The notes beneath the pieces were generated by a model. It saw only the letters and a program-made list of their open reading frames with translations. It made no database searches and was not told the DNA's origin. The translations under genes were made by a program, and so were the position numbers. Positions 1 through 40,105 of a stretch of 40,105 nucleotides of DNA are shown one piece after another. Position 1 is the stretch's first letter, and every line of letters begins with the position of its first letter. Location: NCBI GenBank assembly GCA_031271685.1, contig JAISVH010000076.1, positions 1 to 40,105 on the forward strand. Reading direction: 5' to 3'. This stretch comes from Eubacterium sp. GTDB lineage: Bacteria > Bacillota > Clostridia > Oscillospirales > Ruminococcaceae.

Positions 1-63
1 CAAATAAAAATAAAAAGTCCGCAGGTTGCTATTACCAGTATGCCTCATAGGGCATTCAGCTAA
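1..63 (+). CDS. possible 3' end of an upstream gene (partial)
   Basis: Frame 1 is open from the window edge to a TAA at 61-63, encoding about 20 residues ending in RAFS. The next gene starts 35 bases later in the same direction. Twenty open codons can occur by chance and I recognise no family, so this may be plain intergenic sequence. Confidence 0.25.
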   Translation, partial: QIKIKSPQVAITSMPHRAFS

Positions 64-98
64 ACCAAATCTTAGAAAGGAAACGGTGTGATTTAGCT

Positions 99-473
99 AT
101 GAATATATCATACCAGATAAATATGACCGTAAAAGATATTGCAAATCTGCTTTCATGTAAAATTTTGTGCGGTGGTAAAAATTTAGATCAGGAGATACAC
201 ACCGCCTGCGGATCGGATCTAATGAGCGATGTGTTGGCTTTTGTAAAAAATCAGGCGGTTTTACTTACCGGACTTTTAAATCCGCAGGTGATAAGAACCG
301 CCGAGATGATGGATATTATCTGTATAGTCTTCGTGCGTGGAAAAACGCCAAGTGAAGAAGTCGTGTCTCTTGCCGGCGGCCGCGACATAGTCGTGCTTTC
401 AACAGATTTTTGTATGTTTGAGGCATGCGGGAAGCTGTATTCAAATGGGCTCAAGGGGGGAAATATGAAATGA
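99..473 (+). CDS. DRTGG-domain protein (first copy)
   Basis: A 124-residue stand-alone DRTGG domain. The family occurs alone or fused to phosphotransacetylase and CBS proteins; its biochemical role is unclear, and nucleotide binding or regulation is usually suggested. The recognisable core runs from TVKDIANLL through SDLMSDVL and a hydrophobic strand-rich middle to a C-terminal FEACGKLY helix. AGAAAGGA (about 74-81) is the likely ribosome binding site. The QINMT segment at residues 6-10 recurs in the second DRTGG protein at 2697 with different synonymous codons, which suggests these residues are translated and supports the upstream ATG. Its stop overlaps the next start as ATGA, so it is probably translationally coupled to the RsbW-like ATPase. 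Such proteins are typical neighbours of clostridial [FeFe]-hydrogenase genes. Confidence 0.85.
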   Translation: MNISYQINMTVKDIANLLSCKILCGGKNLDQEIHTACGSDLMSDVLAFVKNQAVLLTGLLNPQVIRTAEMMDIICIVFVRGKTPSEEVVSLAGGRDIVVLSTDFCMFEACGKLYSNGLKGGNMK

Positions 474-925
474 GCGCCTTATCGCTGAAATTTGATATCC
501 CGGGCGACGATTTTACAAGGGCGGGAGAAGCCAGCTCCGCTATTAAGAAAAAATTAAAACAGATGGGTTTATCGCCCAATGTTATTAGGAATATATCTAT
601 AGCCGCCTATGAGGGCGAAATCAACGCAGTGATCCATGGAGGAGCTAATTTAAAGAAAACTGATCATGTGCAGCCCACTTGCGGAATAATTACCGTTTTA
701 ATTGACGAAAAAGAGGTCACTGTTATAATTGAGGATTCAGGGAAGGGAATATACGACATAGAAAAAGCAATGCAAGAAGGCTTTACAACCGCCCCCGATG
801 AAATCCGCTCTCTTGGGTTTGGGGCAGGCATGGGCTTGCCCAATATGAAAAAATATTCCGATGAAATATACGTTCAGTCTGAAGTAGGGGTAGGTACAAA
901 AGTGACTATGAAGTTTTATTTATAA
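470..925 (+). CDS. RsbW/SpoIIAB-like GHKL ATPase (anti-sigma or protein kinase type)
   Basis: A 151-residue single-domain GHKL ATPase. The N-box is YEGEINAVIHGG (E48 and N52), the G1 box is DSGKG at 89-93, and the G2 glycine lid is GFGAGMG at 116-122. Length and motif layout match RsbW and SpoIIAB, which bind sigma factors or phosphorylate STAS partners. No sigma factor or STAS gene is visible here, so the partner is unknown. The ATG at 470 is preferred over an upstream in-frame ATG at 425 because a GGGGGG tract at 454-459 lies just before it and it forms an ATGA overlap with the DRTGG gene. The TAA stop (923-925) lies inside the first bases of the composite repeat that follows. Lying between DRTGG and a HydS-like protein, it is a plausible signalling output of the cluster. 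Confidence 0.88.
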   Translation: MSALSLKFDIPGDDFTRAGEASSAIKKKLKQMGLSPNVIRNISIAAYEGEINAVIHGGANLKKTDHVQPTCGIITVLIDEKEVTVIIEDSGKGIYDIEKAMQEGFTTAPDEIRSLGFGAGMGLPNMKKYSDEIYVQSEVGVGTKVTMKFYL

Positions 926-1389
926 CCGCGTTTATGTTCCACGCCTCTTAGGCGGCGGATTCCATGCTGACTATATTCCGTTTAATATTTATAAAATTTA
1001 AAGTTAAACAAGGACTGCGCTGTTTGCGAACAGCGCCCGCAACACGCACGTTGCGGAATCCCTTTTAATTAAAAAATACTAAGGCAATACCGTGCAACTC
1101 TGGCGTGCAAAGCACGCAGTCGGATTTTTAGTCAAACTAGGCAACTTTGCCGCGAATATCCGTTGATATTCAAGGCAAAATTAACGAATCTTGGCGAGAA
1201 ATACGCAAGTGATTTGTGCGTCAAGCCGTTAAGCGTGAGTAGTGCGGTGTTGCCTTAAGTATTTTTTAAGTTAAATGACTATACGTCAGCGGCGGGCGAT
1301 TTTCAATCCCCCACTATAGTTAATTTACTATAACGCTTGTTAAAACACTGGAGGCGGCTCCTCCGCAGATGTTTGAAAATAGTATTATA
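921..1389 (+). repeat. composite hairpin repeat R1 (modules A-B-D, with nested MITE)
   Basis: This repeat fills the whole gap between the RsbW-like gene and hydS. Module A (about 921-973) begins TATAACCGCG and holds a CCGCC/GGCGG hairpin. Module B (about 980-1080, resumed 1256-1275) is a run of palindromes. Module D (about 1278-1389) ends in a long hairpin with CGCAGATGTTTGAA as its right arm. A 174-bp MITE interrupts module B at 1082-1255. The left end overlaps the stop codon of the upstream gene, and the right end lies just before the hydS ribosome binding site. Related copies lie at 4316, 6239, 13884, 15501, 29866 and 30500. No gene is seen here. Confidence 0.85.
1082..1255. mobile_element. 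MITE-like element, copy 1, flanked by TA
   Basis: A 174-bp non-coding element with imperfect terminal inverted repeats: left end AGGCAATACCG, right end CGGTGTTGCCT, which match as inverted repeats except for one base over 11. TA lies on both sides (1080-1081 and 1256-1257). A second copy lies at 22599-22771. Removing the element and one TA restores the palindrome that is uninterrupted in the sister repeat at 15584-15626. TA duplication suggests mobilisation by an IS630/Tc1-mariner type transposase (inference); none is encoded here. Confidence 0.85.
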
Positions 1390-1402
1390 AGAGAGGTGGG
1401 TT

Positions 1403-2716
1403 ATGGACAAATTTTTTCATTCAGTATATCTTGATCCTGAGCTTTGCAAGGGATGTATAAATTGTTTGAAGCGCTGTCCTACTGAGGCGATACGGGTTCG
1501 TAAGGGTAAAGCAAGCATAACAAAAGAATATTGCATAGACTGTGGAGAATGCGTAAGGATTTGCCCCCACCATGCCAAAAAATCAGCCACAGACCCTTTA
1601 GAGATAATTAAAAATTATAAATATAAGGTGGCGCTTCCTCCTCCTTCGCTTTATGCGCAGTTTAACAATCTAGAAGACAAGTCGCTAGTATTAAACGCGT
1701 TAATCGCCCTTGGGTTTGACGATGTTTTCGAGGTGGCCGCCGCCGCCGAAATAGTCTCTGAAATGACAAGAAACCTTATAAGCAAAAATAAGTCGGGACT
1801 TCCCATAATTTCATCCGCTTGTCCGGCGGTAGTAAGATTGATTCGCGTGAGATTTCCGAACCTTATTGATTTTATCTCCCCGCTTGCATCACCCATGGAG
1901 ATAGCCGCCGAACTGGCGGCGAAAAACGCCATAAAAAAAACCGGGTTGGATAGGACGGAAATAGGAATAGTTTTTATCACACCGTGCCCGGCAAAATATT
2001 CCGATATCTACAGCCCGCTGAGAAAAGAAAAATCCGGAGTTGACTGTGCTGTCGCCATGAGCGAAATATACCCTAAACTTGTACACTATATGAAAAAATT
2101 ATTTAACGATGAGATGTTTTTAAGGCAATATCGTGAAGATATAAGTGTGGCCGGAAAAATAGGCATAAGCTGGGGGCGCCGCGGCGGTGAAGCCAGCGGT
2201 TTGCTGATCGACAATTTTTTAGCCGCGGATGGAATTGAAAACGTTATAAAGGTGTTAGAGGATCTAGAGGACGACAAGCTTAAAAATTTACCTTTTATTG
2301 AGCTTAATTCTTGCAATGGTGGATGCGTCGGCGGCGTACTCACCGTGGAAAATCCTTATATCGCAAAAGTTAAGCTTAACGCTATTAGAAAATATCTTCC
2401 GGTTTCAGGGTCTCACCTAAAAAACCTTAAAGAACCTGAATGCGCTTTCAGCAAAGGAAAGATAAAGTTTTTGCCTGTGTATAATCTTGGAGATACCGTT
2501 GCAGAGTCAATACAAATCATGCAAAAGGCAGATATACTTATGGAAATTCTGCCAGGCCTTGACTGCGGATGCTGCGGTGCGCCAACCTGCCGTGCACATG
2601 CCGAAGACGTGGCGCGCGGCATTGCTAGTGAAAGCGACTGCATACACATCCTTAGAAAATATATAGGAAATTTCACTGATAAGCTTAAAAATATAAATGA
2701 TGATTGGACAAATTAA
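1403..2716 (+). CDS. HydS-like [FeFe]-hydrogenase homologue (putative sensory type)
   Basis: A 437-residue protein. The N-terminus carries two [4Fe-4S] ferredoxin motifs (C15, C18, C21, C25 and C44, C47, C50, C54). The H-cluster domain retains the four expected cluster cysteines in SSACPAV (C140), TPCPAK (C195) and NSCNGGC (C304, C308), with K198 after the second motif. The residue before C140 is Ala; catalytic hydrogenases have CC there, the first Cys being the proton-relay residue. This Ala is reported for putative sensory HydS-type enzymes. A C-terminal RnfB-like Fe-S domain follows (C388, C391, C396, C413). No PAS domain is seen. It is therefore more likely a sensor or low-activity enzyme than a bulk H2 producer (inference). 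AGAGGTGGG precedes the ATG. Its 3' end overlaps the second DRTGG gene. Confidence 0.88.
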   Translation: MDKFFHSVYLDPELCKGCINCLKRCPTEAIRVRKGKASITKEYCIDCGECVRICPHHAKKSATDPLEIIKNYKYKVALPPPSLYAQFNNLEDKSLVLNALIALGFDDVFEVAAAAEIVSEMTRNLISKNKSGLPIISSACPAVVRLIRVRFPNLIDFISPLASPMEIAAELAAKNAIKKTGLDRTEIGIVFITPCPAKYSDIYSPLRKEKSGVDCAVAMSEIYPKLVHYMKKLFNDEMFLRQYREDISVAGKIGISWGRRGGEASGLLIDNFLAADGIENVIKVLEDLEDDKLKNLPFIELNSCNGGCVGGVLTVENPYIAKVKLNAIRKYLPVSGSHLKNLKEPECAFSKGKIKFLPVYNLGDTVAESIQIMQKADILMEILPGLDCGCCGAPTCRAHAEDVARGIASESDCIHILRKYIGNFTDKLKNINDDWTN

Positions 2717-3059
2717 CATGACGATAAAACAATTGATCGAAAAAGTTCCCAAGTTTGAAGCAATATGCAAAGCCGACTTTTCGCGCGAAATAAAATCGGT
2801 TTATTGCTGCGACCTGCTAAGTATAGTAATGGGGCGCGCCCCGGCGGATTGCGCTTGGGTAACCGTTATGGGCAATTTAAATTCTGTCGCGGTTGCCGTC
2901 CTTGCGGATATATCTCTCATTGTTATCGCGGAAAATTCATCTATTGACGAAAGCGCGCTCGCTAAGGCGCAAATAAAAGAGATAAACATGATAAAAACTT
3001 GTCTTCCAATATTCGACGCGGCAAAACTGATAGATGAGGGGCTGTCCGCAAATGATTGA
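2697..3059 (+). CDS. DRTGG-domain protein (second copy)
   Basis: A 120-residue stand-alone DRTGG-type domain, paralogous to the protein at 99-473: both share QINMT followed by a helix, a CDLLS or SDLMS segment, and a C-terminal helix near the end. The identity is low and the function unknown. It starts within the 3' end of the HydS-like gene (20-base overlap) and its stop overlaps the PHP gene, so it is very probably co-translated with both. An alternative ATG at 2718 would remove seven residues, but the QINMT match to the first DRTGG protein at the protein level favours 2697. No strong ribosome binding site precedes either start. Confidence 0.8.
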   Translation: MMIGQINMTIKQLIEKVPKFEAICKADFSREIKSVYCCDLLSIVMGRAPADCAWVTVMGNLNSVAVAVLADISLIVIAENSSIDESALAKAQIKEINMIKTCLPIFDAAKLIDEGLSAND

Positions 3060-3789
3060 GGTAAGCTATGATTTGCATATACACTCATGCCTATCGCCTT
3101 GCGGCGCCGATGAGTCCACCCCTTCAAACATAGCAGGGCTAGCTTCTTTATTGGGCCTTGATGTTATAGCTCTTACCGACCACAACACCGCTAAAAATTG
3201 CCCGGCTCTATTTGACGCAATAAAATCCTTAGGGGCTGATGTGCTTCCCATTGCGGGTATGGAACTGACCACCGAAGAAGAAATACATGTCATTTGTCTT
3301 TTCCCGACACTGGAAAAAGCGATGGAGTTTGACGAACATGTTTTTAAGAGATTGTTGCCAATAAAAAACAATCCGGATATATATGGCTCACAGTATGTTA
3401 TGGACGGAGAAGACAATATCATCGAAACTGTGGAAAAAAGCCTGATTAACGCCACAAATATAGGGATTTATGAGTTAAAAAATTTGATATATCCACTGAG
3501 AGGTATATTTATTCCCGCTCATATTGAACGCGCGGCTTTCAGCCTTATTTCAACGCTTGGCGCCGTGCCGGGCGACTGCGGGTTTGATACGTTGGAGATC
3601 CGCTCAACGATTGCGGTGAACAATTTAAAGTCAACTTATCCACATGTTAATAATTGTTATATTGTTCATAACAGTGACGCTCACAGGCTGGAAGATATTT
3701 CACTGCCAAAAAATAGATTATCGGTAAAAGAAAAAACAGTGTCTTGCGTATTGGAGACACTGTCTGATAATTATAAACGGTTCCTTTAA
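3052..3789 (+). CDS. PHP-domain metal-dependent phosphoesterase
   Basis: A 245-residue PHP-superfamily protein. Metal-binding motifs are visible in order: DLHIHS (D7, H9, H11), TDHN (D43, H44), GMEL (E71), EIHV (H79), a later PAHIERA, and HNSDAHR near the end. The family includes phosphoesterases acting on small phosphates and nucleotides (for example histidinol-phosphate phosphatase and TrpH-like enzymes); the substrate cannot be told here. The ATG at 3052 is preferred over 3034 because GAGGGG lies upstream at the right distance, it overlaps the DRTGG stop, and the conserved domain begins at residue 5. PHP genes accompany HydS and DRTGG genes in many clostridial hydrogenase clusters. A terminator for the opposite strand lies inside the last codons of this gene. 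Confidence 0.88.
   Translation: MIEVSYDLHIHSCLSPCGADESTPSNIAGLASLLGLDVIALTDHNTAKNCPALFDAIKSLGADVLPIAGMELTTEEEIHVICLFPTLEKAMEFDEHVFKRLLPIKNNPDIYGSQYVMDGEDNIIETVEKSLINATNIGIYELKNLIYPLRGIFIPAHIERAAFSLISTLGAVPGDCGFDTLEIRSTIAVNNLKSTYPHVNNCYIVHNSDAHRLEDISLPKNRLSVKEKTVSCVLETLSDNYKRFL
3736..3763 (-). terminator. Rho-independent terminator embedded in the 3' end of the PHP gene
   Basis: A perfect 9-bp stem (3736-3744 with 3755-3763) has a 10-base loop. On the minus strand it is followed by TTTTTTCTTTT. It lies about 30 bases downstream of the small minus-strand gene ending at 3794, so it probably ends that transcript while being read as codons of the convergent PHP gene. Confidence 0.75.
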
Positions 3790-3793
3790 AATT

Positions 3794-3991
3794 TTATTTA
3801 TCGTCTGTTTTTTTCTTTGTAATTCCCATGCCAACAAGATCTTGATAGTTTTCAAATTCGTCGTCGCTTTGTGGCGGAGCGCTTAACAAGCCGGTGCACT
3901 CCGAGGCTAATGCGGCGGATGATATTTCGGAAAAAATCCTCTCTTTGGGCAAATTATCATCCGGCTTATTCTTCTTTGGTTTATATCTCAT
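3794..3991 (-). CDS. small hypothetical protein, 65 residues
   Basis: I do not recognise a named family. The product is basic at the N-terminus (MRYKPKKNKP), with a central ISSAALASECTGL segment and an acidic DDEFENYQDL stretch before a lysine-rich end. There is no signal peptide or membrane segment. Reality is supported by AAGGGA about seven bases before the ATG, a convincing terminator just downstream (3736-3763) on the same strand, and a composition unlike a random reading frame. It converges on the PHP gene with only four bases between stop codons. A 30-codon reading frame overlaps its start as ATGA (3988-4080) and may be a partner. Confidence 0.62.
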   Translation of the reverse strand: MRYKPKKNKPDDNLPKERIFSEISSAALASECTGLLSAPPQSDDEFENYQDLVGMGITKKKTDDK

Positions 3992-4080
3992 ATTTTTATC
4001 CCTTGTAATTTTTCAAAACGTTCAAACATCTGCGTTAGATCCCCTTTAAGTGTTTGAACAAGCAGCAAATTAACTTCCAT
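3988..4080 (-). CDS. possible 30-residue ORF upstream of the small gene
   Basis: This reading frame encodes an amphipathic peptide starting MEVNLLLVQTLKGD. Its TGA overlaps the next ATG (ATGA), which suggests translational coupling. No good ribosome binding site precedes the ATG at 4080. The frame stays open upstream to about 4118, near the edge of the MITE-like element at 4131, so a longer gene may have been cut. About half of it coincides with a D-like repeat (4021-4062), so it could also be an accidental frame through a repeat. Confidence 0.35.
   Translation of the reverse strand: MEVNLLLVQTLKGDLTQMFERFEKLQGIKI
4021..4062 (-). repeat. diverged copy of the D-module hairpin
   Basis: About 34 of 42 positions match my hand-drawn consensus of the D-module end hairpin, including an exact CGCAGATGTTTGAA on the minus strand. 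The outer arms TTCAAACA and TGTTTGAA pair perfectly, but the inner GC-rich stem is lost. It lies inside the possible 30-codon ORF. Confidence 0.65.
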
Positions 4081-4130
4081 ACTTACGCAACTTGCTATAA
4101 TATTATCACCATATATTTTTTATTTATACT

Positions 4131-4302
4131 TATAGCTGATCAGTATAAAAACGCTAAATGCTTTTTTAAGACGTGGCATGCGTCTCGTGCCGCCGAAGGC
4201 GGCTTTATCTTGCTGCATAATCAGCTGCGCACCTTAAGTTTGCCAACGGGCTTTGTCCGCTGTTTTAAAAAACCTTTAGGCTTTTTAAATTGACTGACTA
4301 TA
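4131..4302. mobile_element. second MITE-like element (type E), copy 1
   Basis: A 172-bp non-coding element with TATA-ended, imperfect terminal inverted repeats of roughly 28 bases (left end TATAGCTGATCAGT, right end ACTGACTATA). The interior has hairpins around GCCGCCGAAGGCGGC and AACGGGCTTTGTCCGC. A similar copy in the same orientation lies at 17708-17880. An apparent plus-strand reading frame across it is only the repeat. Confidence 0.8.
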
Positions 4303-4315
4303 TCTCAAATAAAAG

Positions 4316-4428
4316 TATAACCGCGTTTATGTCCCCCGCCTCTTAGGCGGCGGGTTCCATGTTGACTATATAGTTATTAACTATAGCTTGTTAAAACACT
4401 GTAAGCGGCCCCGCCGCAGATGTTTGAA
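4316..4428 (+). repeat. composite hairpin repeat R2 (modules A-D, short form)
   Basis: Begins TATAACCGCG like R1, with the CCCGCC/GGCGGG hairpin. A small TATAG...CTATAG palindrome follows in place of module B, then the D-module end hairpin. With the elements at 4021 and 4131 and the terminator at 4442 it accounts for the gene-poor stretch 3992-4488. Confidence 0.85.
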
Positions 4429-4441
4429 ATTGAGGTTAGAA

Positions 4442-4480
4442 AATGCTAACGGACTGTTAATCGAACAGCCCGTTAGCATT
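4442..4480 (-). terminator. strong hairpin terminator of the Big2 gene
   Basis: A 17-bp stem (4442-4458 with 4464-4480), one mismatch, loop AATCG, starts eight bases beyond the stop codon of the Big2 protein gene. On the minus strand only a short TTTT run follows; on the plus strand it is followed by AATTTTATTT. Confidence 0.8.
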
Positions 4481-4488
4481 AATTTTAT

Positions 4489-6201
4489 TTAAGTTACCGT
4501 GACTTTTATATTTGTGCTTACACCTTTATTTGACTTTATGCTTATTGTAGCCGTGCCCTTTTTAACGCCGGTTACCGTACCGCTGTTGCTCACCCTGGCA
4601 ACAGAAGAATTAGAAGTTGAATAAGTAAGCTTGCTGGTAGAAGGTCCTTTGCTTGTCTTTATAGAATAAGATGAACCCGCCTTTAACGATTTAGCAGCGC
4701 CGTTTGTTACGCTGACAAAAGGTTTTCTAGCCGTCAGTTTTGCGGTTGAGGAAATACCTCCCGAAGTAACGGCGGTAATCTGAACGGAACCGGTTCCTAC
4801 AACAGTTACAACTCCAGTTTTTGAAACCTTGGCTATATTAGGGTTGCTTGACGACCAGTTGATCGTATCAGTATTGATTGAAGGAGATTTTGAACTCTTT
4901 AAGGTGTATGCGCTTCCGGTATAAATAGTACCGCTAGTATTGTTAAGATAAAAGCTTGTCACCGGGTTGCTTGAGTTTTTGACCGTAACAGTGCAGTTGA
5001 CCTTTTCTCCTTTGGAGTTGGTAATCGCGATGGTCGCTGTCCCCGGATTTACCGCCTGAATACGACCGCTTGTAAACACACGGCAGATATTTCTGCTAGT
5101 TGTGGTGCGTTTAAGACCGGATGTATCTATATCGGTAGTAAGATAGGCGCTAGCCCCGGGATTTAAGGTGATCTCCGAATAGTTAATATACGAAGTGTTT
5201 ACTTCGGGATCAGGTTCTTCATCATAAACTCCTGAAGCGTTTGGAGTCGAAACCGTAGTGGATGGCGTGGATGCGGTCGTTGACCCGGCACTATCATTAA
5301 AAGTCAGCTGCAGCCGCCTAAAGCCATTATCAATGGTGGTTCCGGTCACCCTAAAGTTTTCAAAAATAATATCGCTGCCATATCTTTGTGAGTTTACGGA
5401 ATCATAAAAATATGATGAGGGAATGTTTTCAAAAACCACCTTACGGTCTCCCCTGTTGGCTATAGCTTGCATATTCATCGTATTTATATCGGTTCTAAAA
5501 GAAAATACCGTTGTGCTGCTTACATAATTTTCAAAATCAACCGTCAGTCTGAAATCACTGCCATTTTTAATCTTTGATTTTTGGGCCTGAGTAAACCCAA
5601 AACCATTTCCGCCCTCTAAATAATCTTTAACTGTAATTGTTGAACCGGAATATAATACGGCTTCGTTATCCACTTCAACAACTCTTACGCTGTATATTTG
5701 AAGAGTTTCGGTTCTGGTGTTTGCAAGGCTAGCGGCATAGACAGTCATGGTAATTTGCTGCGGAAATGCGTAATGCCCCATAGGAATATGCAAATCATAC
5801 TCCGGATGATCCTGACCGTCGCCTATTACCATTTTTCCCGTCCAAATAAACCTGTTTGTGGGACCCGGCGTAAATCTGTTTTCTCCGCCGAAAATATCGC
5901 ATCTGACATAACTTGAAGTCAATTCGTTACCTTGAAAAGTCGACTCAACTATCTTTCCGTAATGACGCTCTTCATAATCATCTTCCACACTAAAAGTTTG
6001 ACCTTCATATGCAGAAACCGTAATAGAATCACCTTGTGCAAAATTAATAAACGCTGTCGCATCGGCCATTATCTCAATCGCATAGCTTACGTCGCCGCCG
6101 TTAGAAAAAGTTAATATTTCCGCAGCCAATGACGGCAAAACTAACGATGACAGGGCTATTATAGCCGAAAGAGCAACGCTTGTTATTTTTTTAAATTTCA
6201 T
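4489..6201 (-). CDS. secreted Big2-domain (bacterial Ig-like) protein
   Basis: A 570-residue exported protein. Residues 1-27 form a signal peptide (KFKK, hydrophobic core, cleavage near SLA-AE). Residues about 28-300 are a beta-rich region I do not recognise. A Thr/Ser-rich linker (about 301-325) leads to three Big2-like repeats (about 340-410, 415-495 and 498-570), recognisable by patterns such as SSNPNIAKVSKTGVVTVVGTG and repeats of the form TATIxI. Big2 domains occur in surface adhesins and cell-wall proteins; the binding target is unknown. There is no LPXTG motif or C-terminal membrane anchor, so it may be released or held non-covalently. GGAGGG precedes the ATG. It is monocistronic, with a promoter at 6555-6583, a terminator at 4442-4480, and a leader of about 350 bases made mostly of repeat R3. 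Confidence 0.88.
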   Translation of the reverse strand: MKFKKITSVALSAIIALSSLVLPSLAAEILTFSNGGDVSYAIEIMADATAFINFAQGDSITVSAYEGQTFSVEDDYEERHYGKIVESTFQGNELTSSYVRCDIFGGENRFTPGPTNRFIWTGKMVIGDGQDHPEYDLHIPMGHYAFPQQITMTVYAASLANTRTETLQIYSVRVVEVDNEAVLYSGSTITVKDYLEGGNGFGFTQAQKSKIKNGSDFRLTVDFENYVSSTTVFSFRTDINTMNMQAIANRGDRKVVFENIPSSYFYDSVNSQRYGSDIIFENFRVTGTTIDNGFRRLQLTFNDSAGSTTASTPSTTVSTPNASGVYDEEPDPEVNTSYINYSEITLNPGASAYLTTDIDTSGLKRTTTSRNICRVFTSGRIQAVNPGTATIAITNSKGEKVNCTVTVKNSSNPVTSFYLNNTSGTIYTGSAYTLKSSKSPSINTDTINWSSSNPNIAKVSKTGVVTVVGTGSVQITAVTSGGISSTAKLTARKPFVSVTNGAAKSLKAGSSYSIKTSKGPSTSKLTYSTSNSSVARVSNSGTVTGVKKGTATISIKSNKGVSTNIKVTVT

Positions 6202-6238
6202 TTATTATCCCTCCATAAAATTTAATTAATTATAATTT

Positions 6239-6560
6239 TATAACCGCATTCGTGTCCCCGCCCCTTAGGCGGCGGGTTATAATCGTTTAACTTTAAATTT
6301 GATAAGTTTAAAGTTAAAAGAGGATTGCACTGTTTGAGGACAGCGCCCGCGACTCGCACGCTGCGGAACCCCTTTAACTTAAAAAATATCAAAAAATAAT
6401 AGCGTGAAAGCTGCAGTTAATCTTCACAAACGGATTTACTGCAAAATATCATGCGTTTTTGCAGAAATTATTTTTGTTTGTTTTCAAGTTAATTTAATAT
6501 AACGCTTGTTAGAACATTTGACGCGACTCCGCCGCAGATGTTTTAACAAATAATATTATA
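6239..6560 (+). repeat. composite hairpin repeat R3 (A-B-D with a different insert)
   Basis: Begins TATAACCGC with a CCCGCC/GGCGGG hairpin, then a module B like R1 (paired TTTAACTTTAAA arms, an inverted pair around ACTGTTTGAGGACAGC, and a GCACGCTGCGG segment), and ends with a D-module hairpin at about 6500-6545. The palindrome split by the MITE in R1 carries a different 85-base insert here (6391-6475). The repeat occupies most of the gap 6202-6634 and would be the 5' leader of the Big2 mRNA. Its right edge supplies the -10 box of the Big2 promoter. Confidence 0.82.
6391..6475. mobile_element. 85-base insert at the palindrome apex of R3
   Basis: The segment is bounded by AAAAAATAAT and ATTATTTTT, an inverted pair, and contains an internal hairpin (TGCAGTTAATC with GGATTTACTGCA). 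The position corresponds to the centre of the module B palindrome. It has no second copy in the window, so its mobility is inferred only from its absence in sister repeats. Confidence 0.45.
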
Positions 6561-6583
6561 ACTTGTTTTGCAAGCAATTGCAA
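6555..6583 (-). promoter_or_regulatory. sigma-A-type promoter for the Big2 gene
   Basis: On the minus strand TTGCAA (6578-6583) and TATAAT (6555-6560) are separated by exactly 17 bases. The -10 box coincides with the right edge of repeat R3. Transcription would start near 6548 and run through R3 to the Big2 start at 6201. Confidence 0.65.
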
Positions 6584-6634
6584 TAGTAATTGTATACATA
6601 TTTTTTTTCGCTATTTCTACAAATTAAATGCAAC

Positions 6635-7924
6635 CTATTTTGCATTAATTATAGAAACAGCTTTTTTTCCGATATCCTTACGGTAATGCATACCATTAAA
6701 ACTAACTTTTTCCACCGCATTATATGCTCTTTTAACAGCTTCTGACAGCGTTTTATCTAAAGCCGCGGCCCCAAGCACCCTACCCCCGGCGGTAAAAAAT
6801 CTTCCGTCTTTAAATTTTGTTCCTGAATGATAAATTGAAACATCCGGAATGCTGTCAATATCTCCGCCGTCATTCAAACCGTTAATAACAACGCCCGTTT
6901 CGTAGCTGTTTGGATAACCTTCGCTTGCCAGTATTACACAAGCCGCTGACATGTCTTTAAAACGCACCTCTAAACTATCGAGTTTTTCATCGTGCACCGC
7001 TTCAATAATGTCAAGCAGATCGGTTTCCAAAAGAGGTAAAATTACCTGAGCTTCGGGATCTCCAAATCGACAATTATACTCAATTACTTTTGGACCATCC
7101 GAAGTCAGCATCAAACCAAAATATATACAACCCTTAAACCGACGTCCCTCGCTTAAAAGTCCGTCTATCGTAGGCCTTATTATTTTACTTTCTACAATTT
7201 GGGCCGTTTCATGGGTATAAAACGGACTGGGCGCTATTACGCCCATACCTCCGGTATTAGGTCCCTCATCGTTGTCTAACGCGCGCTTGTGGTCTGTGCT
7301 CGCTATCATTGGACGGACTGTTATGCCGTCTGTGAATGCAAGCACGGTAATTTCCGGTCCTTCAAGGCACTCCTCAATTATAATTCCCTTATCCCCAAAT
7401 TTTTTTCCGGTCAGCATAAAATTTATGGCGTCTTCCGCCTCAATAAAGTCTTTAGCAACCGTTACTCCTTTGCCAAGGGCTAAACCATCGTATTTTATGA
7501 CCGTAGGAAACGAATTTTGCGACTTAATGTAATCTATCGCTTTTTCAGCCTCGCCAAACTCTTTATATTCTGCCGTGGGTATATTATGGCGTTTCATAAA
7601 AGCTTTAGAAAAAACCTTGCTCCCTTCGATAACCGCGGCATTTTTACGGGGACCAAATGTTTTAAAGCCTTCCGACTCTAGCGCATCTACCATGCCCATT
7701 ACTAACGGGTCGTCCGGCGTGACAAAAACATAATCAGCGCTTATTTCTTTTGCCAAAGAGATAATATTAACAATATCTGTCGCTTTAACGTCATGAACTT
7801 CCGCGATTTTTGAGATACCCGCGTTACCCGGCGCCGCATGAATCTCGCTCACTCTTGCCGATTTTTTTAAGGCTTTGCAGACTGCATGCTCACGTCCTCC
7901 TCCGCCAACTACCAATACTTTCAT
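6635..7924 (-). CDS. purD: phosphoribosylamine-glycine ligase
   Basis: A 429-residue GAR synthetase, the second step of purine biosynthesis: phosphoribosylamine plus glycine plus ATP gives GAR. The N-domain begins MKVLVVGGGGREHAV. ATP-grasp motifs include KYDGLALGKGVTV and IIEECLEGPE, then the signature GPNTGGMGVIAPSP and metal-binding YNCRFGDPEAQ. The length is normal for the family. TGGAGG precedes the ATG. It is the last gene of the purine operon, 60 bases after purH. No clear terminator hairpin follows; the Big2 promoter lies downstream. Confidence 0.97.
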   Translation of the reverse strand: MKVLVVGGGGREHAVCKALKKSARVSEIHAAPGNAGISKIAEVHDVKATDIVNIISLAKEISADYVFVTPDDPLVMGMVDALESEGFKTFGPRKNAAVIEGSKVFSKAFMKRHNIPTAEYKEFGEAEKAIDYIKSQNSFPTVIKYDGLALGKGVTVAKDFIEAEDAINFMLTGKKFGDKGIIIEECLEGPEITVLAFTDGITVRPMIASTDHKRALDNDEGPNTGGMGVIAPSPFYTHETAQIVESKIIRPTIDGLLSEGRRFKGCIYFGLMLTSDGPKVIEYNCRFGDPEAQVILPLLETDLLDIIEAVHDEKLDSLEVRFKDMSAACVILASEGYPNSYETGVVINGLNDGGDIDSIPDVSIYHSGTKFKDGRFFTAGGRVLGAAALDKTLSEAVKRAYNAVEKVSFNGMHYRKDIGKKAVSIINAK

Positions 7925-7984
7925 TTTACCTCCATTTTGTGTTTATATTGTGTTAATTAGAAGTTAAGAGTTAGTAATAAGAAA

Positions 7985-9157
7985 TCAATGATGAAATAAC
8001 CTCATTCCGGTGAACGCCATTACCATACCATACTTGTCACAAGTTTTTATCACATGGTCGTCGCGTATAGATCCTCCGGGCTGAGCTATATATTTTACCC
8101 CGCTCTTAAACGCTCGTTCGATGTTGTCGCCAAACGGAAAAAACGCATCCGATCCTAGCGAAACACCGTTCAAGGTGTTCAGCCATTCCCTCTTTTCATA
8201 AGATGTGAAAATTTCAGGTTTTTCTTTAAAAATATTCTGCCACGCACCGTCGGATAAAACGTCGTTATAATCTTCTCCTATGTATGAATCTATAGCGTTA
8301 TCCTTTTCAGCCGCCTTTAAATGACTTAGAAATTTAAGCGAGAGCGCTTTCGGCGATTGTCTTAGATACCAGTTATCCGCCTTATTACCTGCAAGCCTTG
8401 TGCAGTGTATCCTTGACTGCTGCCCCGCACCGATGCCGACGGCCTGTCCGCCGCAAGCGTATACTACCGAATTTGACTGTGTGTATTTGAGCGTGACGAG
8501 TGAAACTATCAAATCCATTTTGGCATTGTCCGGCAGGTTTTTATTGTCGGTGACAATGTTGCCTAAAAGCACGTCAGTTATTGTCAATTCATTTCTTCCC
8601 TGTTCAAATGTAATTCCAAAGATCTGCTTCCTCTCAACTGATTCCGGAACATATTCCGACTCGATCATTATAATGTTATAATTTCCGCCGCGCTTTGCCT
8701 TTAATATTTCAAGAGCCTCAGGATCATAGCCCGGGGCTATTATCCCGTCGCTTACAAGACCTGAAAGCATTTTTGCCGTACTTAAGTCACAAATGTCAGA
8801 CAACGCGACAAAATCTCCGAAGCTTGACATTCTGTCCGCCCCGCGTGCCCTTGCGTAAGCGCAGGCGACCGGCGATAATTCACACTCCTCCGCCCAATAA
8901 ATTTTCTTTAAAACATCGGATAATGGCAGACCTACCGCCGCCCCGGCAGGCGACACATGCTTAAATGAGGCCGCTGCGGGCAGCCCTGTCGCGGCTTTAA
9001 GCTCTTTTACTAGCTGCCAACCGTTTAAAGCATCCATAAAGTTTATATACCCAGGCTTGCCGTTAAGAACTTCTATGGGCAGTTCTCCATATTCTTTAAA
9101 TATCCTTGCCGGCTTTTGATTTGGATTACACCCGTATTTTAATTCCAATTCTCTCAT
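7985..9157 (-). CDS. purH: AICAR transformylase domain as a separate protein
   Basis: A 390-residue protein equal to the C-terminal formyltransferase half of bifunctional PurH. It converts AICAR to FAICAR using 10-formyltetrahydrofolate. The catalytic Lys-His pair is in SFKHVSPAGAA (K66, H67). Other family signatures are YTQSNSVVYACGGQAVGIGAGQ and FFPFGDNIERA near the C-terminus. The N-terminal IMP cyclohydrolase (MGS-like) domain of ordinary PurH is absent. That step is supplied by the adjacent PurO-type gene, whose stop TAA directly abuts this ATG. GGTGAT lies just upstream. The symbol purH is used for the transformylase half only. Confidence 0.92.
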   Translation of the reverse strand: MRELELKYGCNPNQKPARIFKEYGELPIEVLNGKPGYINFMDALNGWQLVKELKAATGLPAAASFKHVSPAGAAVGLPLSDVLKKIYWAEECELSPVACAYARARGADRMSSFGDFVALSDICDLSTAKMLSGLVSDGIIAPGYDPEALEILKAKRGGNYNIIMIESEYVPESVERKQIFGITFEQGRNELTITDVLLGNIVTDNKNLPDNAKMDLIVSLVTLKYTQSNSVVYACGGQAVGIGAGQQSRIHCTRLAGNKADNWYLRQSPKALSLKFLSHLKAAEKDNAIDSYIGEDYNDVLSDGAWQNIFKEKPEIFTSYEKREWLNTLNGVSLGSDAFFPFGDNIERAFKSGVKYIAQPGGSIRDDHVIKTCDKYGMVMAFTGMRLFHH

Positions 9158-9880
9158 TTAATCACCATTATTCTTATTTAATATTCCGCTCTCATATTTC
9201 CCTGTTTTAACATCAATAAAACGTGTATATAAAGAGATTTTATTTTCAATATTCATGCTGTCCCAAATTACTCTCATGAATTCGTTTATATTGCCGCTTA
9301 TCTCTACTGACCGCGGTTCACCCACAAAACCGGGCAAAGGATTGCCATTGCCGCTATAGGTATGAATAAAATGCCCTTTCCCCTTAATTGGATTGTTATA
9401 TGCAAAATTAAAGCGCTGTACCGAATCAGGGCATCCTCCGTCAGTTTTTATTATAGAAAGCGCGTAATTAAAGCCGCAAGCGCTTTTGTCATTCAAATGT
9501 ACTATCCCTGAAATCCGCGGCGTATAGTTTGGCTTATCCGGCTCGAATTCACGCATCCTGAGCGCCTGCTCAAAAGTCATCTGCCTGTCCATGCAGTCAT
9601 ATATAGTATCAGTATGATCTCCATTAGAGACTATTGTTTTATTTCCCAAAGCCCTTACGGCATTATAAATTATAAGCGACGGATCGCTCAACTTCGAGGG
9701 TTCATGTGCTTGTGTGCGGACTATGCCATTTAATTCGGAAAATATCCGGTTGCGTGAATTTTCGCTTCTGCCCATTATAAAATAAGCTATCACCGCACAT
9801 TCACCGCTGTTATCCCTGCCGATAATTATTCCTCTGCCGGGGTAATCGTTAATTTTTAACATTTCTTCAATTTTTGACAT
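9158..9880 (-). CDS. purO: IMP cyclohydrolase, archaeal PurO-like family
   Basis: A 240-residue protein matching by eye the stand-alone IMP cyclohydrolase family first known from archaea, which closes FAICAR to IMP in the last step of the pathway. Recognisable segments are GRGIIIGRD near the N-terminus, NGDHTDTIYD, YTPRISGIV and HTYSGNGNPLPGFVGEPR. It is unrelated to the cyclohydrolase domain of bacterial PurH. Its position beside the lone transformylase completes the pathway. AGAGG precedes the ATG. It starts one base after the purN stop and abuts purH, so it is tightly coupled in the operon. Confidence 0.88.
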   Translation of the reverse strand: MSKIEEMLKINDYPGRGIIIGRDNSGECAVIAYFIMGRSENSRNRIFSELNGIVRTQAHEPSKLSDPSLIIYNAVRALGNKTIVSNGDHTDTIYDCMDRQMTFEQALRMREFEPDKPNYTPRISGIVHLNDKSACGFNYALSIIKTDGGCPDSVQRFNFAYNNPIKGKGHFIHTYSGNGNPLPGFVGEPRSVEISGNINEFMRVIWDSMNIENKISLYTRFIDVKTGKYESGILNKNNGD

Positions 9881-9881
9881 T

Positions 9882-10511
9882 TCAATATACCTCTGAAAAA
9901 ACTTTATTTCCGTTGACCTTTAGTTTATCATCACAAAACAACTCTACCGCTCTTGGCAATATAACGTGCTCGGCTTCAGTCATTATTCGCGCCTGAAGCG
10001 TTTCAGGCGTATCGTTTTGTTTTACCTCCACTGCCTTTTGCAATATTATCGGGCCGGCATCGCAAACCTCGTTTACAAAGTGAACTGTAGCGCCGGACAC
10101 TTTTACGCCTTTTTCTAATGCGGCTTCATGAACTTTTAACCCATAATACCCTTTGCCACAAAAACTAGGTATCAGTGAAGGATGAACATTTATCATCCTA
10201 TTTTTAAATTCCTTGCAGACACATTCATCCAATATAACCATAAACCCCGCGTAAACTATCAAATCCGCATTATCATAACGAAATATTTTCAGCAGGTCTA
10301 AGCTATAACTTCTTGAATCGCCGTATTTCTTTCTATCAACAACTTTAGTTTTAATTCCTGCGGCTTCGGCGCGTTTTAAAGCATAGGCTTGCGGGTTTGA
10401 GGAAATAACACGAATTATCCGCCCGCTTTGGTTTTCTCCCGCCCACCCGGCATCAATAAGAGATTGAAGATTTGTCCCGCCGGATGAAACCAATACTATT
10501 ATGTTTTTCAT
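9882..10511 (-). CDS. purN: phosphoribosylglycinamide formyltransferase
   Basis: A 209-residue GAR transformylase using 10-formyltetrahydrofolate. It starts MKNIIVLVSSGGTNLQSL, the phosphate-binding loop. The catalytic set appears as INVHPSLIPSF (Asn and His) and CDAGPIILQ (Asp). The loop has SSGGTN rather than the more usual SGNGTN, a mild variation. The start overlaps the purM stop as ATGA, so translation is coupled. Confidence 0.96.
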   Translation of the reverse strand: MKNIIVLVSSGGTNLQSLIDAGWAGENQSGRIIRVISSNPQAYALKRAEAAGIKTKVVDRKKYGDSRSYSLDLLKIFRYDNADLIVYAGFMVILDECVCKEFKNRMINVHPSLIPSFCGKGYYGLKVHEAALEKGVKVSGATVHFVNEVCDAGPIILQKAVEVKQNDTPETLQARIMTEAEHVILPRAVELFCDDKLKVNGNKVFSEVY

Positions 10512-11545
10512 ATCAGGATTATCCCATCGTCACATTTTATAATTTCCCCAACGCAAAAGGCTTTTGTTCCGCTTTCTTCAAGTATTGCCACAGCTCGATC
10601 CGCATCGTTTTTTGACACCGCGCAAACCATTCCTAGCCCCATATTGAACGTATTGTACATATCCCGCTCGCTTATTCCTCCTTTTTCCTGCAAAACCTTA
10701 AAAATTTCTGGAGTTTCATAGGCGCTCCGGTTTATTTTGGCGCTATACCCCTTGGGCAAAACCCTGGGAATATTCTCGTAAAAGCCGCCGCCCGTAATAT
10801 GAGCTATCGCTTTTACGCTGATTTTTGATATAAGGTTCAAAACAGGCTTTACATATATTTCGGTCGGAACCAAAAGTTCTTCTGCCAAAGTTTTTCCGTT
10901 CGGCAGCTTATCTTCTAAAGCTTCGCGGCTGTTAATGTCAAAAATCTTTCGTATCAGAGAAAACCCGTTGGAATGTACTCCGCTTGAGGCTAACCCGACA
11001 AGCACATCACTCGCTTCAATCTTGCTATTATCTATGATCTTACTTTTATCCACAATACCGGTGCAATATCCGGCGACATCATATTCGTCTTCGGCGTAAA
11101 ATCCCGGCATTTCAGCGGTCTCACCGCCTATTAAAGCGCAACCTGCCTTAACGCAGCCATCGGCAACGCCCTTAACTATTTTGGCAATCCTCTCCGGCTC
11201 ATTTCGGCCACAGGCAATATAGTCCAAAAAATAAAGAGGTTTTGCTCCACAACATATAACATCGTTAACACACATCGCAACCGCGTCGATACCTATTGTG
11301 TCATGCTTGTCAAGCAAAAATGCCAACTTAAGCTTAGTGCCGACCCCATCTGTGCCTGAAACCATCACAGGCTCACTTATACCGGTCAAGTCAAGCTGAA
11401 ACAGACCGCCAAATCCCCCTGCCCCATCCAAAACACCGGGAATTTTTGTTCGGCCGATATGTTCCTTAAAAAGTTCGACCGATCTATACCCAGCCATAAC
11501 GTCCACACCCGCCGCTTTATAGCTTTCAGAATAACTATTTTTCAT
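10508..11545 (-). CDS. purM: phosphoribosylformylglycinamidine cyclo-ligase (AIR synthetase)
   Basis: A 345-residue PurM. It converts FGAM to AIR with ATP. Signatures are GFGGLF and VSGTDGVGTKLKLAF near the N-terminus, IGIDAVAMCVNDVICCGAKP, and GGETAEMPGFY. The length is typical. AGGAGG precedes the ATG. The FGAM synthetase genes (purL/purQ/purS) are not in this window and must lie elsewhere. A 117-base gap separates it from purF. Confidence 0.97.
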   Translation of the reverse strand: MKNSYSESYKAAGVDVMAGYRSVELFKEHIGRTKIPGVLDGAGGFGGLFQLDLTGISEPVMVSGTDGVGTKLKLAFLLDKHDTIGIDAVAMCVNDVICCGAKPLYFLDYIACGRNEPERIAKIVKGVADGCVKAGCALIGGETAEMPGFYAEDEYDVAGYCTGIVDKSKIIDNSKIEASDVLVGLASSGVHSNGFSLIRKIFDINSREALEDKLPNGKTLAEELLVPTEIYVKPVLNLISKISVKAIAHITGGGFYENIPRVLPKGYSAKINRSAYETPEIFKVLQEKGGISERDMYNTFNMGLGMVCAVSKNDADRAVAILEESGTKAFCVGEIIKCDDGIILI

Positions 11546-11662
11546 CTTTTCCTCCTGTTTATACTTATCTTAACTATAACAAATCTTTTGTTTATATAGA
11601 AATAAATTTTATGCGAACTCTCAATAGATAAGCGCCGTCTCAATGCACCGCACACTATTTAA

Positions 11663-13087
11663 TCACTGAGACAATTTCAGGATGAATTTATCTTTCGGCT
11701 TCTCATCAGGAACATCAACAGGATATTCTCCGGTAAAGCATCCGACGCAAAAACCGCATCTAGCATTTTCGGCCATTTTTGATACGCCCTCGACGCTTAA
11801 ATATCCCAAGCTGTCCGCTCCTATCTTGTCCTTTATCCCTTCAATGCTCATTTGACAAGCAATAAGGTTTTCGCGACTGTCAATATCCGTCCCGAAATAA
11901 CAGGGATTTTTAAACGGAGGCGAAGATATCCTAACATGAACCTCCAACGCTCCCGTCTCGCGGAGCAGCTTGACTATCCTTCCGCAGGTAGTGCCCCTGA
12001 CTATGCTGTCGTCTATCATAACCACGCGCTTTCCTTTTATCGCTTCACTTACCGGATTAAGCTTTATTTTCACTGAATCCTCGCGCATTCCTTGCGCCGG
12101 CTGGATAAAGGTTCGCCCAACATATCGATTCTTTACAAAGCCGGTCCCATACGGTATGCCCGACTCCAGCGAAAAACCCATCGCAGCGTCTAAGCCGCTG
12201 TCCGGCACACCTATTACTATATCCGCATTCACCGGATGCTCTTTAGCCAAAAACCTCCCCGCATTAACGCGCGACTGCTGAACCGACGCCCCCTCTATAA
12301 CACTATCAGGCCTGGCAAAATAAACATACTCAAACACACATATATTACTTTTGCTTTCACAGTGTGTGCGCACGCTCCTAACACCTTCAGAATTAATTAT
12401 AACGATCTCCCCGGGGTCTATATCTCTTAAAAACTTGGCCGAGATACTGTCTAAAGCGCAGCTTTCACTTGCTACAACATATCCCTCGTTGTTAGGTAAC
12501 TCGCCCAAACAAAGCGGACGAAAACCATGCGGGTCACGAACTGCAATAAGTTTTTTGGGAGACATTAATATAAGAGAATACGCTCCTTTCAATCGATACA
12601 TTGCCTTTTCGACCGCCTGTTCGATTGAGCCGCTAATCAACCTCTGCTCGGTAATGGCATAGCTTATTACCTCAGAATCGCTAGTGGAATGGAATATTCC
12701 TCCGTTAAGCTCATACTCTTCACGGAGCTTTAACGAATTTACGAGGCTTCCGTTATGGGCAATAGTCATTGGTCCCTTAATGTGGCGCACCACCATAGGC
12801 TGTGAGTTTTGAGGAGTGGCATGTTCGCTCGCGGCGTATCTAACGTGTCCAACCGCCATTTTCCCGGAACCCAGCTTCAACAGTGTTTCTTTATCAAACA
12901 CTTCGTTTACAAGCCCCAATTCTTTTTTATAATTGAACACCCCGCGATCGTTTACAACAATGCCGCAACTCTCCTGTCCGCGGTGCTGCAGCGCATAAAG
13001 CGCGAAATAAGCCGATACCGCCACACTCGACCGCTCTTTAGTGTAAATGCCAAAAATACCGCATTCTTCGTGTAAAGAATTAAACAT
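11663..13087 (-). CDS. purF: amidophosphoribosyltransferase
   Basis: A 474-residue glutamine PRPP amidotransferase, the committed step of purine synthesis. The N-terminal nucleophile Cys is C9 after a short propeptide (MFNSLHEE), as in the Bacillus type. The PRPP loop VVMIDDSIVRGTT is present. Cysteines in ICVFEYVYF, near NPCYFGTD, and in the C-terminal CGFCVGC match the [4Fe-4S] ligand pattern of the oxygen-sensitive Bacillus-type enzyme, which fits an anaerobe. It lies three bases after purC. Confidence 0.97.
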   Translation of the reverse strand: MFNSLHEECGIFGIYTKERSSVAVSAYFALYALQHRGQESCGIVVNDRGVFNYKKELGLVNEVFDKETLLKLGSGKMAVGHVRYAASEHATPQNSQPMVVRHIKGPMTIAHNGSLVNSLKLREEYELNGGIFHSTSDSEVISYAITEQRLISGSIEQAVEKAMYRLKGAYSLILMSPKKLIAVRDPHGFRPLCLGELPNNEGYVVASESCALDSISAKFLRDIDPGEIVIINSEGVRSVRTHCESKSNICVFEYVYFARPDSVIEGASVQQSRVNAGRFLAKEHPVNADIVIGVPDSGLDAAMGFSLESGIPYGTGFVKNRYVGRTFIQPAQGMREDSVKIKLNPVSEAIKGKRVVMIDDSIVRGTTCGRIVKLLRETGALEVHVRISSPPFKNPCYFGTDIDSRENLIACQMSIEGIKDKIGADSLGYLSVEGVSKMAENARCGFCVGCFTGEYPVDVPDEKPKDKFILKLSQ

Positions 13088-13090
13088 AGA

Positions 13091-13801
13091 TCACTCTCCT
13101 AAAAGGCGTTTCATAATCTCTTTATACGCATCCTCTTCTCCGCCAAGGTCACGCCTAAAACGGTCTTTGTCAAGCTTTTCGCCGGTAACGCTGTCCCAGA
13201 AACGGCAAGTGTCAGGTGATATCTCATCAGCTAACACAATGACTCCGTCGGACGTTTTTCCAAATTCCAGTTTAAAGTCGATAAGCTCTATGTTTAAATC
13301 TTTTAAGTATTCGGTTAAATACTTATTAATTTTAAGAGAATAGTCTGAAATCAGTTCAAGTTCGTTTTCCGTCGCCCATTTCATTGCAAAAATATGATAT
13401 TGGTTAACCATTGGGTCACCCAAATCATCGTCCTTATAACAAAATTCCAGTATTGTTCTCGAAAGCTTTTCTCCTTCGGGACGACCGACTCGTTTCGCCA
13501 AAGACCCGGCTATAATATTACGAACGATAACCTCCAACGGAATTATGTCAACCTTTTTAACTATGGTTTCGCGGTCTGAAATCTCCTCGACAAAATGCGT
13601 GGGTATTCCTTTTTTCTCAAGCATTTTCATTAGATGATTGGTTACTTTATTATTTATTATCCCTTTTTCGTTGATCGTCCCCTTCTTTTCGCCGTTAAAA
13701 GCTGTCGCATCATCTTTATAGTCGACAATTACAAAATCATAGACATCTGTTTCAAAGACTTTTTTTGCTTTTCCCTCATAGATTTGTTCAAGTTTTTTCA
13801 T
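13091..13801 (-). CDS. purC: SAICAR synthetase
   Basis: A 236-residue phosphoribosylaminoimidazole-succinocarboxamide synthase. It begins [19 protein letters not shown], the ATP-binding hairpin. [34 protein letters not shown] and [12 protein letters not shown] follow. The ATG at 13801 is preferred over 13840 because AAAGGAGAAG lies directly before it and the extra 13 residues are lysine-rich and non-homologous. It is separated from purE by 261 bases containing repeat R4. Confidence 0.96.
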
Positions 13802-13883
13802 TTTCTTCTCCTTTATTTCCTGTTTATTTTTATTGCCCAAAGCCCTTTACAGTTCTCAAATCTCGTCATATACGGCGCTAAAG

Positions 13884-13978
13884 TATAGGCGGCGGGTGAT
13901 TTTCAATCCACCGCTATAGTTTAATTTACTATAACGCTTTTCAAAACACTGGAAGCGGCTCCACCGCAGACGTTTGAA
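13884..13978 (+). repeat. composite hairpin repeat R4 (module D only)
   Basis: It runs from TATAGGCGGCGGGTGATTTT to the D-module end hairpin (AAAACACTG arm, GCGGCTCC centre, CGCAGACGTTTGAA arm). It lies inside the purine operon between purE and purC, with the remaining bases of that gap AT-rich and featureless to me. It may fold in the mRNA between the two cistrons. Confidence 0.82.
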
Positions 13979-14062
13979 TTAGCTATAAAAATAAATGATC
14001 CGACTTTATATAAAAAAGCCGTTTAATCTGTCTTTTTTAGCGTTTCCCGGCTCCTTACGGTT

Positions 14063-14563
14063 TTACTTGAACTCAGACAATATCTTTTTATCCGCTTCAA
14101 TATTTTTTTCACGCTGAGTTATTTTAAAGCTTAAAAGCTTGTCCCTTAGATTTTCATCGCTTAAAGCCAAAATTTGGAGAGCCAAGTGCGCCGCGTTCAC
14201 TGCTCCATCTATAGCGACTACCGCCACCGGTACACCGGGCGGCATCATTACAGACGACAGCAGAGCGTCTACCCCTTCAAGCGTCTTTGACTTTATCGGT
14301 ATGGCAATAACCGGCAGAATCGTATTTGCCGCCACAGCGCCCGCCAAATGCGCCGCCATACCGGCCGCCGCAATGATGACTCCATATCCGTTAGATGCGG
14401 CGGATTTAGAAAATTCAGCCACCAAATCAGGCGAGCGGTGAGCTGACATCACCCGCATAGTCACCTGAACGCCAAACTCCTTTAAAACATCATAAGCTTT
14501 GCAGACAACCGTCAGATCACTGTCGCTGCCCATTATAATAGCTGCTTTTTTCATGGATTTCAT
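14063..14563 (-). CDS. purE: N5-carboxyaminoimidazole ribonucleotide mutase
   Basis: A 166-residue class I PurE. Signatures are AIIMGSDSDL, VMSAHRSPD with the catalytic His, GVIIAAAGMAAHLAGAVAA and MPPGVPVAVVAIDGA. AAGGAGA precedes the ATG. No purK is visible nearby. It starts 14 bases after the permease gene, with which it is probably cotranscribed. The upstream sequence shows no recognisable purine riboswitch. Confidence 0.96.
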   Translation of the reverse strand: MKSMKKAAIIMGSDSDLTVVCKAYDVLKEFGVQVTMRVMSAHRSPDLVAEFSKSAASNGYGVIIAAAGMAAHLAGAVAANTILPVIAIPIKSKTLEGVDALLSSVMMPPGVPVAVVAIDGAVNAAHLALQILALSDENLRDKLLSFKITQREKNIEADKKILSEFK

Positions 14564-14577
14564 TTATTTCTCCTTAA

Positions 14578-15480
14578 TTAAAATGGCAATTGTATTATCA
14601 GTGGAATAGTCAGCATAGATAAAAGCGTCGCCACGGCGAAAATTTCTGACGCATAAACGCCATCTTTGTCATAGCGTATTGCCAGCACGGTGCAGAGCGT
14701 CGCGGTAGGGCATGCGCAAGCCGTAAGGTGAACGCTCATTATCAGACCGTCACGGGGAAGCGATAAAAACACAAAGTAAAGCAAAAGAGGGATTATTATC
14801 AATTTTATTATTGACACATAATAGATCTTTATATTCTTGGCGACCTTTTTAAAGTCAGCCTGGACTATTGTGCCTCCGGCCGCAAGCATAGCGCTCGGCA
14901 TAGTCATTCCGGCCAATAGTTCTATTGTGCTAAGCGGAACTTCCGGTATCGGAATTTTAAACGCATAAAAGATAAAACCTAAAAAAATCGCATAAATCAT
15001 AGGAGAATTAACTGTTTTAAGCAGTGATTTAAAAGAAGCGTTGCCGCTTATCATAGCTACTCCATAAGTCCAGGTCACAAGATTATTGACGGCGATGAAC
15101 GCCGCCAAAAAAAACACGCCTTCGTCTCCAAATATTCCTCGCACCAACGGTATGCCCATAAAACCACAGTTGCTTAGCACTGCCGAAACACGTTCTATCG
15201 ATTGCTTTTCCCTATCCTTATTGCGCACAAAAAGAGTTGCGCCGGCAATAACCACAATATAAACAACGCCCGCCAACAAAAGAGCATAGCCTAATCTTTG
15301 CATAAGTTTTTCGCTGTACTGAAGCCGGAAAGCCAAAAATACCGCCGCCGGATTAGCTATATGAACCACAATATTTGAAAGTGTTTTTATTGAACTGTTG
15401 TCAATTATTTTAATTTTATACAGCGCCATGCCGATTATAATCAAAATCGACATGATCAAAACTTGTGTTACAACTTCCAC
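14578..15480 (-). CDS. AEC-family auxin efflux carrier-like permease
   Basis: A 300-residue membrane protein with about ten hydrophobic segments, resembling the AEC (auxin efflux carrier, MleP-like) family. Family features include NIVVHIANPAAVFLAF in the first half, LSNCGFMGIPLVRGIFGDEG, and GMTMPSAMLAAGG in the second half. Substrates of bacterial members are often organic acids such as malate; here it is unknown. The start is GTG at 15478-15480, with GCAGG upstream. It lies directly before purE, hinting at co-expression with the purine genes, though the link may be positional only. Confidence 0.85.
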   Translation of the reverse strand: MEVVTQVLIMSILIIIGMALYKIKIIDNSSIKTLSNIVVHIANPAAVFLAFRLQYSEKLMQRLGYALLLAGVVYIVVIAGATLFVRNKDREKQSIERVSAVLSNCGFMGIPLVRGIFGDEGVFFLAAFIAVNNLVTWTYGVAMISGNASFKSLLKTVNSPMIYAIFLGFIFYAFKIPIPEVPLSTIELLAGMTMPSAMLAAGGTIVQADFKKVAKNIKIYYVSIIKLIIIPLLLYFVFLSLPRDGLIMSVHLTACACPTATLCTVLAIRYDKDGVYASEIFAVATLLSMLTIPLIIQLPF

Positions 15481-15500
15481 TTAAACCTGCCTATTCCCTC

Positions 15501-15759
15501 TTCAAACATCTGCGACGGAGCCGCTTCCCGTGTTTTAACAAGCGTCAGCGGGGAATTGAAAATCACCCGCTGCTAACGTATAGCCCTTTAGCTTAAAAAA
15601 TACTAAGTATTTTTTAAGCTAAAGGGGTTCCGCAACGTACGCGTTGCGGGCGCTGTCCGCAAACAGCGCAATCCTCGTTTAACTTTAAATTTAAAAAATT
15701 TAAAGTTAAACAATTATAACTAGCCGCCTAAGAAGCGTGGACATAAACGCGGTTGTAAT
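15501..15759 (-). repeat. composite hairpin repeat R5 (A-B-D, uninterrupted palindrome)
   Basis: This is the reverse-orientation sister of R1. Read on the minus strand it has module A, then a complete module B with four palindromes in tandem, then the D-module hairpin. It lacks the MITE found in R1 and also the short TATAGTTAATTTACTATA-like segment seen in R1 and R4. It fills the gap between the APH-like gene and the permease gene (15481-15764). Confidence 0.85.
15584..15626. repeat. 43-base perfect palindrome (empty MITE target)
   Basis: Two 21-base arms, CCCTTTAGC... and ...GCTAAAGGG, are exact inverted repeats around the single base 15605. The corresponding palindrome in R1 is split at its centre by the MITE at 1082-1255. 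On RNA it would form one long hairpin. Confidence 0.88.
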
Positions 15760-15764
15760 TAGGA

Positions 15765-16517
15765 CTACATATCTAGCCACGCCATTAAAACATCAGTCTG
15801 AGCTTTGCTTAAATGCCCGTCAGAAAGCCGCGAAGCCGCCATTATGGGTATCCAATTCGAAACATAATGCTTTCCGACACCGGCGCGTTCACAATAAAAT
15901 TTTAAATAATCCTCCGCCATAGCGGTTGAAACATAAGCAAGATCAAGATAAGTATTGGCTGCCTCGGCACTTCCGTTTCCACGCGCCGCATTACCCCATC
16001 CCAGAATATATAACTCCCCGTCTTCGGTTTCCACCAAACTCTTGACCGACAGGTTGCCATGCACTAACTTCTCATGGCGCGGCATCCCGTTAAGGCGAGT
16101 CAAAAGCGAATATATTTTAGCTCCGTTAAGTCCTTGCTTGCCCACAAGAGTTTGAATTTTGCGTTCTAGCTTGAATTTTAAAGGAGGTATGTCCTGAATT
16201 ATAATGTTGTTGATTTCAAGCTGTATGTCAATAAGCAATTTAATATACTTTTCATAATCCCCAAATGGCCTTATCATCTGTAAAATCGATTTTCCGGCTA
16301 TGTATTTTTGATAAATAGCCCAACGCCCGTCAGGTAGTTGATTAGCGCCTAAAAGCTCCGGAACTTTAAGCGAAGTCTCAGAAATCCGCGAAAAAACATA
16401 AGCCTCGCCGAATACCTGCGATTTGGAGATATTGTGGGAAAATGCCTTTATCACGGTATCTCCGTCTAAATACATAGTTGAGGTATAACTTTCAGAAATT
16501 ATTTTATCAAGCTTCAT
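15765..16517 (-). CDS. APH/ChoK-fold protein with degenerate kinase motifs
   Basis: A 250-residue protein of the aminoglycoside phosphotransferase fold. The N-lobe keeps TVIKAF (K24) and a Glu at E38. The Brenner-type catalytic motif HGD is HGN (H153, G154, N155) and the metal-binding D of the following DWG-type motif is G (LGWG at 172-175). The downstream NAARGNGSAEAANTYLDLA still matches active relatives. Loss of both aspartates suggests a pseudokinase or binding protein (inference). GGAGG precedes the ATG. It lies 13 bases after the DUF368 gene. The catalytic state is inferred from sequence only. Confidence 0.75.
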   Translation of the reverse strand: MKLDKIISESYTSTMYLDGDTVIKAFSHNISKSQVFGEAYVFSRISETSLKVPELLGANQLPDGRWAIYQKYIAGKSILQMIRPFGDYEKYIKLLIDIQLEINNIIIQDIPPLKFKLERKIQTLVGKQGLNGAKIYSLLTRLNGMPRHEKLVHGNLSVKSLVETEDGELYILGWGNAARGNGSAEAANTYLDLAYVSTAMAEDYLKFYCERAGVGKHYVSNWIPIMAASRLSDGHLSKAQTDVLMAWLDM

Positions 16518-16530
16518 ACCATTACCTCCG

Positions 16531-17685
16531 TTATTTTAGGTTTCCGGCAGTTTTAACCATTTCATCGTTTGATTTTTTCTCCATTCCTATTGCTAGCGAA
16601 ACAGCGCCGGCGACTATCATTACGCCAATACCGATTATCAATTGCAGGTTGAACTCTATTTCCGGCGGCAGAATAGCATAGACCGAACCCGCGACTAATC
16701 CGATTATAATGCTGTAAGTCAATCCATTATGCCGGTCGAGCAGCCATTTTATCATCTTTGCTCCTAATATCACACCAAAAATAATGCCAATAGCGGCGGG
16801 CAAAATAATAACAAGATTAAAGTCTTTTACCGCCCCAATAACCGTGGCATAAATACCGAATAAAACCATCATAAACGAGCCGGAAACTCCGGGTATAATC
16901 ATGGCTACCGCCGCGATAAACCCTCCAAAAAGCAGGCTGGAAAAAAGCCTCGAGCTCATATTATATTTTATGATTGCTTCAAGTTCAACGGGTTGACCTT
17001 GAGAGGAATTGTATGTAAAGCTGAAACTTTTATTTGCGCCCACAACCGACACGCCGGCAGGACGTATTGCGTTAGGGGAATGTTCCCCGCCATTTCCGAA
17101 TAAGGTGTTGATTTTATCCGAAAAGCTCTCGTTATAAAAAAGCTCCGCGCCCCCGGCAGCCGTGATCGCACCTTCGGGAAACTCAAAATAAACGCTTCCT
17201 ATTTCCTGACTTGTATTGTTTGTGAACTCAATTGCAAATCCGGTTTCAGTTCGTGTGCGCTTTACGGTGTAGTCCTCTTCTTCGTGGCTCTGCTGAAACA
17301 CTGTTATTCCAACCACTGCTATAAGCGCTATTATCATAGGGACGATAAACTTGATTTTAAACTTTTCTTTTGCGGTGGCATTGCGAAAAATCTGAGGAAG
17401 GCTTCCAAGTATAAGCCCGATAAAAAACAAATATGTGGGAACGGGAAAATTCTCGAAAAGATAAGTTATTACAAAAGAAAAACCTATAATCCCCGAAATG
17501 GCGCCTATTCCAAAGGGAATTAGAAAATTAAGATTGCTTTTGATATGCTTAAAGTCCAACGCCAACGCGCCGCATACCTTGTCATAGCAGCCCATAACCA
17601 CCATCATGGTGCCTCCGCTTACTCCCGGAATAACATTTGCTATACCAAAAATGATCCCAAAAATAATCGCCAAGAAAGCCTGCAT
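16531..17685 (-). CDS. DUF368 membrane protein (PopT-like) with an inserted soluble segment
   Basis: A 384-residue membrane protein with two repeated family motifs, NVIPGVSGGTM (about 18-27) and MIIPGVSGSFM (about 262-272), as in DUF368. Members of this family are implicated in recycling undecaprenyl phosphate across the membrane. Family proteins are usually nearer 270-300 residues. Here about 110 extra polar residues (roughly 131-243) lie between membrane segments, containing FEFPEGAIT and several NxS/T motifs, and are likely a small beta-rich domain outside the membrane (inference). GGAGGG precedes the ATG. It is followed at 13 bases by the APH-like gene. Nearby ddl and murF also serve the cell wall. 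Confidence 0.85.
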   Translation of the reverse strand: MQAFLAIIFGIIFGIANVIPGVSGGTMMVVMGCYDKVCGALALDFKHIKSNLNFLIPFGIGAISGIIGFSFVITYLFENFPVPTYLFFIGLILGSLPQIFRNATAKEKFKIKFIVPMIIALIAVVGITVFQQSHEEEDYTVKRTRTETGFAIEFTNNTSQEIGSVYFEFPEGAITAAGGAELFYNESFSDKINTLFGNGGEHSPNAIRPAGVSVVGANKSFSFTYNSSQGQPVELEAIIKYNMSSRLFSSLLFGGFIAAVAMIIPGVSGSFMMVLFGIYATVIGAVKDFNLVIILPAAIGIIFGVILGAKMIKWLLDRHNGLTYSIIIGLVAGSVYAILPPEIEFNLQLIIGIGVMIVAGAVSLAIGMEKKSNDEMVKTAGNLK

Positions 17686-17707
17686 AAAACCCTCCGTTCG
17701 CTAATAT

Positions 17708-17880
17708 TATAGCTTATCAGTTTAAAAACGCTAAATTCGTTTTTAAGGCGCAACATACGCCGCGTGCCGCCGAAGGCGGACTTGACTTGCTACATAGTCA
17801 GCCGCGCACCTTAAGGTGTGCCAACGGGCTTTGCCCGCTTATTAAAAACCCTTTTAGGATTTTTAAACTGACTGATTATA
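17708..17880. mobile_element. second MITE-like element (type E), copy 2
   Basis: A 173-bp relative of the element at 4131-4302 in the same orientation, from TATAGCTTATCAGT to ACTGATTATA. The terminal arms pair over about 28 bases with mismatches. Its right end lies inside the 3' end of the P-type ATPase gene and encodes the last residues YNQSV and the stop codon. Confidence 0.82.
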
Positions 17881-20355
17881 TAAGCGTTTTTTTCTTTTTA
17901 TCAGTTCATACCATAGCTGCGACGCAATGCCGCCAACCGACGCTAGAAGTATTAAAAGCGGATTAACTGCTGAGAATCCAACCCATATGTTTAAAAACGG
18001 CAGATATATTAAAATCAGCGATATCAGAATTATTATACCCGTATAAAGCAACGCCCCGCCTTCGTTACGAGAAATAAGCCTGAATGCCGAAACGCTGTCC
18101 GACATGTTTACCCACTGCATGGAAACAAGCCCTGAAACAAAAGTTATAAATATGACACTCCGCGCATAGCTCAACGGAAATTCAATCGTAATATAAAATG
18201 CGGATAGAATAATGACAAGAAGTGAGACGGACTGCCAAATGATTTTTTTAAAAAAATCAGGATCTACTTTGCCTTTTCCGATAAAACCGGAAGGCGACTG
18301 TGACTGCTTCATTTCACCTCGATTATTGATATAAGAAAACAAGCACAAAGGCACAAGTCCAATTAATATCAGTGAAGAGATAATCTCATCAAAAATAAGT
18401 CCTTTGCCAAATATAAAATTTATCACCGAAAACAAAATCAAAACTGCGGTAGCGCAGGCTCCCAAACCTACCGCCCCCTTTATACTACTGTGTGTCTGCC
18501 TGGTTTCTCTAATTATGTCCACAAAATTTCCTAAATCATCGTCAGGCAACAAAATATCACCGGCCTGGCGTATCCCTGTTCCGCTATCTCCCGGCGTGAG
18601 CAGCCCGATATCCGAAAGCTCAAAAAGCCCCGCATCGGCCTCCGCGCCGCCGCTTATCACTCCCACGATCTCACCGCTTTGCTTTAGCATTTTGACTATC
18701 GCATTCCTTTGCTCACCAGTGATCTCTGAATAGATATTTATATCCTTTACAGGCATCTCTCCGCCAACCATCGCGTTTTTAAGGCGTTCACCAGTCATAA
18801 TACCCTTTTCAGCCAAGCCGATTTTAGCGCCTATCGCTCCGGCAATTTCGGCGCTGTCGCCAGTAAACATTATAATATTAACCCCGGCTTTATAAAAATT
18901 GCGCACTGCCGCTGGAACAGAATCGCGTATGCGGCTATTGAACGAAATAAGTCCAACCGCCTTGAACTCGACATCGTATATACTGTTTGGCACTTCGTTT
19001 TCTTCAATTTTGGCATATGCCACGCAAAGCGCCTGTCGTCCCTGTTTTGAATATTGAGACTGCCTTTCTTGAAACGCGTAAAGCTCGTCGTGCTGTATAC
19101 TGCAAACAGTATATACCTTTTCGGGCAGCCCTTTGATACACAACAGACGCACCCCGTTAACATCCCAAAGATTTCCGCTCATATTATCGCCTGGGGCACA
19201 TGGATAAGTTTTTATCAACTTGTTTTCAAGCAGTTCTTTAACATCAACCTGGCGTTGTACAGCATTAAAGGTGATCGCCCCATCAAATTCAGAACCGCCG
19301 CTCGACTCACATGAAAGCACTGATATATTTGTGAGTATACCCACATTTTGAGAATATTCCTCATCGACCGATATTCGGTTCACTTCAATAAATCCCGATT
19401 TGTCTACACACAAGGAAGTCATGGCGTTAAGAGTTTCAAGAACGCTTAAATTTCTTATCACCGTCTGTCTTTTTTTAAGCCGACCGGCCGCGGAAAGATG
19501 AAAAAGTCTTATAATACAGATCATCTCCGCAGGGATGAAACACAGGGCGAACGAAATTGCCGGCAGGAGAGTTCCCGCAAGCACTTTGCTTATTTCGCCA
19601 TCTCCATAAGTATTAAACGCCAGTAGCGCAGTCACCACTAACAGCAACGCGGATGCAAATGAAAATACCGGAGAGATTTTTGCGATTATCTGCTCAAAGC
19701 TTGAGCTTTGGAAATTTGAGGTATCGCCTAAAGTTTTATACCTATAAGTGTCCACGCCGGTTGCCACTACCCTGCCAACAAGCGTGCCGGTTAATATTCT
19801 TGTCCCTTTATATACACAGCTTTGCTTAAGCTCGTTTTTGCTGTCAACGCCGGCTTGTTTGCCAATTGGATCGTTATTGCCGGTAAAAACGCTCTCATCC
19901 GCCGTAACTCCTTCAGACTCAAGAATATGCAAATCAGCCGGAACACTGTCACCTGATGTTAAAAACACGATATCATCCGGCACCAATTGTCTTGAATCAA
20001 GCATAACCGGCTTTCCGCCTCTTACCACAGCAACTTCAAATCCGTCGCGATGATGAAAATATTCTGCGCTCTTACCGCATTTTTTACGCTTAACTACTTC
20101 AGTGCCCGCATACAGTGCGGTAAGCAAGACCATAATAATGCCTTTCGCAATCTGAAGGTCGCAAATCAGAAGGAACGACGCAGACAGCATAAGCCAAAAA
20201 CGAAGCGACCTAAACGCCCATGCGGTCGGAAAGAGAGGTTTTCTTTCGCCGTCATCTCCCGTTTCTGAGTTAGCTCCATACATTTCTCTGCGCTCTGCGG
20301 CAACAGAATCTGTAAGGCCGCTGTGTTTTGCCGCAATATTTATGTAATCTTCCAT
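17863..20355 (-). CDS. P-type ATPase homologue with eroded catalytic motifs
   Basis: An 830-residue protein with P-type (P2/P3-like) ATPase architecture: N-terminal segment, M1-M2, actuator domain (about 105-200), M3-M4, phosphorylation and nucleotide domains (about 295-640), and several C-terminal membrane segments. The phosphorylation Asp is present (DKSGFIE, D318, instead of DKTGTLT), as are KGLPE and FTGDS. The actuator TGES is TGNN (158-161), so the dephosphorylation Glu is lost. GDGxND has become GGAEAD. The M4 ion-site motif is PAEM (275-278). These changes suggest impaired or altered transport; ion unknown. The ATG at 20355 has AAGGG upstream and begins the family-like MEDYINIAAKHSGL; an upstream ATG at 20430 has no such support. 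The last five residues come from a MITE. Confidence 0.8.
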   Translation of the reverse strand: MEDYINIAAKHSGLTDSVAAERREMYGANSETGDDGERKPLFPTAWAFRSLRFWLMLSASFLLICDLQIAKGIIMVLLTALYAGTEVVKRKKCGKSAEYFHHRDGFEVAVVRGGKPVMLDSRQLVPDDIVFLTSGDSVPADLHILESEGVTADESVFTGNNDPIGKQAGVDSKNELKQSCVYKGTRILTGTLVGRVVATGVDTYRYKTLGDTSNFQSSSFEQIIAKISPVFSFASALLLVVTALLAFNTYGDGEISKVLAGTLLPAISFALCFIPAEMICIIRLFHLSAAGRLKKRQTVIRNLSVLETLNAMTSLCVDKSGFIEVNRISVDEEYSQNVGILTNISVLSCESSGGSEFDGAITFNAVQRQVDVKELLENKLIKTYPCAPGDNMSGNLWDVNGVRLLCIKGLPEKVYTVCSIQHDELYAFQERQSQYSKQGRQALCVAYAKIEENEVPNSIYDVEFKAVGLISFNSRIRDSVPAAVRNFYKAGVNIIMFTGDSAEIAGAIGAKIGLAEKGIMTGERLKNAMVGGEMPVKDINIYSEITGEQRNAIVKMLKQSGEIVGVISGGAEADAGLFELSDIGLLTPGDSGTGIRQAGDILLPDDDLGNFVDIIRETRQTHSSIKGAVGLGACATAVLILFSVINFIFGKGLIFDEIISSLILIGLVPLCLFSYINNRGEMKQSQSPSGFIGKGKVDPDFFKKIIWQSVSLLVIILSAFYITIEFPLSYARSVIFITFVSGLVSMQWVNMSDSVSAFRLISRNEGGALLYTGIIILISLILIYLPFLNIWVGFSAVNPLLILLASVGGIASQLWYELIKRKKRLYNQSV

Positions 20356-20460
20356 TTTTTTCCCTTTGTTTAAAATTCTTAATAATATTATCTCATAATT
20401 TTTAAAAAAAATCAAGCCGATTTTAGACAATAAAACCTAATGCCATATCGCAAGAATAAT

Positions 20461-21354
20461 CTATTCATAATCTATCAAATCCTCGGTAAAATCGCCAGCA
20501 AAATAAAAAGACAAGCGCGCCAACTCATTTTCCGAGATATCCATCTCAAACTTCCCGTTTATGTTGACTCTTATTGAATTTAGCCCGTCGTCCGCAATAA
20601 AAGAGATATTTCCGAAAGGCAGACCATAATTTTTGAGCACCTCTAAAATATCATGGCAATCGGCTGAAAAATCCACAAGTGTTTTTTGTGTGTTACGAAA
20701 AAAAATTTTAAGCTCAAGCTTATCCGTATCTTTTATGTCATCTATCGTCGAATAGCCGCTTATATCCGATTCATATGATGAAAACAAAACGCTTATATCC
20801 TTTATGTTTGCTATAGACCTGAAATCACCAGAAAGTCGGTTTTGCAGCTCGTTTTCATACCGTCTTTCAAGATTTATCCTTGCACTGTCAGAGTTCGAGA
20901 CCGAAACTGAGAGAGCCGATAAACCCGCTGCGATTGCCACCATGATCAGCGAAGCGGCATAGCCGCTGATATCAAAACGTAGGCGCCTGCCCTTTTGAAA
21001 ATAACAGTTAAGAAAAATCTCAAGGCCCAAAAACACCAACACTATAGGCGACAGTTTAAGCACATTTGGAATGCCGCCGGCAGTAAACAGAGAAACAATA
21101 AATGAAACTCCCATAACCACCATAGACAAAGCCGCGCTAAACATGCCTATGTAATATACCCTATTTTTTCTCGAACGCGCCGTATACTCTTTTTCATGGA
21201 TTTCAGCGCTTGCTTTGACAATTGGCTCTCCGATTGTCAAATTTTCCTCAAAATCCTCTTCATAAGCTATCTTAGAATAATTGTCATTTGCTTCTTCAGT
21301 ACCTGTTTCCTCTCCCACGTCAGGCAAAAAATCTTCAATATCTAGCTTTGGCAT
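20461..21354 (-). CDS. unknown membrane protein with C-terminal extracytoplasmic domain
   Basis: I do not recognise the family. The 297-residue product has an acidic N-terminal region (about 1-60, EEANDNYSKIAYEEDFEE), three hydrophobic segments (about 68-92, 98-116 and 128-150), and a soluble C-terminal region of about 145 residues with mixed alpha/beta character. With three segments the two ends would lie on opposite sides of the membrane, and the C-terminal part is likely outside (inference). GAGGT precedes the ATG. It lies three bases after the phosphoglycerate mutase gene and 105 bases before the ATPase homologue, so it is probably cotranscribed with both. Confidence 0.75.
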   Translation of the reverse strand: MPKLDIEDFLPDVGEETGTEEANDNYSKIAYEEDFEENLTIGEPIVKASAEIHEKEYTARSRKNRVYYIGMFSAALSMVVMGVSFIVSLFTAGGIPNVLKLSPIVLVFLGLEIFLNCYFQKGRRLRFDISGYAASLIMVAIAAGLSALSVSVSNSDSARINLERRYENELQNRLSGDFRSIANIKDISVLFSSYESDISGYSTIDDIKDTDKLELKIFFRNTQKTLVDFSADCHDILEVLKNYGLPFGNISFIADDGLNSIRVNINGKFEMDISENELARLSFYFAGDFTEDLIDYE

Positions 21355-21357
21355 AAA

Positions 21358-22560
21358 TTACCTCAAAAAATACTCCATAAGGCTCTCTCCCGAACTATAA
21401 AAAACGCCTGAAGATTTAGCGGTTTTTTCTGAAAACTCTGAGAAACCGTTAACACATGCTCTGCTATCATAAATCAAAAACGGCACCGGCTCGTTCGTAT
21501 GTGTACGGATATCCAACGGAGTCGGATGGTCGGGACAAATCAAAATTTTGAAATCAACTTTTGAAAAAGCCTTTAAAATAGGGGCAAGCACTAATTTATC
21601 TATATATTCAAGCGACTTTATCTTATTTTGGACCTCTCCGCGGTGCCCGCACTCATCCGGCGCTTCGATATGAATATAAACAAAGTCGCTGCCGGATTTA
21701 AGAGCTTTAACCGCCGCGTTTGCCTTTCCCGAAAAGTCAGTGTCCAGATAGCCTGTCGCCCCTGGCACATCAATAACATTCATACCTGTGAATTTTCCAA
21801 TGCCCTTAAGCAAATCCACCGCCGATATCATTGAAGCGAGCAGTCCGTATTTTTCTTTGAACGAGGGTAAAATCTTTTTAGTTCCTTCTCCCCATAGCCA
21901 AATGCTATTTGCGGGACGCCTGCCATTTTTGATCCGCTCGTAATTTATGGGGTGATTTTTAAGCAAATCATAGGATTTTTCCATCATTTCCAAAAGCTTT
22001 TTGCCATTTTGGTTTACGTTAAGATGTCCGGAGATTTTTTCGCCTGTAATGTCATGCGGAGGGGTTAATTCTCCCACATCAATTGTCCCGTTATCCCAAA
22101 TAAGGCAATGACGATAGCTGACCCCGCCGTAAAAGCTAAACGGACGTATGCCTAAATGCTCATTAACATGTTTGATCAAAACATGCGCTTCAGCGCTTGA
22201 TATGTCTCCCGCACAATAATCAACCATAGTTTTATCAGAATATTCGGTTTCATCAGACAACGTTACAAGATTACAGCGGAAAGACACATCCGTCGGTTTC
22301 ATGTCAATTCCTATACTCCCGGCCTCAAGCGGCGAACGCCCGGAATAATATTTCTTCGGATCGTATCCCAATACCGAAAGGTTTGCCACGTCGCTGCCCG
22401 GCTTTAAGTCGTCGGCAACAGTTTTGCAAAGACCCTGAACCGACTTTCCTGCCAGTTTATCCATATTTGGTTTTTCCGCCGCCTCCATAGGGGTTTTACC
22501 GTTCAGTTCCTTCACGGAATGATCAGCCATTCCATCGCATAAAAGCACTATATATTTCAT
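21358..22560 (-). CDS. apgM: cofactor-independent phosphoglycerate mutase, archaeal ApgM type
   Basis: A 400-residue alkaline-phosphatase-superfamily protein. The metal site includes D9 in LLCDGM and S56 in KPGSDVANLSVLGYDP. SGRSPLEAGSIGI, YIHIEAPDECGHRGE and CPDHPTPLDIRTHT supply further ligands. It would interconvert 3- and 2-phosphoglycerate in glycolysis. Bacterial members were also once annotated as a proposed homoserine kinase, so the substrate is not certain. AAGGAGA precedes the ATG. A MITE ends 38 bases upstream of the start, so its promoter must lie in the remaining short leader, inside the element, or further up. Confidence 0.88.
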   Translation of the reverse strand: MKYIVLLCDGMADHSVKELNGKTPMEAAEKPNMDKLAGKSVQGLCKTVADDLKPGSDVANLSVLGYDPKKYYSGRSPLEAGSIGIDMKPTDVSFRCNLVTLSDETEYSDKTMVDYCAGDISSAEAHVLIKHVNEHLGIRPFSFYGGVSYRHCLIWDNGTIDVGELTPPHDITGEKISGHLNVNQNGKKLLEMMEKSYDLLKNHPINYERIKNGRRPANSIWLWGEGTKKILPSFKEKYGLLASMISAVDLLKGIGKFTGMNVIDVPGATGYLDTDFSGKANAAVKALKSGSDFVYIHIEAPDECGHRGEVQNKIKSLEYIDKLVLAPILKAFSKVDFKILICPDHPTPLDIRTHTNEPVPFLIYDSRACVNGFSEFSEKTAKSSGVFYSSGESLMEYFLR

Positions 22561-22598
22561 TTTATCTCCTTAATGAAAAAACAATTAAAGTTAGCTTA

Positions 22599-22771
22599 AG
22601 GCAATACCACAAGCTCTGGTGTGCAAAGCACGCAGTTGGATTTTTCGTTAAACTAGGCCATTTTACCGCGAATATCCATTGATATTTAAGGCAAAATTAA
22701 CGAAGTTTGGCAAGAAATACGCAAGTGATTTGTGCGCCAAGCCGTTAAGCGTGAGTTGTGCGGTGTTGCCT
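22599..22771. mobile_element. MITE-like element, copy 2, flanked by TA
   Basis: A 173-bp copy of the element at 1082-1255, with the same ends (AGGCAATACC and GGTGTTGCCT) and TA on both sides (22597-22598 and 22772-22773). The two copies are nearly identical by eye over their whole length. It lies between apgM and rluA; the rest of that gap (22774-22841) is AT-rich with no feature I can support. Confidence 0.85.
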
Positions 22772-22841
22772 TAACAAACTTAGAGCGGTTAAAATAAATT
22801 TAAGAAGTTATTTTGGTCTATATTTAAAGTTTTTTACAAAA

Positions 22842-23816
22842 CTAATTTGTATTTTCCTCAAAAATTTTTTTAATAAATACCGGCTCTGAAGCGACAAACG
22901 ATCTTCCTAGCAGATAATTTAAATTTCCCGCGTCAGTTTTAAAATTAAATATAATCTTATAACTGCAAAGCGCCTGAGCCTTTAAACCGAAAATTTTGTT
23001 TATTTTATTTACTCCATACTTACCGTCTCCTAACAGCGGATATCCCATATGCGCCAAATGTGCGCGGATTTGATGGGTGCGGCCGGTAACCAGCTTAACT
23101 TCAAGCAAAGATAATGCATAGCCGTTAATAAAAAAACTTTCAACCACCCGGTAGCCTGTTTTTATGAGCTTTCCTTTTAATGTTTTAGTATCCGTTATCC
23201 TGACTCTGATCTCATCCTCATATTTTTCAAGATAGGAGATAAGCTCCGCACTTTTGGGTTGGACGTCGCCTATCGCTATGCAGCGATAAATTTTCGTTAT
23301 TTCTCTGTCTTTAATCTTTTGCGACATTATTCGCAAGCTTTCGGCGTTTTTTGCGGCGATAATCAGCCCGGAGGTATTTCTATCGATTCTATTGCAAAGA
23401 GCCGGGCAAAAGCTTAATTCCAAATCAGAATTATATTGGCCGCAATCTTTAAGATAGTCAATAACGCGGCCAATCAATGTATCACCGCAGATTTCATTTC
23501 CCTCATGCGACAAAAGGCCCGCCGGCTTGTCCAATATCATAATATTTTCATCTTCATACACTATAACAGGCTTTGGTAGCCGTCCCGCGTTTTCCCTTAC
23601 AGGATTGCGGAAAAACGCACTATCGTCAAGATATATTTTAAGTATGTCACCGGGCGCCAGAATATACTCGGCGGATTGTTTTTTTCCATTTATTTTAATT
23701 TGATTTTTGCGAATCGACTTTCTGACTACCCCTTGACTTAATTTTGGAAACGCTTTTCCCAAAAAGCGATCAAGACGCTGTCCGCTGTCGTTTTCAGATA
23801 TTTTTATTTCTTTCAA
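22842..23816 (-). CDS. RluA-family pseudouridine synthase
   Basis: A 324-residue RNA pseudouridine synthase. An N-terminal S4 RNA-binding domain (about 14-60, SGQRLDRFLGKAFPKLS) is followed by the catalytic domain. The catalytic Asp is D145 in NRIDRNTSGLIIAAKN; the usual leading His of HRLD is Asn. GRTHQIRAHLAHMGYPLLGD is a family signature near the C-terminus. RluC/RluD-like enzymes modify 23S rRNA; I cannot tell the exact site. Its start overlaps the ddl stop as ATGA. Confidence 0.92.
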   Translation of the reverse strand: MKEIKISENDSGQRLDRFLGKAFPKLSQGVVRKSIRKNQIKINGKKQSAEYILAPGDILKIYLDDSAFFRNPVRENAGRLPKPVIVYEDENIMILDKPAGLLSHEGNEICGDTLIGRVIDYLKDCGQYNSDLELSFCPALCNRIDRNTSGLIIAAKNAESLRIMSQKIKDREITKIYRCIAIGDVQPKSAELISYLEKYEDEIRVRITDTKTLKGKLIKTGYRVVESFFINGYALSLLEVKLVTGRTHQIRAHLAHMGYPLLGDGKYGVNKINKIFGLKAQALCSYKIIFNFKTDAGNLNYLLGRSFVASEPVFIKKIFEENTN

Positions 23817-25009
23817 CTTTTCATTCCTTTGCCCGCTTTCGGATTGTACCCGGCCAATATATTAGATTTAAATGAAAAATTTACGTTTTGCTCAAGGCGC
23901 TTTCTTTTTAGTGCGAGGGAAATAAGCCTGTCGAGCAAATCTTTATATTTTAACCCCACCGGTTCCCAAAGGTAGAATGATAAGCTTCCTGGGAGGGTGT
24001 TTATCTCCGTTAGATAAAGAGCATCGCCATCGTTAACGTCAAGCATAAAGTCTATTCTGGCGACCCCGCTGCAACCCAGCGTCTGAAACGCCCTTATCCC
24101 AAGTTCACGTATCTTCTCACGTAATTCAGATGATATCAAAGCGGGAATTTTTCGGTTGAGCGAGGACATTCCGACCGAAACGGACTTAACTGCTTTTTTA
24201 TTCTGACTTAAATATTTTTCCTCAAAATCTAAAATCTCTTTGCCGCTGATAGGTTCTTCACATTCGCTGGCCTCGGCATATTCACTATCTCCCAACACCG
24301 AAACGTTTATCTCCCTAAGTCTCGTTATCGCACGCTCAATCAATATTTCCCCCGAAAACAAAAGCGCATGCTCGATGGCTTCCGCAAGTGATTCACGAGT
24401 ATGCGCAATTTTAACTCCGATGCTTGATCCTAAGTTTATCGGCTTTACTATTACCGGAAGATTATAGTTGTCTAATATATTTTTTATTGCTTTTTCCCTG
24501 TCTTTAACATAATTGAACGAAGACAGCTTAACCGCGGGAAGCACGGGTATTCCCGCGTCGTCTAGCAAAACTTTCATAGTGTATTTGTTCATGCCGCATG
24601 CGGCGCTTAAAACCCCGCAACCGGTATAAGCGATTCCAAAAGATTGCAGCAAACCCTGAAGAGCGCCGTCCTCCACATTGGTCCCGTGCCCCAACGGCAT
24701 TGCAACCTCTATTTCTCCTATAACGCTACCGCCGAATTTTTTAAAAGGATAGCGAATAAGCTTTATTCTGCCGTTATCGTTCAAAAGCAGTATACGTACG
24801 CTATTTTTAAGTAAAGCCGGAATATCCTTATATTTTTCGATATTGCCGATATCCGGACCGGTAAACAGTCTTTCATCCTTGGTTATATATATCGGGATAA
24901 CCTCATATTTTTCAGGATCTAAAGCAGCCATCGCCTGAACGGCAGTTATAATCGACACCTCGTGTTCAACGCTTTTTCCCCCAAAAAATACGCCCAGCTT
25001 TATCTTCAT
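23813..25009 (-). CDS. ddl: D-alanine-D-alanine ligase
   Basis: A 398-residue ATP-grasp ligase that joins two D-alanines for peptidoglycan. FFGGKSVEHEVSIITA at the N-terminus, PLGHGTNVEDGALQG, PVIVKPINLGSSIGV and TEINTLPGSLSFYLW are present. The omega-loop retains DFEEKY, the Lys-Tyr pair expected of D-Ala ligases, so a D-lactate ligase is less likely. The ATG at 25009 is chosen for AAAGGAG immediately upstream; an ATG at 25036 lacks one. It lies beside murF, whose enzyme uses its product, with a 110-base gap between them. Confidence 0.93.
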   Translation of the reverse strand: MKIKLGVFFGGKSVEHEVSIITAVQAMAALDPEKYEVIPIYITKDERLFTGPDIGNIEKYKDIPALLKNSVRILLLNDNGRIKLIRYPFKKFGGSVIGEIEVAMPLGHGTNVEDGALQGLLQSFGIAYTGCGVLSAACGMNKYTMKVLLDDAGIPVLPAVKLSSFNYVKDREKAIKNILDNYNLPVIVKPINLGSSIGVKIAHTRESLAEAIEHALLFSGEILIERAITRLREINVSVLGDSEYAEASECEEPISGKEILDFEEKYLSQNKKAVKSVSVGMSSLNRKIPALISSELREKIRELGIRAFQTLGCSGVARIDFMLDVNDGDALYLTEINTLPGSLSFYLWEPVGLKYKDLLDRLISLALKRKRLEQNVNFSFKSNILAGYNPKAGKGMKS

Positions 25010-25119
25010 AACCGCTCCTTTATCTTTATTGCCCAATTAATTTAATCGCATTATTTGACGACAAAAATCCTGCGTAATATTTTGACTGTCGTTTAATGCA
25101 GGAGTAATAGTGAGCTACC

Positions 25120-26787
25120 TTAATAGTTATCCGGTAAATCATTTTCCAATAATATTATTTTTTTACCGTCCGACACTATGCTGTCAACATATGACATACC
25201 GTCAATCAAAGATTTAACTATATAAATCCGATCCGCCGGAAATCCCTTTTCTTTAAGTCCTTCCGCTATCGGAATTGCTTGCTTTTCGCCGATAAGCACC
25301 GCGTAATCGCAACAGTCGGCCGCTTTTTCTCCGAGTTCCTTATTCAGTTTAAATTCCCGCCCGCCAAGCTCTACCATGCCGGGCGTTAACAAAAACCGTA
25401 GTCCTTCAAACATTTTTAGCATTTCTAGCGCCGCTTTAGCGCCAATAGGGTTAGAATTAAACGAGTCGTCAATTATGACCCTGCTTCCGCTGCTTATAAG
25501 TTCCATCCGATGCGGAACAGGCTTTAGGCGTTTAACCGTAAGATACAGTTCCGAAAGACTTATCCCCATAAAATGCGCTATAGCTATTGCCCCGACAATA
25601 TTTTCAACGTTATGCTCCCCGATAAGCGCAGTTTCAAATTTTTCAGACTCATTTCCAATATTTAATACAAAGCTTGTGCCCTTTTCGCTTATTTTAATAT
25701 TATCGGCATAGTAATTTTTTCCATCGCCGATACCGTATGTTATTTTATTTTTATCAATATTATGATTTCTGATATGCTCGTTATTATAATTCAAAAAAAC
25801 CTGCCCGTCCGTTATTGCATCGGCGATCTCAAATTTGGTTTTTATAATATTTTCGATGCTTTTAAAGCTTTCGAGATGCTGCTCTCCTATAGAAGCGATA
25901 AGAGAATGTTTTGGATTGACAATATCGCATATTTCCTTGATTTCACCGGCTCTTTTCGCGCCCATCTCACAAACGAAAACCTCGTGCATGGCGGAAAGGC
26001 TGTTCCTGACGGTTTTAACTACACCCATTGTAGTGTTATAGCTTTCCGGCGTCATCAAAACGTTATATTTAACTGAAAGCAGTTCGTTAAGGTAATACTT
26101 GGTTGATGTCTTTCCGTAACTACCGGTAATGCCGATGGTTATAAGGTTTTTATGGCTGTCAATAATCCGCTTGGCGTCGTTAATATAATGATTGTTTATG
26201 AATTTTTCTATTGGTTTGTTTATAAAATTCGCGAGGATAATAATGAAAGGGGTGAAAAACAATGACCACAATAAGCTTTCACAGATAAAATCAAAATAAC
26301 AATACTCTAAGAATTCATTGTATGTTAAATAATAATGAACAGTCAAATACTCTTGATAAAAACACATTATAGTTATATTATATATTGCGAAAAACAAACC
26401 CAAAAATATCAATGCCGAAGTTAACATCATTCTTATAACCCTAGGGGTAAAAACAAGTTTCTTCTTCGATTTTTTGGGCAATGAGAATATAATTGAAATT
26501 GCCAAAAATATATAAAATAATATATCCCACATGTCAAAAAACCATTGTGAAAACTCATCATACAAATAAAAAATAGAAACCGGAAGAAATAACAATAGTT
26601 TAAATGACACGCAAAGCCTGCCCAATAACTTAACTATATTTTTTCCATACCATTTCATCTGTGTCCCGGCATTATATCCATTGAGCTGGAACATATGCGT
26701 AAAATGCAAAAAGTTAAGTATCACTAAAACCAAAGATACAATACACAGCAATAAAATCACAAGATGATTGTAAAAGTAAAAATCCAT
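25120..26787 (-). CDS. murF: MurF with an N-terminal membrane domain
   Basis: A 555-residue protein, about 100 longer than usual MurF. Residues 1-190 hold about five hydrophobic segments (near 8-28, 59-78, 85-103, 118-138 and 168-188) with no resemblance to the usual MurF N-domain. The Mur ligase part follows: ATP loop TGSYGKTST (221-229), EMGAKRAGEI, GEHNVENIVGAIAIA, and the C-domain signature DDSFNSNPIGAKAAL. It would add D-Ala-D-Ala to UDP-MurNAc-tripeptide at the membrane (function from family; anchoring from sequence). AAGGGG precedes the ATG. It lies eight bases after the alpha/beta hydrolase gene and upstream of ddl. Confidence 0.9.
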   Translation of the reverse strand: MDFYFYNHLVILLLCIVSLVLVILNFLHFTHMFQLNGYNAGTQMKWYGKNIVKLLGRLCVSFKLLLFLPVSIFYLYDEFSQWFFDMWDILFYIFLAISIIFSLPKKSKKKLVFTPRVIRMMLTSALIFLGLFFAIYNITIMCFYQEYLTVHYYLTYNEFLEYCYFDFICESLLWSLFFTPFIIILANFINKPIEKFINNHYINDAKRIIDSHKNLITIGITGSYGKTSTKYYLNELLSVKYNVLMTPESYNTTMGVVKTVRNSLSAMHEVFVCEMGAKRAGEIKEICDIVNPKHSLIASIGEQHLESFKSIENIIKTKFEIADAITDGQVFLNYNNEHIRNHNIDKNKITYGIGDGKNYYADNIKISEKGTSFVLNIGNESEKFETALIGEHNVENIVGAIAIAHFMGISLSELYLTVKRLKPVPHRMELISSGSRVIIDDSFNSNPIGAKAALEMLKMFEGLRFLLTPGMVELGGREFKLNKELGEKAADCCDYAVLIGEKQAIPIAEGLKEKGFPADRIYIVKSLIDGMSYVDSIVSDGKKIILLENDLPDNY

Positions 26788-26795
26788 ATATCCCC

Positions 26796-27560
26796 TTAAA
26801 TATTCAAAAACGATGCCAAAATGCTACGGAAAATCCCGGGTTGTTCCAAAAAAGCATAATGTCCCGCGTTTTTTATCACCGCCAACCCCGCGTTCGGCAT
26901 AAGATTTTCCATAATCTTTCCGTCTGACAACGGCGTAGAATCGTCGTTTTCACCCCAAATCAGTAACGTAGAGACAGTAACTCTGCTCACAACCGGCATT
27001 AAATCTTCGTTTACTATCTTTACCAAACATTGGCGCATTATCGGACTAGCCGCCCTATAGTCCGCCGAACCGAATTTTTGCCTTAGCTTTTCAACGGCAT
27101 CAGGAAACAATTTTCTAAAAGGCGACAAAGAAGCCGCCGCTTTGGCAATTCTAAACGCTTTGACTTTAAGGTTAGATTTTTTGCTTGTTTTATGCCTAAT
27201 TCCGGCGGCTCCGGTCATAATTATCTTAGATATTTGAAAAGGGCATCCCTTTTCAAATATTTTTATTATAAGTCGGCAACCCAAACTATGCCCGATCAAT
27301 ATAAACCCGTCTAAATTAAGAGATTGCGCGAATTTTACAGCAACGCCGGCATATTCGGACACCCCAAACGCTTCCGGCGGATCGCCGCTTTCTCCGAATC
27401 CTGGCAAGTCGGGAACTATAACGCGAAAATTTAGAGACAAAAAATCAATTATACCCCGGTATATTTCCCCTGAACAACCCCAACCATGAAGCAGCAGGAT
27501 AGCTTCTCCCTTGCCCTCGTCGATATATTTAAGCTTGATGCCGTCAATCTCAGTATACAA
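26796..27560 (-). CDS. alpha/beta-hydrolase fold protein
   Basis: A 254-residue hydrolase with a full catalytic triad by sequence: Ser92 in GHSLGC, Asp in WGENDDSTPL, and His in AGHYAFLEQP. The oxyanion region is LLHGWGCSG and DLPGFGESG follows. Substrate unknown; esterases and C-C hydrolases look alike at this level. The start codon is TTG at 27558-27560, with AGGAGA at the right spacing. It is first in the operon with murF, ddl and rluA, driven by the promoter at 27595-27623. Confidence 0.88.
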   Translation of the reverse strand: MYTEIDGIKLKYIDEGKGEAILLLHGWGCSGEIYRGIIDFLSLNFRVIVPDLPGFGESGDPPEAFGVSEYAGVAVKFAQSLNLDGFILIGHSLGCRLIIKIFEKGCPFQISKIIMTGAAGIRHKTSKKSNLKVKAFRIAKAAASLSPFRKLFPDAVEKLRQKFGSADYRAASPIMRQCLVKIVNEDLMPVVSRVTVSTLLIWGENDDSTPLSDGKIMENLMPNAGLAVIKNAGHYAFLEQPGIFRSILASFLNI

Positions 27561-27594
27561 AAAAACTCTCCTAAATATGGTGATATATAATGTA

Positions 27595-27623
27595 ATTATA
27601 CGCTAAATATATGTTTTTGTCAA
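27595..27623 (-). promoter_or_regulatory. consensus sigma-A promoter of the hydrolase-murF-ddl-rluA operon
   Basis: On the minus strand a perfect TTGACA (27618-27623) and a perfect TATAAT (27595-27600) are separated by exactly 17 bases. It lies 35 bases upstream of the TTG start of the hydrolase gene, with no operator-like palindrome obvious to me. Confidence 0.92.
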
Positions 27624-27742
27624 GAAAAAAATAACCCTATCATATAAGCTATTTGTTTAATTTATACAAATTCATAAATAAAATTTGTACAGCGTTTTAA
27701 AAAAATATACCAAAAACACTAGTATTTTTTTAAAAAATGTAG

Positions 27743-27748
27743 TATAAT
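27743..27748 (+). promoter_or_regulatory. candidate -10 box for the EF-G-like gene
   Basis: TATAAT lies about 47 bases before the start codon. No good -35 hexamer is found at the usual spacing (TAGTAT at 17 bases), so this is a weak call. Confidence 0.4.
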
Positions 27749-27794
27749 TATTTTTAACCTATTGCATAATATTAAGAAAACTATGGGGGAATAT

Positions 27795-29864
27795 ATGAAA
27801 GCCTATAAATGTAAAAGTATCAGGAATATTGCACTCACAGGGCATGGAGGCTGCGGAAAAACAACTCTGGTAGACGCGCTGGTTTATAAAAGCGGCGGTT
27901 CCGACAGAATGGGTAAGGTTTCGGAAGGCACGTCGTTAACCGACTATGATCCCGACGAGATAAAAAGAAAAGTGTCCTTGAATACCGCGCTCGCCTATGC
28001 TGTTTGGAAAGACGTTAAGATAAATCTTGTTGATACACCCGGTCAATTTGACTTTGTCGGAGGCATGTATGAAGGAATTAGAGCCGCTGAAAGCGTATTA
28101 ATTGCCCTAACCGCAAAAGACGGAGTTCAAGTAGGTACGATAAAAGCTTTTCGAGAGGCCGATGCACAAAAGAAAGCAAAAATTTTAGTAGTGACCCGCA
28201 CTGAAGAAGAAAACAGCAATTTTTATAAAGTTTTAGACGATGCCAGGGACACGTTGGGGGCATCTGTATGTCCCGTAATTATACCGCTAGAAAAAGGCGG
28301 TAAAATTGAAAGTTACGTAAATCTTTTAACAATGAAAGCTTATACTTATGATAAAAACGGTAACGCGACCGAAAGCGGTTCGCCCTCTTCCGAGGCACGC
28401 GTGAAAGAACTGCGCAGCTCTATGGCGGAAGCGATTGCCGGAACAGACGAAGAATTGATGATGCGCTATTTTGAAAACGAAGGCGAGGATTTTTCAGAAT
28501 CTGAAATGATAAAGGGATTACATGACGGCATCGCTAACGGAAGCATTACGCCCGTAGTTTGCTGCAACGCAGACCCATTATCCGCTATTGATTTGTTGCT
28601 TGACGTTCTTGTAAACGTGATGCCGTGCCCCGATGAGCTTGTGTCCGATATAATTGAGGATACCGCAGTTCAAGTAGACGAAACCAAACCGATGTCGGCA
28701 TTTGTATTTAAAACCATTGCCGACCCGTTTGTTGGCAAAATGAGTTTTGTCAGAATAATCACCGGTGCTTTAACCGCAAAAACTGAGCCTGTAAACGCGA
28801 CTACGGGAGAAGTTGAGCGTTTCGGAAAAATGCTAGCTCTTAAAGGAAAAAAACAGGACGAGATTACCGAAGCATTTGCCGGCGACATAGTAGCTATAAC
28901 CAAGCTTAGCGCAAACACCAACGACACTCTTTGCCAACCGGGAAATATAGTGAAATACAATTCTATGACTTTCCCCGTTCCCTGTTTCTTCCAAGCGGTC
29001 GCCGCAAAAGGAAAAGGAGACGAGGGCAAGATATCCACAGGCATTCAGCGCATACTTGAAGAAGACCTAACCATAAATTACGAAAACAATCGAGAGACCC
29101 ATCAACGTGTGCTAGGAGGTCTGGGAGAACAACATCTGTCTGTGGTTGTTCAAAAACTTAAAAATAAATTCGGTGTTGACGTTGAGCTTTCTGATCCAAT
29201 CATCGCATATCGCGAGGCTATTCGTAAAAAAGTTGTTGGAATAGAGGGTCTGCATAAAAAACAATCTGGCGGTTCGGGACAATATGGAAAGGTTGTAATG
29301 GAATTTGAGCCGCATGAAGGCGATGAGCTTATATTTGAAGAACGTGTATTTGGAGGTAGCGTGCCCAAAAATTTCTTCCCTGCGGTTGATAAAGGCCTGC
29401 AGGAAAGCGTTGCGCACGGTGTTTTGGCTGGATATCCCGTAGTCCGGCTAAAGGCTACTTTGGTTGACGGCAAATACCATCCTGTAGACAGCTCAGAAAT
29501 TGCTTTTAAACTTGCGGCGCACGTTGCGTTTAAAGCGGGCGTGAAAGCTGCTTCTCCCTGCTTGTTAGAGCCTATAGTCTCGCTTAAAATTTTAGTAAAC
29601 GATGATGCGACAGGCGACATTATGGGGGTTTTGAACAAAAGACGCGGTGCAGTGCTTGGAACAACACCGATTGGGGGTGGAATGTCAGAAATACTAGCGG
29701 AAATGCCTCAATCTGAAACCACTGACTTTTCAACCGTAGTTAGACAATCGACAAGGGGCATGGGCAGCTTTACCATGGAATTTGCCCGATATGAACAGCT
29801 TCCCGGACAGCTTGAAGCCGATGTTATAGCAAACGCGCCTAAATTCAGCGAATATGAAGGATAA
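27795..29864 (+). CDS. EF-G paralogue (EF-G-like GTPase) with divergent G3 and G4 motifs
   Basis: A 689-residue translational GTPase with full EF-G length and domain order: G domain (about 1-270), domain II, III, IV (about 470-600, HKKQSGGSGQYGKV) and V. The P-loop GHGGCGKT (16-23) is intact. The switch region YDPDEIKRKVSLNTAL is typical of the EF-G-like branch in Clostridia rather than housekeeping FusA. G3 is DTPGQ (80-84), with Gln where FusA has the catalytic His. G4 is TRTE (134-137) in place of NKxD, which normally reads the guanine base. GTP hydrolysis and nucleotide specificity may therefore differ (inference). The ATG at 27795 has GGGGGA upstream; an earlier ATG at 27762 does not. 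Confidence 0.88.
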   Translation: MKAYKCKSIRNIALTGHGGCGKTTLVDALVYKSGGSDRMGKVSEGTSLTDYDPDEIKRKVSLNTALAYAVWKDVKINLVDTPGQFDFVGGMYEGIRAAESVLIALTAKDGVQVGTIKAFREADAQKKAKILVVTRTEEENSNFYKVLDDARDTLGASVCPVIIPLEKGGKIESYVNLLTMKAYTYDKNGNATESGSPSSEARVKELRSSMAEAIAGTDEELMMRYFENEGEDFSESEMIKGLHDGIANGSITPVVCCNADPLSAIDLLLDVLVNVMPCPDELVSDIIEDTAVQVDETKPMSAFVFKTIADPFVGKMSFVRIITGALTAKTEPVNATTGEVERFGKMLALKGKKQDEITEAFAGDIVAITKLSANTNDTLCQPGNIVKYNSMTFPVPCFFQAVAAKGKGDEGKISTGIQRILEEDLTINYENNRETHQRVLGGLGEQHLSVVVQKLKNKFGVDVELSDPIIAYREAIRKKVVGIEGLHKKQSGGSGQYGKVVMEFEPHEGDELIFEERVFGGSVPKNFFPAVDKGLQESVAHGVLAGYPVVRLKATLVDGKYHPVDSSEIAFKLAAHVAFKAGVKAASPCLLEPIVSLKILVNDDATGDIMGVLNKRRGAVLGTTPIGGGMSEILAEMPQSETTDFSTVVRQSTRGMGSFTMEFARYEQLPGQLEADVIANAPKFSEYEG

Positions 29865-29865
29865 T

Positions 29866-29969
29866 TTCAAGCATCTGATACGGAAACTGCTTCCAGTTTT
29901 TTAACCAAGCGGCAGAGGGGGATTAAAATCACCCGCCGCCTAATGGCGGGAAACATGAATACGATTATA
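29866..29969 (-). repeat. composite hairpin repeat R8 (compact A-D form)
   Basis: It begins two bases after the EF-G-like stop codon. Read on the minus strand, module A with its CCCGCC/GGCGGG hairpin runs directly into the D start (GATTTTAATCCCCC) and the D-module end hairpin, with no module B. This roughly 104-base form is probably closest to the ancestral unit. It is the most diverged copy in its D arms. Confidence 0.8.
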
Positions 29970-30044
29970 GCAGTTTTGCTTGCGACAATAAAAAGTCAAA
30001 CTTCTATAAACAGCTCATTCATTATTTTCAAAAATCAAATATTG

Positions 30045-30077
30045 AAAACAGGGAGTCAAATTTTGACTCCCTGTTTT
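30045..30077. terminator. bidirectional Rho-independent terminator
   Basis: A perfect inverted repeat (30045-30060 with 30062-30077; core CAGGGAGTC / GACTCCCTG) is followed by a T run on the plus strand and TTTTC on the minus strand. It lies just downstream of the rplQ stop on the minus strand and about 180 bases after the EF-G-like gene on the plus strand, and probably ends both transcripts. Confidence 0.9.
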
Positions 30078-30084
30078 TTCTTAT

Positions 30085-30426
30085 TTATACCAACTCTATC
30101 AGCGCCATTTCCGCAGCGTCGCCGCGGCGAGGACCTATGCGTATTATCCTTGTGTACCCGCCGCTTCTCTCATTATAACCAGGGGCTATTTCATCAAACA
30201 GCTTTTTGCTGACCGCTTCCTTGGTTACATAAGAAAAGACCTGACGTTTCGCGTGTAAGTCGCCTTTTTTGCCAAGAGTGATCATCTTTTCCGTTTCACT
30301 GCGAACTTCTTTTGCCCTAGTAACGGTGGTCTCAATTTTTCCGTTTTCTAAGAGAAAGGTCACCATTGCACGTAACATTGCTTTTCTATGGTCACTGGTT
30401 CTGCCCAGTTTTCTTTTTTTTGCCAT
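30085..30426 (-). CDS. rplQ: 50S ribosomal protein L17
   Basis: A 113-residue L17, beginning [19 protein letters not shown] and ending EMALIELV, of bacterial length. The ATG at 30426 follows GGAAGGAG; an upstream in-frame ATG at 30543 would add 39 residues read from repeat R9 and is rejected. It is the last gene of the ribosomal operon, separated from rpoA by 387 bases filled partly by R9. Confidence 0.97.
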
Positions 30427-30499
30427 TATCTTATCTCCTTCCGTAAAACTATAGAGTAAATTTGTAACCGAAGATACTTCGATTTGCCGAAGGCAGGTT

Positions 30500-30648
30500 T
30501 TCAAACATCTGCGGCGAAGCCGCTTCCAGTGTTTAACAAGCATCAGCGTGGGATTAAAAATTACCCTCCACTAATGTATAGTTAATTAACTAATAGTCAA
30601 CATGGAACCCGTCGCCTAAAAGACGGGGAACATAAATGCGGTGTTAAT
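30500..30648 (-). repeat. composite hairpin repeat R9 (modules A-D)
   Basis: Read on the minus strand it begins near TTAACACCGC, has the A hairpin, a TTCCATGTTGACTAT link, a TAGTTAATTAACTA palindrome, the D start and the D-module end hairpin. It lies between rpoA and rplQ in the alpha operon, so the polycistronic mRNA would carry its hairpins. Confidence 0.82.
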
Positions 30649-30682
30649 CAATTAAGGAAAAAATCTAAAAAATTAAACAAAA

Positions 30683-30713
30683 GATTGAAAATAAGCGCCA
30701 CCCGCTGCCGACG
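30683..30713 (-). repeat. possible degenerate fragment of module D start
   Basis: On the minus strand CGTCGGCAGCGGGTGG followed by ATTTTCAATC resembles the D start with a six-base interruption. The remaining sequence between R9 and the rpoA stop is AT-rich with no gene. Confidence 0.35.
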
Positions 30714-30813
30714 ACTGAAGAAATCAGTAAACGTTAACTTGTCATAAGCCGTTTTGTATAAATTTTCGGGATTGTTTTCAATGTGAATTATTATAAAACT
30801 AAAAGCGCTCCGA

Positions 30814-31776
30814 TCATATCATTGATTCTTCACTGGAGGCAAGGTCAAAACCCAGGGAATGCAGCTTTGCACGAACCTCGTCAAATGATTTTTTACCAAG
30901 ATTACGAACCTTCATCATATCCTCCGGTGATTTTCCAATAAGGTCGTCTACAGTGTTTAGCCCCGCACGCTTTAAACAATTAAAAGAGCGAACGGACAAG
31001 TCAAGATCTTCAATAGTCATCTCAAGGAGCTTGTCCTTAGACTTATCATCCTTTTCCATCATCAGCTCAGGCGCTACTACCTCATCAGACAGCCCGACAA
31101 ACAATGCCAGATGCTCACAAATCACTTTTGCGGCATAGGACACAGCCTCTTTAGCCGACATTGTTCCGTCTGTCCACACCTCTATAATAAGCTTATCAAA
31201 ATCCGTTCTCTGCCCTACACGAGTGTTTTCAACAGAGTAATTCACCTTTAATACCGGCGTATAAATACTGTCTATGGCTATAATACCAATTATTGGCTGC
31301 AGCATCTGTTTATTTTTTTCGGCCGAAGCATATCCTCGCCCGCGATCAAATGTAAGCTCCATATATATTTTTGCCCCAGCGCTTAACGTAGCAATATGCA
31401 TATTGGGATCAAGTATTTCAATCTCACTGTCAGTTTTTATGTCGCCGGCTTTTACTTCACACTCACCTTCAGCCTCAATATAAACCGTTTTTGGTGTATC
31501 GGAATACATTTTCGCGATAAGCCCTTTAATATTTAAAATTATCTCGGTAACATCCTCTTTGACCCCTTCGATAGTGGAAAACTCATGCTGAACACCGTCA
31601 ATTTTAACCGAAGTAACCGCTACACCCGGCAACGATGAAAGCAAAACTCTTCTCAAGCTGTTTCCGATAGTGTTGCCGAACCCGTGTTCAAGCGGCTCAA
31701 GGCAGAACATACCATATTTCCCGTCAGGTTTAAGTTTCACTGTCTCTATTTCAGGCTTTTCAAATTTTTCAAGCAT
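30814..31776 (-). CDS. rpoA: RNA polymerase alpha subunit
   Basis: A 320-residue alpha subunit. The N-terminal assembly domain holds [25 protein letters not shown] and [13 protein letters not shown]. After a linker (about 235-250) the C-terminal domain includes [19 protein letters not shown] and [11 protein letters not shown], which contact UP elements and activators. AGGAGGG precedes the ATG. A 242-base AT-rich gap lies between it and rpsD, carrying an inverted repeat. Confidence 0.98.
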
Positions 31777-31822
31777 TAATTTTAAACCCTCCTGTTTGTT
31801 GTTTTTTTTCTGTGAGCAGAAC

Positions 31823-31852
31823 CATATTAATATTCAAGCGAAAATTAATATG
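31823..31852 (-). promoter_or_regulatory. inverted repeat in the rpoA leader
   Basis: CATATTAAT (31823-31831) and ATTAATATG (31844-31852) form a perfect 9-bp AT-only stem with a 12-base loop, about 50 bases before the rpoA start. It may be a weak leader hairpin or an operator. AT-rich surroundings make chance pairing plausible. Confidence 0.3.
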
Positions 31853-32018
31853 CCACCCAGTTAATTCAAAATTAAGGTTTAATATAATCTATTGCAAATT
31901 TGGCCAAATAATCAATTATTTAAAATCATCAAACTACAACAGCATATCATATCAAAAATAACAGTAAAAACCGTAAATTTGAAATAACCGCGTCTTAACA
32001 TTATATGCAAACAGGCTA

Positions 32019-32621
32019 TTATTTAGAATACAACTCGATAATTAAATGTTCCTCAATCTCAAAATCAAGTTCTTCGCGCTGTGGAAGTCTTGTAATCTTT
32101 GCGCTCATAGCCTCTTTGTTCATGTCCATCCATACAGGAATTATTCTGCCGTGCGTCGCATCGGCAATCTGTACAAACTTAGGGCTTTTTTTGCTTCTTT
32201 GATGAACTTCAACAACATCGCCGGCCTTTATTCGATAAGAAGGAATATCGACCCTTCTTCCATTAACAGTGAAATGGCCGTGTCCAACCAATTGCCTTGC
32301 CTCACGGCGTGTAATTGCCATACCCATACGGAAAACGATATTATCAAGCCTGGATTCTAGCAGCTTTATAAGGTTTTCGCCGGTTACTCCCTCTTCTTTT
32401 ACCGCTAGCTCATAATAGTGATAAAACTGCTTTTCGAGCATACCGTATATGAATTTCATCTTCTGCTTTTCACGAAGTTGGAGTCCATACTCAGAGAGCT
32501 TTTTTCTCATGTTCTGCTGTCTATTACGTTTAGTTTCTTTTTTTTGGGTATAGCCCAAAACTGCCGGACTTATACCAAGCGCCTTGCACCTTTTCGCAAT
32601 CGGTGTTCTGTCTACTGCCAT
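32019..32621 (-). CDS. rpsD: 30S ribosomal protein S4, zinc-free form
   Basis: A 200-residue S4. The N-terminus (MAVDRTPIAKRCKALGISP) lacks the CxxC zinc motif of other S4 proteins, so this is the zinc-independent form. The S4 RNA-binding domain includes ESRLDNIVFRMG, REARQLVGHGHFTVNGRRV and SYRIKAGD. GGGAGG precedes the ATG. S4 nucleates 30S assembly and can repress its own mRNA in Firmicutes. The 99 bases before it contain three stacked hairpins that could be such a control site. Confidence 0.97.
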   Translation of the reverse strand: MAVDRTPIAKRCKALGISPAVLGYTQKKETKRNRQQNMRKKLSEYGLQLREKQKMKFIYGMLEKQFYHYYELAVKEEGVTGENLIKLLESRLDNIVFRMGMAITRREARQLVGHGHFTVNGRRVDIPSYRIKAGDVVEVHQRSKKSPKFVQIADATHGRIIPVWMDMNKEAMSAKITRLPQREELDFEIEEHLIIELYSK

Positions 32622-32655
32622 TTTTACCTCCCAAAACTTGTTTATTAATAAAATA

Positions 32656-32709
32656 TCAGCTCTTCGCTGACCCTAAGCAAACTGACTTAGGTAAACTCAC
32701 TTCTGTGAG
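32656..32709 (-). promoter_or_regulatory. three tandem hairpins before rpsD (candidate S4 leader)
   Basis: In the rpsK-rpsD gap three short perfect stems lie in a row: CTCAC/GTGAG (32696-32709), CCTAAG/CTTAGG (32672-32691) and TCAGC/GCTGA (32656-32670). Other intergenic gaps of this operon do not show such packing. Autoregulation by S4 is known in Firmicutes; whether this element is its site is inference. Confidence 0.45.
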
Positions 32710-32720
32710 CCTGTTAAAAA

Positions 32721-33131
32721 CTATACCCTTCTGCGTTTAGGCGGGCGGCATCCGTTATGAGGGATCGGGGTCACATCTTTAATAAGTCTTACCTCAAGAC
32801 CTGCCGTTTGTAAGGCGCGTATTGCCGCTTCACGCCCGGACCCGGGTCCTTTTACAAACACCTCGACTGTTTTAAGACCATGCTCCATTGCAGCCTTTGC
32901 CGCTGTTTCAGCCGCCGACTGAGCCGCAAACGGGGTAGATTTGCGCGAACCCCTAAAGCCTAACCCACCCGCGCTTGCCCAAGACAGAGCATTTCCGGCA
33001 AGATCAGTGATAGTTACTATGGTGTTATTAAAAGTAGACTGGATATGAGCCGAACCGTTCTCTATGTTCTTACGTTCACGACGCCTGCGTATTATCGGCT
33101 TTTTCCCGCCCTTAGTCTGTTGTTTTGCCAT
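32721..33131 (-). CDS. rpsK: 30S ribosomal protein S11
   Basis: A 136-residue S11 of the platform of the small subunit. Signatures include [44 protein letters not shown] and the end [16 protein letters not shown]. The N-terminal extension is basic ([13 protein letters not shown]). It lies 17 bases after rpsM in the alpha-operon order rpsM-rpsK-rpsD-rpoA-rplQ. Confidence 0.98.
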
Positions 33132-33148
33132 TATTTACTCCTCTCAAA

Positions 33149-33520
33149 TTATTTCTTCTTGTTGGCTATGGTCTTTCTAGGTCCCTTGCGGGTTCTTGCG
33201 TTTGTTTTTGTCCTTTGCCCACGAACGGGCAAACCCTTGCGGTGGCGCTGGCCACGATAGCAGTTGATTTCCACTAAACGCTTAATATTCAAAGCGACAT
33301 CACGCCTGAGGTCGCCCTCGACCATATAGCCTGAATTATCAATGACTTCACGGATTTTAGCTTCTTCCTCGTCCGTTAAGTTTTTAACCCTAGTGTCGGG
33401 ATCAATCCCGGCTTTAGCCAATATGTCGTTTGAGGTTCTTCTGCCGATGCCGAAAACATAGGTAAGTCCTATTTCTATTCGTTTTTCTTTCGGCAAATCC
33501 ACTCCAGCAATTCTTGCCAT
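33149..33520 (-). CDS. rpsM: 30S ribosomal protein S13
   Basis: A 123-residue S13 beginning [19 protein letters not shown], with the helix-hairpin [14 protein letters not shown] and the basic C-terminal [16 protein letters not shown]. It contacts the 16S head and P-site tRNA. AAAGGAAA lies upstream of the ATG. It lies 54 bases after rpmJ, the normal gene order. Confidence 0.98.
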
Positions 33521-33574
33521 ACTTTATTTCCTTTCTTTTTAGTTTATAAATTATGCCAATCCCAAAAAAGCCGC

Positions 33575-33688
33575 TTAACCTTGCCTTTGCTTATGCTTGG
33601 GATCCTGGCAAATGACCATAACGCGGCCTTTTCGTTTAATAACCTTACATTTGTCACACATAGGTTTAACCGAAGGTCTGACTTTCAT
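33575..33688 (-). CDS. rpmJ: 50S ribosomal protein L36
   Basis: A 37-residue L36 found by translating the short gap between infA and rpsM. It begins [16 protein letters not shown] and ends HKQRQG. The zinc ligands C11, C14, C27 and H32 are present, so this is the zinc-binding form. GGTGG lies upstream of the ATG. The 146-base gap upstream (33689-33834) is AT-rich and shows only a weak TATTGC/GCAATA inverted pair. Confidence 0.95.
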
Positions 33689-33834
33689 TTTATTTGACCA
33701 CCTTTCAACTATTGCAAATTGTGTTTTTGCCGCAATAAATTTAATAAAAACACTTGATACCTATGACAGCTGACTATAGCTTTACCGCAGTGTTTACGGC
33801 ATCTAAAAAATTAAGTGCTATAAAAGTATCTTAT

Positions 33835-34053
33835 CTATTTCGCTCTCCAAGTAATTCTGCCTTTTGTAAGGTCATATGGCGACATTTCGACAGTAACTTT
33901 ATCACCCGGCAGGATACGGATAAAATTCATTCGCAGCTTGCCGCTTACGTGAGCAAGTAGTTTATGTCCGTTTGAAAGCTCAACTTGAAAATTCGCGTTT
34001 GGTAATGCCTCAAGTATAATGCCTTCAACTTCGATTACATCTTCTTTTGACAA
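33835..34053 (-). CDS. infA: translation initiation factor IF-1
   Basis: A 72-residue IF-1, a single OB-fold domain that binds the A site of 30S during initiation. Motifs are [38 protein letters not shown] and [10 protein letters not shown]. The start is taken as TTG at 34051-34053, since AAAAGGAGAG lies ten bases before it and the product then has the canonical 72 residues; a GTG at 34062 would sit on top of the ribosome binding site. It follows the KOW-protein stop by five bases. Confidence 0.93.
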
Positions 34054-34058
34054 GCTAA

Positions 34059-34325
34059 TCACTCTCCTTTTGGGTGCGCCGCGCCAACTCCGAAGTTTAA
34101 GCTATGGAGTTTGACCCTCAATTTTTTATCGGTTATATTTTCAACTTCGATAAACCTTTCAGTTTTTTGAAGATGACGAACGTTTTTCTTTTTAGGATTT
34201 TCAGCTTTACGCCTTCTGCCGTCTGCTATATAGGCAAAGCCATCCTCAAATTTTATAACTGCGTAAAAACTCCCGGAATCACGGCCACTAACGCTTTTAA
34301 CTATCGTTCCACTTTTTATTTCCAT
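34059..34325 (-). CDS. KOW-domain RNA-binding protein (L14e/L6e/L27e-like)
   Basis: An 88-residue basic protein with an N-terminal KOW motif ([20 protein letters not shown]) and a lysine-rich middle ([16 protein letters not shown]). Small proteins of this kind are found between map and infA in many Clostridia and were once annotated as ribosomal protein L14E/L6E/L27E homologues. Its partner RNA is not established. It starts 15 bases after the map stop and ends just before infA, so it is part of the ribosomal operon. Confidence 0.9.
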
Positions 34326-34340
34326 TTTAAAGTCCCTGTT

Positions 34341-35096
34341 TTAATGGCTTGTAAGCGTCATAATAAGAGGCTCTCCATCGGTTATAGCCACAGTATGCTC
34401 AAAATGAGCGCACAGGTTTCCGTTTGCCTCCACCACTGTCCAACCGTCCTCTAAAATTCTAACGCTTGGCGTCGTTAAATTTACCATTGGCTCTATCGCC
34501 AACGTCATACCCGGAACCAAACGAGGTCCGCGCCCGACTTCGCCAAAATTAGGAACGTCCGGCTCCTCATGAAGTTTAGCGCCGACACCGTGTCCTATAT
34601 AATCCTTTACGACATGATATCCGGAAAGTTCGCAACAATTTTGAACTGCGCTTGAGATATCCCCGGTTCTGTTTCCGGGCAATGCCATTTTTATTCCTTC
34701 ATAAAGACTTTTCTCGGTCACTAAAAGAAGCCTTTGCGCTTCGCCCGAAATATTTCCGACAGCGAAGGTTTTTGCATTGTCTCCATGAAATCCGTCAAAA
34801 TAAACTCCAACATCGATAGAAACAATATCGCCGTCATTTAAAGTCTTTTTTTTCGACGGTATCCCGTGAATAAGTTCTTCATTCACTGATATGCAAGCGC
34901 TACCTTTAAAACCATTATAGCCTAAAAACGAAGGTTTTCCCCCGTGTTTGCTGATAAAATCGTGAATCAAACGATTGATTTCAAAAGTTGTTATACCTGA
35001 ACTAATAAAGCCGCCCGCATATTCAAGGACTTGCGCCGAAAGTTCGGTTGCTTTCAGCATTCTTGCAAGCTCCGCCGAATTCTTTACAACTATCAT
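34341..35096 (-). CDS. map: methionine aminopeptidase, type I
   Basis: A 251-residue MetAP that removes the initiator Met from nascent chains. The dimetal ligands can be seen in VSIDVGVYFDGFHGDNAKTF (two Asp), VVKDYIGHGVG (His), LAIEPMVN (Glu) and near FEHTVAIT (Glu region). No N-terminal zinc-finger or SH3-binding extension is present. The start overlaps the adk stop as ATGA. Confidence 0.97.
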   Translation of the reverse strand: MIVVKNSAELARMLKATELSAQVLEYAGGFISSGITTFEINRLIHDFISKHGGKPSFLGYNGFKGSACISVNEELIHGIPSKKKTLNDGDIVSIDVGVYFDGFHGDNAKTFAVGNISGEAQRLLLVTEKSLYEGIKMALPGNRTGDISSAVQNCCELSGYHVVKDYIGHGVGAKLHEEPDVPNFGEVGRGPRLVPGMTLAIEPMVNLTTPSVRILEDGWTVVEANGNLCAHFEHTVAITDGEPLIMTLTSH

Positions 35097-35731
35097 GCCA
35101 TTTCCTCAATTGCCTCAAAAATAAGACTTGTGGTCTGCGATATCTCTTTTTGTCCGATAACTATTTTCAATTTTCCCAATTGTTCATAAAAATCAATAAG
35201 CGGCTGTGTTTTTTCATGATATGTCTTCAGTCTCTTAAGCACCGTTTCAGGTTCATCATCATCACGCTGAATAACCTTTCCGCCACAAATATTACATTTT
35301 CCTTCAATTTTTAACGGTCGGTAAATAGTATGGAAAGACGCGCCGCATTTTTCACACATCCGCCTGCCAACTAAACGATCAATAATCTCTTCGTCAGGCA
35401 CGCTTATATTGATCACCGCATCAATGTTAACTCCAATTTTCAAAAGGGCTTCGGCTTGAGAAACATTGCGCGGAAAGCCGTCAAGTATGAAACCGTTTTC
35501 AGCGTCCGGTCTTGCTATTCTGTCTTTCAATATCCCGATAACCAATTCATCCGGCACTAAATCTCCGCTTTCCATATAGCTTTTTGCCTTAATACCGGAC
35601 GGCGTGTTGTTTTTCATTGCTTCTCTCAACATACTGCCGGTAGATATTGGCAAAATCTTATATTTTTCACAAACCTTTTCTGATTGGGTTCCTTTTCCTG
35701 CGCCCGGAGCCCCCAAGAATATCAAATTCAT
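35093..35731 (-). CDS. adk: adenylate kinase, zinc-type LID
   Basis: A 212-residue adenylate kinase (ATP plus AMP to 2 ADP). The P-loop is GAPGAGKGTQ. The NMP-binding region has STGSMLREAM, then LDGFPRNVSQAE. The LID holds CEKCG and CNICGG, four cysteines that bind a structural zinc as in Gram-positive enzymes. It lies nine bases after secY and overlaps map. Confidence 0.98.
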   Translation of the reverse strand: MNLIFLGAPGAGKGTQSEKVCEKYKILPISTGSMLREAMKNNTPSGIKAKSYMESGDLVPDELVIGILKDRIARPDAENGFILDGFPRNVSQAEALLKIGVNIDAVINISVPDEEIIDRLVGRRMCEKCGASFHTIYRPLKIEGKCNICGGKVIQRDDDEPETVLKRLKTYHEKTQPLIDFYEQLGKLKIVIGQKEISQTTSLIFEAIEEMA

Positions 35732-35740
35732 AATAAACTC

Positions 35741-37033
35741 CTATTCCAGGAATCCTTTGTGATGTCTCATCATCATCTGGCTTTCAAGCGAACGGACAGT
35801 TTCAAGAACAACACCTACCACGATAAGGAGTGTAGTGCCACCCAACGAAAGACCCTGAATCTTTGTGACCTGAGTAAAAGCGATTGGAAAAACCGCGATA
35901 AATCCTAAGAAAATCGCTCCGATCAAGGTGATTTTCGAAAGCGAGTTCTGAATAAAGTCAGAAGTCGGCTTTCCAGGTCTGATGCCAGGTATAGCACCAT
36001 TGTTTTTCTTTAGATTATTGGCAATTTCTACTGGATTATACTGCAACGCGATATAGAAGTAGTTGAAGCCTATAATCAATAAGAAGTAAAGAATTCCGTA
36101 TAATATGCTGTTTTGGCTAAAAAGCCTCACAAAACCGTCCCAAAAGCTTGCACCATTTCCGTCAATACCGAAAAAATAAAGAATAGTCTGAGGAAGCGAC
36201 ATAATAGACATTGCAAAAATTATCGGCATAACGCCAGCCATAGCCACCTTAATCGGAATATGCGAAGATTGTCCGCCATACATTTTTCTTCCGACAACTC
36301 TTTTAGCGTATTGAACGGGTATTCTTCTTTCGGCGTTCTGCATAAGAACAACCAACGCTATCATTAAAATATAGATTATAAGGATCACCGGCACCAAAAT
36401 ATAATTTTGCGCTTCTTGAGCCGACATTTGCCTAAATAGCCCGTAAATGTCCATTGGCATTCTTGACACTATACCGGCAAAAAGGATAATTGAGATGCCA
36501 TTGCCAATCCCCTTTTCGCTTATCTGATCGCCCAACCATACAACTAATGTGGCTCCCGCTACAAAACATCCTATAATTGTTATCATAGTAAGCGCGCCAC
36601 CAAAGCCGGAAGTATAGCTTACAGCGCCGACATTGCGAAGACTGATAAAAAATGCGGTCGCCTGAAATATTGCGATACCAATAGCGGCAAGCTTTGTAAT
36701 GCGGTTGATTTTTTTACGTCCCTCATCGCCTTCTTTAGACAGCCTTTCCAGAGCGGGAATAGCAACTGTCAGCAATTGCATGATAATTGAAGCGTTTATA
36801 TACGGAGTTATAGACATCGCAAAAAGCGTACCGTTTCCGAGCGCGCCGCCGGTCATAGTGTCCATAAATTGAAGCAGTGTCCCTTCGCCTATAAGCTCCT
36901 GAATTTTTGCCGGGTCTAAAAACGGGACGAAGAGTGCAGAACCAAAACGGAAAACCAAAATAATAAACAATGTAAACAAAAGCTTTTTGCGAAGTTCATC
37001 GATTTTCCACGCGTTTCTGAAAACTTCAAACAT
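35741..37033 (-). CDS. secY: preprotein translocase subunit SecY
   Basis: A 430-residue SecY, the channel of the Sec translocon, with ten hydrophobic segments. Signatures are ALFVPFLDP (plug region), MSITPYINASIIMQLL, GDQISEKGIGNGISIILFAG and KKNNGAIPGIRPGKPT near the C-terminal loops. Its ATG overlaps the rplO stop by one base (TAATG), so translation is coupled. Confidence 0.98.
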   Translation of the reverse strand: MFEVFRNAWKIDELRKKLLFTLFIILVFRFGSALFVPFLDPAKIQELIGEGTLLQFMDTMTGGALGNGTLFAMSITPYINASIIMQLLTVAIPALERLSKEGDEGRKKINRITKLAAIGIAIFQATAFFISLRNVGAVSYTSGFGGALTMITIIGCFVAGATLVVWLGDQISEKGIGNGISIILFAGIVSRMPMDIYGLFRQMSAQEAQNYILVPVILIIYILMIALVVLMQNAERRIPVQYAKRVVGRKMYGGQSSHIPIKVAMAGVMPIIFAMSIMSLPQTILYFFGIDGNGASFWDGFVRLFSQNSILYGILYFLLIIGFNYFYIALQYNPVEIANNLKKNNGAIPGIRPGKPTSDFIQNSLSKITLIGAIFLGFIAVFPIAFTQVTKIQGLSLGGTTLLIVVGVVLETVRSLESQMMMRHHKGFLE

Positions 37034-37479
37034 TATTCAACCACCTCTGCCTTTCCGCCGGCGCTTTCAATTTTTTGTTTTGCCGCTTCCGAAAACTTTG
37101 TTGCCTTAACGGTAATAGGCTTTGAAATCTCGCCCTTAGCAAGTATTTTAATCCCGTCAAGCGTTTTTCTGATAAGGCCGCTTTCAACAATTGCCGCTTC
37201 GTCAACAATAGCGCCGGACTCAAAACGCTCATCCAAATCAGAAAGATTAACTATTGCGTATTGAGTAGCGAATATGTTATTAAAGCCTCTTTTCGGTATA
37301 CGCATAGCGATTTTTGTTTGACCGCCCTCAAATCCCGGCTTTACACCTCCGCCTGAACGCGCCCACTGACCTTTATGCCCTTTGCCCGCTGTCTTGCCCT
37401 GTCCGCTTCCGTGCCCGCGGCCTATTCTCTTTGACGGTCGGTTTGAACCGAACGCAGGAGATAATTCATGTAGCTTCAT
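37033..37479 (-). CDS. rplO: 50S ribosomal protein L15
   Basis: A 148-residue L15. Glycine-rich basic N-terminus ([21 protein letters not shown]) is the part that threads into 23S rRNA, followed by [15 protein letters not shown]. The C-terminus ends [13 protein letters not shown]. It lies between rpmD and secY in standard order. Confidence 0.98.
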
Positions 37480-37510
37480 TTATTTTTCACCCCTTAGTCA
37501 TATACTTCTG

Positions 37511-37687
37511 TTAATGCTCGGTAACTTCTACCAAATAAGAAATACAGTTGATTTTACCTCTTGTTGCCGCATTGTCCGGCTGAATAGTTTCAGAGCCGAT
37601 TTTTTTAAGACCTAGCGAATACGCCGTTGCTATATGACTGTCTTTACGCCCAACCAGAGATTTTTTTAGTTTTATTCTAAGTGCCAT
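37511..37687 (-). CDS. rpmD: 50S ribosomal protein L30
   Basis: A 58-residue L30 beginning MALRIKLKKSLVGRK with the family GLKKIGSETIQPDN segment. The ATG at 37687 is chosen because AAAGGT lies upstream and the family begins here; eight extra residues from 37711 are not conserved. Confidence 0.96.
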   Translation of the reverse strand: MALRIKLKKSLVGRKDSHIATAYSLGLKKIGSETIQPDNAATRGKINCISYLVEVTEH

Positions 37688-37725
37688 TATCTTTACCTTT
37701 CTGATAAACACTATTCTTTACGCTG

Positions 37726-38226
37726 CTATGCGAACAACTCTTTTACTGTTTTCCCCCTGATGGCCGCAACCTGCTTGGCATTGCGGACTGTGGTCAAACC
37801 CTGAACAGTTGCTCTAACGACATTAGTAGGGTTATTTGAACGAAGCGATTTTGTGCGGATATTTTTGATCCCGGCCATTTCCACCACCGCACGAACAGGT
37901 CCGCCTGCGATTACCCCGGTGCCGTCGGGAGCAGGTTTCATAAGAACCGAAGCCGCCCCAAACCTACCGACTATTTCATGCGGAATTGTACTGCCTTTAA
38001 GCGAAATCTCAAACAAATTCTTTTTCGCGTCCTCAATACCTTTACGGATAGCGTCAGGAACTTCGTTTGATTTGCCCATGCCGAACCCGACAATTCCCGT
38101 TCCGTTTCCAACCACAACTAGCGCCGCGATTTTCATGATGCGACCGCCTTTAACAGTTTTTGAAACACGCTTGATATTGACGACTCTTTCGGTTAGCTCA
38201 TATTGCGAAGCATCTAAAAGTGCCAA
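37726..38226 (-). CDS. rpsE: 30S ribosomal protein S5
   Basis: A 166-residue S5. The N-terminal double-stranded RNA-binding domain includes [19 protein letters not shown] and [15 protein letters not shown]; the C-terminal domain includes [19 protein letters not shown] and [13 protein letters not shown]. It shapes the mRNA entry and accuracy centre of 30S. A 90-base gap separates it from rplR. Confidence 0.98.
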
Positions 38227-38316
38227 TTTGTTATCCTCCTATTATATTTTTATACGCAGGCACGTAACTTTGTTATACTGTTTTAATATTTTTATGTTTC
38301 GCCTGCCCGCCGCTTG

Positions 38317-38676
38317 TCAAAATTTTAGCCCACCCTCGCGCGCGCCATCGGCAAGCGCCGCTACACGACCGTGGTAAACATAACCCGAACGATCAAACAC
38401 AACGCTTTCTATGCCTTTATCCTTAGCCTTTTCGGCAATCATAATACCGACCTTTTTTGCCGCCTCGATATTGCCGCCATAGCCATCGAATTTTTTTTCT
38501 ATAGTGCTTGCCGCGCAAAGAGTAATTCCGGCTTCATCATTGATAAGCTGCGCATAAATATTCATTGAAGAACGAAAGACATTAAGGCGAGGCCTATCGG
38601 CCGTTCCGCTGATCTTTCCGCGCACTCTCTTGTGTCTTTTAAGCCTGTTTAAATTTTTATTCAATGTTTTAATCAT
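38317..38676 (-). CDS. rplR: 50S ribosomal protein L18
   Basis: A 119-residue L18 (5S rRNA-binding). It starts [20 protein letters not shown], with [20 protein letters not shown] and [23 protein letters not shown] later. Its ATG directly abuts the rplF stop. Confidence 0.98.
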
Positions 38677-39222
38677 TTATTTCTTACCCTTTCCAGCTTT
38701 TCCCTCTTTGCGGACAATAATTTCGTCAATATATTTAATCCCTTTTCCCTTATAAGGTTCCGGCGGGCGCTTGCCTCTCACTTCAGCGGCAAATTGCCCG
38801 ACCTTTTGCTTATCTATGCCGTTTATAATGATCTTGTTAGGAGAAGGGGATTCAATAGTAATATCATCGTTGTCAGAAACAACCACGGGATGAGAAAATC
38901 CTAGTGTAAGCGTTAAATCTTTTCCCTGTTTAGCGCAACGGTAACCTACTCCGCTTATTTCTAATTCTTTTTTATAACCATTCGTCACACCCTCCACCAT
39001 ATTAGCTATTAGAGTTCGGGTCAGACCGTGAAGAGAGCGATTCTCTTTCGCATCGTTTGGACGAGTTATCTTAATTTCAGAGCCCTCAAGACTTATCGAC
39101 ATGGTTGGCTTAAAGGTTCTGCTGAGCTGTCCCTTAGGACCTTTTACGGTAACTGTGCTCCCATCAATGGCGACATCAACGCCAGCAGGAACAGTTATCG
39201 GCAATCTTCCAATTCTTGACAC
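38677..39222 (-). CDS. rplF: 50S ribosomal protein L6
   Basis: A 181-residue L6. It begins with SRIGRLPITVPAGV and contains VKGPKGQLSRTF and, near the end, VRGKRPPEPYKGKGIKY. The start is taken as GTG at 39220-39222, preceded by AAAGGAGGA. A longer in-frame ORF from 39270 would overlap rpsH by 35 bases and adds 16 non-homologous residues. Confidence 0.96.
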   Translation of the reverse strand: MSRIGRLPITVPAGVDVAIDGSTVTVKGPKGQLSRTFKPTMSISLEGSEIKITRPNDAKENRSLHGLTRTLIANMVEGVTNGYKKELEISGVGYRCAKQGKDLTLTLGFSHPVVVSDNDDITIESPSPNKIIINGIDKQKVGQFAAEVRGKRPPEPYKGKGIKYIDEIIVRKEGKAGKGKK

Positions 39223-39235
39223 GTCTGTTCCTCCT

Positions 39236-39634
39236 TTACCATATAAAAGCAAGTATTTCGCCGCCAACATGTTCAGTCCTAGCCCGCCTATCGGTCATTA
39301 CCCCTTTAGAGGTGGACACTATGGCGATCCCGAGGCCCTTCATTACCTTCGGCATATCCTTGCTGTTTGAATATATTCTAAGACCCGGCTTAGACACGCG
39401 CTTAAGCCCCTGAATGACTTGTGACTTATTCTCAGTATACTTAAGGGTAACCCTGATAACGCCCTGTTTATTGTCCTCAATCACCCTGAAATTTTTGATA
39501 TATCCCTCATCAACAAGAATTTGCGCTATCTGTTTTTTCAGACTTGAACAAGGTATATCAACTGTCGGGTGCTTAGCGGAATTGGCGTTACGTATTCTCG
39601 TAAGCATATCTGCGATAGTATCAGTAATCTGCAT
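39236..39634 (-). CDS. rpsH: 30S ribosomal protein S8
   Basis: A 132-residue S8. [20 protein letters not shown] opens the protein and [25 protein letters not shown] closes it. It binds the centre of 16S rRNA and in some bacteria represses the spc operon. AAGGAGGA precedes the ATG. The 218-base gap to rpsN is unusually long for this operon. Confidence 0.98.
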
Positions 39635-39852
39635 GATTTACTTCCTCCTTCTAGATTTTATAGTGAACTAACTTGAAAATAAATTAAAATAATTTTCTGT
39701 AAAACGTGTTAAAGCGAAGATAGCGTGTCATTATTATTTATATTTTCTAAATTAATCAACTATACTGCCATTCTGGCAACCGCAATCCCCACCGCTTTAT
39801 CAAATATAAAAACGGCCGGATTCACTTGAACGGCGGTAGTTTTTGCTGATCC

Positions 39853-40038
39853 TTACCAGCTTGCTTTTCTAACGCCTGGGATTTGACCCTTATAAGCCAG
39901 CTCTCTAAAACAAATTCTGCAAATACCGAACTTGCGCAGATAGGCGTGAGGTCTGCCGCATATTTTACATCTGTTATAAGCGCGAGTAGAAAATTTCGGT
40001 TCTCGTTTTTGCTTAGCAATCATAGATTTTTTTGCCAT
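39853..40038 (-). CDS. rpsN: 30S ribosomal protein S14, zinc-binding type Z
   Basis: A 61-residue S14. Zinc ligands C24, C27, C40 and C43 lie in CKIC and CRIC; it ends [11 protein letters not shown], the conserved end. This short form replaces the longer zinc-free S14 in many Firmicutes. An in-frame reading of 30 further codons after its TAA is treated as chance. It lies 16 bases after rplE. Confidence 0.97.
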
Positions 40039-40054
40039 ACTCTATTTAATCCTT

Positions 40055-40105
40055 TCACTTTGCAAACGGAGCGCCCATAAGCGCTAACAGCTCTCTGGCT
40101 TCCTC
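40055..40105 (-). CDS. rplE: 50S ribosomal protein L5, 3' end (partial)
   Basis: The last 16 codons before a TGA at 40055-40057 read EEARELLALMGAPFAK, the conserved C-terminus of L5. The rest of the gene lies beyond the window edge. Position before rpsN is the standard spc-operon order. Confidence 0.9.
   Translation of the reverse strand, partial: EEARELLALMGAPFAK

Follow-up and report, generated by a model that had tools for sequence, protein, structure and literature searches.

A miniature inverted-repeat element with IS5-type ends in a Ruminococcaceae genome carries a hairpin core that recurs between unrelated transposon ends

The window, a stretch of 40,105 nucleotides from an assembly of Eubacterium sp., Ruminococcaceae (GCA_031271685.1, contig JAISVH010000076.1, positions 1 to 40,105), carries two copies of a short element (Table 1). 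Copy 1 has open reading frames with HATPase and iron-hydrogenase domains on either side; those beside copy 2 have phosphoglycerate-mutase and pseudouridine-synthase domains. When aligned, the copies match at 155 of 173 positions. From the sequence alone it had been proposed that copy 1 is flanked by TA and splits a palindrome of an intergenic repeat, R1, that is whole in a sister repeat, R5. Both points hold: TA is present at 1080-1081 and 1256-1257, and the joined flanks of copy 1, AAAAAATACTAAGTATTTTTT, are exactly the plus strand of R5 at 15595-15615, so that a filled and an empty site lie in one window. In the own-genome DNA examined, the R1 palindrome is unbroken at three places (window 15584, L028 at 1365 and L220 at 506). 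Because it is whole there, copy 1 is an insertion and no ancestral part of the repeat, and the possibility that all R1-like repeats carry the element at the same ancestral position falls away. The element has no coding gene and is bounded by terminal inverted repeats (GGCAATACC/GGTGTTGCC). Its length is 172 bp, since the outermost A and T of the 174-bp unit delimited earlier are part of a 4-bp duplication.

Table 1. Positions in the window of the two element copies, their flanking duplications and hairpin cores, and the split and whole palindromes
Feature	Position	Strand	Remarks
MITE copy 1, 172 bp	1083..1254	+	ends GGCAATACCG / CGGTGTTGCC; splits palindrome of repeat R1
Left target duplication of copy 1, CTAA	1079..1082	.	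one mismatch to the right flank, TTAA; 4-bp rule based on 58 copies
Right target duplication of copy 1, TTAA	1255..1258	.	
Conserved hairpin core of copy 1	1117..1210	+	covariance model R2, 45.2 bits, E 4.2e-9
R1 palindrome, left part	1068..1079	+	last base doubles as first base of duplication
R1 palindrome, right part	1259..1270	+	
Sister repeat R5, palindrome whole (empty site)	15584..15626	+	palindrome core 15595-15615
MITE copy 2, 171 bp	22600..22770	+	
Left target duplication of copy 2, TTAA	22596..22599	.	
Right target duplication of copy 2, TTAA	22771..22774	.	
Conserved hairpin core of copy 2	22633..22726	+	covariance model R2, 51.1 bits, E 9.9e-11

The host assembly (2.26 Mb in 152 contigs, rated 93% complete) holds at least 41 matches to the 174-bp unit, as assessed by a DNA search in which 40 of 170 first-look candidates were scored; 40 matches span at least 161 of the 174 positions and one is a piece of 37 bases. 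The window element is a MITE of which this genome has 40 or more near-full copies, a number far above chance. The non-autonomous character ascribed to it is supported. When up to two mismatches are allowed, the end pattern TTAAGGCAATACCGCA occurs 161 times in the own genome and its reversed control not at all; for GGCAATACCGCA, with up to one mismatch, the corresponding numbers are 134 and 10. Among the matches listed, copy 1 itself aside, the near-full copies are 86-92% identical to copy 1, which makes recent movement doubtful. In the own-genome DNA examined, 78 end pairings were found, 20 of which were dropped as chance, nested or unlike pairs by rules of length and mismatch, leaving 58 curated copies, 44 with the hairpin core and 14 small ones. 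A recurrent end variant, GTCAA for GGCAA at one or both ends, was seen in L010, L016, L021, L024, L028, L029, L204 and L208.

The 4-bp flanks of the 58 curated copies are identical in 39, one base off in 16 and worse in 3; the duplications seen are TTAA, CTAA, CTAG, TTTA, TAAA, TATA and others. Flank identity over 1-3 or 5-10 bases, assessed on the own-genome end pairings, shows no excess over shuffles. As TTAA is common, the 18 copies with TTAA on neither side are the telling set, and 11 of them have exact 4-bp matches, as compared with a mean of 1.7 and a maximum of 6 in 2000 shuffles. The exact matches include TTTA, TAAA, ATAA and TATA, which rules out a plain TA duplication. A 4-bp YTAR duplication is the rule for IS5. 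Of the 39 exact duplications, 32 conform to YTAR (TTAA 28, CTAA 3, CTAG 1) and seven do not (TAAA 2, TTTA 2, TTAT, ATAA and TATA). Copy 2 does have TA on both sides, as claimed, but its flank is really a 4-bp duplication of TTAA. Listing the flanks across the genome had been set as the test that could refute the TA rule: 14 of the 58 copies do not have TA on both sides, so that TA duplication is refuted, whereas insertion survives, with a duplication of 4 bp.

Transposase searches of the genus gave PF01609 in 21 of 60 genomes and PF13358 in 7 of 60. One autonomous transposon sharing the MITE ends was found, in another genome of the same genus: L228, an insertion sequence of 1389 bp (72 to 1460) with GGCAACACCGCACAAAGCA at both ends, CTAA on each side and an open frame at 106-1047. 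Its transposase belongs to the IS5 family (NF033581, 302 bits; cut-off 140). The right end of the MITE (copy 2 and consensus) equals the L228 end over the first 15 bases and agrees at 18 of 22 in all, the left end at 14 of 22; the right end of copy 1 equals the L228 end over 13 bases. By its ends, then, the window element is an ordinary IS5-type MITE; it is the middle that is unusual. It has the terminal repeat and the 4-bp duplication in common with IS5-family insertion sequences (NF033581; L228), but differs from L228 in having no transposase gene and in carrying a hairpin core, of which L228 showed no trace. The host assembly, at 93% completeness, yielded no homologue of the L228 transposase, and one or more were found in 9 of 71 genus genomes. 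Among the L228-like transposase loci, a window-type end stands on both sides only at L228 itself (= L367); such ends are absent from the L228-like locus L371, in a genome rich in window-type ends, and from the DDE_Tnp_1 loci of the own genome.

The sequence-only reading had taken the element for a MITE of the IS630/Tc1-mariner kind, with TA duplication and a preference for hairpin tips. TA does flank both window copies, the central TA is found on both sides in 44 of the 58 curated copies, and the CTAA and TTAA to the left and right of copy 1 fit TA without any mutation, although they cost one mismatch under the 4-bp rule, a matter of one copy against many. We nevertheless consider this reading highly improbable, and an IS630 origin was rejected: four bases, not two, are shared by 11 of the 18 non-TTAA copies, the autonomous insertion sequence with the window ends is of the IS5 family, the host assembly, 93% complete, has no match to DDE_3 (IS630), and the DDE_3 loci of 7 of 60 genus genomes have no window-type end. 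Nor was a preference for hairpin tips established as a rule when the 58 sites were compared with shifted controls. With any centre near the site allowed, 9 of 10 paired positions were reached by 2 of 58 sites and 1 of 348 controls, and mean pairing was 5.79 at the sites and 4.93 in the controls, but the duplication, which is mostly TTAA and a palindrome in its own right, counts towards these values. When it was excluded and only even centres were allowed, the means were 3.21 and 3.11.

In a DNA search of 60 relatives, 8 genomes matched, the own genome included. The matches in other genomes lie within positions 32-148 of the element, with the exception of one G019 match that covers 1-53, and in most of those relatives the ends are unlike the window type. 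An exact 21-base core pattern matched 58 stretches in contigs of the GTDB collection, which belong to 10 MAGs (9 labelled Oscillospiraceae, 1 Bacillota), and had no match in viral contigs; the consensus of the own family had no match in phage and plasmid collections. With a core profile, 130 core instances of differing sequence were collected, 93 of which were assigned to 21 end types (48 to the window type) and 37 to none, the latter including a number cut by contig ends. Many core matches lie within about 100 bases of a contig end (L058, L064, L076, L077, L089 and others). Since these repeats probably break short-read assemblies, core counts based on MAGs would be low. Intact parental insertion sequences also tend to drop out of short-read MAGs.

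The 45 core elements of the 20 non-window end types, all from same-genus genomes, are 158-164 bp long. Their boundaries were set with flank rules in mind, and with these boundaries nine end types have TA on both sides (24 of 24 elements), seven the same TNA triplet, TTA or TAA (12 of 13), three the same ANT triplet, AAT or ATT (5 of 7), and one TTTA in its single element. In the TA types a duplication is indistinguishable from a conserved end; the triplet types get independent support from their variable middle base. Homologous cores lie between unrelated ends. L031 and L044 agree at 67 of 68 core positions and 8 of 22 end positions, L053 and L050 at 66 of 68 and 7 of 22, and L095 and L080 at 66 of 68 and 8 of 22; L002, of the window type, and L044, of an IS630-ended type, agree at 62 of 68 and 5 of 22.

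Several of these end types could be matched to transposons. L254 is an IS630 element (a 351-aa frame, NF033545 at 241 bits, TA on both sides) whose ends agree with the TTGCTCCCCCAATTAAACC end type at 28 and 26 of 32 bases. L261 and L264 (both G017) end in TAGTCGATTAACTTAAA, adjoining an IS630-type reading frame cut by the contig end, and this end agrees at 19 of 21 bases with the right end of another end type. L237, of 670 bp with ATT on both sides, matches the IS5 profile at 115 bits, which is below the cut-off of 140, and agrees at 17 of 20 bases with the AGACCTCTTGCG end type. Partial likeness to further end types was seen in L247 (IS5) and L256 (IS630), and L227 has one end like a further type, without its partner end. 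For most end types no transposon match was found, and several matches are partial or one-ended. As the end types match both IS630 and IS5 elements, the same core rides with the ends of at least two transposase families. Searched with the core model, 46 transposase loci gave no core inside an autonomous insertion sequence; the two matches lie outside delimited elements, at L233 beside the insertion sequence and at L243 beside a degenerate transposase gene. At about 2045-2200 of L243 (G002), a core-bearing palindrome with one end GGGAACCTCTAAAAACC adjoins this degenerate DDE_Tnp_1 gene.

The window end type also bounds palindromes that have no core, of 35-83 bp in the own genome and 30-61 bp in G014, G032, G009 and G016. 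In G014 and G035 the same ends bound elements of 161-173 bp, in which the outer segments of the hairpin are the same and the inner stem is different. By eye, the small elements of the own genome resemble deletion products with junctions at short repeats, or copies of a single arm made by fold-back; as they look like such products of the full element, they were not taken as acceptors. Two 55-bp near-perfect palindromes, L190 209-263 and L172 229-283, join one MITE arm to the reverse complement of that arm, the product expected of fold-back replication at GCGTGCAAAGCACGC. Cores or core-like hairpins broken by a further hairpin were seen in L062, L064, L050, L061, L165 and L357.

The fold of the core was examined in alignments. 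A1 holds 39 hand-picked cores of 129, with L042 among the picks though outside that listing. A2 holds 27 cores of different end types, 12 of A1's 39 being left out for insertions, odd ends or divergence (both L007 elements, L019, L028, L061, L081, L148, L151, L152, L155, L162 and L178). A4 holds 35 hand-picked order-wide and genus cores, without the near-duplicates L269, L278 and L288. A 35-pair hairpin leaves 91.2% of the A2 cells paired (36-48% in slid controls), with both sides changed in 23 of 35 pairs (shuffled mean 12.2) and a covariation score of 0.335 (shuffled 0.136); in RNAalifold's own fold, 18 of 29 pairs are doubly changed. In A4, 87.7% of cells are paired (slid 41-51%), 32 of 34 pairs are doubly changed (shuffled 23.1) and the score is 0.598 (shuffled 0.201, slid at most 0.170); in these comparisons the hairpin had been derived from sequences of the set itself, and kinship among them inflates the contrast with shuffles, against which the slid controls guard. 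Stem pairs thus show compensatory change. The best-conserved letters flank bulges, CAAGGC on the left and AACGCAGT on the right. No element matched Rfam 15 above the gathering score, three overlaps (L271, L283 and L294) falling below it.

The signal is strand-specific. Among the 1186 pair cells of A4, G.T outnumbers A.C by 106 to 25 (7 of the 25 in one column), and in A2 by 98 to 16, counts in which a few old fixed pairs weigh heavily, as they are of sequences and not of events. Moreover, L095 scores 107.6 bits with the model in sense and 33.9 in antisense. The excess of G.T over A.C and the far higher sense scores fit folding of a single strand, RNA or ssDNA. The core may act as a folded single strand, and we lean towards RNA, to which we give somewhat less than twice the weight of ssDNA. 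Orientation relative to genes showed no clear sense bias among 27 elements (9 sense, 15 antisense, 3 other, by a crude ORF call), and gene orientation, at 9 against 15, was set aside as a sign of transcription.

Beyond the genus, model R1 matched 53 of 394 genomes of the order, in 34 of 168 genera (E up to 0.001), and model R2 matched 22 of 398 genomes of the phylum, in 18 of 267 genera (E up to 1e-4); in both searches ten candidates per genome were scored under stricter filters, and the E-values are rough. In the order and phylum sets, the ends of the elements vary again, as judged by eye. Two separate opposed cores were found in 10 of 40 order-wide loci fetched (L302, L306-L310 and L320-L323), and L325, L326 and L328 are weaker or shorter cases. 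In G289 and G103 the opposed cores share one pair of ends, so that the core is an off-centre module of these longer elements. With opposed double cores, each strand would have one core in sense, an arrangement that would suit RNA read both ways as well as ssDNA. In G330, L338 has tandem cores in the same orientation, at 228-342 and 354-468.

One element of the phylum set, L366, has matches in two plasmids of Streptomyces (E 9e-4), and the stretch matched was found at 53 places in 27 plasmid records, of Streptomyces in every case. Nine of these loci were fetched; seven have annotation nearby, and in all seven the match is intergenic, as far as an incomplete gene table allows. In the eight loci compared, the hairpin is present in all and the ends differ. 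With model R2 the Streptomyces elements were not found at E up to 1 (two loci searched), and the suggested kinship rests on the sequence of the inner core and on its fold. An alignment of inner cores, A5, was built from 31 loci, of which L340 and L162 gave no stretch and L293, L383 and L386 were left out. It comprises 26 inner cores and draws on both phyla; of the 23 pairs folded by RNAalifold, 21 show changes on both sides, and AAGG and AC do not vary. The core family occurs across Bacillota and, by its inner part, in Streptomyces.

We favor a reading, to which we give a probability of about three in four, in which the MITE is made of two separable modules, IS5-type ends and an old, widespread, imperfect hairpin of ~94 nt. 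The terminal repeats of about 15-20 nt, which match an IS5-family insertion sequence, would form one module; an IS5 transposase supplied in trans would move the element by cut and paste, giving rise to the 4-bp duplication, mostly NTAN. That an L228-type transposase did so in this host we infer rather than observe, since the assembled genome has no copy of the L228 transposase. The other module, the ~94-nt hairpin, would have come, many times over, to lie between the ends of unrelated transposons (IS630-type with TA; IS5-type with 3- or 4-bp duplications). The most likely route for the putative exchange of ends would be recombination inside the hairpin arms, or template switching there. The fold-back palindromes of the own genome suggest that arms are copied within the hairpin, and by such copying an end gained on one side could come to stand on both. 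Being joined repeatedly to unrelated ends, the hairpin lineage would outlive any single transposase, and it most likely persists by changing ends. We hold as evenly balanced a broader reading, in which trans-phylum strand-specific hairpins (RNA or ssDNA), absent from Rfam 15, are a transposase-independent passenger that repeatedly captures the ends of active insertion sequences (IS5 groups, IS630 and others), the structure being kept by compensatory change while the ends, the duplication rule and the mover change.

Other accounts of the core were weighed against that of separable modules. The core could itself be mobile, a hairpin that enters the tips of existing terminal-repeat palindromes by way of single-stranded DNA and is then carried along by the transposases that act on them. 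The existence of coreless terminal-repeat palindromes (30-83 bp), the further hairpin carried by some cores, and the opposed double cores, which in G289 and G103 lie between one end pair, would all agree with this; yet in the own genome the coreless elements have arm sequence and short-repeat junctions in common with the full element, which is what deletion or fold-back would produce (by eye), and we consider such insertion unlikely. It also seems improbable that the compensatory change reflects only correction of palindromes by template switching on DNA, with no selected structure. The elements are near-complete palindromes, and the own genome does contain fold-back products in the form of 55-bp near-perfect palindromes, but such correction should be symmetrical between strands, contrary to the G.T excess in A4 and to sense scores far above antisense, and the conserved letters cluster around bulges (CAAGGC; AACGC). 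Finally, the ends may not have been exchanged at all, a single lineage having slowly altered its terminal repeats after diverging transposases. The constant length of 158-164 bp in the 45 other-type elements and the likeness of a few end types (T05/T06 at 16 of 22, T10/T21 at 14 of 22) speak for slow change; near-identical cores (66-67 of 68) with ends that agree at 7-11 of 22 and follow different flank rules need abrupt change, however, and the ends match two transposase families, which makes this account quite improbable.

BOX and bcr1 are modular or hairpin mobile repeats of Bacillota, and the window element can be likened to them in this respect, by description only. REP/RAYT systems and integron attC sites are strand-specific imperfect hairpins with conserved bulges. 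By eye, no REP tag or attC box was recognised in the core, and the likeness to attC was considered and dropped. The RUP element of Streptococcus pneumoniae is linked to an IS630 element. It is described as having about 100-200 bp, TA at its ends, a target duplication and a stem-loop (PMC2229807). Compared by description only, the window element resembles RUP in all four, but has a 4-bp duplication and IS5 ends. In reports on IS-derived MITEs, such as MITECca01 of Cardinium (PMC9769881) and others (PMC10969869), these elements are presented as derivatives of one parental insertion sequence. They are like the window element in being small and non-coding, with parental IS ends, target duplications, a high copy number and mostly intergenic positions; here, in contrast, one internal hairpin is common to elements with the ends of unrelated IS families. 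We found no description of this hairpin family in the literature covered (PMC8040213, PMC2229807, PMC2267715, PMC10969869 and PMC9769881, each in part, with most subscription papers outside the scope), and it may still be listed among the 3161 candidates of PMC8040213. The usual explanation of a MITE is decay from a single parental insertion sequence, whereas here the interior lasts and the ends change. This turns the origin and role of MITE interiors into a question open to test with covariance models, RNA probing and assays of transposition. A structured family rich in compensating base pairs also comes to light, which occurs across Bacillota and, by the inner part, in Streptomyces, and which has no match above threshold in Rfam 15.

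Two further kinds of repeat were noted in the window. The R repeats form a modular intergenic family with several small palindromes, present in both orientations (921-1379, 4316-4428, 6238-6546, 13889-13978, 15501-15758 and 30498-30642); their modules are found again elsewhere in the genome, and 7 of the 58 curated MITE copies have such a module no more than 120 bp away. A direct repeat of 160 bp, 75% identical between 4130-4289 and 17707-17866, is by inspection unrelated to the MITE.
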